The position numbers were made by a program, and so were the translations under genes. This document shows positions 1 to 60,812 of a stretch of 60,812 bases of DNA, in pieces (the first letter of the stretch is position 1; every line of letters begins with the position of its first letter). The notes below the pieces were generated by a model. That model made no database searches. It worked only from the letters and a program-made list of their open reading frames with translations, and was not told the origin of the DNA. The stretch spans positions 1 through 60,812 of the forward strand of contig JAEOUM010000177.1 of NCBI GenBank assembly GCA_016839275.1. The letters run 5' to 3'. This DNA is from Candidatus Thorarchaeota archaeon (GTDB lineage: Archaea; Asgardarchaeota; Thorarchaeia; Thorarchaeales; Thorarchaeaceae).

Positions 1-800
1 AGTGACTTCGCGCACTTTCACACGCGGCCCCTCACTGCAAGCAGCTGCGGGCATCTCGGTTTCCCTTCGTTTACGGCTTGTCGCCTTATCCTTGCCACGC
101 CCATGAACTCCCTGGCCCGTGTTTCGAGACGGATGATGCTGATTCGATCCACTCGAGTCCTACAACACAATCACTCATGCTTCGTTCCCCGAGTATCTTA
201 TCTTGTAATCAGCATCCTTTGAATAAACCAGTGGTTTCAGGTGCTTTTCACCCCGCTTCCGCGGCACTTTTCAACTTTCGCTCGCGCTACATAGTTTACT
301 ATCGGTTTGGCTGAGTATTTAGGCTTCGCAGATTGTACCTGCGATGTTCACGCGAGAAAACCAACCCGCGCTACTCTGGTTCCACAAACATACCGGCATC
401 TTACGCCTACGGGGGTGTCACCCTCTACGCCGTGTCGTTCCAGACAACCTCGGCTTCGTATGCTAAGGTAATTGTTCGTGATCCTTACACCACATCCCCC
501 TGTACTCGTCGCACAGGGATTCGGTTTGGCCTATTCCCCTTTCGCTCGCTGTTACTTGGGGAATCACAGTTGTTTTCTTTTCCTGCCCGTACTAAGATGC
601 TTCAGTTCCGAGCGTTCCCAATCCGAGAATGACCCCGGATCCATATGGGGTATTAACCCATATGAGGAAGTCCCATTCAGGTATCCGCGGATCAAAGACT
701 TCATGCGTCTACCCGCGGCATATCGCAGCTTGTCACGCCCTTCTTCAGCTAGCCAACCTAGTCATCCACCACTGGCCGTATAGCGAAATTGCGGACCTAG
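1..800 (-). rRNA. 23S rRNA, 5' portion (gene continues beyond window start)
   Basis: Reverse complement near 700-800 reads ...GGTGGATGACTAGGTTGGCTAGCTGAAGAAGGGCGTGACAAGCTGCGATATGCC..., the typical archaeal 23S 5' domain; conserved 23S-like sequence continues to position 1. The 5' end is approximate (+/-30 nt). Confidence 0.93.
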
Positions 801-879
801 TCATGTGTTGACACAGTATTACCTGTTGTCCACAAATCTGTGAACATGATTGATTATTTTCCAATCATGCCAAGGAGTT

Positions 880-1325
880 TTGTAATAACTTCGTATTTAC
901 GTTAGGTGTATATCCTATCGTTCTCGGTCAGTGTACTTCCATCCTCTGCAATCACTGCATCAGCTTCTATCGGTGCACGGCACCAAAGCTAGTGCATTGA
1001 CGGTCCTTCATCGGGAATGGCACCGATTTGATAGCCTGGTCCCGATGAGCCTTCATTCAGTGTTTAGAAAATACTGAACTCCGGACCTAACTTAGCTCTA
1101 CACTGATATTTCAGTGAGCGCTCCGGCAGCCTGTTTGGCTGACGATTTAAAGCTTGCTATGCGTCGAGGGCAATTCTGTTACCAGTTTGCCAGAATCAGT
1201 CTTCGGCAACCCTTTCATAGCCGCCGGACAATACTATCTCTGCTCGACAAATGCACACTTTACTGCCGGAATTTCCGTATAAAGCTTCCGCCATCTGCAC
1301 ATGTTAAAAATGGGAATCAGAGGCA
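880..1325 (-). ncRNA. Structured leader/spacer upstream of 23S rRNA (pre-rRNA leader or unidentified ncRNA)
   Basis: Dense inverted repeats: TCATCGGGA/TCCCGATGA, ATCGGTGC/GCACCGAT, CAGCC-TGTTT-GGCTG, ACTGA-TATT-TCAGT. No convincing ORF; no 16S, tRNA, RNase P or SRP signature recognised. Confidence 0.35.
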
Positions 1326-1334
1326 TTTACAGGC

Positions 1335-2042
1335 TTATGGGGTGGATAGCACCTTATTCTGGAGCTCTATCAGCTGAGAAATTCCTCTCGATGCTAAATC
1401 AAGCATATCATCTAAAACTGCACGTTTGAAAGTACTACCCTCTCCAGTCCCCTGCACCTCAACAAACTCGTTGTCACGCATGACGATGTTCATATCAACA
1501 TCAGCTTGCGAGTCCTCAATATAACAGAGATCAAGGAGAGTTTCATTCTTTACAATTCCCACACTAACTGCTGCAACATTGCCAATTATTGGTTTCTTTG
1601 AGATGAGCCCAAGATTGACCATGTAGTCCAGTGCGTCACAGAGAGCTACAAATGCACCTGTAATTGACGCTGTTCTTGTACCCCCATCAGCTTGGATAAC
1701 ATCGCAGTCTATTTTTATTGTGTTCTCGCCCATGCCTTTCATGTCAACAGCTGCACGCAATGACCGACCTATGAGCCTCTGTATCTCCTGTGTTCTTCCA
1801 CTCACCTTGTACCGATTCATACGTTCATTTGTAGACCTTGGAAGCATTCCATATTCTGCAGTGACCCAACCTTGACCGCTACCATTGAGCCAACCAGGAA
1901 CTCCCAGTTCTAGAGTAGCAGTACAGATCACCTTTGTTTCTCCAGTGGTAATCAATACTGAACCTTCAGGATGTTTGAGATATCCTCTCTTGAACTCAAC
2001 AGGACGGAGTGCTTCATTTGTTCTTCCATCCACTCTGGACAT
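1335..2042 (-). CDS. rph: RNase PH (bacterial-type tRNA nucleotidyltransferase)
   Basis: [64 protein letters not shown] motifs. Confidence 0.95.
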
Positions 2043-2176
2043 CTCACAACCTCTTTGTTTGTGTTGGAAATCGGGTATTAATTAGTGTCGGGCAACATAG
2101 CAGATACCTTTTTTGAGTATGAGGTCATCAAAAAGTAGTAGACATAATTGCTGAGAGCTGGAGGATTAGTTGTAGC

Positions 2177-3208
2177 ATGAAAGATATCCAAAACCGCTTC
2201 AAAGCTGCACTAGATGATACAGTCAAAGAATGGAAGAATCATGAAAAAGTAAGAGGGATCTTCGTCTATGGTTCGTATGCAAAAGGAACAGCCACCGCGG
2301 ATTCAGATTTGGATATCTCAATAATCTGGGATGCTGACGAGGCTCCAGTACGACTTTTGTCTACACATAAAGAGGTCCGCATAGATATGGTCTTCATGAC
2401 AATTGGAGAAATCGAAGAGGTTCTAGGTCGCACTACTACTGATGTCTTTAGAGTGTCTGAGGTTGTAAACAGATTTCGAACTTCGCAAATCATACATGAT
2501 CCAAAAGGGATGCTCAAGAAGTGGCAGCAAAGTGCAATGGAGTATTCATGGCCAAGCGGGACGATAAGTGGAATGAAGAATGCGGCGCTTGAGCTACTCT
2601 CTCGAGCAAGAGGATTTACCGATGAGAACGACTATGCTAGTGCAATCTATGAAATGCGTGAGGGGTTATTCCAATTCGGACGGGTAATTTTGATGTCAAA
2701 TAACATCTTCACAGTGCTTAGACCTTCAGAGGTCTTAACAGAAATACGTATGCTAGACCCAATGACGTATCAGCTCTTCCTGCGAACATACAAACTCAGA
2801 GGTTTAGACGAACCCAAACTTTTGATTATCCTTGAAGAATTGAGAACATGGATAGAGCGAGTTGAAGAACGACTTGCAGACTCAGAAGATATTGGTTTAA
2901 CCAATCAAGCTACAAGACTTCTTGCACAAGCCCAGAGACAATACCATGGATCACTAGGCCTTACTTATAGAGGGGATTACGAACTTGCTGCACTAGAGAT
3001 GAGAGAAGCAGCCAGTACGCTTGGAAAAACCATGGTTGTTCTCAAGGGAGAAGGTAGTCCTGAAAAAACCGGTTTCATTGCAAGTCTCAGGAACTCGGAA
3101 ACAGAGTTCTTCAATCAGATTCTTGTTGAACATGGGGCATACGACATTCAACCAGCAGAAATAGGCCGTATAATTAATGAAGCCCAATTTCTCGCGCACC
3201 GTATATGA
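2177..3208 (+). CDS. MNT-type nucleotidyltransferase domain protein with HEPN-like helical C-terminal region
   Basis: GIFVYGSYAKGTATADSDLDISIIWD (GSx10DxD NTase core) followed by YASAIYEMREGLFQFGRVIL and similar helices. Confidence 0.75.
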   Translation: MKDIQNRFKAALDDTVKEWKNHEKVRGIFVYGSYAKGTATADSDLDISIIWDADEAPVRLLSTHKEVRIDMVFMTIGEIEEVLGRTTTDVFRVSEVVNRFRTSQIIHDPKGMLKKWQQSAMEYSWPSGTISGMKNAALELLSRARGFTDENDYASAIYEMREGLFQFGRVILMSNNIFTVLRPSEVLTEIRMLDPMTYQLFLRTYKLRGLDEPKLLIILEELRTWIERVEERLADSEDIGLTNQATRLLAQAQRQYHGSLGLTYRGDYELAALEMREAASTLGKTMVVLKGEGSPEKTGFIASLRNSETEFFNQILVEHGAYDIQPAEIGRIINEAQFLAHRI

Positions 3209-3263
3209 CTAGAGAGTGATAGACGGTTAGATTGATTAGATTCAAAAATGTGATTGTCAATCA

Positions 3264-3875
3264 GTGGTCTTCATGCCTGAAAAAAAGATAGAGATTCTTA
3301 AACTCCTCAGTGTCACTCTCACACGAGATAAACAGGATGTTCTAATAGAGGAATTTAAGCGATATACAGCTGCAACGAACTGGGTCATCAAAGCCATTCT
3401 CAAAAATCGGCTAAGTGGACATTCAAGAATTAAAGAGGCAATAGAAGAAGTGTTTGTAGCGGAGCATGATAAAAGACCAGTCTATCTTGAGAATGTCATA
3501 AAATCTGCACGCGCTGAGATAGTTAGACATAACAAGTTGGCTATGACGATAAGAAGCATGAGGGATAAGACTCCGTTCTTTCGATCTGGAAGAATAATTC
3601 TATCCCAGCCAATCATCAAGGTGGGAGATAAAGCGATAATACTCAAATTACAGGATAGAACCGAAGTAGCAATACCATATGATAAACGAAGTAGAAATCG
3701 CCTTGCACCTGCCATAGATGCGATTCTCCAAGGAGAACCAAGATTACCTGACAAATCTGGTACTATGCAGCAAAACAAGAGATATGAACGAGTTCGACTC
3801 ACTTGGAACAATGAAGGCTTTGTTGATATTGATATCAGAGCTATCTTTTCGAAGAATGTTGATGTGAGCGAATAG
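3264..3875 (+). CDS. Uncharacterised protein resembling the N-terminal (WED/REC-like) half of TnpB/OrfB without RuvC
   Basis: Helical N-term (EEFKRYTAATNWVIKAIL) then PFFRSGRIILSQPIIKVGDKAIILKLQDRTEVAIPYD ... YERVRLTWNNEGFVDIDIRA, resembling the TnpB wedge pattern; ends before any RuvC motif. Confidence 0.4.
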   Translation: MVFMPEKKIEILKLLSVTLTRDKQDVLIEEFKRYTAATNWVIKAILKNRLSGHSRIKEAIEEVFVAEHDKRPVYLENVIKSARAEIVRHNKLAMTIRSMRDKTPFFRSGRIILSQPIIKVGDKAIILKLQDRTEVAIPYDKRSRNRLAPAIDAILQGEPRLPDKSGTMQQNKRYERVRLTWNNEGFVDIDIRAIFSKNVDVSE

Positions 3876-3883
3876 AATCTAGA

Positions 3884-4765
3884 TTATATGCTCCATGATG
3901 TCACAGTTCCTGCGAAATCAGCTGAGAACACTATCTCATTTTTCGGATCCCATTGGACTGCATTGATACCTGTTAAAAGAGAACCCGTAGATATTTCCTT
4001 TAGAGTATTAAGAGACCAAATACGAAGTGTACGATCCCAACTACCCGAGGCAAGTCTCTCGCCTGTAGAATCTATAGAGAGCGCACCGACAACATCTGAA
4101 TGACCGACTAATTCATCAATCTTTGTAGGATTATCGATGTCTATTGAGAGAATTTTACCACTACGTAGACCTAGAACGAGTTTTGAGCTGTCATAGTTGG
4201 TAGCAATAGCGCGTATGTTCCCAGGAATGCGATTCAACAGCACATCAACTTCATAGGAACTCAAATCCCAGATTTTGCATTCGCCATCCAAGGAGGCAGT
4301 CACAAGTTTTGTTCCCTCCTTGATGAAGGCAAGACCTGTGATATCAGTTCCATGAGCTTGGAGATTTCTCATCGACTTAAGTGTGCTCAGGGAGAACACC
4401 TTGACCTCGCCATCACGGGATCCTGCAGCTCCTTTTCCCTGATCAGGGGTGACCGTGAGAGCTTTGACTTCAGACCCGTGTTTAAGGATAATGAACTCCT
4501 CTGTGTTCTTATTATCCCATAGCCGAGTAGAATTATCCCAGCTACATGAGAGTACTTTATTTCTATCACCAATGAAGAATGTTGCAGAGATTGCTCCTTC
4601 GTGACCAGTTATGGTGTTCTTAATTTTCCCAGATCTGGTATCAACAATTGTGATGACTGAATCAGCGTTGCCAAATACAACATATCTGCCCTTTGAGTCA
4701 ATGGAGAGGCACGTGAGTGGAGATAACATACCATTTTCTTGTCGGAATAGAGTTGTCTTCTCCAA
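3884..4765 (-). CDS. WD40 repeat protein
   Basis: Repeated GH..(x)n..WD signatures (CSWDNSTRLWD, SLDGECKIWDL, SWDRTLRIWSL). Confidence 0.9.
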   Translation of the reverse strand: MEKTTLFRQENGMLSPLTCLSIDSKGRYVVFGNADSVITIVDTRSGKIKNTITGHEGAISATFFIGDRNKVLSCSWDNSTRLWDNKNTEEFIILKHGSEVKALTVTPDQGKGAAGSRDGEVKVFSLSTLKSMRNLQAHGTDITGLAFIKEGTKLVTASLDGECKIWDLSSYEVDVLLNRIPGNIRAIATNYDSSKLVLGLRSGKILSIDIDNPTKIDELVGHSDVVGALSIDSTGERLASGSWDRTLRIWSLNTLKEISTGSLLTGINAVQWDPKNEIVFSADFAGTVTSWSI

Positions 4766-4834
4766 TCTGAATCACCAGCAAAGAACCTCTGTTGAGATAT
4801 AAACAGCCGCTGTTTAAAAGCTTGTAACATCATG

Positions 4835-5851
4835 TTACTTTTTTCTGCGAATATAGACCACAGTTATGAAAATCAATGGAACAATGATGAGAGCAGCGTA
4901 GAATAGATATTGTGTATCTAAAGGAAAAGTGACATTTCCAGCGACCTGCTCGACAACGAAGGTTTCCAGGACTCTGCCAACAATCTCTAAACTTTCAGCA
5001 CTACATTTGTCAGGGGTGTCCGCAAGAGTGTGCCAAGAATCTGGAAAGGGATACTGAATCAAATCCACTGCAGGGATGCCAGCATCAAGGAATGGCCTAT
5101 GATCATCAGTGATAGTAGCACCCGTAGTATCAAGAAAAGTATCACCATAACCCATCTGGCTCGCTATTGACCATATTGCATTCTGCAATGATGTTGTTGA
5201 GCTGCCTTCACGAGGAATAGTAAGATCAGAATCTCCCACCATATCAACTAAGACCATAGCGCGAATCGATTCTCTTCTAGAGGTGTTGAGCACGGACACA
5301 TAATATGTAGAACCCTGAATCCAATCCCAGCCATCAATCCCGCCTGAGTCTTCGGCATCAAAAAACATGAGTTCGACTTTAGAACGAACGGAGGCAGGGA
5401 GAATATGTGCCAATTCCATAAGAACTGCAGTTCCACTCCCTCCATCATTTGCTCCCAGAATTGGTTTCGTTCGATTTAGTGGATCTGGATCTGCAGAAGC
5501 CTCAGGACGAGTATCATAGTGCGCTCCTAGAAGGATGGTTGCGTTTGTTGAAGAGTTCCACGTAGCAATAATGTTTGTACATAGTGTTTCCTTATACGTA
5601 AAGTTCTGGAGTGTAACATTCCAACCGAACGATCCAAGTGTATCTTGAATATAGAGGTTGCATAGGGTTAGATTTGCAGATCCTGGCGGTCTTGGTCCAA
5701 AAGACACCTGACCAAGGAGAAAGTCGTAGGCATCATCCCCATTAAAAATCGGAACATGAGAGATTTGTGCATTTACCTGTATTGTGAATCCAGATAGTAG
5801 GATGATGACCAGTGTGATAAATCCAAAGACTCTCATTAGGACTACTGACAC
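4835..5851 (-). CDS. M28-family peptidase / glutaminyl cyclase-like, secreted with C-terminal TM anchor
   Basis: N-terminal signal peptide, GAHYDTRP...GANDGGSGTAVLMELA, FFDAEDSGG, C-terminal hydrophobic helix plus RRKK. Confidence 0.85.
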   Translation of the reverse strand: MSVVLMRVFGFITLVIILLSGFTIQVNAQISHVPIFNGDDAYDFLLGQVSFGPRPPGSANLTLCNLYIQDTLGSFGWNVTLQNFTYKETLCTNIIATWNSSTNATILLGAHYDTRPEASADPDPLNRTKPILGANDGGSGTAVLMELAHILPASVRSKVELMFFDAEDSGGIDGWDWIQGSTYYVSVLNTSRRESIRAMVLVDMVGDSDLTIPREGSSTTSLQNAIWSIASQMGYGDTFLDTTGATITDDHRPFLDAGIPAVDLIQYPFPDSWHTLADTPDKCSAESLEIVGRVLETFVVEQVAGNVTFPLDTQYLFYAALIIVPLIFITVVYIRRKK

Positions 5852-5873
5852 GTTTACCTACCTAAGAAGGTTT

Positions 5874-7094
5874 TCAGTGGGATGAGAGTATTCTCGACTG
5901 AACAGCCTGCTGGAGAATGTGAGGTAGTTGCCTTGGCAGCTTCTTCAAGATGACGTAGGGGATATCTGCATATCCTATCTCTCCGCGAGCAATCATTGCC
6001 ATAACATCCGATGCCAATTTGAATCCATTGACACTGGGAAGTACTCTTTCCGCAAATGAAGTTCCTTTTGATCCAGCCCACGCGGCCATCTGAAAATTCG
6101 CGGAGAATTCTTTCTTACAAAGTGTATGATACTCGGAAAGTTGAACTGAATCATACTTGCCTTCCTCAATCGCACTTGTGATTACATCAGCTGCAAAAAC
6201 ACTCGATTGCATAGCATATGCAATACCCTCGCCCATCATTGGGTCCACGAATCCTGCAGCATCCCCAACGAGAATGCCTCGATTAACGACATTCACACTT
6301 CCTAGTCCATCGCCCCCAAGGAAGCATGTTCGTCTCTTCTCAAGGGTAAGAGGCACTCCAATTTTTTTCTCGATGTTCTTATAGAACCGATCAAAGGTCG
6401 GGCGAAGAGCTCGCATATGCACTCCTGAGCCCGCAACTCCAATAGCTAGGTGTTCCCGTTTTGGAAACACCCAACCATAACTGATTTTATCCTCAGAAGG
6501 TATTATTTCAAGGACAGAGGGATTCCCATTCGTGGCTTGATTCACTCCTTCTGCACCTACATAGAAATCTGATTCCATTCCGAGACCGACTTTCGTCAGG
6601 TCTTTTCGTTGCGGACGCAGTCCAAGGGAACGACTAACAACTGAATTTACGCCATCTGCACCAATGATGAATTTTGACTTGAATTCACGCCCATCCTTTA
6701 GACGCACCTTTGCTGAATCATCTGAAGTGCTGGCATGTATTACTGGCGTGTTTTCCATCAACTCTGAACCTGCATTAACCGCCCTTTTTGCTAGATGTTC
6801 ATCAAATCGGTTTCGGAAAACTGTGATTCCAATCATCTTATCGGAGATGAATTCGGATTTTGTACCATTGGGGAGAGAGAATCTCAAACCATAAATTTTC
6901 TGCTCTACAAGTGAACGCGGGAGATGCCCTCCAAGAATGCGGAGCCCACGATACATCACTGCACCTCCACAGGGTTTTTCTCTTGGAATGGGACTCTTCT
7001 CCAGGCACAGAGTGGTGAGTCCGTGCTTTGCACATTCGTATGCAGCAATAGAACCTGCAGGTCCAGCTCCGACGACTATCACGTCGTATGTCAA
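5874..7094 (-). CDS. Geranylgeranyl reductase family FAD-dependent oxidoreductase
   Basis: DVIVVGAGPAGSIAAYECAKHG, EKPCGGAV, GILVGDAAGFVDPMMGEGIAYAMQS. Confidence 0.92.
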   Translation of the reverse strand: MTYDVIVVGAGPAGSIAAYECAKHGLTTLCLEKSPIPREKPCGGAVMYRGLRILGGHLPRSLVEQKIYGLRFSLPNGTKSEFISDKMIGITVFRNRFDEHLAKRAVNAGSELMENTPVIHASTSDDSAKVRLKDGREFKSKFIIGADGVNSVVSRSLGLRPQRKDLTKVGLGMESDFYVGAEGVNQATNGNPSVLEIIPSEDKISYGWVFPKREHLAIGVAGSGVHMRALRPTFDRFYKNIEKKIGVPLTLEKRRTCFLGGDGLGSVNVVNRGILVGDAAGFVDPMMGEGIAYAMQSSVFAADVITSAIEEGKYDSVQLSEYHTLCKKEFSANFQMAAWAGSKGTSFAERVLPSVNGFKLASDVMAMIARGEIGYADIPYVILKKLPRQLPHILQQAVQSRILSSH

Positions 7095-7196
7095 GTGGCA
7101 CGACAGCCTCCTTTAAGACTAATCTCTCTAACACCAAATGAGTCCTTGATTACACGATTATGAATTATAAACCTTGAATACTAATTAGTCTTAGCA

Positions 7197-8021
7197 TCAA
7201 CTTCTGATGAAATTGAAAGAATCAGTGGTTTCTTTGTCACTGGCTCCAAGTTTCTTTCGTATAATCGGCTCGTAATCAGGATTGATTTCATACCCTATTG
7301 AATTCCGACCCAATTCTCGGGCGACTCGTAAGGTAGTTCCACTACCAGCGAAGGGATCGAGGACAGTATCGCCTACAAATGAATAGAGACGGATACATCT
7401 ACGAGGAAGTTCTTCGGGGAATGGTGCAGGATGCTGTTCTTTTTTAGCTGAAACAGGCTGAAAGTCCCAGATGGAATTCTGAACCCAGTTTGTGAACTCG
7501 TCATGTGTGATCACGGACATCTCTTTCCTCTTCTTATCTACCGGGGGTCGTTTCCCACTCTTGGAAAAAACGATAATCCATTCATAGGGATATGTAGCCA
7601 ATAGGTTGGGAGGGTAGGGGTATGATCCCCACGAACTAAATCGTACAGCTTTTCGTTTGTCCCAGATATAGAGAGAATGAAAATACATGTTGCCTAGAGA
7701 ACTCATGAATTCCTCTAGATCTGTTAATACTATCTTGGTGATTCTACGATTGAACTTCGAGACTGTTCTTGGAAGTAGTATTGGCATGATATCGACTATA
7801 AGCTTGCCATCTGGTACAAGGATTCTTACACATTCTTTAAACACTTCACAGAGCGACTCAAGATATTCGTCATAGGATGAAGAAGACTGGCCAATAGCGT
7901 TCCTATGTCCATAGTCCTTGAGTTGCCAGTATGGTGGAGATGTGACAATCAAGTGTACAGATTCATCAGGGACCAAATCCATGTGGCGACTATCCCCTAT
8001 CACAACTAGATGGTTAGTCAT
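7197..8021 (-). CDS. DNA methyltransferase (TSPPY motif, N4/N6-type)
   Basis: LIVTSPPYWQLKDYG and VLDPFAGSGTTLRVARELGRNSIGYEI. Confidence 0.9.
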   Translation of the reverse strand: MTNHLVVIGDSRHMDLVPDESVHLIVTSPPYWQLKDYGHRNAIGQSSSSYDEYLESLCEVFKECVRILVPDGKLIVDIMPILLPRTVSKFNRRITKIVLTDLEEFMSSLGNMYFHSLYIWDKRKAVRFSSWGSYPYPPNLLATYPYEWIIVFSKSGKRPPVDKKRKEMSVITHDEFTNWVQNSIWDFQPVSAKKEQHPAPFPEELPRRCIRLYSFVGDTVLDPFAGSGTTLRVARELGRNSIGYEINPDYEPIIRKKLGASDKETTDSFNFIRS

Positions 8022-8022
8022 T

Positions 8023-9189
8023 CTATTTTCGCCCCCTTAGACCCAAGTCCCATACAACCACTTGTTCCTTTCTTCTGGTCGCATTTATTCTGTCCCAGAG
8101 TCCACTTGCTGTCTTCGTGTACTCTCGTTCTACTACATAAGGCTCAGCCCAAGGTGCGATTTTTGAAAAGAAATCGGAACCACGGACTAATTTTCCATGG
8201 ACCATTCGATTTCCAACAACAAAGATAATGATGGACTTGTTGTGCACAACTTGATCGAGTGCGAGTAGAGCTTCACGCATATCTTTTTCATAGGTCGAAT
8301 ATCGCTGGATTAATCCATCACGAATTTGATTTCTATCGATTCCTAATATTTCCATTACTAGTTTTGTATAATACCCAGTGTAATCCAGAGCATCAAAGTA
8401 AGGAGGGCTTGTGTAGACAACATCGATGGAATTTGATGGAACTATCTCATTTATTGCTCGTGCGTCATATGAATGAATTTTGACTAACGGTGTTCCCTTT
8501 ACGAAATCAATATGTTTTCGCACCTTTCGAAAAAGCGTGGAGAAGAAATCAATCTCTCGAAGAGGGGGATTGATTTTTCCAATCGATGTTGATGTCCACA
8601 ACCATCCATTACAAGCTCTTGCGGCAAGGCATATTGCTCCATAGAAGCATGCTAGAAGAAAAGGAGAGAAGCTGTCTGAAACAGATAATATCCTCATGAT
8701 CTGCTCTGCCGTTGTTTCATGAAAATACTCAGCAGGAGCTGTAGGCATCGGAGGAACATAAGAGAGAGTGTGTGCTTTTTCAATAGAATATTCAAGATGA
8801 GTGAGTGTGAATTCTTTGTCAATTGGTTCCGTCTTCCCACGTGCTATAATACAAGCGAGGGGGTTGTTATCAACTCCTGTAACCTGAAGTCCTCGCAGTT
8901 GCGCCTCATAGATGATGGTACCCGTTCCACAGAAGGGGTCCAGTAATCTCGAATTTGGTACTAGTTGTGAGATTACATGCGCTGCATCAATAGCGGACAT
9001 CTTGCCCCTATACGGATAGATACCATGGATTGAGTGGGGATTATTCACTTTCTCAAGATATCTGAGGTTAATCTTTCTCTGAGGCCAATGAGCGTTCTCA
9101 ACCTCTGATTCATTCATAGCAATCATAGAATGGTGACATCTGGCTAATAAGCTGTCCAGTTTGTCGTTAGATGTCTCTGCAATCTTCAC
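8023..9189 (-). CDS. DNA methyltransferase-like protein (TSPPY)
   Basis: LLDPFCGTGTIIYEAQLRGLQVTGVDNNPLA and VVYTSPPYFDALDYTGYYTKL. Confidence 0.85.
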   Translation of the reverse strand: MKIAETSNDKLDSLLARCHHSMIAMNESEVENAHWPQRKINLRYLEKVNNPHSIHGIYPYRGKMSAIDAAHVISQLVPNSRLLDPFCGTGTIIYEAQLRGLQVTGVDNNPLACIIARGKTEPIDKEFTLTHLEYSIEKAHTLSYVPPMPTAPAEYFHETTAEQIMRILSVSDSFSPFLLACFYGAICLAARACNGWLWTSTSIGKINPPLREIDFFSTLFRKVRKHIDFVKGTPLVKIHSYDARAINEIVPSNSIDVVYTSPPYFDALDYTGYYTKLVMEILGIDRNQIRDGLIQRYSTYEKDMREALLALDQVVHNKSIIIFVVGNRMVHGKLVRGSDFFSKIAPWAEPYVVEREYTKTASGLWDRINATRRKEQVVVWDLGLRGRK

Positions 9190-9871
9190 ATCCTGCTCTC
9201 GGTCTTAAACCTAAGCGGCGCATTATTTTCCCGCCAGGTAGTTCATCTGATGAGTCCATCTGCTTTGAAACCTGCATGGGTATATTTCGCCGGCCAACTT
9301 CTCTGAATCCGTATGTCATAATCAGCATCTGTGAGGGTATATTCGCTTCATATACTTCACAGTATACATCATCAACACCGGATTCTAGGAAAAATGTCGT
9401 AGCTCTTTTGATGAGTTCTGTTGCAACTCCTTTTCTTCTTCGATTGGGAAGAACTCCTATCCCAGTAATTTCACCATAGATAGATTCCGCCTTTTTCTCA
9501 ATGAAACATGCAATGAAACCCGCGTGTTGTTCAGCAAGTTTAGCCACAAAGATTCCCTCGGGTTCAAGTTTTCTTGCTTCCTCGGGGGTCAGGGGACAGA
9601 AAGGATCTGGTGATGCGAGAAAACAGCGATTGTACAGGTCAACAAAGGCTTCGATTTCGTTCATATCAAGTGGATGTATTTTGATATAGTTCGGAGTTTC
9701 TTTATCAATCCACCTCAATTCTGCTAACTTCAAGGCTTCTTTTGCTTCTGCCTTCATTATCAAATAGGATCTTAATCCTGTAATATCAGGCGACTCAGTG
9801 TCTTCAGAGGCCATTAGGTATGTCCCTCCAAGAATAGAGTATTGCCTTGATAACAATGTGTTGTTTTTCAC
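9167..9871 (-). CDS. GNAT-family N-acetyltransferase
   Basis: GEITGIGVLPNRRRKGVATELIKRA; MLIMTYGFREVGRR. Confidence 0.85.
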   Translation of the reverse strand: MKNNTLLSRQYSILGGTYLMASEDTESPDITGLRSYLIMKAEAKEALKLAELRWIDKETPNYIKIHPLDMNEIEAFVDLYNRCFLASPDPFCPLTPEEARKLEPEGIFVAKLAEQHAGFIACFIEKKAESIYGEITGIGVLPNRRRKGVATELIKRATTFFLESGVDDVYCEVYEANIPSQMLIMTYGFREVGRRNIPMQVSKQMDSSDELPGGKIMRRLGLRPRAGCEDCRDI

Positions 9872-9876
9872 GAGAA

Positions 9877-10650
9877 TTATGTTTCAAAGACTCTATCAAT
9901 GGACGCAATAGTTGCCTGTACTGTCTTTTCTATAGCTTCAATTATGAGTGGATCTTGTTCTCCTGTCTGTTCGGTTTCATCTTTCTGCTCTCCCTTTTGA
10001 GCACCATGAAGATTACCATCACAAGACAGAATCGATGCGGCATCTAAACCTCGGGTCTGCGCAAAAGTGAATACAAGTGAACTCTCCATCTCCACGCATT
10101 TGACCTTTGCACGAGTCCACAAATCCAACTTGTCATAGATTGGATTTGCGTAGTAAATGTCGGTTGTCAAGCATATTCCAGTATGTACACGATTTGAGGG
10201 AAGGAGCTTGGAAACCTCATCAAAAAGAGCTGTAAACCAAATCGGTGATGCCACAGCAGGATACTCAATGGGGGCATAGTTCAGACTAGCTCGTTCATCT
10301 CTGACACAACCAGTGGGAACGACTACATTGCCTGTTATGACTGATGGATCTATTCCACCACAACTACCAAGCCGGATTATCACTTTTGCATCAAGCTTTG
10401 CAAGTTCTTCTATACAGATATGAGTCGATGCCACTCCCATCCCAGTACCGGAAATCGTGACAGGGTTGCCCTTCGCGGTATAGGCATGGTATGTCACCAA
10501 ACCTCTATATCGGGCACGTTCTTCAGGATCTTTCATCTTTGATGCAATCTTAGGTACTCTATCGGGATTGCCAGTAATAATGACGACCTTCTCTACATCG
10601 CCTTCTCCAACTCTTAGATGCGGTTGAACTCTGATCTTCAAGGGATTCAC
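9877..10650 (-). CDS. Nucleoside phosphorylase (PNP/uridine phosphorylase family)
   Basis: VVIITGNPDRVPKIA, ISGTGMGVASTHICIEEL, RLGSCGGI, CVEMESSLVFTFA. Confidence 0.92.
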   Translation of the reverse strand: MNPLKIRVQPHLRVGEGDVEKVVIITGNPDRVPKIASKMKDPEERARYRGLVTYHAYTAKGNPVTISGTGMGVASTHICIEELAKLDAKVIIRLGSCGGIDPSVITGNVVVPTGCVRDERASLNYAPIEYPAVASPIWFTALFDEVSKLLPSNRVHTGICLTTDIYYANPIYDKLDLWTRAKVKCVEMESSLVFTFAQTRGLDAASILSCDGNLHGAQKGEQKDETEQTGEQDPLIIEAIEKTVQATIASIDRVFET

Positions 10651-10704
10651 CAGTGCCTTTGAGTTTCCTACACTTACTTTTCACTCTTCGGTTTTTGTAG
10701 TTTT

Positions 10705-10902
10705 TCACTTGCAAGCTACTGCTTGAATCCGTTGTAAGACGCAGCTGACACAGACCCACTCGCTACTGATAAAAAAGGACTTGCCAAATCGGGGAGTTGT
10801 GGTACCACAGCTATCACACCGATTGTGACTAGTCGAATAGTTCTCACTAAGAAATACAAGTAGAAGGGATAATAGCTTGATATCAGACTGTTCAATCAGC
10901 AT
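10705..10902 (-). CDS. Small putative zinc-ribbon protein
   Basis: CDSCG...CVSC pairs in a 65-aa ORF. Confidence 0.5.
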   Translation of the reverse strand: MLIEQSDIKLLSLLLVFLSENYSTSHNRCDSCGTTTPRFGKSFFISSEWVCVSCVLQRIQAVACK

Positions 10903-11032
10903 TAATGGACACTTCCTAAATATAATCCTCGATGCCCCTTATTAGGTCCCCAACTATTGATATTCATCGAAAAATTACAGTAGTGCAACAAAGAGATTTA
11001 TTGTACGACATGGGTGCGGTAATTGATTCCGT

Positions 11033-11410
11033 ATGAGTGAAAACGTCAACTTCGAATACTACTGCTATAGATGTGGTACTAAGAATCAGTGTTTACTACC
11101 ATGCCCAAATGCTCCAGATTATCATTATTCAAATCTGCAATGTAAAAATTGTGGGGATGGTACAAGAGTTATCCTAAGCCATTGTCCAAGTTGCTCACGA
11201 TTCATTTACTGGATTGATGATATATCAATCCCAGACCTTGTGATAGGATTCGCAAAATACATGGTTCATAGCATGCAGACGATGATTGACAAAGCTGCTT
11301 TACAGGGTGCAGTCATAGAAATAGATACACCTGACAAATATCCGATTAATGCCAGCTGTCCATGCGGAGAACGTTTCGCAGTAGAAATTACTATTCCCGA
11401 TTTAGATTAA
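11033..11410 (+). CDS. Zinc-ribbon-rich small protein
   Basis: CYRCG, CKNCG, CPSC, CPCG motifs. Confidence 0.75.
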   Translation: MSENVNFEYYCYRCGTKNQCLLPCPNAPDYHYSNLQCKNCGDGTRVILSHCPSCSRFIYWIDDISIPDLVIGFAKYMVHSMQTMIDKAALQGAVIEIDTPDKYPINASCPCGERFAVEITIPDLD

Positions 11411-11474
11411 TAATCAATGATGAGCTGGTAACATCCACAAGTAGCTAGAAGCTGAAGAGAGTAGATGTGTCGAC

Positions 11475-12137
11475 TCAACTAGTATTTTCATGGGTCCATT
11501 TGCATACTCCCTGAAGAGGACAGATGTTGCATCGAGGGGACTTTCTAAGACAGATTAACGCCACTAAATCAATGATGCCCCAGTAAAAAGCCCTATTTTG
11601 ATTTCCTAAGTTAAAAGACCCCATGAAGTCCCATGCTCGTTGGTCGTTAGGACCAGTAAACGTTAATCCAAACACTCGAAACATCAAATGGATTGTATTG
11701 CCATCAACAAGTGGCATAGGAATATGATATGCAAAATTCAGAACAGCAGATGCTACATACCTACCAACGCCAGGAAGGATTGTCAATTCTTCAAAGGCTT
11801 GCGGAATTGAGCTGTTGAATCCCTCTATTATACTGAGAGCAGTATTTTGGAGATGCTGAGCCCTCACATTCTGGAGCCCAAGTGTGTGAATCATGGATGC
11901 AATGGTTCTAATGTTTGCTCTGGCAAGCTGTTCTGGCTGTTTGAATTGCTTCATAAAATCAGGATAAATCCGAGAAACAGCAGTAGCTGTGGTTCGACGT
12001 AGGAGCATCTCAGCTATCAGCACATGATAAGGATCTGTAGTAGACCTCCAAGGGAAATCTCGACCATTTGTATTGAACCATTCGACAATAGAATTTCGTA
12101 CTGCTCTCTGTACTGCATCAGTAGAGAAATTCTTCAT
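11475..12137 (-). CDS. HhH-GPD base-excision DNA glycosylase (MutY/MIG-like) with 4Fe-4S motif
   Basis: LTILPGVGRYVASAVLNFA (HhH), VDGN, C-terminal CLRKSPRCNICPLQGVC cluster motif. Confidence 0.88.
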   Translation of the reverse strand: MKNFSTDAVQRAVRNSIVEWFNTNGRDFPWRSTTDPYHVLIAEMLLRRTTATAVSRIYPDFMKQFKQPEQLARANIRTIASMIHTLGLQNVRAQHLQNTALSIIEGFNSSIPQAFEELTILPGVGRYVASAVLNFAYHIPMPLVDGNTIHLMFRVFGLTFTGPNDQRAWDFMGSFNLGNQNRAFYWGIIDLVALICLRKSPRCNICPLQGVCKWTHENTS

Positions 12138-12147
12138 TCACATATCC

Positions 12148-12753
12148 TCAAGTGCTTTCGAGTTTTTTTCTTATCACATCTAAAATCTCTGAAGGATTTG
12201 ATAGAACTGTAACTCCGTTCATACTCCGCAGCCTATCTACATTCTCCAATTCAATGCTACGCGGTCTGATAGTGAATTTTATTCCATCGGGTCCCATTGT
12301 TTCGACAGGATTCTTTGATTGATCTACAGGGTATACATAAACAGGCGTACTTCCCTTGAGAGTCTGAGCTACAGCATTTGTAATCAATGTATCAGCAATA
12401 CCATGAGCAATTTTAGCCGTCGAATTACCAGTGAGAGGCGCAACAAATAGTAGGTCATACTTGCCAATCTGAAGAGGTCCAGCAATGAAAGGCACATTGG
12501 CATTGGTTTCAGTCGAAATCTTGTCAAAAGATGCTTTTAGACGGCCCCAAAGCTTATACCATCTAAATACCTGCTCTCCAGCCTTCGAAACAATTACTGA
12601 GATCTTTAGACCATCTTGTTCTTTGAGTTGTATCATGGTTTCTAGAATCTCATTGATTCTATCACCGGAGCCTGTTATTCCCCATACCATTCGTATCACT
12701 GTTATCGTTGTTTGCTTGTTACATTTACAGAAATATCTATGCGTGTTTTGCAA
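12148..12753 (-). CDS. Flavoprotein resembling archaeoflavoprotein AfpA / DmrX (dihydromethanopterin reductase, acceptor)
   Basis: VWGITGSGDRINEILETM...VSKAGEQVFRWYKLW...LLFVAPLTGNSTAKIAHGIADTLITNA. The true start is probably the internal Met (MVWGITGSG). Confidence 0.7.
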   Translation of the reverse strand: MQNTHRYFCKCNKQTTITVIRMVWGITGSGDRINEILETMIQLKEQDGLKISVIVSKAGEQVFRWYKLWGRLKASFDKISTETNANVPFIAGPLQIGKYDLLFVAPLTGNSTAKIAHGIADTLITNAVAQTLKGSTPVYVYPVDQSKNPVETMGPDGIKFTIRPRSIELENVDRLRSMNGVTVLSNPSEILDVIRKKLEST

Positions 12754-12814
12754 CCGTCGAATACTTCAAAGAGCAAACGGATATAGTGAGAGAGATTAGA
12801 GAGAGGTTACTACA

Positions 12815-13807
12815 ATGTACAGAGCGAGTGTTGGCATAACTACGAGTATGGAGTTGAGTGCTACAAATTGGATAGGACATAATGCAGATTCACTAGGAGT
12901 AGAAGGAATATGGGTAGGAGAAGATATTGGTCTAGGACAAGAGACTTCCATTCTCACCGCATCGCTGTTAGAGAATACATCAAGAGCAAGAGTTGGAACG
13001 GGCATCATACCTATTTCAGTTCATAATCTCTCAACGATTGCTAGAACCGCTCTCACACTGCAGGAGCTTGGAAATGGAAGATTTATTCTTGGGATAGGAC
13101 TAGGGGGAATTCAGGACTTACAGAGATTAGGAAGGCAGGTGGAAAGACCTGTTAGTGCACTACGGGATGCAACTCTATCTCTGAAGCGCCTATTCAATTC
13201 TGAGTCTGTGACAGTGGAATCTGAGCTCTTCAATCTTACAGACTACAGTTTACGAATCAGTCAACCAATTGACATTCCAATATTCTTTGGGGTTCGTGGA
13301 CCTCAGATGTTGAAACTTGCTGGGAAAATAGCAGACGGAGTCATCCTCTCAGGGCCAGGAGAGTACTTGCGATACGCAATAGACACTATTGACAAGATTG
13401 CATTTGAGAGAGAGAAAAATAAGAGAGAGATTGAGAAAGTAGTCTGGCTACCAACGATTCCAACGTTTAAGGGAGGAAGTGAGAAGCTAGCTAGACAGGT
13501 TGTCGCCTTGGTAGTTGCAGACACACCAGAGCAGGTATTAGAAATGTTGGATATAAATCGAGAACGCGCTGACAAAATACGTGAAGTCGTTGCATCCTCG
13601 GGACCAAAAGCAGGCGCTGAACTCATTGATCAGCAGTTTATCGATACTTTTGCCATTTCTGGAACAAAGGAACATATGGTTGACAGATTTGAAGAAATAC
13701 ATAATCTAGGTGCAACAGAAATAGTTCTTGGACCTCCATTTAGTGGAGAATGGAAACAGGCAATGATCGACATCTTCAAGGAAATACATCAGAGGAGGGA
13801 CCTATGA
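12815..13807 (+). CDS. LLM-class flavin/F420-dependent oxidoreductase (Mer-like)
   Basis: LGVEGIWVGEDIG, RVGTGIIPISVHNLSTIARTALTLQELGNGRFILGIGLG. Confidence 0.85.
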   Translation: MYRASVGITTSMELSATNWIGHNADSLGVEGIWVGEDIGLGQETSILTASLLENTSRARVGTGIIPISVHNLSTIARTALTLQELGNGRFILGIGLGGIQDLQRLGRQVERPVSALRDATLSLKRLFNSESVTVESELFNLTDYSLRISQPIDIPIFFGVRGPQMLKLAGKIADGVILSGPGEYLRYAIDTIDKIAFEREKNKREIEKVVWLPTIPTFKGGSEKLARQVVALVVADTPEQVLEMLDINRERADKIREVVASSGPKAGAELIDQQFIDTFAISGTKEHMVDRFEEIHNLGATEIVLGPPFSGEWKQAMIDIFKEIHQRRDL

Positions 13808-14736
13808 TCCAGTGGGGAATAGCCATCAATCTCAGAGAGTCGGTCTCCGAAATTGTGGAGAAGGCTATAGTTGCAGATAGTGGTGGTATGGACTCCATCT
13901 GGATAATTGACTATCCAGCAGTTAGGTTATCACCCATTTTAGCCTCAGTGATAGCTCAAAGGACTAAACAATGTAGAATTGGTGTAGGTCTTCTGAGTCC
14001 GTTAGTCTATCCACCAAAACAAATAGTGCAATACATGTCTACCCTGATAAAACAGCATGGTAACAGATTTGATCTAATGATAGGTCCTGGTGACAGGGCG
14101 AGGTTAGCTGATATTGGTGTCAAATACGGAAGGAGTGCAAAAATTGTAAGTAGAATGGCAGAGTCACTGGAAAGAATTCGAGAGGGGTTGACTGTTTATC
14201 AGGGTTGTCGTATATTCTTGGGGGCGCAAGGTGCGAAGATGATAGAAACCTCTAGAAACTCCGACGGAGTGCTTCTGAATTACTCGGATTCTGAGATGAT
14301 AAGATGGGCAACAGAAACATTGGGAGACATTCCGGATACATTCGGGATTGGTGTTTTTCCCCCATCATTAGTTGGAAACTCGGTGCATTGTAGTAAACAA
14401 CTTAGTATTCGAACCGCTGCAGGAATTGTAGCACTAGGAGTGAGTCCATCGATAAGGACCCGTTTTAATCTAGACGAAAAACTTCAACCTGCACTATCGC
14501 TGCTGAGGGCGAGAGGCAAAATTGATGAGAATGTGATCAATTTAATTGATCAAAGTGTCATTGACAAGTTCTGTGTTTGCGGAACACAAAAGAGTGTTTG
14601 TAATCGAGTAAAACTGCTTGCAGAGCTAGGAGTGACAATAGTAGTCTTTGGCCCTCCACAAGGAGCGACTATTGATGGTGTGAAACAATTAGTCCAAGCA
14701 AAGAGAGTCTGTGAACAATCAGATACTAACTCTTAG
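13804..14736 (+). CDS. LLM-class flavin-dependent oxidoreductase, diverged paralogue
   Basis: ATGA overlap with the preceding gene; SGGMDSIWIIDYPA..RIGVGLLSPLVYPPKQIVQYMSTLIKQHGNRFDLMIGPG. Confidence 0.8.
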   Translation: MIQWGIAINLRESVSEIVEKAIVADSGGMDSIWIIDYPAVRLSPILASVIAQRTKQCRIGVGLLSPLVYPPKQIVQYMSTLIKQHGNRFDLMIGPGDRARLADIGVKYGRSAKIVSRMAESLERIREGLTVYQGCRIFLGAQGAKMIETSRNSDGVLLNYSDSEMIRWATETLGDIPDTFGIGVFPPSLVGNSVHCSKQLSIRTAAGIVALGVSPSIRTRFNLDEKLQPALSLLRARGKIDENVINLIDQSVIDKFCVCGTQKSVCNRVKLLAELGVTIVVFGPPQGATIDGVKQLVQAKRVCEQSDTNS

Positions 14737-16199
14737 TAATCAATGTAGTTACCAATATCCAGATTTTCTAATTTGATTGACCAATGTCCATCGATATATT
14801 GTAGATTTCTAGTCAGGTCGAGCATTGACTTTGATCCACAAGGAGAAATTGTCATGATTGGTTGGACCGAATTCACTCCGGGTTTTTGTTCCAGCGCTCG
14901 AAAAAGTTGATAATACTCCACTTGATGGTTTTCTGGAATCATTGCCCAAACAGTTATTCCTCTTGTTGATAGGTAGTACATAACCCAAGGGAACTTCTTG
15001 ATTGTTGACAGTATGCGGGATTTCCAATAATCATTGCAGATAATTTCAAAACAAAAATTCGACGATAGTTTTGGAATCAGAAATGACAAGTAAGGAAGTG
15101 TTAGACAGTGACTCTGGAGCTTGCGAGTGATGGTTGATATTTTCTTAGGATCAATATTCATTCCGCGCATCCTGAGGTTTTCGCTAAGTTTGCTGGGGGG
15201 TGCCCTGGCATCTAACTGCATTCCAGCAGCAATTATGAAATCCTCTTTGCTGAGTCCCAGTTTTGTATCAGTGGAATTGAGAAGTGGGGGGTAATCCTCG
15301 GAATCAGTAATTTCATCTAATTTCAACATATTCTCTAGGCTTTCAGGTAAATCCCATGAATCGTTATGAAACAGAGCAATGTCTGATGTAGCTCCTGATT
15401 GAGTTTGAATATGTATACTGGAGTAATCAAAGAGCGATTTTGCAGCTCCTTTTATTGATTGAATGAAGTATGATATGGATTCCTTATAATTGGGAATTAG
15501 GAATGTCGCATATCCAACATCAGTCATTGCAGTTCTGAGGATGCTCTTTGTGAACGGAAATATAGTCAAACCGTGCTCGATTGGTTCCCATTCTATGCCC
15601 TTCTGAAGAGCAAAGAACATCATTACTGATTGAAGATTGAATGCGCCATAATCGACTAAACAAGACACTCTAAGACTATTTCTCTCCTGAAGTCGTTGTA
15701 GAGATCGGGCGATAGTTCGAGGAGCCAAGTTGATGAGTTTAGAAGCATTAATGAGTGAGATTGATGGAGTTTTGCAGAGGACAGAAAGAACTGCCAAATC
15801 AGTTTCACTAAGTGGAGCATCTTCAACCAAGAAAACAAAATTGTATGCAGACCTTAGTGCACTCACAGAGAAGAGATTGAATTTTTTCAGGGTCTGAAGA
15901 TTCTCGAGCATCTTTACTCTAAATCGTTCATTTATTGGAACTAGAGTTGGATTAGTTGGCGAAATAGTGTATTCAGGATTTTCTTTTAACCTATCAACTG
16001 CTCTGAGTGCATTTTCCATGGTAATCGAACCAGCACAGAGACCCAGGTATATTTTCATAGCATCAAGGTAGAATTGGACAGCAGGTTCGGCAACTTGAGG
16101 GATTAAATCATCATATGGTGTTTCTACTGAAATATGATATGGACTAGAATCACGATTTGCATCCTTTGTTCCTGAATGAGTTTTGTCCAATCTTTTCAA
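14733..16199 (-). CDS. HTH-containing regulator-like protein (Lrp/MarR-like tandem wHTH)
   Basis: DLAVLSVLCKTPSISLINASKLINLAPRTIARSLQRLQERNSLRVSCLVDYGAFNLQ resembles Lrp-type HTH plus effector strand. Confidence 0.6.
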   Translation of the reverse strand: MKRLDKTHSGTKDANRDSSPYHISVETPYDDLIPQVAEPAVQFYLDAMKIYLGLCAGSITMENALRAVDRLKENPEYTISPTNPTLVPINERFRVKMLENLQTLKKFNLFSVSALRSAYNFVFLVEDAPLSETDLAVLSVLCKTPSISLINASKLINLAPRTIARSLQRLQERNSLRVSCLVDYGAFNLQSVMMFFALQKGIEWEPIEHGLTIFPFTKSILRTAMTDVGYATFLIPNYKESISYFIQSIKGAAKSLFDYSSIHIQTQSGATSDIALFHNDSWDLPESLENMLKLDEITDSEDYPPLLNSTDTKLGLSKEDFIIAAGMQLDARAPPSKLSENLRMRGMNIDPKKISTITRKLQSHCLTLPYLSFLIPKLSSNFCFEIICNDYWKSRILSTIKKFPWVMYYLSTRGITVWAMIPENHQVEYYQLFRALEQKPGVNSVQPIMTISPCGSKSMLDLTRNLQYIDGHWSIKLENLDIGNYIDY

Positions 16200-16211
16200 C
16201 GCCGGATGATT

Positions 16212-17285
16212 TCATCCAGAGGGCGTGCGTGATGCCAAGTAAGACACCACACTCTCAAGTCGAGCTGCTTTCTCGTGTTGGTCGGCTATAAATGTACATG
16301 TTTCTGATGAAATACCAGCAAGACCTGACATCACATGAGAGAGAGGTAGCCATTTGATATTATCGGGAACCTCCAAGTCGAGAAGTGTGAAACCGGGACC
16401 GGATATGACACGTGCTTTCGGGAAGGTTCCAGCTTGAGCATGAAGGAGGTGAGACAACGTAGATTCTACGTGAAGTTCATTTCGAGTGGCAACCATTATA
16501 CGTTGATTCAGGCCTATGTTATTGATATCAACATACGGGCGTGCGAGCATCTTCCTTGTTCGAGATATTCTCCTCCGAAGTGTGCGACCTGAATCAGATT
16601 TGAGTCCTAACTCGGTGCACAATGATTTTAATCTAGTAGCAGGGGCATGGTAATCACTTTCAATCGCTGCTGCAACAATCAAATCATTTACAACAGGTTT
16701 ACTTGGTGTACTCTGTTCAACAGTACCCACTGCAGGAAGAATATCTACATACCCCCTTGCAGCTCCAATTGAGGCTTCCAACCGAAAGGTTTCAGGAAAG
16801 GTCCAATTGGTTCCATCGAACAATCCCAGATTCAAATGATGAGAAACCTTCAGACATTTACTGGTATAGATTGTGAGGGAGTAGGGTTTCTTACGAAATC
16901 GTTCAATTTGATTTTGAAACCAACTATATTGACTATCCAAAGGATAAAGCGCTTCAAAATAGACAAGTGAGTCAAAAGTTGAAGAAATCTGTGACTTTAG
17001 TGCCAAAGTAACCAACTTGCTAGATTTAAGCCATCGATGGAACTTTTCTAGAACGTCTGATGCCTCATTAGTGATTGCCCATCCAAAAACCATCTGGAGT
17101 CCAAGTTTTCCATAATCGAAATTTCCTCTAATTCTTAGCCCGTTCTCATACTCCAGTTTTTTCCAAATCTGGTTTACTGCAGATCGAGTCACTTGCAGTT
17201 CTTTTGCTAGCCCTGCCTGACGCAATGATGGATCAATCACTAACCGACTGAGCAATCGAAGCTCGCTAGGACCCAGTGTCCGCAT
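16212..17285 (-). CDS. HTH-containing regulator-like protein, paralogous to adjacent ORF
   Basis: ELRLLSRLVIDPSLRQAGLAKELQVTRSAVNQIWKKLEYENGLRIRGNFDYGKLGLQ; same architecture as the neighbour. Confidence 0.6.
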   Translation of the reverse strand: MRTLGPSELRLLSRLVIDPSLRQAGLAKELQVTRSAVNQIWKKLEYENGLRIRGNFDYGKLGLQMVFGWAITNEASDVLEKFHRWLKSSKLVTLALKSQISSTFDSLVYFEALYPLDSQYSWFQNQIERFRKKPYSLTIYTSKCLKVSHHLNLGLFDGTNWTFPETFRLEASIGAARGYVDILPAVGTVEQSTPSKPVVNDLIVAAAIESDYHAPATRLKSLCTELGLKSDSGRTLRRRISRTRKMLARPYVDINNIGLNQRIMVATRNELHVESTLSHLLHAQAGTFPKARVISGPGFTLLDLEVPDNIKWLPLSHVMSGLAGISSETCTFIADQHEKAARLESVVSYLASRTPSG

Positions 17286-17683
17286 AATACCTCACCAGAT
17301 ACCTACGTAATATGGCCAGATGTTAAGTTAAGAATGTATTGTAAGACCATTTTATGATACCCTTGTAATATCTAGATAGTACGTTCTGTTTTTTCGAAAA
17401 TGATGGGTCCTTCTAATGGCATCTAGAGTCCATTCTAGTAAATCTCTCCGCACACCACTCCCTTATTATGCTAGATTTGGTTGTATAGTCTTGGATTCAC
17501 ACTGCAGACTGAGCTCATAGGTTAGGTGATACTGGCCTAATTAGATCAGACCATCTTGCCTATCTAGTCAGAGGCAGGCGGCCGGCTATGACACATAAGG
17601 TCAATCAGGTCGCACAGGCTAGAGTGAAAGTCAGTGTATCCGCCATACCAGATAATGCCCAGCAATAAAAGGAGGTGAAAGCG

Positions 17684-17821
17684 ATTAGCACAGACAGGAT
17701 ACGAACTCTCTACGAGAGCATGACTAAGAATCGTGCTGCATTGGAGTTACTATCAATTGGTGTCGTGCGCGGTATCTCAACCGTTGTTCAACCACCGTGC
17801 GAAGATCCAAGCCCATTCTAG
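17684..17821 (+). CDS. Candidate micro-ORF (45 aa from ATT; 48 aa if GTG at 17675)
   Basis: Strong SD GGAGGTG at 17671-17677; ISTDRIRTLYESMTKNRAALELLSIGVVRGISTVVQPPCEDPSPF*. Confidence 0.35.
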   Translation: MSTDRIRTLYESMTKNRAALELLSIGVVRGISTVVQPPCEDPSPF

Positions 17822-18165
17822 TGGACACTAGATTTGGCAAATGGATATTCACACTTAGGTGAGTGAACTACGCTTGAAGATTCTTCGTTGCTGGACATTG
17901 GTTGGTATGGGATTCTTAGCCATTCTCTGCAGTGACAGAGTTCAATGAGAAACTAACAACAGAGAAACTGGCGATAGGGTCCCAGTATGGCTTCTACAAA
18001 GCCAGAGAAGGAGTCTACCGCCAACCAAACATAAAATCGAAAGAGAACATGAAAATTGGAGAGAACCAGAATGAACATGAAACCCGGCGATGAATTACCA
18101 GAACCTTGGTAAAATCATGAATACGGGGCAATCCCGTATAGAAAAAAAAAGGAGAAAAGAAACAA

Positions 18166-18414
18166 ATGATAACTGAAAGAATCGAGCCAGTACTTGGAAA
18201 CATTCTGACTTCCGAAACAGGCCGCGAAGTGGACCCGTTTACTGACCCAGAGGTTGTAAGATTGACTGCAATCAACCTTGAACTAGCAGTCAGGAACCTT
18301 ATGACAGCACACGCTCCACCAGAATGCCTAGTAATCACAGCTGACATATGCACCCACAAACTCATGGCTATTCCCACTGCTGATGGGGAGGTCAAGGTGC
18401 TTGTGTTCGATTAG
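18166..18414 (+). CDS. Small uncharacterised protein (82 aa)
   Basis: ATG preceded by GGAG SD in an A-rich leader; intact 82-aa ORF. Confidence 0.65.
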   Translation: MITERIEPVLGNILTSETGREVDPFTDPEVVRLTAINLELAVRNLMTAHAPPECLVITADICTHKLMAIPTADGEVKVLVFD

Positions 18415-18583
18415 TGATTCATTGGAAGTCAAGAAGAAGATAAATTCCACATTCGAGAACTATGGTTCCTCGAAAAGTGGAGATTAGACGAGAATAGGAA
18501 AGGAGTCTAAATAGTTCCGAACAAACACCTAGCTATCGTGAATCCAAGACCCCCAAAGACTTGGAATCCCCCGGCTTAGGTCA

Positions 18584-20044
18584 GTGTTCGGAGATAGACT
18601 AAAATTGAAAGTGGTCCAAAAGCATGGTGTGCGGAGTGACGAGAGTTTGGACAATAATCCCGCAACAGGAAATCCCGAACTTCCCTATGATTTGGGAGAA
18701 GTGGACCACGATGACGCTGAAGAGGTTCGTGAACAGACTGTTGGAATCCGAGCCTCTCTGAGCGCTGTTTTTTCATGGGGTAATTATAGAGCATATTTAG
18801 CTACAGCATGGGTCTTCAATGCCTTTGCATATCTATCGACATTTCTCAATCTGTATCTTTGGTACATAATTCCTAGTTTCATAGTCATTGGTGCCATAGG
18901 AACTGTGACGTCATTAATAGCTGCTATTTCACGCTTTTTCGGTGGCTATGTTGGAGATACAGTGAATCGAAAGACTCTGGCTGTTGTTTCAATGTTCTTG
19001 ATGGCGATTTATCATCTAATGATTGGTGTCTTCGTCGATCCAATCTTCATCTTCATAGCTCTTGTAATCATATCATCGATGGAGATCACAAAGGGAGGGT
19101 CAACAGCATACATAATGGATAACATCCCTCGAGAGCATAGTGGTCTTGCACTTTCATTGTTTACAGCGGGCAGAGTTCTTTCGATTATCACGCTAGTAAT
19201 TTTTGCGTTCCTCTATCCGTTTATTCAGTTTGAAGCCTATCGGCTGATACATCTAGTAGGTGGGGCTTGTCTATTTGTTTCCACACTGGCAAGGGCAATC
19301 TATCTAGAAGGTAGTCCTCAGAAACAAAGGGGAGCAGGGACAAAGTTATGGAGAACGTTCATAGAGGATAATACACGGGCATTCAGGGTTCTATTAACAA
19401 TAATTCCAGGGATGATGGTAGTCTGTATACTCGATGCAATAAGTGATTCATTCTTCAAACTTGGTGCGTTGATTTACATGAATGATGTATTGCAAATAGA
19501 TGTCCAATCCATAGCAATCATGATGATTGTAACTCTTGTGATTCAAGTCCCACTCTTATTGAAGGTAGGACGCCTATCTGATCGAAAAGGAGTGAAATCA
19601 ACAGCACTTATGGTATATGCTGTAATGCCTATATCTGCAACCTTTCTAATACTAGCTTATTGGTTTCCTGACTGGGCGCCAATCGCTTTTTCTGAATCTG
19701 CAAATTTGATAATACCAGGACTTGGGGTTGTCTTCAAGACCTCGTTTCTTGCTGTGGTTTTGAAATATGTTAATGATACATTATGGTATACAGTGATGCT
19801 CGTTTTAATTCGAAAGAGACTGCCAAGTCAGGATACCTCAAAGATACTTAGCATGTTTTGGTTTGTAATTTTCCTAGCATCCTCGATTGGCCCGTTAATT
19901 GGGGGACTAATTTCAGAAACAACCAATATTTTGTATCTCTTTGTTGGTGTACTGGTTTTGAATGTTCTGATTCTTGGTTCAATAGCACGATACGACCTTA
20001 CATCTCAAGCTCGCCAGATCCAAGATGAAACAACACTCATGTAG
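18584..20044 (+). CDS. MFS transporter
   Basis: ~12 hydrophobic segments; RFFGGYVGDTVNRKTLAVVSMFLM and GRLSDRKGVKSTALMVYA loops. Confidence 0.9.
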   Translation: MFGDRLKLKVVQKHGVRSDESLDNNPATGNPELPYDLGEVDHDDAEEVREQTVGIRASLSAVFSWGNYRAYLATAWVFNAFAYLSTFLNLYLWYIIPSFIVIGAIGTVTSLIAAISRFFGGYVGDTVNRKTLAVVSMFLMAIYHLMIGVFVDPIFIFIALVIISSMEITKGGSTAYIMDNIPREHSGLALSLFTAGRVLSIITLVIFAFLYPFIQFEAYRLIHLVGGACLFVSTLARAIYLEGSPQKQRGAGTKLWRTFIEDNTRAFRVLLTIIPGMMVVCILDAISDSFFKLGALIYMNDVLQIDVQSIAIMMIVTLVIQVPLLLKVGRLSDRKGVKSTALMVYAVMPISATFLILAYWFPDWAPIAFSESANLIIPGLGVVFKTSFLAVVLKYVNDTLWYTVMLVLIRKRLPSQDTSKILSMFWFVIFLASSIGPLIGGLISETTNILYLFVGVLVLNVLILGSIARYDLTSQARQIQDETTLM

Positions 20045-20111
20045 GATGATTTCATATGATGTTATCTTTAAAGCATAGATTCATGCTCTTTCACAAATGT
20101 GAGGGATCAAT

Positions 20112-20759
20112 ATGAATAAAGAAGAGATGAGGATAAAAGAGGTTCTTCGCAGATTGAAGGCGGCGTACCCAGATGCACCACCAACATACCTGCACTTCAG
20201 CAATCCATTTGAGATGTTAATTGCGACGATTCTATCAGCACGTGCCACAGACGTAGGGGTAAACAAAGTCACACCGGTGTTGTTTGGCAAATATCCAAAT
20301 CCATTGAAGATGGCAAAGGCGAATGTGGAAGATCTGGCTCAAATTATTCGCTCTTGCGGAGCGTATAATCGAAAGGCCACTTATATCAAAGATACATCAA
20401 GAATGATTTCTGAAGACTTTAGAGGAGAGGTACCTGAAACCCTTGAAGAGCTCATTACATTTCCAGGAGTAAGTAGAAAGACAGCAAATGTGGTTCTCCA
20501 GACTGTTTATGGAATCGCCGAGGGTATTATTGTAGACACCCATATCATGAGAGTCACAGTAAGACTTCATTTCAGTCAATATGATAAGAAACCAGACAAG
20601 ATTGAGAAAGACCTCATGCAGCTTCTTCCAAAGGACAAATGGATTGACTATGCTCGCCTCATTGGAGCACATGGTAGACAGACATGTAAAGCCTCACATC
20701 CAAAATGCTCATCATGTTCTATCAACAATCTGTGTCCTTCATCAGAGCTTGATAACTGA
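20112..20759 (+). CDS. nth: Endonuclease III
   Basis: LIATILSARATDVGVNKVTP, LITFPGVSRKTANVVLQTVYG, VDTHIMRV, C-terminal Cx6Cx2Cx5C. Confidence 0.95.
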   Translation: MNKEEMRIKEVLRRLKAAYPDAPPTYLHFSNPFEMLIATILSARATDVGVNKVTPVLFGKYPNPLKMAKANVEDLAQIIRSCGAYNRKATYIKDTSRMISEDFRGEVPETLEELITFPGVSRKTANVVLQTVYGIAEGIIVDTHIMRVTVRLHFSQYDKKPDKIEKDLMQLLPKDKWIDYARLIGAHGRQTCKASHPKCSSCSINNLCPSSELDN

Positions 20760-20822
20760 GTGCTATCAAAAGACGTTATAAGAGGATGTAATTGAACCCA
20801 GAATCGGGTTGCTGAGATTACA

Positions 20823-21923
20823 ATGAGGATTGGAATGGTGAGCAAGTTTGGTGCACCAGACGGGCTATGTATCAGAGCCAACGCCGTCCTCACAGGTTTG
20901 ACTAAACGAAATCACGAAGTACATGTGTTCACTCAATCAAAGAGAGTGGAGGGTCTTCCTGTTGAGAGAGTGCACAGGTACAAGGCAGTTCAGTTGAATC
21001 CACATTTTTCTATCGATTCTATTACAGCCCCACGGATTATTGCTAAACAGTGCCAAGAAAACGAAATCGAAGTCCTACACATTCAAATGAATTCAGGAAG
21101 TACCGAATTCCTATTGCCTTATTTTAAGACTGCGTTGCCACCCCTTGTTGTTACATACCATCTTGCCTATGCTGCTGGCAGTTCAATATATACAACCTTG
21201 TTTGGCGTAGCATGGAAAGCCTCTTTGTTTGCTAGTAGAAAATATGATCAAGTCATTCTCGTCGACCCTTCTCAAAAACCATACTTTCTTGAAAGCGGAT
21301 TTTCAGAAAATAGCGTATCAGTGATAAGAAATGGAGTTGATATAGACCTCTTCAAGCCCAATAAGAATAAGATGATCGACGATGGAATTGTTGATTTTGT
21401 GTATGTTGGTCGTCTTAGTTATGACAAGGGGGTTCATCTATTATTGGATGCGTATCGAGAGTATCATGCTGAGAATCCGAAATCCAGACTTACGCTCATC
21501 GGTGATGGCATGCTGAAACACCAGATTAATGGATGCGTTGATGATGGTTCACTCTCTTGGTTGGGAGCAATCGAGCATGATGAAATCCCCGTAGTCCTTC
21601 AGAGGATGGATGTATTTGTAATCCCGCAAAATATCGGGGGACTGGGTTTGAGTGTCCTAGAAGCAATGGGTTGTGGACTTCCAGTGATAACAACAGCAAT
21701 TGGCGAAACTGTCAAATTATTAGGAAAGGATGAGGGAATCCTAGTCGAGCCTGAGAACATTGGGGCGATTATCGATGCTATGAGAGTCCTTGCAGAGGAC
21801 AAGAAGTTAAGACAGAGAATGGGTATGCGCTGTAGGAGAAAGGTCGAGGAAAAATACTCTTGGCATAATCAGATAGGTCAAATTGAGGAAGTCTATAGAA
21901 GAGCCATAGAAAGAGCAAGGTGA
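20823..21923 (+). CDS. Glycosyltransferase family 4
   Basis: GAPDGLCIRANAVLTGLTKRNHEVHVFT; FVYVGRLSYDKGVHLLLDAY; GLGLSVLEAMGCGLPVITT. Confidence 0.93.
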   Translation: MRIGMVSKFGAPDGLCIRANAVLTGLTKRNHEVHVFTQSKRVEGLPVERVHRYKAVQLNPHFSIDSITAPRIIAKQCQENEIEVLHIQMNSGSTEFLLPYFKTALPPLVVTYHLAYAAGSSIYTTLFGVAWKASLFASRKYDQVILVDPSQKPYFLESGFSENSVSVIRNGVDIDLFKPNKNKMIDDGIVDFVYVGRLSYDKGVHLLLDAYREYHAENPKSRLTLIGDGMLKHQINGCVDDGSLSWLGAIEHDEIPVVLQRMDVFVIPQNIGGLGLSVLEAMGCGLPVITTAIGETVKLLGKDEGILVEPENIGAIIDAMRVLAEDKKLRQRMGMRCRRKVEEKYSWHNQIGQIEEVYRRAIERAR

Positions 21924-21986
21924 AAAGTCGAGTTTATAGAGAAAACGACTTATGAGGAAAGAAGCTCTGCTTGAGTTAGCTAACTA

Positions 21987-23297
21987 ATGCAGGAGAGAAT
22001 ATTAGTGTTAGATGTTCGATTCATCCGTGAGAACATAGACCTTATTCGAATGAATCTAGAACGACGTAGAGATAAGGCTAAACTTCAGGAGTTTGAGAGT
22101 TTCCTCAAACTTGATGATAGGATAAGAGCTCTTCAGAGAGAAATACAGAATCTCAGAACACAACGAAACAGAATTTCAAAAGAAGTCGGTCAACGAAAAA
22201 AATCCGGTCAAGACGACTCAGAGCTTGTGGAGCAAGCTAATCAAGTGAATAAGAGGATCTCTGAGGTCGAGAGAGAAACTGATGAATTGCAGTCTGAGCT
22301 CAAGAGGATACAGATGAGTATCCCCAACATACTTCATGAGAGTGTCCCATATGGCGCCGATGACCAAGATAATGAGGTCGTGAAGGAATGGGGTGGCAAA
22401 CCAGAGTTTGATTTCAAGGTTCATAGTCATGTAGATTTACTCGAATCACTTAACATTGGAGACATCCCACGAGCAGCAAAAGTTGCAGGTTCTAGGTTTT
22501 ATTATCTCAAGAATGAGCTTGTAATGCTCGATATTGCCATGCAGCAGATGGCATTGAACATGTTATTGAAGAAAAGATATTCTCTCGTATATCCACCATT
22601 TATGATGCGGCGAGAACCGTATGAAGGAGTGACGGATTTAGCTGATTTTGCGGATGTGATGTATAAAATAGAAGGAGAGGACCTGTATCTTATTGCCACA
22701 TCTGAACATCCAATGGCAGCTATGTATATGGGAGAAATTTTCGAACCAACTAATCTTCCAATCAAACTTGCTGGAGTAAGTGCATGCTTTAGAAAAGAAG
22801 CAGGCTCGCATGGGAAGGACACAAAGGGAATCTTCAGAGTGCACCAGTTCAATAAAGTTGAGCAATTCGTCTTTTGTCATCCAGAAGAATCTTGGGAAAT
22901 TCATGAAGAGCTAATTCAAAATGAAGAAGAATATGTTCAGGCACTTAAACTTCCGTATCGTATTGTGAATGTATGCACTGGTGACATTGGTATTGTTGCT
23001 GCAAAGAAGTATGACCTTGAGTTCTGGTTCCCAGGTCAGCAGACATATCGCGAAGGTGGATCCTGCAGTAACTGCACAGCATATCAAGCCACACGTCTGA
23101 ACATTAAGTTCAGGATTAAGAAAGGTGGAACTGAGAAAGCATTTGTGCACACTCTAAACAGCACATTGATGGCCAATCCCAGAACATTGGTGGCGATTTT
23201 GGAGGTCTATCAGCAAGAAGATGGTAGTGTCAAGATTCCTGCAGCACTCCACAAGTACCTTCCTTCCAGCATGCGTGAAATAGTGCCTAGAGATTAG
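21987..23297 (+). CDS. serS: Seryl-tRNA synthetase
   Basis: N-terminal coiled-coil arm; YLIATSEHPMAAMYMGE, GVSACFRKEAGSHGKDTKGIFRVHQFNKVEQF, class II motif 3 NSTLMANPRTLVAILE. Confidence 0.96.
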   Translation: MQERILVLDVRFIRENIDLIRMNLERRRDKAKLQEFESFLKLDDRIRALQREIQNLRTQRNRISKEVGQRKKSGQDDSELVEQANQVNKRISEVERETDELQSELKRIQMSIPNILHESVPYGADDQDNEVVKEWGGKPEFDFKVHSHVDLLESLNIGDIPRAAKVAGSRFYYLKNELVMLDIAMQQMALNMLLKKRYSLVYPPFMMRREPYEGVTDLADFADVMYKIEGEDLYLIATSEHPMAAMYMGEIFEPTNLPIKLAGVSACFRKEAGSHGKDTKGIFRVHQFNKVEQFVFCHPEESWEIHEELIQNEEEYVQALKLPYRIVNVCTGDIGIVAAKKYDLEFWFPGQQTYREGGSCSNCTAYQATRLNIKFRIKKGGTEKAFVHTLNSTLMANPRTLVAILEVYQQEDGSVKIPAALHKYLPSSMREIVPRD

Positions 23298-23306
23298 CCT
23301 AGGAGA

Positions 23307-24539
23307 TTACATACTTCCTTCCATGCTCATCTTGATGGCATCATCAATCGATTTTTGAAGTGCTGGTGGAAGATCCGGAACCTTCAATTTGACAAAACCT
23401 CGGATTATGAGTGAAGTAGCCTCTTCTTCATTCAATCCACGACTCATGAGATAGCTAAGTTGCTCAGCACCAACCTTACCAACAGTGGCTTCATGACTCA
23501 GCTCTGAACCTTCTGCACGCGCTGCAAGCATAGGTACGGCTCTAATCACTGCAGTGTTGCTGACCAGAAGTCCATCACATTCCAGTCTACCTCTTGTTTC
23601 TCCAGAAAGTCCAATTAAATCTCCTCGAGCTATAATTTCGCACTCATCTGTAGCAATAGACCGCGAAATGACCTTACCACTAGAGTTTGGAGCTTCAAGA
23701 CTCAAAAGCCCTCCAATGTCATATTTTGATTTCTTACTCCCGTATACAACCGAGTAAAGATCAGCCTTAGCGCCCGGTTCGACTAATCGGACCTTGGGAA
23801 AAGTCTGTATTGATTTGAGTGGACTCAGTATTGCATAGCTGGAGATGAATGTGCCATTCTCTTCAACAATAGTGGCGGATCGGGGTCTCACATCAGTCAT
23901 CTCACTCCATCTATGGACCATGGTAAATGTGAGCCGAGCCTTCTTTTTGACATAGAACTCTGACACGCCCAGATGAAGTGATTGTTCTACATTTGAAGGT
24001 GTGGCACACCCAGTGATAATATGGAGTTCCGAACCCTCCTCAGCTATGACGATATTGTGAACATTCTGGACGGATTGGTTCTTCTTCATTATCAGACAAC
24101 TTTGAACCGGCATTTTGATTTTAGATCCAGCAGTAGCCCGGATGAAGTAACCACTGTAATTCTCCAACTCACTTCTTGCTGTGTATTTATCAGTATCAAC
24201 TTGGACAGCATTCCAAAGATAATCATGCAGCCAATCATATTTTTGGAGAGCTTGATCAGTTGGCATGACCTCAAGCCCTTCTTGTTGAATTAAAACATCT
24301 GCAAGGAAACTCTCGTTATCAAACTGCATGAATGTTGCTGAAACTCTCTCTTGTGAAGGATCAAATCCAACCTCTTGTGTCAAGATACGATCCTGTTCTG
24401 AAAGCTCATCAAGGGATTCCAAGTCATTAGGTTTGGAGGTTGAATAATTATAATTTTCAAGATCAATATCACTGCCATATTGAGATGGTTTTTCCCTAGC
24501 TGAATGCGCACGTTTCTTCTTGTTATCTGATGGCATCAA
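23307..24539 (-). CDS. SufB/SufD-family Fe-S cluster assembly scaffold
   Basis: SufBD C-terminal signatures SELSHEATVGKVGAEQLSYLMSRGLNEEEATSLIIRGF; adjacent to sufC. Confidence 0.92.
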   Translation of the reverse strand: MMPSDNKKKRAHSAREKPSQYGSDIDLENYNYSTSKPNDLESLDELSEQDRILTQEVGFDPSQERVSATFMQFDNESFLADVLIQQEGLEVMPTDQALQKYDWLHDYLWNAVQVDTDKYTARSELENYSGYFIRATAGSKIKMPVQSCLIMKKNQSVQNVHNIVIAEEGSELHIITGCATPSNVEQSLHLGVSEFYVKKKARLTFTMVHRWSEMTDVRPRSATIVEENGTFISSYAILSPLKSIQTFPKVRLVEPGAKADLYSVVYGSKKSKYDIGGLLSLEAPNSSGKVISRSIATDECEIIARGDLIGLSGETRGRLECDGLLVSNTAVIRAVPMLAARAEGSELSHEATVGKVGAEQLSYLMSRGLNEEEATSLIIRGFVKLKVPDLPPALQKSIDDAIKMSMEGSM

Positions 24540-24548
24540 TAAGCCTCC

Positions 24549-25331
24549 TCACCCAGTCATTTCAGCTAGGAAGCGCTCATACCCTTTCTCTTCCAAAACT
24601 GGGATGTCACTCATATCCCCGATGTAAACGAGCTTGCCATGTTGTAGAATGTAGACTTTATCCACCTCTAAGAATTCAAGAACATAGCGATGGTGACTTA
24701 TTATTACTAGGGTCACCTCATGTTTCTCTCTTATTGCCTTGAGTTCTTTCCCAACTATCTTGAGGGAATCATAGTCAAGTCCGCTATCAGGTTCATCAAG
24801 AAACATGACCTTAGGCCGCATTGAGAGGACTTGAAAGAGCTCACTTCTCTTTAACTCGCCCCCAGAGAATCCATCATTTAGATCACGGTTTGCAAGGTTT
24901 CTGATTCCAAGTCTTTCAAAATCATCATAGAGTATCTGTTTGCATGCACATGTTTCTCCCATGAAGGTTTCAGAGTCATCACTGCACTGATAGTCAGGAC
25001 ATACTCGGCAGATGAAGTCGTCAAGCTTTACACCAGATATTCGTGGGGGTGTTTGGAACGCGTAAGCAATTCCCATGCGCGCACGATCGGTAATCGATTC
25101 GCCTAAAATCGATTTACTATTAAATAGAATGTCACCACCTGTGACCTTGTATTCTGGTAGACCCATTATTGTCTTTGCTAACGTGGACTTGCCTGAAGCA
25201 TTTGGACCCAGGACTGCATAAACTTGTCCTATCTTGAATGTAAGGTCTATGCCACCAAGAATTGGTACACCATTAACCTCGACCCGCAAATCCCTAGTTT
25301 CGAGAAGGATATCATCATTCATTGGAATCAA
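24549..25331 (-). CDS. sufC: SufC Fe-S assembly ATPase
   Basis: VLGPNASGKSTLAKTIMG (Walker A), DGFSGGELKRSELFQ (signature), MFLDEPDSGLDYD. Confidence 0.95.
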   Translation of the reverse strand: MIPMNDDILLETRDLRVEVNGVPILGGIDLTFKIGQVYAVLGPNASGKSTLAKTIMGLPEYKVTGGDILFNSKSILGESITDRARMGIAYAFQTPPRISGVKLDDFICRVCPDYQCSDDSETFMGETCACKQILYDDFERLGIRNLANRDLNDGFSGGELKRSELFQVLSMRPKVMFLDEPDSGLDYDSLKIVGKELKAIREKHEVTLVIISHHRYVLEFLEVDKVYILQHGKLVYIGDMSDIPVLEEKGYERFLAEMTG

Positions 25332-25394
25332 CGCCTGTTGAGCTTGTGCTCAATATCATCAAAGGCAATCTCCACCTATAAAACCGGGCTCTTA

Positions 25395-25823
25395 CTATCG
25401 TGTATATGTACCCATTGTTTTAGCTACAGTAATCTTATGTTTCTCACATAGTTCTTTGAAGCTGTTCTTATCCACAGTTTCTAACGCTGGAATTGATAGT
25501 GCATAGAGTGAGAAAACGTATCGATGCGTGCCAAAAGGAGGAGCAGGTCCACCCCAATTTTGAGTTCCAAAGTCGTTTTGTACCTGAATTCCAGGAACTT
25601 GTGCGTCAGGCTTAATCTCACAAACTCCCACAGGTATACCATGAACAAGCCAGTGAATCCAGTCTCCTACCGGAGCATCAGGATCATTACAGATGAGTGC
25701 AAAGCTCTTCGTTCCCGTAGGTATATCATCCCATGCAAGGTGAGGTCGTTGGTTCTCATGTCTGTAGGAACACTTGTCAGGAATTGGTTGCCCTTCCGCA
25801 AAATCATTACTCCAAAGTCGCAT
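25395..25823 (-). CDS. YbhB/YbcL family PEBP-like protein
   Basis: FALICNDPDAPVGDWIHWLVHGIP, WGGPAPPFGTHRYVFSLYAL. Confidence 0.95.
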   Translation of the reverse strand: MRLWSNDFAEGQPIPDKCSYRHENQRPHLAWDDIPTGTKSFALICNDPDAPVGDWIHWLVHGIPVGVCEIKPDAQVPGIQVQNDFGTQNWGGPAPPFGTHRYVFSLYALSIPALETVDKNSFKELCEKHKITVAKTMGTYTR

Positions 25824-26069
25824 CAGCTATCATCTCAAAGTGTGCTGATATATAATGGTAATAATCACTCTTCTGTATTTTCATCAACCAAATTGTGATG
25901 TTGAAGGAAGAATTCATTCGCAAGATAGATTCTTCTTCCAATCTATACTTCTGTCAAGTGTGTTTGGGACTGAATGGTTTAGATGGATCACGTCATATAC
26001 TAAAGCTAGTTCGGTCTTCAAACATTATGCTTAAAACGACCTTAATGAATCCTCCATCGAGGCATATCA

Positions 26070-26540
26070 TTGACTGATGTACAACAAACTTTCGAAAGAC
26101 TTGTTTCCCTCGCAATTCAGAGAGAGGAGGAAGCATACGAGTTCTATATGAAGGCCGCTGAAGAAGCAGAGTTCAAGTCATCAGCGAAACTACTACAAGA
26201 TTTAGCGCACCAAGAGGTCACTCATAAGGAAAAGTTGCAGTCTGCTCAAAAAGCAGGAGTCTGTGAAACTTTCAGGTGTGATACAATAGAGGAATTAGAG
26301 AATATGGACTTGAGTCAGTATCTTGTCGATATTCCATTACTGCCATCTTCTACACCCCAAGATGTGCTTATAGTGGCAATCAAGAAAGAATCTGCAGCCC
26401 ATAGCTTCTACAAAGCTCTATCTGAACTTACAGGAAGCGGACAGCATCGGACTGTATTCGAAACACTTGCGAATGAAGAAGAGAGCCATAAGAACAGGCT
26501 TCAAAATATGTATGATGACATTTTCCAGCCTGATATGTAG
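26070..26540 (+). CDS. Rubrerythrin/ferritin-like diiron protein
   Basis: EEEAYEFYMKAAEEAE...LLQDLAHQEVTHKEKL and ESAAHSFYKALSEL...LANEEESHKNRL. Confidence 0.88.
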   Translation: MTDVQQTFERLVSLAIQREEEAYEFYMKAAEEAEFKSSAKLLQDLAHQEVTHKEKLQSAQKAGVCETFRCDTIEELENMDLSQYLVDIPLLPSSTPQDVLIVAIKKESAAHSFYKALSELTGSGQHRTVFETLANEEESHKNRLQNMYDDIFQPDM

Positions 26541-26590
26541 GTAGAACTCTATCGACTCGTTCGTACCGGTTTGCAAGGGAATAATTGTGA

Positions 26591-27871
26591 CTAAGGCATA
26601 TGAAGATTAGGCGCTGCTAGGAAGGTCAGTCCACGTTTTGTTAGCTCTTCAGCTGTTCGGTTCACTGAGTGATGTTTGTCTAGATAATTTTGCAAATGCA
26701 TAGGCATATGCCCTGCTTGAATAATGTCTTCCTTTGTTCTGAAATAATCAAGGATATCACTTGGATAATCGCGTGAAGCTTCTATCGAAAGAGTGCCGCC
26801 TTCATGTTTTGCGCTAATATTCTTTACATGATCAGCTAAATCAAGAAGTTCAGAAAGTCTATCATATGGTTGCCGAACAATAGACTTGTAGGTTTCTGTG
26901 ATGTGATGTTCAATCCGAACCACGTCTTCGAAATCAAAGGCTTTTCTAATCTGAGCTGCTAACTCAATAGTTTCGTTGTCAACGCTATTAGAGAGGTTGA
27001 ACCCAATGAGAGGACTAGTTCCATCATCTCGACTGAAGAGTTTTGCAGTCATTAAAGTCCACAAGCATGCATATGGATTGTCATTACCCATGAATACGGA
27101 GATCTTGAATTCCATGTCAATCCCTAGCTTGTGCATCATGTAGCCAACTAATACACTTCCAGGATTGATGTTGAGAACCTGTGTTATACCATAGGTCGTA
27201 TAATAATGCAGGAACTCATCAGCCCATTTCAAGGGAAACTTGTTTGGCATCCCGACACCGCCAAAATAACCTGTGATTGTGGATGGACCGCCAAGGTGTA
27301 TATTGACTGGGGCGCCATCGGGACCAGGATATGTTCCTTTTGTATCAAGCGTTTCAACATATGACGAACCAAATATTTGCATGGCAGCTGCAAATGCAAT
27401 GACATCATTATCTGCAGTTTGCTCATCCATTTTCCGAACCCTGATGAAACGGCTTGGCATTAACTCACTTTTCTCTATAGCCTGTTTAGTTTCTGCGATG
27501 AGCCATGGAAAGTACTGGCAGGCGCTAATCTCAAGAGTGACAGCGAAACTCTCATCGAATTTCGTAGATTTGAATTTATCACCAAGTATTTTCTGTCTAT
27601 AGTCAGAAATTGAAATGAAAGCATGACTATCCTTCTGTTCTTGAAGCCATTCAAGGTCTCTAACGTATGGAGAATTCTTTACCTCTAACATTGCAATCAA
27701 ATTATCGAGCTTTCTTACCTCCTCTGCTTTTCTATTGATTTCATCAATTCCACCATATTTGTCAATCAACATAAGAAGGTCATTCACAAGTGGATTGTCA
27801 TCTGCGAGAAAGATCTCATATATCTCTCTCAGTCGATCATTATCAATTCTTAGCTTTTTCCTGTCAATCAT
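26591..27871 (-). CDS. Uncharacterised conserved-looking protein (426 aa)
   Basis: Long intact ORF with probable enzyme-like motifs (IHLGGPSTITGYFGGVGMPNKFP, IRIEHHITETYKSIV); family not recognised. Confidence 0.8.
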   Translation of the reverse strand: MIDRKKLRIDNDRLREIYEIFLADDNPLVNDLLMLIDKYGGIDEINRKAEEVRKLDNLIAMLEVKNSPYVRDLEWLQEQKDSHAFISISDYRQKILGDKFKSTKFDESFAVTLEISACQYFPWLIAETKQAIEKSELMPSRFIRVRKMDEQTADNDVIAFAAAMQIFGSSYVETLDTKGTYPGPDGAPVNIHLGGPSTITGYFGGVGMPNKFPLKWADEFLHYYTTYGITQVLNINPGSVLVGYMMHKLGIDMEFKISVFMGNDNPYACLWTLMTAKLFSRDDGTSPLIGFNLSNSVDNETIELAAQIRKAFDFEDVVRIEHHITETYKSIVRQPYDRLSELLDLADHVKNISAKHEGGTLSIEASRDYPSDILDYFRTKEDIIQAGHMPMHLQNYLDKHHSVNRTAEELTKRGLTFLAAPNLHMP

Positions 27872-28018
27872 AGCAGTACGCCTTCCACAAAGTTCAGCTG
27901 GCTATATCGAGCCCGAGTGCACAGATATTGGAGTGAAGCAGGTCCTAAAAAACCGTTCTGACCATCACTATTCTTCATTTTCATACGGATTATCCTTTGG
28001 GAGTGATTTCATACACAC

Positions 28019-28618
28019 TCAAGACTCTAGTGTGTCGACCTCTTGCGGGATTTCTCCTTTATAGGTCAAATCTCGTAGATATGACCGAATCATAGGACCG
28101 ATGGATAGTGTGACAAGAGAACCAACAATTACCTGTATAGAATTGACTGTGACTAATTCCGCCAAGGCTGCTCCAAAGGAGTATTCAAGTATGAACATTT
28201 CTCCGAGTAGATATCCTAACATCATAACACAAGATGCAAGAATAACACCAATGACATCCCATATACGGATACGATTTTCTTTGAATGTCTTTGCACTAAA
28301 AAGACCAACAACCATTCCTTCCAAGCCCTTGGCAACAAGAGTGATTGGGGCATATTGAGGTGCAACGATTAAATCTGCAATTGCAGAACCTCCACCTCCA
28401 GCGATAAACCCTCCAAGTGGACCTAAAATAAATCCACTAATCATTACCAGAACATCGCCTAGATTGAAATAACCGGCTGTAGTTGGAAACGGTACGATTA
28501 GTACTATTGTTGAAACAGTAGTTAGGGCTGTAAGAATTGCAATTAGGGAGATGTACACAGTCGTATTTGGGTGCTCTGGACGAAAATATTCCACTGTACT
28601 CTCCTCCTTTACAGACAT
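28019..28618 (-). CDS. ECF transporter S component-like membrane protein
   Basis: GYFNLGDVLVMISGFILGPLGGFIAGGGGSAIADLI; start trimmed to ATG at 28618 (MSVKEE). Confidence 0.85.
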   Translation of the reverse strand: MSVKEESTVEYFRPEHPNTTVYISLIAILTALTTVSTIVLIVPFPTTAGYFNLGDVLVMISGFILGPLGGFIAGGGGSAIADLIVAPQYAPITLVAKGLEGMVVGLFSAKTFKENRIRIWDVIGVILASCVMMLGYLLGEMFILEYSFGAALAELVTVNSIQVIVGSLVTLSIGPMIRSYLRDLTYKGEIPQEVDTLES

Positions 28619-28758
28619 TATGTCAGCAATTTTCAGGGCAAGATGATTACATATAACCTTAAGCCTGTCATAAGAGAAGTGTTTTAACATGAGAAACATA
28701 ATGGAAATGGTGGGTAGTTGAATATACTCCCATTTCCCCATATGAGAGGTAGGGAAAA

Positions 28759-29139
28759 ATGAGCAAGAAATGGATACAGACTGCGGATTGGAAGAGTGAG
28801 AAACATATTCCTGCAATTGAAATCTCGAAAATAGAAAATGGTCGAGTCTATGTGAAAGTAGCTGTTGGAAAGGAAATCCCACATCCTAATACAACAGCCC
28901 ATCACATCAAGTGGATTGACCTATTCTTCTGGCCAGACGACGAAAAATTCCCCTGCGAGATTGGGTACGTCAGTTTTGATACACATGGTGAGTCAGCTCA
29001 AGGGCCAGATACAGGTTCAGTACACTCTGAGCCAGTTACAAAGTTCGTCTTTTCAACGAAAAAGTCAGGTACTTTGATGGCTACTGCCTACTGCAATATA
29101 CACGGACTTTGGAAGAGCGAGGAAGAGCTCAAGATCTAG
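28759..29139 (+). CDS. Superoxide reductase (neelaredoxin/desulfoferrodoxin-like)
   Basis: EKHIPAI, HPNTTAHHIKWIDLFF, YCNIHGLW iron-site motifs. Confidence 0.93.
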   Translation: MSKKWIQTADWKSEKHIPAIEISKIENGRVYVKVAVGKEIPHPNTTAHHIKWIDLFFWPDDEKFPCEIGYVSFDTHGESAQGPDTGSVHSEPVTKFVFSTKKSGTLMATAYCNIHGLWKSEEELKI

Positions 29140-29165
29140 ACCTATCAATGCTACAAATATCGGCT

Positions 29166-29213
29166 GGAGTCTGCCTACAGAGTTGTAGCCAGACCTCCAC
29201 CACACTGTTTTTC
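29166..29213 (+). terminator. Stem-loop followed by T-rich tract, downstream of superoxide reductase
   Basis: GGAGTCTG-CCTACA...TGTAG-CCAGACCTCC inverted repeat followed by CACACTGTTTTTC. Confidence 0.55.
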
Positions 29214-29430
29214 ATTTTCACTGAGAGATGATTTCTAAGATTATTACACCATAGATAGTTGAACCATCTGAGAGCCCCCTCACAATCAGACGCTTCCCAC
29301 CATGTAATGCAAATTCTTCAGAGTGATAGTCTGCTGAAAACAGCTTCACAAGGAAGGATTGCTGATAAATTTGTATTTGGCCCCTGCAGTAGTTGCTATC
29401 ATATATTGGTCAATATCCTTGATAGAAGCC

Positions 29431-29502
29431 TCACAATGTGATTTCATCCATAATTGTATTCAACATGACAAAACTGTCTTTTCGATAGTCACATCTTGTG
29501 AC
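29431..29502 (+). promoter_or_regulatory. Duplicated palindromic operator-like elements
   Basis: TCACA-A-TGTGATTTCATC (29431) and GTCACA-TCT-TGTGACTTCATC (29488), each followed by YTTCATC. Confidence 0.5.
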
Positions 29503-29532
29503 TTCATCTAGTGACCCCCTAAAGTGGCTTCG

Positions 29533-29542
29533 CTATATATAC
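29533..29542 (+). promoter_or_regulatory. TATA box for the micro-ORF operon
   Basis: CTATATATAC about 32-41 nt upstream of the ATG at 29574. Confidence 0.65.
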
Positions 29543-29573
29543 TAATTCTGAGTAGTATTTCTTGTGAACTATT

Positions 29574-29678
29574 ATGGCTCTAGCAACCAACACCCGGAAC
29601 ATATCTGTGCTGAAGAATAAGACTGGTCGAGTTTACTCGACTGAGGCAATCACTTTCGCCTACCAGTATCGGAGGTAA
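29574..29678 (+). CDS. Micro-ORF 1 (34 aa): MALATNTRNISVLKNKTGRVYSTEAITFAYQYRR
   Basis: TATA upstream; C-terminal motif shared with the next ORF with mainly synonymous codon differences. Confidence 0.65.
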   Translation: MALATNTRNISVLKNKTGRVYSTEAITFAYQYRR

Positions 29679-29684
29679 AATATC

Positions 29685-29771
29685 ATGGCTCTATTGAGAA
29701 AGACAAGTAAGAATTCCTATAATAAGAGAATCTCTACTGACGCAATTACCCACGCTTACATGTACAGGTAG
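29685..29771 (+). CDS. Micro-ORF 2 (28 aa): MALLRKTSKNSYNKRISTDAITHAYMYR
   Basis: SD GGAGGT at 29671-29676, overlapping the stop of micro-ORF 1; paralogous to ORF 1. Confidence 0.65.
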   Translation: MALLRKTSKNSYNKRISTDAITHAYMYR

Positions 29772-29777
29772 ATTACA

Positions 29778-29885
29778 ATGGCATCGCAGAAATCATCTTT
29801 CGACAACCACCCTAGTACAACCAACGATAAAGCAAATAATCGTTGTTTAACAGATGAAGAAGTGCTCTTGCTCGAGGCGACCTGA
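29778..29885 (+). CDS. Micro-ORF 3 (35 aa): MASQKSSFDNHPSTTNDKANNRCLTDEEVLLLEAT
   Basis: Starts 6 nt after the stop of ORF 2; SD weak (ACAGGTAG). Confidence 0.45.
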   Translation: MASQKSSFDNHPSTTNDKANNRCLTDEEVLLLEAT

Positions 29886-29918
29886 GCACTTCAAACTTGT
29901 TTTCAATACTTTGAATGA

Positions 29919-30521
29919 TTATGTATCAGCTTTCAAAATCCAACGCACAAGCTCCGAGTGCATAGAATTCTCTTTGATGAATTCGTCACGATATGAATTA
30001 CTCTTGAAGGCGAGAAGAATATTCTGCATACCAGCGTCAAAACCAATGATTCTCACAGCTCTGGCTAAAGCATTAGGCCTGAAGGCAATCGCTGTCATGA
30101 ACATAGAAATCGCGAAGATTGCTGTGAAGACTGTCACCCAGGGAGAAATAGGGCGCCCCCGTGATATTGAATCACCTAGGAACAACAGTCCAAAGAACAT
30201 GAAAGCCATAGCCAGTCCATCTACTATTAGACAGAGGGATTTGTATCGGTCCTCTCCCTCATCCGTGTAGTAATGATTAGCACAGACCTGGATGGGCAGG
30301 ACTTTGAGTGTGGGCTGTGGGATGCCTTGTTTTCTTCGAACATATGGGCTATAATAGGGATCCCATTCACGCCTCAGATATTGAGTTCGTCCTGTAACGA
30401 TAGTCATTCGAGATAGTAGTATTGCACGAGCCCCACAGATAGGACAGATTTTTGGAAATCGTGCTCTAGATAGGTCTACGCGAACTATGGGATTATCAAA
30501 GTAGTGCTTCTTTGGACTCAT
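29919..30521 (-). CDS. Membrane protein with N-terminal CPIC motif, uncharacterised
   Basis: CPICGARA plus two hydrophobic segments (LAMAFMFFGLLFLGD, WVTVFTAIFAISMFMTAIAF). Confidence 0.7.
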   Translation of the reverse strand: MSPKKHYFDNPIVRVDLSRARFPKICPICGARAILLSRMTIVTGRTQYLRREWDPYYSPYVRRKQGIPQPTLKVLPIQVCANHYYTDEGEDRYKSLCLIVDGLAMAFMFFGLLFLGDSISRGRPISPWVTVFTAIFAISMFMTAIAFRPNALARAVRIIGFDAGMQNILLAFKSNSYRDEFIKENSMHSELVRWILKADT

Positions 30522-30628
30522 AATTTGTAGACTCCTTCCTGATGAAGAAAGAAAGAATCAGAATAAAGAGTGTATCGAACTCCGCTATACTAAAGAATTT
30601 TTAACACAGAGGATGTGGTCCTCAGAAT

Positions 30629-31198
30629 ATGTATTACGGAGAAAAGGTTAGACTCAGGGCTTTAGAGCTTGAGGACTTGGATTTAGTGATGGAGAACTGG
30701 AATAATCTTGAGATGAGACAGTTCCTAGCTACTGCATGGCCGATGTCAAAGAATGCAGAGAGAAAATGGTTGGAACGAGCGACCACTATGGATCCATGGA
30801 GAGATGGTGGAATGGTTCTGGCAATCGAAGACAAAAAGACACAGGAGTTCATTGGTACCGTGAGTTTTTTTGACATATCGAAACAGAGTCAAAGAGCCGA
30901 ATTTGGTATTGCGATTCATAATCCGGAGAACTTTGGAAAGGGTTATGGAACAGATACTATCAGGGTCATGCTATGGGTTGGTTTTCATATCCTCGGGCTG
31001 AACAGCATTTTCTTGATTACTTTAGATGAGAATGAACGAGCTCAGCGGGCCTATGAGAAGGCAGGGTTCAAACTTGTTGGGCGATATAGACAAGCGACAT
31101 ATATGATGGGCAGGTTCCATGACTTTGTAATCATGGACTTGATTCGTGAGGACTTTCTCAAAGAGTATCCACCAGGAACACGCGTTGGTGAGCCTTAA
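30629..31198 (+). CDS. GNAT-family acetyltransferase (RimJ/RimL-like)
   Basis: VRLRALELEDLDLVMENWNN, GFHILGLNSIFLITLDENERAQRAYEKAGFKLVGRYRQ. Confidence 0.92.
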   Translation: MYYGEKVRLRALELEDLDLVMENWNNLEMRQFLATAWPMSKNAERKWLERATTMDPWRDGGMVLAIEDKKTQEFIGTVSFFDISKQSQRAEFGIAIHNPENFGKGYGTDTIRVMLWVGFHILGLNSIFLITLDENERAQRAYEKAGFKLVGRYRQATYMMGRFHDFVIMDLIREDFLKEYPPGTRVGEP

Positions 31199-31329
31199 TT
31201 TTTAGAAAGAGTGAAAGGGAAGACAGCTCAGCGAAGCGTAACAACCAAAAGAGGGCTAGCTGATACGCGATTATGCCTATCAGGCTACTTATCACTCATG
31301 GGTGATTCCGTAAATTGGAGCAGTTCCCA

Positions 31330-33333
31330 ATGACCGACAAATCTCTTGAAAATCGTGCAATCAATACAATCCGCTTTCTCTCTGCGGATGCTGTAGAAAA
31401 GGCTAATTCAGGGCATCCAGGAATGCCAATGGGCGCTGCGGCGATGGCATACGCACTTTGGACTCGACATCTTCGGTTCAATCCCAAGAATCCCCATTGG
31501 TGGGATCGAGATAGGTTCGTGCTTTCAGGCGGACATGGATCCATGCTGCTTTATTCTCTTCTCCATCTGACTGGGTACGATGTTTCACTAGATGACATCA
31601 AGAACTTCAGACAGTGGGAGAGTAAAACTCCAGGGCATCCTGAGTGTTACAAGACTCCTGGAGTTGAAGTGACAACAGGACCTCTAGGGCAAGGATTAGC
31701 TAATTGTGTTGGGATGGCTATTGCAGAGGCACATTTGTCAGCTGTTTTCAACAAGCCCCAATTTGGGATAGTCAATCACAATATCTATGGAATAGTGACA
31801 GATGGAGACCTTATGGAGGGAATCTCATCCGAGTCAGCATCGCTTGCAGGACATCTGAAGTTAGGAAAGATAATTCTACTCTATGATGATAACAAGATCT
31901 CAATTGATGGTAGCACTGATTTGACATTTACTGAAAATCGTGGAGCGAGATTCGAAGCGTTCGGCTGGCATGTTCAGAGAATTGATAATGGAAATGACGT
32001 CGAATCAGTGGATGCAGCTATTTCTAAGGCAAAGAGCGACCCACGCCCATCTTTGATAATGTGTAAGACGCACATAGGCTTTGGTATGCCAAATAAGCAA
32101 GATACTTCTAAGGCTCATGGCGAACCTGCGGGTGAAGAAGAACTTGACGGAGCAAAGAATAACTTGGAGTGGCCTCTTACTCCTCGTTTCTACATCCCTG
32201 ATGATGTTCTAGGTTTTTTCCGAGAAGTTGGTGACAGAGGTTCGCTACTGGAATCTGAGTGGCAATCTGTTTTTGATACATATACAAAAGATTGCCCTGA
32301 AATGGCCGCTGAATTCACTAGACGAATGAATGGTGAGTTGGTACCAGGATGGGATGATAATCTTCCTATCTTTCCTGCAGAAGGAAAAGGATTGGCTACA
32401 CGTGTGGCTTCGGGAAAGACAATTAATGTTCTTGCAATCAAGCTTCCTGAACTAGTGGGTGGGTCAGCAGACCTGACACCATCGAACAAGTCATGGATTG
32501 ATGGAAGTCCATCATTTCAAGCCAAAAGCCTGAACGGTCGAAATATTCACTACGGAGTACGTGAGCATGCAATGGGAGCGATTGTAAATGGTATCGCAGC
32601 TCACGGAGGCTTTCTACCATTCTCAGCTACATTTCTTATGTTCGCAGATTATATGCGCCCAGCAATACGACTCTCTGCACTGTCTGGACATCATAGTATT
32701 TGGATATTCACTCATGATAGTATTGGTGTAGGAGAGGATGGTCCCACACATCAGCCAGTAGAACATCTAGCAGCGCTTCGTGCAATCCCCAATCTAGTCG
32801 TAATTAGACCAGGAGATGCAAATGAAGTAGTCGAAGCATGGAAAGTGGCAATCTCTAACAGGAGAGGCCCGACCCTTCTTGCCTTGACTAGGCAGAATGT
32901 TCCAATAATTGACAGGGCAAAATATGCAGCTGCATCTGGTGCAAGTAAGGGAGCGTATGTACTTGCAGACCTTGGCAAAGAGCCAGAGATAATTCTAATG
33001 GCATCGGGTTCAGAGCTAGACTTGATCATTCATGCTGGAGAAGAACTTCAAGAACAAGGTGTTAACGTACGACTTGTATCATTCCCGAGCTGGGAGTTAT
33101 TCAAAACGCAGAGTCAAGAATATCGTGAATCTGTTCTACCTCCGAAGATAAAGAAACGCTTAGTCGTGGAAGCAGGAGTGGCTCAAGGATGGGAACGTTG
33201 GGTGGGAGATAATGGAAAGTATCTATGTATTGATACATTTGGTTCATCGGCACCTGCAGAAGTACTATTTGAAAAATACGGATTCACAGTTGAAAATGTC
33301 ATTAAACATGCCCAAGCTCTTCTTAATGAATAA
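31330..33333 (+). CDS. tkt: Transketolase, full-length
   Basis: [64 protein letters not shown] at 31330 (MTDKS) is the likely start. Confidence 0.96.
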
Positions 33334-33426
33334 GAAAAAACAAGCTCCATGAATCTTTACAAGGTTTCATAAACCTTCTATCGCAATTTAGAGGTCTTAT
33401 AGTTCTATTTAGTATCCCAAAACACA

Positions 33427-33452
33427 TTGCTAAGCAATATTTGCTATATATA
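33427..33452 (+). promoter_or_regulatory. Palindrome TTGCTAAGCAA plus TATA box TATATATA
   Basis: Palindrome at 33427-33437 directly upstream of TATATATA (33445-33452), ~30 nt before the ATG. Confidence 0.55.
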
Positions 33453-33481
33453 CAGAATTCACAGCATACCTCGGTGATCTA

Positions 33482-34432
33482 ATGGACACTTACAAAAAAG
33501 TCATTCTAGCGACCTTTGCAGTACTGATGATGGGGATTGGCATGCCCCTAGCTGCTGCTCAAGGTAATAGTGTAGAGTATCAGTATTCAGCAGGTATCGT
33601 TACCCTGACTACAGATGATATCTCTATCAAAGTTACAGGAAACAATCAAGCCCCACACTTTCACTGGTGGGATCCGAACACCCCCACAGTTGACTATCAT
33701 GTTATGTTTGTGAAGATGTTTGAGGCTAATGATACCAATGCAGATGGAGCCTACACGAATGGTACAGACCACATGATTGGTGCACCCCTTGCCCTCCCAA
33801 CTATTGGATGGGAATTCAGTGATTTTGTAATTGATGAAGAAGGCGATAACATCACTGCTGTCCACTTCAATTTCACAACTACAACTGAGTTTGATCCCCG
33901 ACCTGAGGGTGTTGGAATGGACTATGGTAGCCTTCCAAGTCTTCCAGCATTCAATGTAACAATTGAGGTGAGAGTTCATCTCAATTTGTCCACACCTGGT
34001 GAGATGAAATTCGATCTGATTGTTGGAGGATGGGAATGGACCTATGAAGACTCAATTCTTGTGCTTCAGTTCAACCTTACTGAGAGCGACCATGGCGAAG
34101 TCCAAGGAGATAGAGATCCATCAGGATTCCACAAGACTGGAACGATGTTCCAATTCGAGAATGGATACTTTGAATATGAAGAGACCGCTCTTGCAGCAAA
34201 TAACTCACTTCAAGTCAAAGCAAGCTATGGGGAAGGCACTGGACTAGAGGCTGGTCAAGCAATCTACCTTGCCTTCGAGAACTTTGGTAATGAAACACTA
34301 GAGTACGATCCTATACTCGGAATTGAATCCTCAACTTCCACAGGAATTGTACTAGATCCAATGACACTCGCATTGATTGGTGGAGCAGTTGTAGTTCTTC
34401 TGCTTGTTGCAGTCATCATCAGGCGACGATAG
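33482..34432 (+). CDS. Secreted/membrane-anchored protein, uncharacterised
   Basis: N-terminal signal peptide, many N-x-S/T sequons, C-terminal TM helix plus RRR. Confidence 0.85.
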   Translation: MDTYKKVILATFAVLMMGIGMPLAAAQGNSVEYQYSAGIVTLTTDDISIKVTGNNQAPHFHWWDPNTPTVDYHVMFVKMFEANDTNADGAYTNGTDHMIGAPLALPTIGWEFSDFVIDEEGDNITAVHFNFTTTTEFDPRPEGVGMDYGSLPSLPAFNVTIEVRVHLNLSTPGEMKFDLIVGGWEWTYEDSILVLQFNLTESDHGEVQGDRDPSGFHKTGTMFQFENGYFEYEETALAANNSLQVKASYGEGTGLEAGQAIYLAFENFGNETLEYDPILGIESSTSTGIVLDPMTLALIGGAVVVLLLVAVIIRRR

Positions 34433-34446
34433 AATCAAGTTGGTGT

Positions 34447-34482
34447 GGAAGCAGAAACCCTGCTTCCCTCTTTTTTTCTTTC
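34447..34482 (+). terminator. Hairpin plus T-tract terminator
   Basis: GGAAGCAG-AAACC-CTGCTTCC followed by CTCTTTTTTTCTTTC. Confidence 0.75.
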
Positions 34483-34590
34483 ACTAGTTCAACTAACTAA
34501 AGCTATCTTACTCAGCAAGCGCGCTAACCAAAAGATATATAGTTCGGCTCCTAACAATTAGGGCACGAACTAGTTTGGGGCTGAATCAGT

Positions 34591-35064
34591 ATGAATGATG
34601 AAGTAATCAGGGAAATGTGTCTTAATCTCTTGGATGTTGGATGGCCAGCATATGTTACGACAATAGACAAAGAAGGATTTCCACAGACACGAGCTATGTT
34701 TAACCTCAGGAACAAAGAGAGGTTTCCAAAATTGGTACCCTTCTTTGAACAGCAAGAAAATGATTTCATTATGATTTTCACTACGAATACATCCTCGCCA
34801 AAGATGGAGGACATTGAAACAAACAAGGCTGTTTCAGCATACTACTGCGATCCAGAAACGTGGAGAGGTGTAATGTTTAGTGGTCTGATTGAGATTGTTA
34901 CAGATCTCGATATCAAGAAATCAATCTGGCATCCGGAGTGGTCTAAGTACTATTTATCGGGATATGATGATCCAGACCATACTGTTCTTCGTCTCATTCC
35001 GGTAATGGCTAAGGGGTGGACTGGTAGCCGAACATTCAAACTGGAACTCGGTGATTCAAAATGA
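34591..35064 (+). CDS. Pyridoxamine 5'-phosphate oxidase-family / general stress protein-like
   Basis: GWPAYVTTIDKEGFPQTRAMFNL...IFTTNTSSPKMEDIETNKAVSAYYCDPETWRGVMFSGLIEIV. Confidence 0.85.
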   Translation: MNDEVIREMCLNLLDVGWPAYVTTIDKEGFPQTRAMFNLRNKERFPKLVPFFEQQENDFIMIFTTNTSSPKMEDIETNKAVSAYYCDPETWRGVMFSGLIEIVTDLDIKKSIWHPEWSKYYLSGYDDPDHTVLRLIPVMAKGWTGSRTFKLELGDSK

Positions 35065-35525
35065 TGTCACAACGAGCTGGAGGATTTCTCATAACTCAGA
35101 TTCACCACTTGGGAAGAAGAGTGTTCACTGAACTGCTAAAGCAGCATGAGATAGACATAGGTCCAGGACAAGGCAGAATTCTCTTTGCATTATGGCAGAA
35201 GGATGGTGTTCCTATCAATGACCTAGTGGAGCGGACTCTTCTAAGGAAATCGACACTTAGTGAGCTTCTGGACAATCTTGAGAAGGCTGAATACATCCAG
35301 CGTGAACAATCAGATGAGGATAGAAGAAAAATCATAATTAAACTGACAGAGAGGACACAAAAACTCCAGAAAATATACATCAATCTCTCAGTGGAGATGA
35401 CGAAACTCTTCTACAGAGGATTCTCTGATGATGAGATTGACGAGTTTGAGGCGATGCTCCGACGAATTCTTGATAATCTGATTCCTCATGATTCCGAAGG
35501 AAACGCAGAAGGAGAAGACCTCTGA
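35061..35525 (+). CDS. MarR-family transcriptional regulator
   Basis: GRILFALWQKDGVPINDLVERTLLRKSTLSELLDNLEKAEYIQREQSDEDRRKIIIKLTERTQ. Confidence 0.92.
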   Translation: MMSQRAGGFLITQIHHLGRRVFTELLKQHEIDIGPGQGRILFALWQKDGVPINDLVERTLLRKSTLSELLDNLEKAEYIQREQSDEDRRKIIIKLTERTQKLQKIYINLSVEMTKLFYRGFSDDEIDEFEAMLRRILDNLIPHDSEGNAEGEDL

Positions 35526-35545
35526 CCAGCAGGAGTTCCTGTGAG

Positions 35546-36355
35546 ATGAGCAGAGTCATATTATTGGGAACTGGAACACCCAACCCAGATCCAGATAGAT
35601 ATGGACCTTCAGTTGCAATACTTGTGGACAAGTCTGCATACATCATTGATTTTGGACCGGGTGTTGTCAGACGTGCAATAGCAGCAGGAATCCATCCATC
35701 ACAAATGACCTGTGCATTTCTGACACATCTACATTCAGACCACACAACTGGGTTTCCAGACCTGATTTTCAGTCCTGCAGTAGTAGGAAGAACAGAACCA
35801 TTGGAGGTCTTTGGGCCGCCAGGACTCTCACGGATGACCAACCATATTATGGTAGCATATAGTGAAGATCTAAGGGAACGGGGAACATGGTCTGCACTCT
35901 CTAATGAGAGAGGATACATAGTGAATACACATGAGATAGGAGAAGGCACAATCTATCATGATGATGATACTGCAGTTGAAGCCTTTCGTGTGGATCATGG
36001 TTCCTTGGAAGCCTATGGATTCAAGTTTCTAGTAGAGGATAGGACAATTGTGATTTCGGGGGACACACGCCCGTCACCGGCTCTTATAACAAAGGCAATG
36101 GGATGTAACATTCTAATACATGAAGTGTATACAGCAGAGGGATTAAAGGACCGTCCAAAAGAGTGGCAGAAATATCACTCAAAAGTTCATACCTCCACTT
36201 ATGAGCTTGCAGAGATTGCCAATTTGATAAAGCCGGACCTACTTGTGCTGTACCACCAACTCCATTGGACTCGTACGGATGATGAACTATTGTCAGAAGT
36301 GACAGAGAGATACGATGGGAGAGTTATTTCTGGAAAAGACTTGGATGTCTTTTGA
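35546..36355 (+). CDS. MBL-fold metallohydrolase (RNase Z-like)
   Basis: VILLGTGTPNPDPDRYGPS, FLTHLHSDHTTGFPDL, VISGDTRPSP. Confidence 0.92.
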   Translation: MSRVILLGTGTPNPDPDRYGPSVAILVDKSAYIIDFGPGVVRRAIAAGIHPSQMTCAFLTHLHSDHTTGFPDLIFSPAVVGRTEPLEVFGPPGLSRMTNHIMVAYSEDLRERGTWSALSNERGYIVNTHEIGEGTIYHDDDTAVEAFRVDHGSLEAYGFKFLVEDRTIVISGDTRPSPALITKAMGCNILIHEVYTAEGLKDRPKEWQKYHSKVHTSTYELAEIANLIKPDLLVLYHQLHWTRTDDELLSEVTERYDGRVISGKDLDVF

Positions 36356-36509
36356 AAAGAAATCGAATTAGTAGGAATAATGGATAAAATATACCAGAGA
36401 TGAGGAGTCAACAATAATTGTCGAGAGGCGAATGTTATACACTTCGACGATGATGACGAGTAGTAATCGTTCCCTCACTAGTCTGTACTAGTTTACTATA
36501 CTCTTTATT

Positions 36510-36540
36510 GACGGGGCAGTGCTGAAAGCAAGCCCCCGTC
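36510..36540. other. Stable intergenic hairpin
   Basis: GACGGGG CAGTGCTGAAAGCAAGC CCCCGTC inverted repeat. Confidence 0.45.
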
Positions 36541-36666
36541 TTATGTATTCTTCAAGACAATTAAGAAATTCTAGAGAATACGCTTTCTAAGGTCCGAGCT
36601 AAACCAAACCTCTCATAGATATAATAAACGAAGTGTCGAACACAACGATTCTTGGGAGGTGAAATA

Positions 36667-36696
36667 ATGCTATGTAACAAGAGTGCCTTTATGTAG
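36667..36696 (+). CDS. Candidate 9-aa leader peptide MLCNKSAFM upstream of MFS gene
   Basis: Very strong SD GGGAGGTGAAATA-ATG; stops just before the MFS start, different frame. Confidence 0.35.
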   Translation: MLCNKSAFM

Positions 36697-36703
36697 TAGT
36701 TTG

Positions 36704-38266
36704 ATGGACAAAGCTCCTTCGGGTGAAAAGCGAATGAGCTCTGACGATGATTCATTGACTCAAGACCAGAGAGAACTGGGCTTGCGAAAAATGACATGGC
36801 AGGGCATTACAAGCCAGGTTAGGATAACACTCACTGAAAGTGTGTTTCTTGTAGGATTTGCTGTTACCGTTTTAAACGCCCCCAACACACTAATCGGAAT
36901 TTTGGCGGCTATTCCATTCTTAGCTCAGTTGCTTCAAATACCCTCAGTCTATATAATCCATAGAGCAGGAAAAAGAAAGACTGTCAATGTTATCACTCAA
37001 TTGGGGAACAGATTGGCTATTCTAGGGATGGCATTGATTCCATTTTTCTCAGCATCTGATTTTCGGCTCATCCTCTTAGTTATTTTCGTAGCAATTCAAG
37101 CCATCTTCAATGGTATTGGTTCTCCAAGTTGGAACTCATGGTTAAGAGACTTGGTGCCAGTCGACCGGTTAGGTAGATTCTTTTCTGTAAGGATGGCAGC
37201 AACAGGACTGGTCGCTATAGTTGTATCTTTGTTAGGCGGACAGTTTATTGGACTCTGGACTGACATATACATTCAGGATCCAAGTATAGGATACTCACTT
37301 CTATTCTTCATTGCGTTTCTGTTTGGTATGATTGCGGTTTATTTCACTGCTACAACTCCAGAGCCTAGATTAATCGTTCCTGATCGTGGGCAGAAGTTCT
37401 CGCAGCTAGTAGCGAAACCATTCAAGGATGAGAATTTCAAACACCTGATTTGGTTTTCAGTTGTCTGGACATTTAGCACTGCTCTTGTGTCACCATTCTT
37501 TACAGTCTATTTACTTAGCCGTGCTGGATTGCAATTACCAGCGATTACAATACTAGTTGCTATTACACAGCTTGTCAGTATTGTGTTCTTCAGGTTCTGG
37601 GGAAGGCTCTCGGATCGGTTTAGTAACAAATCAATCCTGCAAGTATCATCGCCTCTCTTTATCATTAGCACGCTAATGTGGACATTCACAGCGATGGCAG
37701 ATTTCTATTCCATGAAAATCCCCCTCTTGATTCTAATACACATTGTTTCCGGATTCTCCTCAGCAGGAGTGAACCTAGCAACCAGCAACATAGGCCTGAA
37801 ACTCGCACCAAGAGGCGAAGCCACATCATACTTAGCATCGAGAGGGAGTGTGGTTGCTGTGGCAGGAGCCGCAGCTCCCCTTATTGGTGGCGCTTCAGCA
37901 GACTTTTTCACGCAATACGGATTCCGACTTGATCTCACATTCACTTTCCCGGGCGGTAGCTTTAGCAACTTTCCAGCTTATGATATCACGGGACTTGATT
38001 TCATATTCATCATTTCAGCTATAATCGGATTTTACTCGATGTATAGATTGTCTAAAATTAAGGAAATTGGTGAAGTGGATGAACGTATCGTTCTTGAAGC
38101 AATACTTGAAGAAACTCGAAGAAATGTCAGGACACTGTCTACAGTAGATGGCCTAAGGCAAACATTCCATATTCCTGTATCGGAACGGCCAGACTCAATG
38201 AAGAGAAGAAAGAAGAAAAGAGTGATCGAAGAGCAAAGAGATGATTCTAAGAAAGAAATTGAGTAG
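36704..38266 (+). CDS. MFS transporter
   Basis: ~12 hydrophobic segments; RFWGRLSDRFSNKSILQVSSPLFI. The ORF track starts at GTG 36683; ATG at 36704 is an alternative start. Confidence 0.9.
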   Translation: MDKAPSGEKRMSSDDDSLTQDQRELGLRKMTWQGITSQVRITLTESVFLVGFAVTVLNAPNTLIGILAAIPFLAQLLQIPSVYIIHRAGKRKTVNVITQLGNRLAILGMALIPFFSASDFRLILLVIFVAIQAIFNGIGSPSWNSWLRDLVPVDRLGRFFSVRMAATGLVAIVVSLLGGQFIGLWTDIYIQDPSIGYSLLFFIAFLFGMIAVYFTATTPEPRLIVPDRGQKFSQLVAKPFKDENFKHLIWFSVVWTFSTALVSPFFTVYLLSRAGLQLPAITILVAITQLVSIVFFRFWGRLSDRFSNKSILQVSSPLFIISTLMWTFTAMADFYSMKIPLLILIHIVSGFSSAGVNLATSNIGLKLAPRGEATSYLASRGSVVAVAGAAAPLIGGASADFFTQYGFRLDLTFTFPGGSFSNFPAYDITGLDFIFIISAIIGFYSMYRLSKIKEIGEVDERIVLEAILEETRRNVRTLSTVDGLRQTFHIPVSERPDSMKRRKKKRVIEEQRDDSKKEIE

Positions 38267-38299
38267 AATGATACGCTAGTAAGAGCTACGATTCATAGT

Positions 38300-39196
38300 A
38301 TGCTCTATACTGTTATGAAGCTACGAATTAGCTCACTCCGAATTAAATTGGAAGGAGGAAGTACAATTGATAAGAGAAAGATAGTATTCCAAATGATAAT
38401 GACTTCCAAAATTGTACCGATATCAGACGAGAACATTGACGAAGTGCTCCAGCTTCTCACTGAAGACGCATTATCTAATATTGTACTGATTGCAGACTGT
38501 ACTCAACTGAAAGAGTGGTGTGATATCCGCATTCTCAAAAACAATAACGAAATCGATGCCATTTTTTCAGTATATAGAGACCTCGATTTTCTAGCCACAG
38601 CATTCTGGTGCCGAGATGTGATATCATTAAGAGTTGTCATGAAAGATTTCGGCAACATTCTTGTCGGAAAAGAGTTCGTAGCGATTTGCACGCAAGACCA
38701 GCTTGCGCAATTTGCAAAAGCCTGTGTAATTCTGAAACCAATCAAGGAACGTCAGATGATTGTTGATAGATCAATCAAGCTACATTGCGATTGTCGAAAG
38801 ATTCCAGTCAGGCTCTCAATTCATGACTCTAGAAAGCTGAAAGAACTTTACAACGTCACAGGAACACCAGCATGGACACCTAATGCAATGAACCTAGGAC
38901 CTTTCTACGGAATTATTGAAGAAGATAGAACCATTGCTGCAGCTGCAGGTGTCCATTTCATGACACCCTATGGGACTGAGATTGGTAATGTGGCCACACA
39001 TCCAGACCATGTAAGGAAAGGGTACGCTGCCGCATGTATCAAGGCAGTAGTTGAAGAAGTCCTTAAGGATTCGGACCTTGTCATACTACATTACTTCGAA
39101 AGTAATGTACCAGCGCAACAACTCTATGAAAAAATGGGATTCATATATTCGAAGGCAGATCCAGTCTTCTTCGTGAGAGCTACATGCACAGGTTGA
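38300..39196 (+). CDS. GNAT-family acetyltransferase
   Basis: IGNVATHPDHVRKGYAAACIKAVVEEV...VPAQQLYEKMGFIYSKADPVFFVR. Confidence 0.88.
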   Translation: MLYTVMKLRISSLRIKLEGGSTIDKRKIVFQMIMTSKIVPISDENIDEVLQLLTEDALSNIVLIADCTQLKEWCDIRILKNNNEIDAIFSVYRDLDFLATAFWCRDVISLRVVMKDFGNILVGKEFVAICTQDQLAQFAKACVILKPIKERQMIVDRSIKLHCDCRKIPVRLSIHDSRKLKELYNVTGTPAWTPNAMNLGPFYGIIEEDRTIAAAAGVHFMTPYGTEIGNVATHPDHVRKGYAAACIKAVVEEVLKDSDLVILHYFESNVPAQQLYEKMGFIYSKADPVFFVRATCTG

Positions 39197-39325
39197 GAAA
39201 CTTCTATTGCTCCACAAATAAAATCGTGATTCTTATCTAGTGCTTATCCGAAATTTTAGAGCACTTGGAAATTACGCAAAGAGATTCGTACTACAAATGC
39301 AAGAATTCTACATCGACTCAATAAT

Positions 39326-40168
39326 CTAATCTCGGCTATCAATCATATATTTTGTATTCAATCCAAGATTGTAGATTCGTTTCAAGGATTTCTCAGCATC
39401 ATAATACCAGAAGGTTTTGGTAAGAATCCATTTGAATTTGAGATTTCGATATCGTCGTAATGCAGCAAGAGATTGTTTTCTAAGGGCATCTGTTGGGGTC
39501 GAGGGGTCCTTACTTAACTCACGAAGTTGATGAAGTTTGGTTTCGATTGACAAAAGATCCCTATTTAGAGTCCTCTCAATTGCTTCTTTAATCTGAACCG
39601 AATCTGAAGATTCGGCTAATCGAAGTCGCGACCACCGCATAGAACGGGCACCTATGGATTTAAGCTGGTTATTGAATTCCTTGGAGTCTAATAATGAACG
39701 CTCTTTTTCATAATCGAGGATCTTTCTACGCTCTCTAGCACGTAATACCGGAAACAGGAGGATACCGGGCCTAATTCGAATGCCCATAGACCGTCTTAGA
39801 AGACGTTCAACACGCTTTTTTTGACCAGGAGTTGGATTATTAAAACTGTAGGAAACTATCGAATATGTTCTGAAGGCATGTGGGTCATCAAGTCGGGTTT
39901 TTATTCCGGGAATCTCACGCGTCCGAATGAAGGATAGTATAGGCAATGAGTGAAGAAGGTCAGTGTAAGCACCAACATTTGAGCCTGCAATAAAGAGCCC
40001 TTTTCCAACACGCACAAAATCGTCGTATTGACTTAGTTTCTTTGAAACTCCTCTGATGCCTTCTTTAGATCCAAGAAGTACAACTAGTCGTGATGTGCCC
40101 TTTAGATCAATCTGAGCAGGATTGATACTCTCAGTATTCACCTCGTTCACGATCATTAAACCATCCAT
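39326..40168 (-). CDS. Uncharacterised protein
   Basis: Intact 280-aa ORF; YSFNNPTPGQKKRVERLLRRSMGIRIRPGILLFPVLRARERRK; no recognised family. Confidence 0.75.
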   Translation of the reverse strand: MDGLMIVNEVNTESINPAQIDLKGTSRLVVLLGSKEGIRGVSKKLSQYDDFVRVGKGLFIAGSNVGAYTDLLHSLPILSFIRTREIPGIKTRLDDPHAFRTYSIVSYSFNNPTPGQKKRVERLLRRSMGIRIRPGILLFPVLRARERRKILDYEKERSLLDSKEFNNQLKSIGARSMRWSRLRLAESSDSVQIKEAIERTLNRDLLSIETKLHQLRELSKDPSTPTDALRKQSLAALRRYRNLKFKWILTKTFWYYDAEKSLKRIYNLGLNTKYMIDSRD

Positions 40169-40424
40169 AATTAGAGTTTGATTGTTGACTTGATATACTC
40201 ACATGAAAACCAGAGTGACACACATGTGCGATAGCTATAACCGTTAAAATCTTTATTGTGGCAATCAAATCATCTTAGTCTTCATAAAAGAAGTTGATAG
40301 ACCTTTTATTAAAATCTAATATTCATATATACTTCAATTAGCCAAATAAAGTACTATAAACTTGATAATACACATTAGACATATTTTACATTTGATTTGC
40401 CTACGCTTGCCGAGAGGTGAAAAA

Positions 40425-40508
40425 ATGGTCTTCGATGATGAAGATACTTGGGACGACGATGACGAGGATTGGGAAGATGATGATGACTGGGACGACGACG
40501 ATTTCTAG
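40425..40508 (+). CDS. Hyperacidic micro-protein MVFDDEDTWDDDDEDWEDDDDWDDDDF (27 aa)
   Basis: SD GAGAGGTGA at 40412-40420; TATA-like TTCATATATACTTC ~90-100 nt upstream; ATG to TAG. Confidence 0.65.
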   Translation: MVFDDEDTWDDDDEDWEDDDDWDDDDF

Positions 40509-40605
40509 TAATAGTCGGATTCGAATCTCACAAAACTGCCATCTGTCTGTTTTAATCACCTGAATAACAATCAAATCGTATACAATATCACATAGGTGTG
40601 AACTG

Positions 40606-40701
40606 ATGGGTAGTAAAAAACCAACAACAAAGAAGCCACCTGCAAAGAAAGCAGGTGCAAAGAAAGAAGCGAAAGCTGCTGAAAAACCAAAGAAAAAGTA
40701 A
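40606..40701 (+). CDS. Hyperbasic micro-protein MGSKKPTTKKPPAKKAGAKKEAKAAEKPKKK (31 aa)
   Basis: SD AGGTG upstream; own TATA-like TCGTATACAATATC; followed by a stem-loop. Confidence 0.65.
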   Translation: MGSKKPTTKKPPAKKAGAKKEAKAAEKPKKK

Positions 40702-40715
40702 TATCAATATGACTG

Positions 40716-40785
40716 AGGTGAGTTTCTCCACGATTACATGAACACTCTGTGTGGATGGACTCACCTGTCATCTTTCTTTTACTGA
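40716..40785 (+). terminator. Nested stem-loop with T-rich tail
   Basis: AGGTGAGT (40716-40723) / ACTCACCT (40759-40766) with inner TCCAC/GTGGA; followed by TCTTTCTTTT. Confidence 0.5.
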
Positions 40786-40847
40786 ATTTAGTATTCTAAT
40801 TCCCTTTTTTGTGGCATCCAATTGGTAATGTACTATGAGTTTGCATA

Positions 40848-41228
40848 ATGCTAAAATGGAAGCTACCCAGCTTACCAGCAATCGTGATTTTAATGACGAC
40901 AAAACAATATCCAGACTATATCAAAAGTCTTGCAAAGGCGGTTATTCCATTTCCAGGAGTACAAGGTTGGGTTGCACAGGGAAAGAAGTTCCAGTTGGTT
41001 TTCTTTGAAATAGAAGCTGGAGGCGAAGTTTCCCCACATAGTCACGGTGAGCAGTATGGATACGTGTTTGAAGGAGAAATGATTCTCACCATAGGAGAAG
41101 AAACACAGACCTATAGAGCAGGAGATTCCTATCATATTCCAAATGGAGTGATTCACCACGCGAAGTTCAGTACTTTCGTCCGAGTGATGGATTTCTTCCT
41201 AGAGGCAGACAGGTATAAGACAGAGTAG
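40848..41228 (+). CDS. Cupin-domain protein
   Basis: FEIEAGGEVSPHSHGEQYGYVFEGEMILTIGEE...GDSYHIPNGVIHHAKF. Confidence 0.92.
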   Translation: MLKWKLPSLPAIVILMTTKQYPDYIKSLAKAVIPFPGVQGWVAQGKKFQLVFFEIEAGGEVSPHSHGEQYGYVFEGEMILTIGEETQTYRAGDSYHIPNGVIHHAKFSTFVRVMDFFLEADRYKTE

Positions 41229-41301
41229 GTTTATTTCACGCACAATCTCAAAGTACTCTAACAAAATAACTGCATATATAGACAGCAAGAAGGCTTGGAT
41301 T

Positions 41302-42615
41302 GTGGACATAGAAGAAAAAGAGCAATCTAGACAGGACGGTGTTTCAGGTTCTTTGAAACATAGTCAACTCATCACTGTTCTCAATCTTTCCGCGGTCACT
41401 TTTCTCGTGTTGTTAGGATTGAGCATGGTTTCACCCATTCTTCCGGGGTATGCAGAGAGCTTTCGGGTTTCGTATACACTCGTGGGATTTGTGATTTCCT
41501 CTTTTGCGGTCACTCGAATGATTTTAGATATCCCAGCAGGGCTTCTTTCAAGAAAACATGACAAAAAAATGATCATGATATTGGGTTTGACATTAATTGT
41601 TGTTTCATCAGTCATGGCAGGATTTGCACCAACGTATATTGTACTCGTTATTGCAAGGATGATTGAGGGTGCGGGTTCTGCGTTATATGTTACATCGGCT
41701 ACTGTCTTTCTGGCTCAAATATCAGGAAAAGAGAAACGTGGCCAGTGGATGAGTCTCTACTCAGGAATGCTGCTTCTTGGAAGTATATTTGGCCCCACAT
41801 TTGGTGGCGTTATTGCTTCATCTTTTGATATACGTGCTCCCTTCTTTGCGTATGCCCTTGTCGCAGGATTGGGTGTTATTCCAACTCTAACTCTTCCAAA
41901 AATACAGAACTCTGAACACGCCTCAGGTTCAGATGAACGAAAATCTACCATTCGGGATATGTGGCAAGTTCTCACATACCCCTCATTTCTTCTCGCGACT
42001 TTCGCAACCTTTGCTCTGTTCTTCATCAGAACTGGAGTACGAAGCACACTTGTCCCTCTGTTTGCAGCAAATAATCTTGGGTTAGACCCCAGTTTTATCG
42101 GGGGGATTCTTACTGTAGCTGGAATAACGACTGCTGCGACCATGGTGCCGATGGGAAGCCTCTCAGATAGAATCGGAAGAAGGAATCCTCTAGCAATATG
42201 TCTGTTACTTTCTGCGCTCATTTCAATTTGGATTCCCTATTCTAGCAATCTGCTTGAATTGACAATCAACATGGCGATTTATGGAGCAATTATTGGATTA
42301 TCAGGACCTATTGCTGCGTTTGTAACAGATGTGTCTCCACAAGACAAGCTTGAGGTCTCTATGGGTCTCTATCGAATGATAAGTGACATGGGGTTCATTG
42401 CAGGACCCTTGTTCCTCGGTTACCTGTCAGATATAACAGCAACTCCTGTTCCTGGGGAAACTCATTCAGGACTCATCAGTGTGCTACCTTTCATAGCAGC
42501 AGCAATACTCTTAGTAATAGCTGGGTTGACTCTTCTGACAGCCCCTGATCCAATAAGAGCAAAGAACGCACAGAAGAAAATCAGTGCATTAGAGCAAGAT
42601 GATGATTCCTTTTAA
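41302..42615 (+). CDS. MFS transporter
   Basis: SPILPGYAESFRVSYTLVGFVISSFAVTRMILDIPAGLLSRKHDKKMIM; TATA CATATATA ~30 nt upstream. Confidence 0.95.
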   Translation: MDIEEKEQSRQDGVSGSLKHSQLITVLNLSAVTFLVLLGLSMVSPILPGYAESFRVSYTLVGFVISSFAVTRMILDIPAGLLSRKHDKKMIMILGLTLIVVSSVMAGFAPTYIVLVIARMIEGAGSALYVTSATVFLAQISGKEKRGQWMSLYSGMLLLGSIFGPTFGGVIASSFDIRAPFFAYALVAGLGVIPTLTLPKIQNSEHASGSDERKSTIRDMWQVLTYPSFLLATFATFALFFIRTGVRSTLVPLFAANNLGLDPSFIGGILTVAGITTAATMVPMGSLSDRIGRRNPLAICLLLSALISIWIPYSSNLLELTINMAIYGAIIGLSGPIAAFVTDVSPQDKLEVSMGLYRMISDMGFIAGPLFLGYLSDITATPVPGETHSGLISVLPFIAAAILLVIAGLTLLTAPDPIRAKNAQKKISALEQDDDSF

Positions 42616-42685
42616 TAAATCTAAGAAGGTTCAAGGAATATTCAATAATAGGTTCAAAACATAACATCAGTGGGATCTATCATTT

Positions 42686-42898
42686 TTAAGTATCCGAGTA
42701 CAAGAGAGCCAAAGATACAATGAGTAGGATTATTCCAGTCATCCAATGGTGATACTGAAATCCAAAAGGTGCAATATGGAACTCACTCAAATCCGGAAGA
42801 ATATGGCCTATTGGTAATCCAAACATCCATAATTCATCTACAAGAAACACGACTCCAATGAGGATGAGAATGATTGCAAGAGCCTTGCGTTTTGGCAA
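42686..42898 (-). CDS. Small two-TM membrane protein
   Basis: Two hydrophobic helices in 70 aa; TTG start. Confidence 0.55.
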   Translation of the reverse strand: MPKRKALAIILILIGVVFLVDELWMFGLPIGHILPDLSEFHIAPFGFQYHHWMTGIILLIVSLALLYSDT

Positions 42899-42928
42899 CC
42901 CTTTTCTTACCGCCCTTTGTAAATCATC

Positions 42929-44344
42929 TCATATCATAGCTCTTTCTATATTCCCTTTTTCCTCTGATAGTAGCGTAGTGTGATATCCGAGTAATCGAGC
43001 ATAGAGCTGCAATGGAAATTTTGTACTAAGTATAGCTTGCTCATTGTATGCGCACTTGATTTCCATTTGGCTCTCTAACATATCATGAATCTGTTTTTCG
43101 TACTCCTCGAGCTCTTCAATCATGTCGTTGTCGAAAAAGAATTGCATATCAGTAGTGGCAGCGAGACCCTTGAAATTAAGATCCTGTGCCTCAGAATAAA
43201 GTTCATCCCACACATCAACTGCTTTCTCTATACTAAAACTCCCATCATCAAGAAGCCATTTATGCCATTCTAAGACCCGAAGATTGTCATTTGAATCAAT
43301 CAATTTACGATCAAAACCAAACTTGTACATTTCTTTTTTCACATCTTCTATACAGTCTTCTGAACAGACATAGAGAACCATGTAACCAGCATCATAACGA
43401 TGTTTCAAAAAGGTAAACAAAACCCTATATTTGACTTCTGAAGACTGATAGAGAAGAAGCCTATGAACATGGGATGTTCCCCCTTCTGCCCCGTCTTGAG
43501 GCGAGATAGACAGTGTTATCCCATCAATAGTCTTCCAATGAACGGACTCGTGCCAGTGATCCTCGAAATTTCTATGCGTCAGTGTTACTAGACTATCATT
43601 ATTTGTCCATAGACAATTCGATGAGGGGAGATGATTGACACCAGAAGTGATGAGTAGGAGCTGAGAATGATCAGCGAGAAGATAAAATGCTGTGGGATTT
43701 AGTAGGTACTTCATTGGTATTTCAATCTCGCTGGGAAATCGCCTATGAAGTATTTTAGGAATCCTGTCACGACCTGCCGATGGCTCGCTGATTATTCTAA
43801 CCTTGATTCCACGTTCAACAGCACTTTGAAGAACTTCACCATGTGTTGATAATAACCATGTCAAATCGGCGCGAGAGAGTAGAAGGTCCAGTTGTTGCTT
43901 TGCCTGGCTTATCATATCAAATAATATTGTCCTAATCGATTCTTTCTCTTGGATGAGTGAAAAATCAGACACTAATTCTTCATCAGCATGGACTTCTGCA
44001 GTATGATGACCTAGATATTGTAGTAGCTCCTGAGATCTGCTAGAGAGGTCTGCAATACGCTCTTTGGCTCGTTCTTTCTCAAGTTTCACTAGCAAAGAGA
44101 TCGATGCTGTCGGGTTGGGAGTTTTCAGTCGGATTGGTTTCCCAAGAAGGCGTTCAATTAATCCGAATTTTTCAAGTTCTGGAAGCAGACGATAGACTTC
44201 TTCTCTCCGGACTCCAGAAGCCTCTGCCGCTTCGGAAACAGTGGGAGTTCCCAAACGCGCCGTTGCAATGAACACTTTTACTTGATTCTCTGTAAGTCCA
44301 AACTCTGACAGAATGTCGAAATTGATGCTGTCCTTACTATTCAA
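42929..44344 (-). CDS. TrmB-like transcriptional regulator
   Basis: LSEFGLTENQVKVFIATARLGTPTVSEAAEASGVRREEVYRLLPELEKFGLIERLLGKPIRLKTPNP. Confidence 0.88.
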   Translation of the reverse strand: MNSKDSINFDILSEFGLTENQVKVFIATARLGTPTVSEAAEASGVRREEVYRLLPELEKFGLIERLLGKPIRLKTPNPTASISLLVKLEKERAKERIADLSSRSQELLQYLGHHTAEVHADEELVSDFSLIQEKESIRTILFDMISQAKQQLDLLLSRADLTWLLSTHGEVLQSAVERGIKVRIISEPSAGRDRIPKILHRRFPSEIEIPMKYLLNPTAFYLLADHSQLLLITSGVNHLPSSNCLWTNNDSLVTLTHRNFEDHWHESVHWKTIDGITLSISPQDGAEGGTSHVHRLLLYQSSEVKYRVLFTFLKHRYDAGYMVLYVCSEDCIEDVKKEMYKFGFDRKLIDSNDNLRVLEWHKWLLDDGSFSIEKAVDVWDELYSEAQDLNFKGLAATTDMQFFFDNDMIEELEEYEKQIHDMLESQMEIKCAYNEQAILSTKFPLQLYARLLGYHTTLLSEEKGNIERAMI

Positions 44345-44477
44345 AAAAGCCCCACCTGTGTAGCAAATTGTGATATTGTTACTGTGTATCTACACTCACA
44401 CCTTCTTAATAATAATCCTTAGTTCCGCTATACATAGAAAGTCAAATTCGTTCAACGAAGATAACGAGGCGGGCTAT

Positions 44478-46919
44478 ATGGATAATACTACTACAACCAC
44501 AAAAGACTTGCAAAAACTGACAATAAATGCGTTGTACGAATCGCTCAAAGCAAGTCCAACAGGACTATCATCTGAGGAAGCAAAAGCAAGATTTGAAAGA
44601 TATGGACCAAATGAACTTCTGGAGAAAAAAGTCAATCCAATATTGCGATTTCTTCGCTACTTCTGGGGACCGATACCCTTTATGATAGAAGCAGCTATGA
44701 TTCTTTCAGCTGTTGTACAACACTGGCCAGACTTCTGGATAATAACTCTAATGCTGTTAATGAACGGAATCGTCGGATTTTATCAGGAGAGCAAGGCAGA
44801 CAGTGCAATTGAGAAACTTAAGGAAAGATTATCGCCCACAGCTCGCGTTCTTCGTGATGGAAACTTGAAACAAATTTCTGCGAGAGAAGTTGTTCCGGGT
44901 GACATCGTACGAATACGTCCTGGAGATATAATTCCAGCTGATTTGAAACTGATTTCGGGAGAATATCTATCTGTCGATCAGTCTGCTCTCACTGGAGAAT
45001 CATTACCCGTGGACAAGTCTGTTGGTGACGTTTCCTTTCAGGGGTCTCCAGTCAGAATGGGAGAGATGGAAGGTTTAGTAGTCAATACGGGGATGAGTAC
45101 ATATTACGGTAGGACTGCCAAGCTAGTTGAGGAAGCTGTAACAAAAAGTCATTTTGAAAAAATCATTAGAAAGATAGGTAACTACCTAATTGCACTAGCT
45201 GTTACTGCTGCAGTTATTGTCTTTGCAGTGGGGATTATTCGAGGAGATAATATTCTCGAGAATATCAGATTCGTTCTTGTTCTAACCGTAGCAGCAATCC
45301 CGGTAGCATTGCCAGCTGTTCTCTCGGTGACAATGGCAGTTGGTGCAGTGGCTCTTGCTAAGAAAGGGGCAATTGTTAGCAAACTAGCAGCTATAGAAGA
45401 AATGGCTGGAGTGGATATTCTTTGTACAGATAAGACGGGGACTATAACCAAAAACGAGCTGAGCATTGGTTCTATAAAACCATATGGCGATTTCACAGAG
45501 AAAGACGTTTTGCGGTTCGGGCTCTTGGCATCCAAAAAAGGAAATAACGATGCGATAGACGACGCAATAATTTATCGTGCGGAATCAGATCCTAATCGTG
45601 AGCCTGTCACCAACCTAAAGCTGCTTGAATTCAAACCGTTTGATCCCGTTTCAAAGAGAACTGAGGCTACATTCGAGTCTTCTGATAGTAGTCAGTTCAA
45701 GGTATCGAAAGGAGCCCCACAAGTCATTGCAGGTCTGACAAATGAATCAGATAGTATTAATGATCAGATTGACAAGGATGTATTGACTTTCGCGGAGAAG
45801 GGATATCGAGCATTAGGCGTTGCAAAAACTAGTTCAGATAATTCGTGGCATTTCGTAGGTTTGTTAGCACTCTTTGATCCACCGCGTGATGATTCTGCTG
45901 AGACCATAGCAAGCGCACAAAAAATGGGGATAAATGTGAAGATGGTCACAGGAGATCATGTAGCAATTGCAAAGGAGATTGCAAGTAGGGTCGGTCTAGG
46001 CCAAAACATGGCGCTACCTAAAAATTTCACTGATGTATCTGATGACGTGGCTGAACCTATCGTCGAGTCTGTTGATGGATTTGCCCAGGTATATCCTGAA
46101 CATAAATACCGAATTGTAAGCCTTCTTCAAGATAAAAATCATATAGTTGGGATGACTGGGGATGGTGTTAATGATGCCCCTGCTTTGAAGAAAGCAGATG
46201 TTGGAATCGCAGTAGAAGGTTCAACAGATGTAGCTAAATCAGCTGCGGATATCGTTCTCACTGGAGTTGGCATCTCAGTAATTGTAGATGCAATAAAGAA
46301 CAGCCGAAAAATTTTCCAACGAATGAGTAATTATTCAATCTATCGTATTGCAGAATCAATACGAGTGATTCTTTTCATTGCAGCAGCAATACTGGTATTT
46401 CAGTTTTATCCAGTCACCCCAATTATGATTGTGCTACTTGCGTTACTGAACGATTTACCAATAATGACCATTGCTTATGATAATGTGAAGTACTCTAAGA
46501 CTCCTGAACGATGGAATTCGAAAATGCTCTTAGGAATGGCAACTTTCTTGGGAATAATCGGTGTAACTGCTTCATTTGGAATCTTTGTCATTGGAGACAC
46601 AGTCTTTCATCTAAGTCGTGCAGTCCTCCAATCATTCATTTATCTAAAACTTTCCGTGGCCGGACATCTCACTCTTCTTGTTGCCCGGACACGAGGACCA
46701 TTCTGGTCTGTGAAACCTGCTCTACCCTTGATTTCTGCAATAATTGGAACACAATTTATTGCCACATTGATCACTGTGTACGGATTTCTACTTCCAGCGA
46801 TGGGATGGGGCCTTGCCCTTTTCGTTTGGGGCTATGCTCTAGTGTGGTTCTTAATCACTGATGTGTTGAAGACTGTCTTCTACAAGCATGGCGGTCTTGC
46901 AGTATTAGAAGAAATGTAA
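44478..46919 (+). CDS. P-type H+-ATPase (type IIIA plasma-membrane proton-efflux family)
   Basis: [64 protein letters not shown]. Likely start ATG 44478 ([10 protein letters not shown]). Confidence 0.93.
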
Positions 46920-46936
46920 AAAACGGAGAGAAAAAA

Positions 46937-48511
46937 ATGTCAATCAAAAGCTCTGACCAAGGCGAAGAGAAGGTTAGCAAGGGCAGCTTAAAGCGAGACC
47001 TTGGATTGACAACTCTTGTCGCACTTGGCGTGGGGAGCATAATAGGTTCAGGCATGTTTGCCATGCCTGCTGTAATGGGATCCGTTGCAGGTCCAGCATT
47101 AATTATTGCAATCGTGCTGACCGGCATCGTAACAACACTGCTAGCTATTTCTTATGCAGAATTAGGTTCAGCATTTCCGCTTAGTGGAGGGCCATATTCA
47201 CTTCCCAGACTAGCACTTGGGGATACTGGTGGCTTTCTAATGGGATGGGGATACTTTCTCTATGCATTTATTGGAACAGCGGCAATCATTGATATTTTTG
47301 TCACATACCTAGCATTTTGGGTACCAGGTCTTGCTATAGGAGAAACTCTAACACCTCTTGGAATCATAATTGCAGTAGTTGCATTGTGGATATTCACCGC
47401 AATCAATGTTGTCGGTGTAAAGTGGGGAGGACTCTATAGTCTCGTAACGACAATCGGAAAAATAATTCCATTGATAGTTTTTGCAGCAGTAGGACTGTCT
47501 TTCTTCAGCGGAGTGAACTTCGTACCACTATTACCATTTGGGCTCACTGGTGTCACTCTAGCGATGGCCTTTGAATTCTGGGCATTCACAGGTTTCGAAT
47601 CCGTAGTAGTTCCAACAGAAGAGGTCAAGAATCCTGAGAAGACTATTCCTCGTGCAATGTTATTGACCATGGCAATTGTCATAACTGTCTATGTATTGAT
47701 TGCAATCGCATTCGTAGGCATGATCAATTGGAGTGGTCTTGGTATCGCAGTTGGCGATTGGGGTAGTATTGGTAATCTTACTTCACCATTATCAAATGTT
47801 GCACAAGCAGCAGGATTACCCATTCTGGCAATTGTAGCAACAATCGGAGCACTCATATCCACTGCTGGTAGCGGAGGCGACTGGGTTCTTCTTCAAGGTA
47901 GAATTCCATATGCAATGGCAAAAGACGGACTCTTCTGGGGGCCGATGGATTCTGTGCATCATAAATGGGGAACTCCATTCGTTGCACTAATATTTGCATC
48001 AGTTATGACAATGATCATTCAGATATTTATACCAAATTTCCCATCAGTTGCTCTGATAGCATCTATTACTGCACTTGTTCCATATGCGGCAGCAGTCTTG
48101 TCAGTACCTATCCTAAGAAAGACGAAACCCAATGTCAACAGACCATTCAAGCTACCTGTTCCAATTTTGATTACAGGCTTGGGCTTTATCTTGGCAACTC
48201 TACTAATCTATTGGGCATCATGGCCTTGGACACTTGTGGGAGCAATTCTCATGCTCATTGGATATCCACTATATCTGACATTCAAAGGTAAGAAGTTTGA
48301 GTTCACGCGCAGTCTATGGATTCTAGTGTACCTAGTGTTCATAATTGTGATGTCGTATGTTGGAGATACCAACTTCATCTACGAAAACTTCCTTCCGATT
48401 GGACCACTGGGTCTAATTCCAATGCCTTACGATATGATTGTAGTGACTATTTTTGCAATAGCAATCTACGCATGGGCATACAAAGCCAATACTAAGGAAA
48501 TCATGAACTAG
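46937..48511 (+). CDS. APC-family amino acid permease (candidate arginine/ornithine transporter by context)
   Basis: LTTLVALGVGSIIGSGMFAMPAVMGSVAGPALIIAIV; 12+ TM; immediately upstream of argF-arcA-arcC. Confidence 0.9.
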   Translation: MSIKSSDQGEEKVSKGSLKRDLGLTTLVALGVGSIIGSGMFAMPAVMGSVAGPALIIAIVLTGIVTTLLAISYAELGSAFPLSGGPYSLPRLALGDTGGFLMGWGYFLYAFIGTAAIIDIFVTYLAFWVPGLAIGETLTPLGIIIAVVALWIFTAINVVGVKWGGLYSLVTTIGKIIPLIVFAAVGLSFFSGVNFVPLLPFGLTGVTLAMAFEFWAFTGFESVVVPTEEVKNPEKTIPRAMLLTMAIVITVYVLIAIAFVGMINWSGLGIAVGDWGSIGNLTSPLSNVAQAAGLPILAIVATIGALISTAGSGGDWVLLQGRIPYAMAKDGLFWGPMDSVHHKWGTPFVALIFASVMTMIIQIFIPNFPSVALIASITALVPYAAAVLSVPILRKTKPNVNRPFKLPVPILITGLGFILATLLIYWASWPWTLVGAILMLIGYPLYLTFKGKKFEFTRSLWILVYLVFIIVMSYVGDTNFIYENFLPIGPLGLIPMPYDMIVVTIFAIAIYAWAYKANTKEIMN

Positions 48512-48528
48512 AAGGAGATGAAAGGAAC

Positions 48529-49455
48529 ATGGCACACTCTATACTATCTGTTGCAGACCTGTCCACAGAGGATATGAACCATATCTTCTCTCGATCATTG
48601 AAACTCAAATCGCAATTGAAACAACATGAGAGTGTGCACGTCCTTGAAAATAAGGTCGCAGGGCTTCTTTTTGAGAAGCCCTCTACCCGGACGCGCACGA
48701 GCTTTCAGACTGCTGTACTGAGATTGGGCGGTCAGGCAGTGTATCTTCCTTCAAGTGAATTGCAGCTTAGTCGTGGTGAACCGATAAAGGATACAGCTCG
48801 AATCCTCGGTAGCTACTTGGATACAATTATAGCAAGGGTATATAGTCATCAGACTGTTACAGATCTTGCAAGATATTCTGACGTCCCTGTATTTAATGGA
48901 CTGAGTGACTTAGAACACCCAACCCAAATAGTGTGTGATTTGTTTACGGTAAAGGAAGTAAAGAAAGACCTAGAGGGGTTAACTCTCGCCTTTATCGGAG
49001 ATGGAAACAATGTTTCAAATTCGCTATTATTGGGAACTGCACTTACAGGAATGAACATGAATTTGGCATGTCCAGAAGGACATGATCCAGATAAGGCGAT
49101 TCTAGAGAGAGCAAAAAGGATTGCTAATGAAACAGGTTCAAAATTGCAGATAGTTCGTAATCCCGAAGAGGCTGCAAAAGATGCAGACGTTCTGTACACA
49201 GATGTCTGGGTCAGTATGGGAGAAGAGAAAGAGAGAGAGGAACGTCTCAAGACTTTCCAAGGATATCAGATCAATGCAAATCTACTCGCACTTGCAGCAA
49301 AAGACGCTGTCGTGATGCATTGCCTGCCAGCTCATAGAGGGCTCGAGATTACAGATGATGTAATTGAGGGAGACCAATCTATTGTTTGGGAGCAGGGAGA
49401 GAATAAACTGTATGGAGCGATTGGGCTTCTTGACTTCTTCTTAGGAGGTAAGTAA
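48529..49455 (+). CDS. argF: Ornithine carbamoyltransferase
   Basis: LLFEKPSTRTRTSFQTAVLRLGG, HPTQIVCDLFTV, VMHCLPAHRGLEI. Confidence 0.97.
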   Translation: MAHSILSVADLSTEDMNHIFSRSLKLKSQLKQHESVHVLENKVAGLLFEKPSTRTRTSFQTAVLRLGGQAVYLPSSELQLSRGEPIKDTARILGSYLDTIIARVYSHQTVTDLARYSDVPVFNGLSDLEHPTQIVCDLFTVKEVKKDLEGLTLAFIGDGNNVSNSLLLGTALTGMNMNLACPEGHDPDKAILERAKRIANETGSKLQIVRNPEEAAKDADVLYTDVWVSMGEEKEREERLKTFQGYQINANLLALAAKDAVVMHCLPAHRGLEITDDVIEGDQSIVWEQGENKLYGAIGLLDFFLGGK

Positions 49456-49456
49456 A

Positions 49457-50758
49457 ATGGAAACAAAAATCAGAGCTGAATGGGATACACTCCGTTCAGT
49501 AGCTATTCATAGATCAGGAATGGAGATGTTCTTTGGACTCCTTGAACCATATGCCTCGCTCTATGAACGTGCCTTCAGTCAGAATGGTGCAATACGAGAA
49601 CATGAGCGGTTAGAACATGTTCTGAAACATGAATTCCGAATCAAGGTTTTTCGGTTGAGAGATACAATAGTACAGGCTGCTGAACAGAGTCAAGAGATTC
49701 ATGATAGACTTGCGAAAGCAGCCCATGATGTTATTGAGGTATCAGGCAATACTGCAGATATCAAATTAGCACGTGGCGAACTCGAGAAAAACAAGGATAT
49801 ACTCGATCCTGGTCATTTCTTTGACATCCTGCTCTTGAATCCTCAGATTGAATTGGAGAGCGAGAAAGGCACAAGAATGATTCACTTGAACATTACAGAG
49901 AAACAACCTCTATCGAATATCTACTTCATGAGGGACCAACAAGCCGTGACAGACAAGGGTATTTTTCTATCTCGCATGAGTAAACCGCAGCGCAGAAGAG
50001 AGCCTACCGTCACGAAAATATTATGGGATGTCCTAGGAGCCAAAATTGTACATCCTGTCACGGAACCAGGAACATTCGAAGGCGGGGATTTCATACCTCT
50101 CAAAGACTTCGCTCTTGTAGGTGTTGGAGACCGAACAAATGAATCCGGAATCGAACAACTACTGAAATATGGTGTCGGATTCGATGAAGTCGGAGTCGTT
50201 CATCAACCTAATCACCCACTCATTCCAACTGATGACATAGACCCTATGATTGACATGCACCTTGACACATACTTCAATATTGCCTCTAAGGGTGTTGCTG
50301 TAGGCTTAAAACCGCTCTTGAAAGGAGCGAAAGTGGACATCTATAGCAGAAAAGGTCCAGGAGAATATGAGAAGGAGAAAGAGAACACAGACTTGCTCAG
50401 TTACATAACTGGGTGGGGATTTGATGTGGTTGGAATAACCACACTTGAACAACTCAGCTATGCGTCAAACTTTCTCACAATCAAAGATGGGACTATATTA
50501 GCTGTTGAAGTCGAGAGAGATATCAAAGATGTTCTTTTCAATCTTAAAAATAAGGCGAAGGCTGAACCAGAGAGATATGGAGGTCTTCTTGCGCAAGCAG
50601 AGAAAGACTATGAATTTCTTAAGAACGAGTCTGAATTCTTCCCACACAAAAGAGAGATCTATCAACATGGGATTGATGCATATCCCATGGTCCTCAAGAA
50701 TCTCACAGGTGGATATGGAGCAGCACATTGTATGACTGCGGCACTAGAGAGAAGGTAG
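49457..50758 (+). CDS. arcA: Arginine deiminase
   Basis: YFMRDQQAVTDKG, EGGDFIPL, C-terminal GGYGAAHCMTAALERR. Confidence 0.92.
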   Translation: METKIRAEWDTLRSVAIHRSGMEMFFGLLEPYASLYERAFSQNGAIREHERLEHVLKHEFRIKVFRLRDTIVQAAEQSQEIHDRLAKAAHDVIEVSGNTADIKLARGELEKNKDILDPGHFFDILLLNPQIELESEKGTRMIHLNITEKQPLSNIYFMRDQQAVTDKGIFLSRMSKPQRRREPTVTKILWDVLGAKIVHPVTEPGTFEGGDFIPLKDFALVGVGDRTNESGIEQLLKYGVGFDEVGVVHQPNHPLIPTDDIDPMIDMHLDTYFNIASKGVAVGLKPLLKGAKVDIYSRKGPGEYEKEKENTDLLSYITGWGFDVVGITTLEQLSYASNFLTIKDGTILAVEVERDIKDVLFNLKNKAKAEPERYGGLLAQAEKDYEFLKNESEFFPHKREIYQHGIDAYPMVLKNLTGGYGAAHCMTAALERR

Positions 50759-50764
50759 GTGCAG

Positions 50765-51739
50765 ATGGCATCTGATGAAAACAAGACACGAATCATGGTT
50801 GCTTTGGGTGGAAACGCAATTCTGAAGCATACTGAGCAAGGAACAGCTACAGATCAATTGAGAAATGTAAGATTAACATCTAAAATGTTGGTGGAACTTA
50901 TTCTAGATGGTTACCAACTTGCAATCACACATGGAAATGGTCCACAAGTTGGTGATATTTTATTGAAAAATGAATTAGCAAAATCATCCTTACCACCAAT
51001 GCCTCTTGATATCTGTAGTAGTGAAAGCCAAGGTATGATAGGCTACATGTTACAGCAGAGTATGTATTCGGAATTGCATCTGGCAGGACTAGATTCTTCT
51101 ATTGCTACGATTGTCACCCAAACAGTAGTGAATTCAGATGATCCTGCATTTACTCATCCTTCAAAACCTGTGGGGCCATTCTATACAGCTATGGAAGCCT
51201 CTAAACTCAGAAACGAGAAAGGCTGGACTGTAATTGATGATAGTGGTCGAGGCTTTCGACGTGTAGTTCCTTCACCACAACCGGTCCAAATTTTGGAAGA
51301 AACTGCAATTAAAACTCTCTTTGACGAGGGAATAATGGTTGTAGCATCTGGAGGTGGAGGAGTCCCTGTCGTCATAGAAGAGGATGGATCAGTTAGAGGT
51401 GTTGAAGGAGTGATTGATAAAGATCGAGCCGCAGTACTTCTAGCACAGATAATATCAGCTGATATACTCCTAATACTTACAGATGTGAAGAATGTATATG
51501 TAGACTATAATCGTCCTAACCAAACTCCACTCCATAATATTTCAGTTGAAGAAGCAAAGAAATTAGCTGCAGACGGGCAATTTGCAGAAGGCAGCATGGC
51601 ACCTAAGGTCGAATCAGCCATTAGATTCGTTGAAGAAGGGGGAAAGAAAGCGATAATAACATCTATAGACAATGCTCGTCAGTCCTTAGATGGTAAATGT
51701 GGGACAGTGATTTCAAAAACGAAGTTGCATAGTTGGTGA
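50765..51739 (+). CDS. arcC: Carbamate kinase
   Basis: IMVALGGNAILK, ITHGNGPQVGDILLKNE, GGGGVPVVIEEDG, GVEGVIDKDRAAVLLAQ. Confidence 0.96.
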   Translation: MASDENKTRIMVALGGNAILKHTEQGTATDQLRNVRLTSKMLVELILDGYQLAITHGNGPQVGDILLKNELAKSSLPPMPLDICSSESQGMIGYMLQQSMYSELHLAGLDSSIATIVTQTVVNSDDPAFTHPSKPVGPFYTAMEASKLRNEKGWTVIDDSGRGFRRVVPSPQPVQILEETAIKTLFDEGIMVVASGGGGVPVVIEEDGSVRGVEGVIDKDRAAVLLAQIISADILLILTDVKNVYVDYNRPNQTPLHNISVEEAKKLAADGQFAEGSMAPKVESAIRFVEEGGKKAIITSIDNARQSLDGKCGTVISKTKLHSW

Positions 51740-51744
51740 AGACA

Positions 51745-52128
51745 ATGGGACAGCTAATAGATTTGATCAAAGAATATGAAAATACGAAGAAAGAGGATTT
51801 GGATTACAAAGCGATACTTGTGCTTGAGATGATTGAAAAAACCATAACCTATCCGCCTCTTGAAACCTTCGCTAAAAAGGACATTTCGAACGCTGGGGAT
51901 TGTGTTCAACAGCTTGTAAGAGATTTGAAAAAGAAAAAACGATACCTATTTGCTGTGAGAATATCGAAGATTTGGAAAAATAGAGAACACCTTTGTCAAT
52001 TAGCCAAGAATTGGCACGAGATTAGGGATGACTTCATGGATGAAATTGAGTATCATGAAGAAATCAAATGGCTAAGAGATGAGCGTACAAAACTGCTAAA
52101 GAAACATGGTGAAGCAATATCAAAATAA
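51745..52128 (+). CDS. Uncharacterised helical protein in the arc operon
   Basis: Intact ORF starting just after the arcC stop; no family recognised. Confidence 0.65.
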   Translation: MGQLIDLIKEYENTKKEDLDYKAILVLEMIEKTITYPPLETFAKKDISNAGDCVQQLVRDLKKKKRYLFAVRISKIWKNREHLCQLAKNWHEIRDDFMDEIEYHEEIKWLRDERTKLLKKHGEAISK

Positions 52129-52259
52129 TATTCAGTAGATATTTTCAGTTGCTGGTTTATTTCGTTTGTTATTATTCGATTTGAATAGATGTTCAACAAA
52201 AGATAATTTGTGTTTATATTTTTGTTCATCTCTCCTCTTAGGATTAGAAGGAGATTGTT

Positions 52260-52338
52260 TTGAAAAAAACTACTAATTCTAGTTTTGGCATTAGATGCAT
52301 TCATTCTCTTTGTAACATTAATCGTTGTACCTCTATAA
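52260..52338 (+). pseudogene. Candidate 25-aa membrane peptide MKKLLILVLALDAFILFVTLIVVPL interrupted by a frame change at an A7 tract
   Basis: SD AAGGAG 6 nt before TTG; +1 shift over AAAAAAA restores a signal/TM-like peptide ending TAA just before the SD of the next gene. Confidence 0.4.
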
Positions 52339-52351
52339 GGAGGCGCACCTT

Positions 52352-52564
52352 ATGCAATTCCTGGATACGCAATCAATGAAATGGTCAGAAGAAGTCCTGA
52401 AAATACTTGATAGAATTCCTATATTTGCTCGAGCTATGGCAAGGAAATCGATTGAAAAACGTGCAAAAGAAATCGGAGCAAATATGATTGAAGAGAGTTT
52501 AGTTCAAGCAATTTCCAATAAAATGGGGATGCGAAAGGAGTCTAGTGATAATGACAAATCATGA
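52352..52564 (+). CDS. Stand-alone PCP_red-like small domain protein
   Basis: WSEEVLKILDRIPIFARAMARKSIEKRAKEIGANMIEESLVQA; SD GGAGG upstream of ATG 52352. Confidence 0.65.
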   Translation: MQFLDTQSMKWSEEVLKILDRIPIFARAMARKSIEKRAKEIGANMIEESLVQAISNKMGMRKESSDNDKS

Positions 52565-53900
52565 AAAACGAAGCCAAGGATTAGGCTTACTCGCGGCAAT
52601 AACCTTTGCAGTAGGCACAATGATTGGAGCGGGAGTGTTTGTTCTGAGTGGATTGGTTGTAAGTATTACAGGTCCGGCAGCTTTGCTGTCATATGCTATT
52701 TGCGCATTCTTAGTAGCGTTTTCGGGTTTGTCCTATGCTATGCTTGCTAGTATATTTCCTGAAGATGGTGGCGGTTATCTCTATTCTGAAAAGATACTAG
52801 GGAAATATCCAGGGTTCTTAGCAGGATGGATTATGTACATTGCTCAACCTATTGTGCTTTCTTTCGTACTTTTGAGTTTTGGAATATACTTGAATCTGCT
52901 CCTTTCTGTAGGTCTAGATCCTAGACTATTTGCTGCAGTAGCATTACTGCTGATTACTATCTTGAACATTAGAGGCATTGCAGAAGCAGGTAGATTCGAA
53001 ATAGCCGTCGTAGTCACGAAGGTATCAATCTTGATTCTATTCTTCTTTATCGGACTACTGCATTTAAGATCCTCAGTTTTCAACCAGTTCTTTGCAACTG
53101 GGGCTTCTGGTGTATTTCAAGGTGTAGCAATGGTTTTCTTTGCCTACATGGGATTCCAAGTTATCACTATGATGGCCGGAGAAGTAAAGGAATCAAGCAA
53201 GAAAGTCCCCCAAGCAATGCTGATTTCTATAGTGATTGTAACGATTATCTATCTTGGAGTAATACTCGCTTTACTTGCTGCAAATCTACCCACTTACGGG
53301 AGTGAGAGTGTCTTTGATGCGGCGTTGGTGCTCTTAGGGCCTATAGGTGGAGCTATTGTTGCACTAGGGGCTGTATTGTCCACATTGTCTTCAGCAAATG
53401 CTCTTACAGCAGGAGCTTCAAGAATAATTATGGAGATGGCAAGCGAAAAGCAAATTCCAGGTAGATTTGCCAAACTTAGGCATAATCAGCCAACAAATGC
53501 GATCATCTTAGGGTCGGGTGTTGCTATGATGTTTATCTTCTACGGTTCTTTAGATACAATTCTGGGGCTCGTGAACATGGCTATGCTCATTGCTATGTTC
53601 TTTGTCAATGTCAGTGCATTTGTCTTTGTAAGAAACAAGAGTATTCTAGATACTAACAAAGGATACTTTCAGATTCCATTGGGATCCCTGTTCCCAATTC
53701 TTGGTGCACTGTCCTGTGCAGTCATCTCACTCACGATAGCACCCGAGAGTATTCTAATTGGATTCATTGCCCTGTTCATTGGTACCGTTCTTTATATCAT
53801 TGAAGATACACCCGAAGGAGAGAGAGAAGTAGAAACAATCAGGATGCTTCTCAACCGCCAAACTTCTGGAATAAGCAAGTCAGATGATGTTCTTGAATGA
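52551..53900 (+). CDS. APC-family amino acid permease
   Basis: LGLLAAITFAVGTMIGAGVFVLSGLVVSITGPAALLSYAICAFLVAFSGLSYAMLASIFPEDGGGYLY. Confidence 0.95.
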   Translation: MTNHEKRSQGLGLLAAITFAVGTMIGAGVFVLSGLVVSITGPAALLSYAICAFLVAFSGLSYAMLASIFPEDGGGYLYSEKILGKYPGFLAGWIMYIAQPIVLSFVLLSFGIYLNLLLSVGLDPRLFAAVALLLITILNIRGIAEAGRFEIAVVVTKVSILILFFFIGLLHLRSSVFNQFFATGASGVFQGVAMVFFAYMGFQVITMMAGEVKESSKKVPQAMLISIVIVTIIYLGVILALLAANLPTYGSESVFDAALVLLGPIGGAIVALGAVLSTLSSANALTAGASRIIMEMASEKQIPGRFAKLRHNQPTNAIILGSGVAMMFIFYGSLDTILGLVNMAMLIAMFFVNVSAFVFVRNKSILDTNKGYFQIPLGSLFPILGALSCAVISLTIAPESILIGFIALFIGTVLYIIEDTPEGEREVETIRMLLNRQTSGISKSDDVLE

Positions 53901-53974
53901 GCATCTCTCGACCTGAGTTGGGATATGCTAATAAAACAGGGAGGATACAGAACCATAGCCAATAATATTCCAAT

Positions 53975-55837
53975 TTGATTAGTAGGGATCTGTCAATGAA
54001 CAAACGAATATCAATCATTGCAATTATCATTATGACGATGTTCATGGGCAGTATAACTGCAATGTTGTTTTTTGCAGGTTCTAATTTTCCAGAAAGAACT
54101 GCGTCTGTTCCGCCCCAGACCGAACTTGACACAAGCTTTTGGAATCTCACTGAAACAACTCTAGTACCACTTGATTTGAAAAATCATTCATTAGTAATAT
54201 CCTCTGTTCCGTATCAAAACGCATCGGTTGATTTGAATGAGTGGTATTTTGATTTTATGAGCGAAACATTTCGAGCGAATGATGTTAGAATAAACTCTGT
54301 AATCATCACTAGAAGCAATTTGACTACTCCATCTCCCGCAATCCTTTATCTTCATGGCTTTGGTGAGCAATATGCAGACTTTATCCAAATGCTTAGAGCC
54401 TTTGCGGCTGCAGGATATGTGGCTATGGGAATCGATCAACCTGGTTCGGGCAATTCCACAGGCTTTCCAGCTCTTAGCCCATTCACATTTTTGAATGTGA
54501 CCAGTGGACCAGAGGATTCCGGTCTCTTTCACTCCGTCTGGGCTGCAGCACGTTCGTTGACGCTCCTTGAATCGTTACCTCAAGTGCGAACTGATGCTAT
54601 GATTGTCGCAGGCGACTCAATGGGAGGATTAGTTACTTTCATCATTTCGGGAATCGATTCCCGTGTTGGTGGATCAATTCCAATGATTTCTGCAGGGAAT
54701 TTCCGTAACTCACTAACTTCAGGATCTCTACTCAACAGTGTAGTGGTACCCACATATCAGGTGGGATCTGACCAGCTGAAGAACGTAATCAAGTGGTTTG
54801 ATCCTCTGGCATATGCAAGATTGCTGACCAAACCAGTTTTCATGATGTTTGGTACAGATGACCAATTCTTTCCAATCACGTCGATGATGGATACTGTACA
54901 GGCAATAAATGCAGACCTTACTTTGAACATCATTCCAAACTGGGGTCACGGAATTCTTCTCGAATGGAGTAAAGACATTATTAGATGGGTCGATAGTCAT
55001 TTCAGAGGGGGCGAGCCTCTACCAAAATCCAGTGTTTCCTTCAGAAATGGAATCAGCCTTGAAGGAAGTGCAATTGAAGTAGAAATTGTAACAGAACATG
55101 CGGACAGTGTCTTCCTGTGTTGGAGATCAAGCGAGCCAGGTGCAGTATGGTTCTTTATTGAATTGGAAGCTGAGAGGGGAGCTCTTTTTGACACCTATAC
55201 TGGGACGATAGTACCTTTGGTTATCGGAAAGGTTCTTTTCTTTATCATCACGATGCAAGAGGATTCAACTCAGATTTCCTCAAAGATTTATGTAGGAAAT
55301 GCAGGCTCTTTCTTCTTTCCACTTCTCCTCATATTGTCCAGTTTTGGTATCTTATCACTACTTAGACTCAACATTTGGCACCCCCGGAAGATTCACCTCG
55401 TTAGAGAAATTCCTTATGTGGTTGGGGTCCTCATGCTCAGTGCGGGTTTTCTCCTGCCATTTATTACTATTCAGGGAAGAACAGGTCTCTCTGTATTTGG
55501 ATTCATTGAGTTATATGGCGAGAGCTTTTTGCTAGGAGGCTGGTTCCTGCCAGTAGTGCTTACGGGAGTCTGTCTCGTCATCGCTCTCTCCGCATTTCGG
55601 CACAGGTTCCAATTTCAAACAGCGGTCTTCGTTTGGTCACCGATTCTCGTAGTTGTCATTATTCTCTACAGAATATTCAGTGGAGTTTTTAGCTTCTTTG
55701 GCGATATTCTCTCAATTGAAGCTGGAATTGGTGCAGTTGCTCTAATAGGTGCAATACCATTAATGCAGATTTTTGACAGATTTGTCAGAACTCATGTCGG
55801 TGGAAAATTGCATCTTACTAGTTCAGGGAATTATTAG
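53975..55837 (+). CDS. Membrane-anchored alpha/beta hydrolase with C-terminal multi-TM region
   Basis: LYLHGFGEQYADFIQMLRAFAAAGYVAMGIDQPGSG, GDSMGG, WGHGILLEW; N-terminal TM and several C-terminal TMs. Confidence 0.85.
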   Translation: MISRDLSMNKRISIIAIIIMTMFMGSITAMLFFAGSNFPERTASVPPQTELDTSFWNLTETTLVPLDLKNHSLVISSVPYQNASVDLNEWYFDFMSETFRANDVRINSVIITRSNLTTPSPAILYLHGFGEQYADFIQMLRAFAAAGYVAMGIDQPGSGNSTGFPALSPFTFLNVTSGPEDSGLFHSVWAAARSLTLLESLPQVRTDAMIVAGDSMGGLVTFIISGIDSRVGGSIPMISAGNFRNSLTSGSLLNSVVVPTYQVGSDQLKNVIKWFDPLAYARLLTKPVFMMFGTDDQFFPITSMMDTVQAINADLTLNIIPNWGHGILLEWSKDIIRWVDSHFRGGEPLPKSSVSFRNGISLEGSAIEVEIVTEHADSVFLCWRSSEPGAVWFFIELEAERGALFDTYTGTIVPLVIGKVLFFIITMQEDSTQISSKIYVGNAGSFFFPLLLILSSFGILSLLRLNIWHPRKIHLVREIPYVVGVLMLSAGFLLPFITIQGRTGLSVFGFIELYGESFLLGGWFLPVVLTGVCLVIALSAFRHRFQFQTAVFVWSPILVVVIILYRIFSGVFSFFGDILSIEAGIGAVALIGAIPLMQIFDRFVRTHVGGKLHLTSSGNY

Positions 55838-55926
55838 TTTAAACAGAGAAGATGATATAGAGGGGAACTTATAGCATTACGCACACCCCAATTGTTTAGA
55901 GAACCAGCAAGTGAGGAGAAATCAAA

Positions 55927-58900
55927 GTGAAGGTTGAGAAACGAGATAAGAGAATAGTAGACTTTGACGATTCGAAAATTGAGGCGGCCATTACAAAAGC
56001 CTTCGAAGCAGGTGACATAGACACTGGTCCAGTCCGTGGCATCACGAAAGAAGTGGTCCAGATAATTCATGAACTTGGAAAGGATGTCATCAATATTGAA
56101 GAGATACAAGATATTGTTGAAGACACCCTGATGCTACGAGGCTTTACAGATATTGCACGACGATACATGAAATACCGTGAGAAGCATCAGGAAGCCCGAA
56201 GAATCCTCCAGATGGTTGGCGTTGTGGATGATCTTAAGTTCGGGCCTAATGCAGCAACCGTGTTAAAGAGATATCTTTTGAAAAATGAAGAGGGCAAAGC
56301 TATTGAAACACCATCGCAACTTTTTCGAAGAGTATCTGGAGCGGTAGCGAGCAGTGAGAAGAAGTATGATGAAAGTGCTGATGTAAAAGAATATGATGAC
56401 CTCTTTTACTCAATGATGGCTAATCTTGAGTTTCTTCCTAATAGTCCAACTCTCTTCAATGCTGGTACAACACTTGGTCAGTGCAGTGCATGTTTTGTAC
56501 TTCCGATTGATGATGATATGAACTCTATCTTCACCTCTCTCAAACATATGGCAATGGTTCAGAAATCGGGCGGCGGGACAGGATTCTCATTCTCGAGACT
56601 GCGGCCTAAGGGAGCCCGAGTTGGTACTACGGGAGGAATAGCAAGCGGACCGATTTCATTCATGCGCGCATATGATACAGCTACGGATGTAATCAAGCAA
56701 GGAGGACGCAGAAGAGGGGCGAATATGGCGATACTCCGGTGTGATCATCCGGACATTATGGAATTCATATCATGCAAGTCTGATAAGCAAGCATTTCGTA
56801 ACTTCAACATCTCAGTTGCAGTAACAAAGAAATTCATGTCAGCGTTGAAAGATGATGCAGAAATAGAGCTGATTAGTCCTCATACAAAAGAATCAGTCAA
56901 GAGTATCAGTGCAAGAGCAGTCTTCGATGCAATCGTTCATAATGCATGGAGCACCGGCGATCCGGGAATCATCTTCATAGATCGGATTAATGAGAAGCAC
57001 CCGCTCAGCGGAGAACTAATTGAGTCCACAAATCCTTGTGTATCAGGGGATACTATTGTTAGTACTAGTAAAGGATTGATGAATATCCAAGATGTACCTG
57101 GTGTGATGAAAACTGCAAAGAAACTTGTCTATCGTCTTCAGACAAAGGAAGGATATCAGGTCAAAGTCACCAGAGATCATCGAATCCTTACGATATCTGG
57201 ATGGAAACGAGCAGGGGATTTGTGTAAAGGTGATAAACTATGCCTTCAGGTTAATGAGGAGGGATTCGGTCAAACAGGCAATCTCCGAATTGGTCAAATT
57301 CTTGGATGGTATGTTGGAGATGGATGGAGTACTGGAAAGGATCGTCGAGCCACTCTTGCATTCTATGGAAGGGATAAAGGAAGGCTGACTCATTATTACC
57401 TCAGCATTGTTAATGAGGAGCTCGAATCTGACTTAGTAGTAATAAAGAGCAAGAAACGAGAGGAGGTCAGGTCAAGGAGGATTTTGAAGCTTGTTCAAGA
57501 CTGGGAGATGAAATCAAAGAATATCTCGAAACTTTTGCTCTCATCATCAATGGAATGTCAAAGGGGCTTTTTGCAAGGATTATTCAGCGCAGATGGATCA
57601 GTCCAAGGAAGCCACCAAAAAGGTTTCACAGTACGACTAGCTCAAAGCAATCTGGATGTTCTATGTCGTGTACAAATTATGCTACTCAATTTTGGAATTG
57701 TTGCCAAAATTTATTCGAATAGACGGAGTGAACAAAAGCGATTAATGCCCAACAGTAAAGGACAACCCAATCTATACAGAACCAGAGCGAGTCATGAGCT
57801 AATTATATCAAAAGAGAATATTGTGGAATTCAGAGATAGGATTGGTTTTCTCCTAGATTACAAGCAGAAGCGATTAGTCAATGGTATAGAGTCATTAAAA
57901 GCACGTGGCCCTTACAAAGAGAGATTCTTTGCAAAATTTGAATCATTAACACCCCTTCAGGAAGAGGACGTCTTTGATATTGTTGCAACGCCTAGAGGTG
58001 GTTTTGTTGCAAATGGAATCATTGTGCATAATTGTGGCGAACAACCACTATTACCCTATGAGTCGTGTGTTCTTGGAAGCATAAATCTCTCAAAAATGGT
58101 CAGAGAAGGTGAGGTTCATTGGGAACGCCTTGAGGAGGTTATCCGCCTGGCAGTTCGATTCTTGGACAACATCATCGATTTGAATGTCTACCCGGTCAGT
58201 GAAATTGAAGCAGTAACAAAAGCCAATCGAAAGATCGGATTGGGAATAATGGGATTTGCAGAACTCCTTATTCAACTTGGGATCCCCTATGATTCAGAGA
58301 GAGGAATTGAGAAAGCAGAGGAAATCATGTCTTTCATCAAACAGAGGGCTGAACGTGCATCATCAGAACTGGCAAAGATACGAGGAAATTTCGAGAACTT
58401 CGCCCTTTTGAAGAAACGTAACACTTGGAAACGTAATGCGACATTAATTACAGTGGCGCCCACAGGTAGTATCGGTCTAATCGCACAGACATCCAGCGGG
58501 ATAGAACCATTATTTGCCGTAGCTCATAGTCGAATATTAGCTGAGGGTATCAATCTCAGCGAGGTGAATCCTCTGTTCAAAGCGATAGCTGAGAAAAGAG
58601 GGATATGGACAGATGAGCTTGAACGTCAGGTTGTGAGAACCGGGACTGTTCAAGACGTAGATTCAGTACCTGAAGATCTCAAACGTCTCTTCAAGACTGC
58701 ACACGAGATTAATCCGGCATGGCATGTTAGAATACAAGCTGCTTTCCAAAAACACACTGATAATGCGGTTAGCAAGACAGTGAATCTTCAAAATCAGGCA
58801 ACCACAGAAGATGTCGAGCGAATATTCCTATTAGCTGATGAACTTCAGCTCAAGGGTATAACCATCTTTAGGGATGGATGCCTTGATGGAGTTCAAGTTC

Positions 58901-58935
58901 TCTATAGTGGATGTACAAATTGTGATGTTCAGTAA
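55927..58935 (+). CDS. nrdJ: Class II (adenosylcobalamin-dependent) ribonucleotide reductase, intein-containing
   Basis: N-terminal ATP-cone; NSPTLFNAGT..CSACFVLPI; KSGGGTGFSFSRLRPKGARVGTTGGIASGPISFM; CGEQPLLPYESCVLGSINL; APTGSIGLIAQTSSGIEPLF. Confidence 0.95.
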   Translation: MKVEKRDKRIVDFDDSKIEAAITKAFEAGDIDTGPVRGITKEVVQIIHELGKDVINIEEIQDIVEDTLMLRGFTDIARRYMKYREKHQEARRILQMVGVVDDLKFGPNAATVLKRYLLKNEEGKAIETPSQLFRRVSGAVASSEKKYDESADVKEYDDLFYSMMANLEFLPNSPTLFNAGTTLGQCSACFVLPIDDDMNSIFTSLKHMAMVQKSGGGTGFSFSRLRPKGARVGTTGGIASGPISFMRAYDTATDVIKQGGRRRGANMAILRCDHPDIMEFISCKSDKQAFRNFNISVAVTKKFMSALKDDAEIELISPHTKESVKSISARAVFDAIVHNAWSTGDPGIIFIDRINEKHPLSGELIESTNPCVSGDTIVSTSKGLMNIQDVPGVMKTAKKLVYRLQTKEGYQVKVTRDHRILTISGWKRAGDLCKGDKLCLQVNEEGFGQTGNLRIGQILGWYVGDGWSTGKDRRATLAFYGRDKGRLTHYYLSIVNEELESDLVVIKSKKREEVRSRRILKLVQDWEMKSKNISKLLLSSSMECQRGFLQGLFSADGSVQGSHQKGFTVRLAQSNLDVLCRVQIMLLNFGIVAKIYSNRRSEQKRLMPNSKGQPNLYRTRASHELIISKENIVEFRDRIGFLLDYKQKRLVNGIESLKARGPYKERFFAKFESLTPLQEEDVFDIVATPRGGFVANGIIVHNCGEQPLLPYESCVLGSINLSKMVREGEVHWERLEEVIRLAVRFLDNIIDLNVYPVSEIEAVTKANRKIGLGIMGFAELLIQLGIPYDSERGIEKAEEIMSFIKQRAERASSELAKIRGNFENFALLKKRNTWKRNATLITVAPTGSIGLIAQTSSGIEPLFAVAHSRILAEGINLSEVNPLFKAIAEKRGIWTDELERQVVRTGTVQDVDSVPEDLKRLFKTAHEINPAWHVRIQAAFQKHTDNAVSKTVNLQNQATTEDVERIFLLADELQLKGITIFRDGCLDGVQVLYSGCTNCDVQ
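57037..58032 (+). mobile_element. Intein (332 aa) with LAGLIDADG-type homing endonuclease domain
   Basis: Starts C-VSGDTIVSTSKG, ends VANGIIVHN before +1 Cys of CGEQ; DOD motifs ILGWYVGDGW and FLQGLFSADGSV. Confidence 0.93.
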
Positions 58936-58999
58936 AGAATGCCAGATACCTGAAATCTCATCTTCCGCTCATCCATCTGAGCTGATTGAATAAGGATAA

Positions 59000-59161
59000 C
59001 TATGACAGTGACAACTTGGATTGTCTAGTCGCGTGTCTTGTAATTTCAAGATTGCATGATTTATGCTCGATACACCACTCCTCACATTTCTTCGCCCATT
59101 CCTTTTCATCATACAACAGATGACATTCCTCGCATTCGAATAGATTTCCTATCTTTTTCAT
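59000..59161 (-). CDS. Small Cys-rich (zinc-binding?) protein, 53 aa
   Basis: MKKIGNLFECEECHLLYDEKEWAKKCEEWCIEHKSCNLEITRHATRQSKLSLS*, read from the reverse complement; below ORF-track cutoff. Confidence 0.6.
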   Translation of the reverse strand: MKKIGNLFECEECHLLYDEKEWAKKCEEWCIEHKSCNLEITRHATRQSKLSLS

Positions 59162-59541
59162 GACATTGTCATCTGCAATGACAAATATCAGGTCTATGAT
59201 AGAGGATGTAAGAACAAGTTTTGTATTTCATTCGTTTCTTCAGTAGTCTTACTATCGTTACCAGTTTCAGAAGTCATTCAAATCACTTACATTAATTTAA
59301 GGGATGCCTGCAGCGTAACTTCTCGAATTTTTCCAATACTATTCTGAACATATTCATCTGATCAGCGACCCTTCATAATGGACAACGAAGAAATTCTTTA
59401 TTAATATCAGGATATATAACGTTCATAATACCGTATTAGTTTAGATTGGATTTAATAATGTCATTTTAATTAATTAAAGTTCTATAAATTCCGAATAATT
59501 GACACAAATGGTATGACCCACTTATGCTAGCTTACAATCTT

Positions 59542-60045
59542 TTAGAAACCTGTTCGTTCTGCCATCAAATATGAAATAAAATTGACTAACCTATCACGTT
59601 GCTCCGTTTCAGTTGCTGAAAGTTCAAGAGTGGGAAGATTTGTCATTCTCTCAATCCTTGTTCTGTTTAGTCTTTCTTGCAAATCTTGTTTATTTGCGAT
59701 AATTGCGAACCTTGTCTTTGGAAACTGCTTTCTAAGAAATCTCATCGAATATGATATTTGGTTTATATCTTCGGCAGAACTGTCGGATACAATCAACACA
59801 TAACGAGAGAAGGCTTTACTTTCATCCAGAAAAGACGCGGAAAATACGGCAAGTCGTTCCGGTTCATAACTTGAAGTCTGAAGTTCCCAGATCGTATAAA
59901 TGATGTCATGTGTTTCAATTACAAATGTTGTACCTCGACTTTCTAATGTTTCATCAATAAGGTGCACGATCGAAGTCTTGCCTACTCCTGGTTGCCCAAT
60001 GAGTGCGATAGCAATGTGTTTTCTCTGGTTTGTCACAACTAGCAA
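59542..60045 (-). CDS. Ras-like small GTPase domain protein (Asgard type)
   Basis: G1 GQPGVGKTS, G4 NKQD, G5 LSATE; G3 DxxG not evident. Confidence 0.82.
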   Translation of the reverse strand: MLVVTNQRKHIAIALIGQPGVGKTSIVHLIDETLESRGTTFVIETHDIIYTIWELQTSSYEPERLAVFSASFLDESKAFSRYVLIVSDSSAEDINQISYSMRFLRKQFPKTRFAIIANKQDLQERLNRTRIERMTNLPTLELSATETEQRDRLVNFISYLMAERTGF

Positions 60046-60258
60046 GTCCTTAAACTATTTCATGGAACACCATCTTTTCTTCAAGACTTCGAACGACATG
60101 AGTCTTTTTGCAAGTCTAATGAATTAGAATGGTGTTCTCCTAGAAACTCTATAGAGGAATGTTGGTTTCTAAAACTATGATATAGATGCAATGTTTATTG
60201 ACAACAAATCTTAGTATTTGCTTTGGATGATTCATCCAATGCAAATCGAGTTCATTGA

Positions 60259-60812
60259 TTATTTGATATGAATGTGGTTGACGATATCTTTAACTCCAAA
60301 GGTATTTGATACCACATCAAGGGCGGCTTCATACTCTACTCGGTTTGAAACTACTCCTGAAACGGTAACCACTCCATTTTTTACTTGAATGTCTATGGCA
60401 TTCACATCAACAATAGGACTCCGACTAATTGCTTTCACGACATCATCCGCAATTACATCATCCACGACTGCTTTTGTAGGTACTACAGTTAGTGCGTTTT
60501 GAATGCCTACTACACCAGTCAGACCAGAGATTATTTGTTCAGCCTTGAATTTCTTCCAATATGCATCGACATGTCCATTCAATAATATCATACCATTCTT
60601 GACAGACACTTGTATGTCTGAGTCTTTAATGCTGTCATGCCATGCAAGTTGAGTTTCGATATTAGTTTTGATCTCTCTATCGAGAGGTATCTCTATTTCA
60701 GAGGAATGTTTTACTAATAATTGGTTGTCTACTTTCGTCACTCCAGATACTCTGTAGGCATCAAACAATGCTGCCTCTGATGCAGCATAATTTGGCACAG
60801 TTCCGCGTAGAG
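60259..60812 (-). CDS. Multi-BON domain protein (5' end beyond window)
   Basis: At least two full BON repeats (VSVKNGMILLNGHVDAYWKKFKAEQIISGLTGVVGIQNALTV; IQVKNGVVTVSGVVSNRVEYEAALDVVSNTFGVKDIVNHI) plus partial LRGTVPNYAASEAALFDAYRVSGV; frame open to the window end. Confidence 0.85.
   Translation of the reverse strand, partial: LRGTVPNYAASEAALFDAYRVSGVTKVDNQLLVKHSSEIEIPLDREIKTNIETQLAWHDSIKDSDIQVSVKNGMILLNGHVDAYWKKFKAEQIISGLTGVVGIQNALTVVPTKAVVDDVIADDVVKAISRSPIVDVNAIDIQVKNGVVTVSGVVSNRVEYEAALDVVSNTFGVKDIVNHIHIK

Follow-up and report, generated by a model that had tools for sequence, protein, structure and literature searches.

A predicted lineage-specific, multi-copy operon of coupled microproteins in Candidatus Thorarchaeota

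Are three back-to-back open reading frames of 34, 28 and 35 codons in a genome of Candidatus Thorarchaeota real genes, and if so, what might such small proteins do? They lie on the forward strand of the window (the whole stretch of DNA analyzed, 60,812 nt), and the coordinates proposed for them in the initial annotation were confirmed:

29574–29678, + strand: ORF A (ORF1), a 34-aa basic microprotein MALATNTRNISVLKNKTGRVYSTEAITFAYQYRR with C-terminal STEAITFAYQYRR
29673–29678, + strand: AGG TAA, the last Arg codon and stop of A and the core of the Shine-Dalgarno sequence of B (GGAGGTAA)
29685–29771, + strand: ORF B (ORF2), a 28-aa basic microprotein MALLRKTSKNSYNKRISTDAITHAYMYR, paralogue of A, with C-terminal ISTDAITHAYMYR
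29778–29885, + strand: ORF C (ORF3), a 35-aa acidic microprotein MASQKSSFDNHPSTTNDKANNRCLTDEEVLLLEAT with C-terminal DEEVLLLEAT, unrelated to A and B

The 6-nt gap described between B and C is indeed present, and A and B are separated by 6 nt as well. The overlap of the A stop with the Shine-Dalgarno of B was also as described, since the 3′ end of A (CGG AGG TAA) encodes Arg-Arg-stop and at the same time contains this site; the AGG TAG at the 3′ end of B, absent from the earlier description, provides a shorter Shine-Dalgarno for C. The gene 3′ of the operon is convergent and its end lies 34 nt past the C stop. We regard it as virtually certain that A-B-C is a real protein-coding operon. That the microproteins are genes is nearly certain, while their role is what we infer. 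Judged by sequence, A-B-C reads as a lineage-specific, multi-copy microprotein operon, on account of the kept frames, the promoter with its operator, the Shine-Dalgarno sequences embedded in the stops, the 3′ hairpin, the conserved positions and an operator shared with membrane and surface genes.

A DNA search found related stretches in four other contigs of the same genome. With a profile of ten peptides we detected 13 family members in six contigs of this genome, 6–14 members per genome in the other 18 genomes of the same taxonomic family in the first sample, and no member in ten genomes of other families in that sample. With matches in 19 of 19 first-sample genomes of the family, the set clearly exceeds chance. 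A profile of 48 A sequences matched in 43 of 47 genomes of the window’s family and in 0 of 180 other genomes of the phylum, where genomes beyond those listed were taken, following the sort order, as other families. The promoter pattern alone gave 111 matching stretches in the named genome collection, which overlaps the profile-searched genomes so that the two counts are not independent; among the 80 matches listed, approximately 70 came from Candidatus Thorarchaeota (with Lokiarchaeota RBin_111 or simply archaeon as the label in a few cases) and approximately 10 from scattered bacteria, about the chance expectation. All genomes compared are metagenome-assembled.

From 92 of 93 loci, 78 A, 63 B, 32 other and 11 singleton members and 34 copies of C were obtained, with classes and locus groups assigned by scripts and by eye. 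Grouping by flanking genes gave positions I (that of the window), II, III, IV, V and VI and a singleton position S; about six conserved positions per genome hold most copies. At position I, genes for a desulfoferrodoxin and a membrane protein lie upstream, and a convergent fam8, an acetyltransferase-like fam9 and a transketolase-like fam12 (the latter two named by eye) lie downstream. Thirteen loci, including one from a different genus, occupy this position, and its sharing across species reflects vertical inheritance. Among 53 cases, there were 17 in which the A peptide had its nearest relative within its own genome, at a different locus and with up to 99% identity; this suggests gene conversion between loci. 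At locus IV the order is A, a conserved element, A'', B' and an MFS gene, with the last microprotein stop approximately 4–6 nt 5′ of the MFS start; in the main genus, the operons at loci I, II, V and VI contained no MFS gene.

A and B had been described as paralogous peptides under selection, and the comparison bears this out. Both belong to one family with a basic tail followed by a C-terminal ST-[DE]-A-[ILV]-x-x-A-Y-x-Y-R-R-stop; the full consensus starts with MAL-[AT]-[TK]-N..., continues with a variable basic middle and ends in S-T-[DE]-A-[ILV]-x-x-A-Y-x-Y-R-R or ...T-V-V-R. The synonymous differences listed for the block shared by the window’s A and B (TCG/TCT, ATC/ATT, ACT/ACC, GCC/GCT, TAT/TAC, CGG/AGG) are all correct. 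Members are short (A 32–38 aa, B 24–33 aa), and their best-conserved residues fall in the C-terminal helix, not in the basic tail. The pN/pS was 0.49 for 78 first-position (A) ORFs vs. 1.07 and 1.32 in the other frames, and 0.36 for 63 B ORFs vs. 1.22 and 1.02; singletons and other members gave 0.34 and 0.30, respectively. By these ratios, the A and B frames are under purifying selection. Lack of conservation in relatives, and stops or indels within the frames, were looked for and contradicted by the 78 A ORFs of 32–38 codons, in which the frame is kept; length differences among members preserve it.

Of 157 ORFs that are followed by a coupled ORF, 137 have AGG as the last codon. Locus V generally lacks such a following ORF, and there 10 of 12 members still terminate in Arg-Arg, but CGC or CGT is the codon in 8. 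As Arg-Arg is kept with CGC/CGT at locus V and with AGG before a coupled ORF, the dipeptide serves the protein, whereas the codon serves the ribosome that initiates next. These CGC/CGT ends with no ORF behind led us to reject the idea that the C-terminal Arg merely results from the Shine-Dalgarno.

C is a distinct conserved partner family and not a paralogue of A/B. Its 34 copies, found at loci I, II and VI and at one V locus, are acidic (mean charge –2.5) and share the end motif [ED]-V-L-x-x-[ED]-[AVP]-T-stop, the family ending being EVLLxEAT. The pN/pS of C was 0.62, compared to 0.79 and 1.11 in the other frames. Its 3′ end overlaps a further feature:

29859–29892, + strand: terminator-like hairpin GAAGTGCTC/GAGCACTTC, which shares nucleotides with the EVL codons and the stop codon of C

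Here GAAGTGCTC, which encodes E-V-L, pairs with GAGCACTTC, which starts inside the stop codon. The hairpin of the window folds at –17.7 kcal/mol (z –2.7). Across 41 loci, 6–9 of the 9 pairs are kept, with pair 6 occurring as GC in 26, AT in 9 and GT in 4, and a T run follows in 37 of 41. The EAT codons within the loop vary synonymously, and in L133 the C motif is retained despite a TAG stop and a degraded stem. Since a weak stem does not entail loss of the motif, both layers, the protein motif and the hairpin, appear to be selected. Because these layers overlap, the coding evidence is the weakest for C among the three ORFs.

The TATA box noted 5′ of the set was found within a strongly conserved upstream region:

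29486–29573, + strand: predicted regulated promoter and leader, conserved across 59 loci
29488–29502, + strand: palindromic operator GTCACATCTTGTGAC
29510–29515, + strand: third operator half-site AGTGAC
29534–29541, + strand: TATA element TATATATA, preceded by GTGGCTTCGC

A TTGTGAA lies just 5′ of the A start. In 59 loci at positions I, III, IV, V and VI, the 88 nt 5′ of A showed 80% mean identity with 42 columns at or above 95%, vs. 21% in the 50 nt just upstream of the promoter and 63% in A itself. Five of the approximately six locus types thus share one promoter, with the consensus TAGTCACAnnnTGTGACtnnnnnnTGTGACCC...GTGGCTTCGCTATATATAC...TTGTGAAnnATnATGG and the putative operator GTCACA-N3-TGTGAC-N7-TGTGAC. 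With one mismatch allowed, the operator pattern matched in 13 of 13 genomes of the same genus and in none of six genomes of other families, and a reversed control pattern gave 0 matches anywhere. The promoter of locus II differs and is of a TTTG...CAAACC type; this second palindromic form reads TGGTTTG...CAAACC-TTATAT (e.g., L051, L104), and a similar promoter was seen also 5′ of the MFS gene of locus III. The singletons of position S (MALAKNEKRKLKRAKKYQSTEALAYAYLY..), located between the conserved fam31 and fam13, do not have the GTCACA promoter (L053, L058, L064, L072, L080, L084, L095, L100, L106, L109, L116). In deeper Thorarchaeota (L148, L154, L203, L218, L224) the shared promoter is found 5′ of micro-ORFs that have diverged strongly, as illustrated by MKMKSPSQRSINQIRLTPRDSPRKENLYYEYYRRLN of L154. 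All three operator sites found in one such deeper chromosome precede micro-ORFs, and another has a single site.

In about a dozen genomes inspected for a regulon beyond the microproteins, operator sites away from the micro-ORFs precede a gene for a bactofilin-like protein (Pfam Bactofilin, E 5e-12), a gene for a multi-span membrane protein (roughly 360–390 aa, several spans) and genes of MFS transporters. These genes and the micro-operons very probably form a shared regulon, as read from the common operator. In all 11 loci with the operator 5′ of the bactofilin-like gene (L145 2630–4325; L259, L261, L263, L265, L266, L269, L271, L272, L274, L275), a very conserved HTH_45 protein is encoded next to this operator. 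Its candidacy as the operator-binding regulator was weakened by its occurrence also in families without the microproteins.

At loci III and IV a conserved element lies between A and the next micro-ORF (e.g., L008 256–406; L007, L103). Almost unchanged among 18 copies, it comprises TGGTCA(C) as three direct repeats, with TGTGACCA downstream of them; it may fold as an RNA hairpin or serve as a second operator built on the half-site already seen in the promoter. This region, ‘D’, was rejected as a fourth microprotein since, though open in many copies, it has frame shifts or no ATG in some; we read it as a cis element.

No match above the cut-off was obtained in Pfam, NCBIfam, PHROGs or PDB sequences. 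The best matches below it were DUF5053 (E 0.017, 1 of 10 members) and the TrpLE leader (E 0.022, 8 residues), followed by phrog_11044 (E 0.15) and uS11 (E 0.8). In viral contigs no A/B relative was confirmed by tblastn, and a viral origin was set aside for lack of any such sign. Rfam at the gathering threshold recognized a single feature in the window and three loci, an incomplete archaeal LSU rRNA at the starting edge of the window (1–793, – strand). By eye, we also observed at 55927–58935 (+ strand) a 1002-aa ORF resembling a ribonucleotide reductase interrupted by an intein.

What might A, B and C do? An AlphaFold model of A, of moderate confidence and with a pTM of 0.27, has residues 1–22 unstructured and one short helix at 23–32, with a mean pLDDT of 82 in the helix block and about 59 in the tail. 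The C-terminal helices of A and B in the window have mean hydrophobicities of –0.20 and –0.01, hydrophobic moments of 0.35 and 0.02, and a net charge of +5 each. Our preferred reading, which we consider quite possible if somewhat short of probable, is that A-B-C are small proteins which are translated together, belong to a regulon for the envelope or export, and use the C-terminal helix to dock on a partner. A DNA-binding regulator at the GTCACA/TGTGAC operator would control the micro-operons together with the bactofilin-like polymer, multi-span membrane protein and MFS genes, probably in response to envelope stress or toxic compounds. Coupled translation would yield basic A/B (approximately +4 to +6) and acidic C in a set proportion. 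Each would consist of a disordered tail and a short conserved C-terminal helix or motif, and this end would dock on a common partner, a membrane transporter or polymer, and modulate it. Points that count against this reading are the lack of an MFS gene in the main-genus operons of loci I, II, V and VI, the different promoter of locus II, the HTH_45 protein in families without the microproteins and the model of A as a lone short helix. The role in the envelope or in export is in itself a tentative proposal of about the same strength; an adaptor or modulator mode of action is rather unlikely. Among the suggestions of the initial annotation (a signalling, regulatory or modified peptide), the regulatory one fits best, and the modified peptide found no support: no leader or modification enzyme was seen and Cys is almost absent from A/B.

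AcrZ (acting on AcrB), SgrT and MgtR are small proteins under stress-type regulators that act on transporters, and modulators of this type have a membrane-spanning or strongly hydrophobic helix. Similarly, one A/B locus type is in an operon with an MFS transporter; yet A, B and C have no such helix and no sequence relation to these proteins.

The strongest rival, although unlikely, is that A and B bind nucleic acids or ribosomes, as abundant small basic proteins coating RNA, DNA or ribosomes under stress, with the copies giving dosage. Their net charge (+4.5 for A and +5.5 for B), mostly in the tail, the multiple copies and the strongly conserved promoter agree with this. However, C is acidic, conservation peaks in the C-terminal helix instead of the basic tail, and the other genes under the shared operator encode membrane proteins or a polymer.

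Antibiotic-type leader peptides and attenuators are short ORFs coupled 5′ of a regulated gene, and the translation of the micro-ORFs, not the product, might likewise control a downstream transporter gene. Locus IV resembles this arrangement, as its micro-ORFs run into the MFS gene across gaps of approximately 4–6 nt, with the conserved element in between. We consider the explanation improbable for the family: in most locus types the micro-ORFs are not immediately followed by a transporter gene, the three-ORF operons of loci I and II end in the hairpin with T run before a convergent gene (as at the window), purifying selection acts on the amino acids, and Arg-Arg is kept with other codons.

Leaderless bacteriocins such as aureocin A70 and enterocin L50 are tandem cationic paralogous peptides without a leader, as are A and B, which are also of similar size; by analogy, A/B could be antimicrobials with the MFS protein for export or immunity, given a transporter nearby at some loci. 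Unlike the bacteriocins, A/B have hydrophilic, disordered tails and are joined by an acidic third peptide, the helical saposin-like fold is not seen in the model of A, the loci are fixed and vertically inherited in nearly all genomes of the family rather than sporadic, and the transporter is absent at most of them, which makes this quite improbable. Leaderless multi-peptide bacteriocins of this kind (aureocin A70, enterocin L50) are treated in a review (PMC6131525).

It is very improbable that promoter and hairpin form an RNA- or DNA-level element with incidental ORFs: the promoter is better conserved than the ORFs and the C end overlaps a covarying hairpin, but pN/pS is below 0.5 for A/B only in the named frame, length changes preserve that frame, the EAT loop codons vary synonymously and L133 keeps the C motif over its degraded stem. 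A mobile or selfish repeat, suggested by the several alike copies per genome and the same-genome nearest relatives (17 of 53), is scarcely credible, as positions and neighbors are conserved across species and partly across genera, incidental reading of the loci noticed no inverted ends or transposase gene, and gene conversion better explains the similarity between loci.

Returning to the docking reading, its widest form, possible but somewhat doubtful, is a family-wide response system of Thorarchaeota, in which a single regulator and operator would govern dispersed micro-operons together with the bactofilin-like polymer, the multi-span membrane protein and MFS exporters; A/B and C would form an adaptor complex of a new kind, and gene conversion would keep the loci alike. 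No paper describing the microprotein operon family was found in an open library, and we regard the gene family and its regulated system as categorically new, a label independent of any proven function. No known prokaryotes are more closely related to eukaryotes than the Asgard archaea, and to our knowledge the small proteins of this group are almost unstudied. The operon set is an overlooked gene family and not noise: a microprotein family retained at fixed loci by almost all sampled members of its taxonomic family, behind a strikingly conserved promoter and absent from the family libraries searched. It offers concrete targets: a defined operator as a route to the regulator, peptides of known sequence for proteomics and a bactofilin-like protein predicted to be co-regulated.
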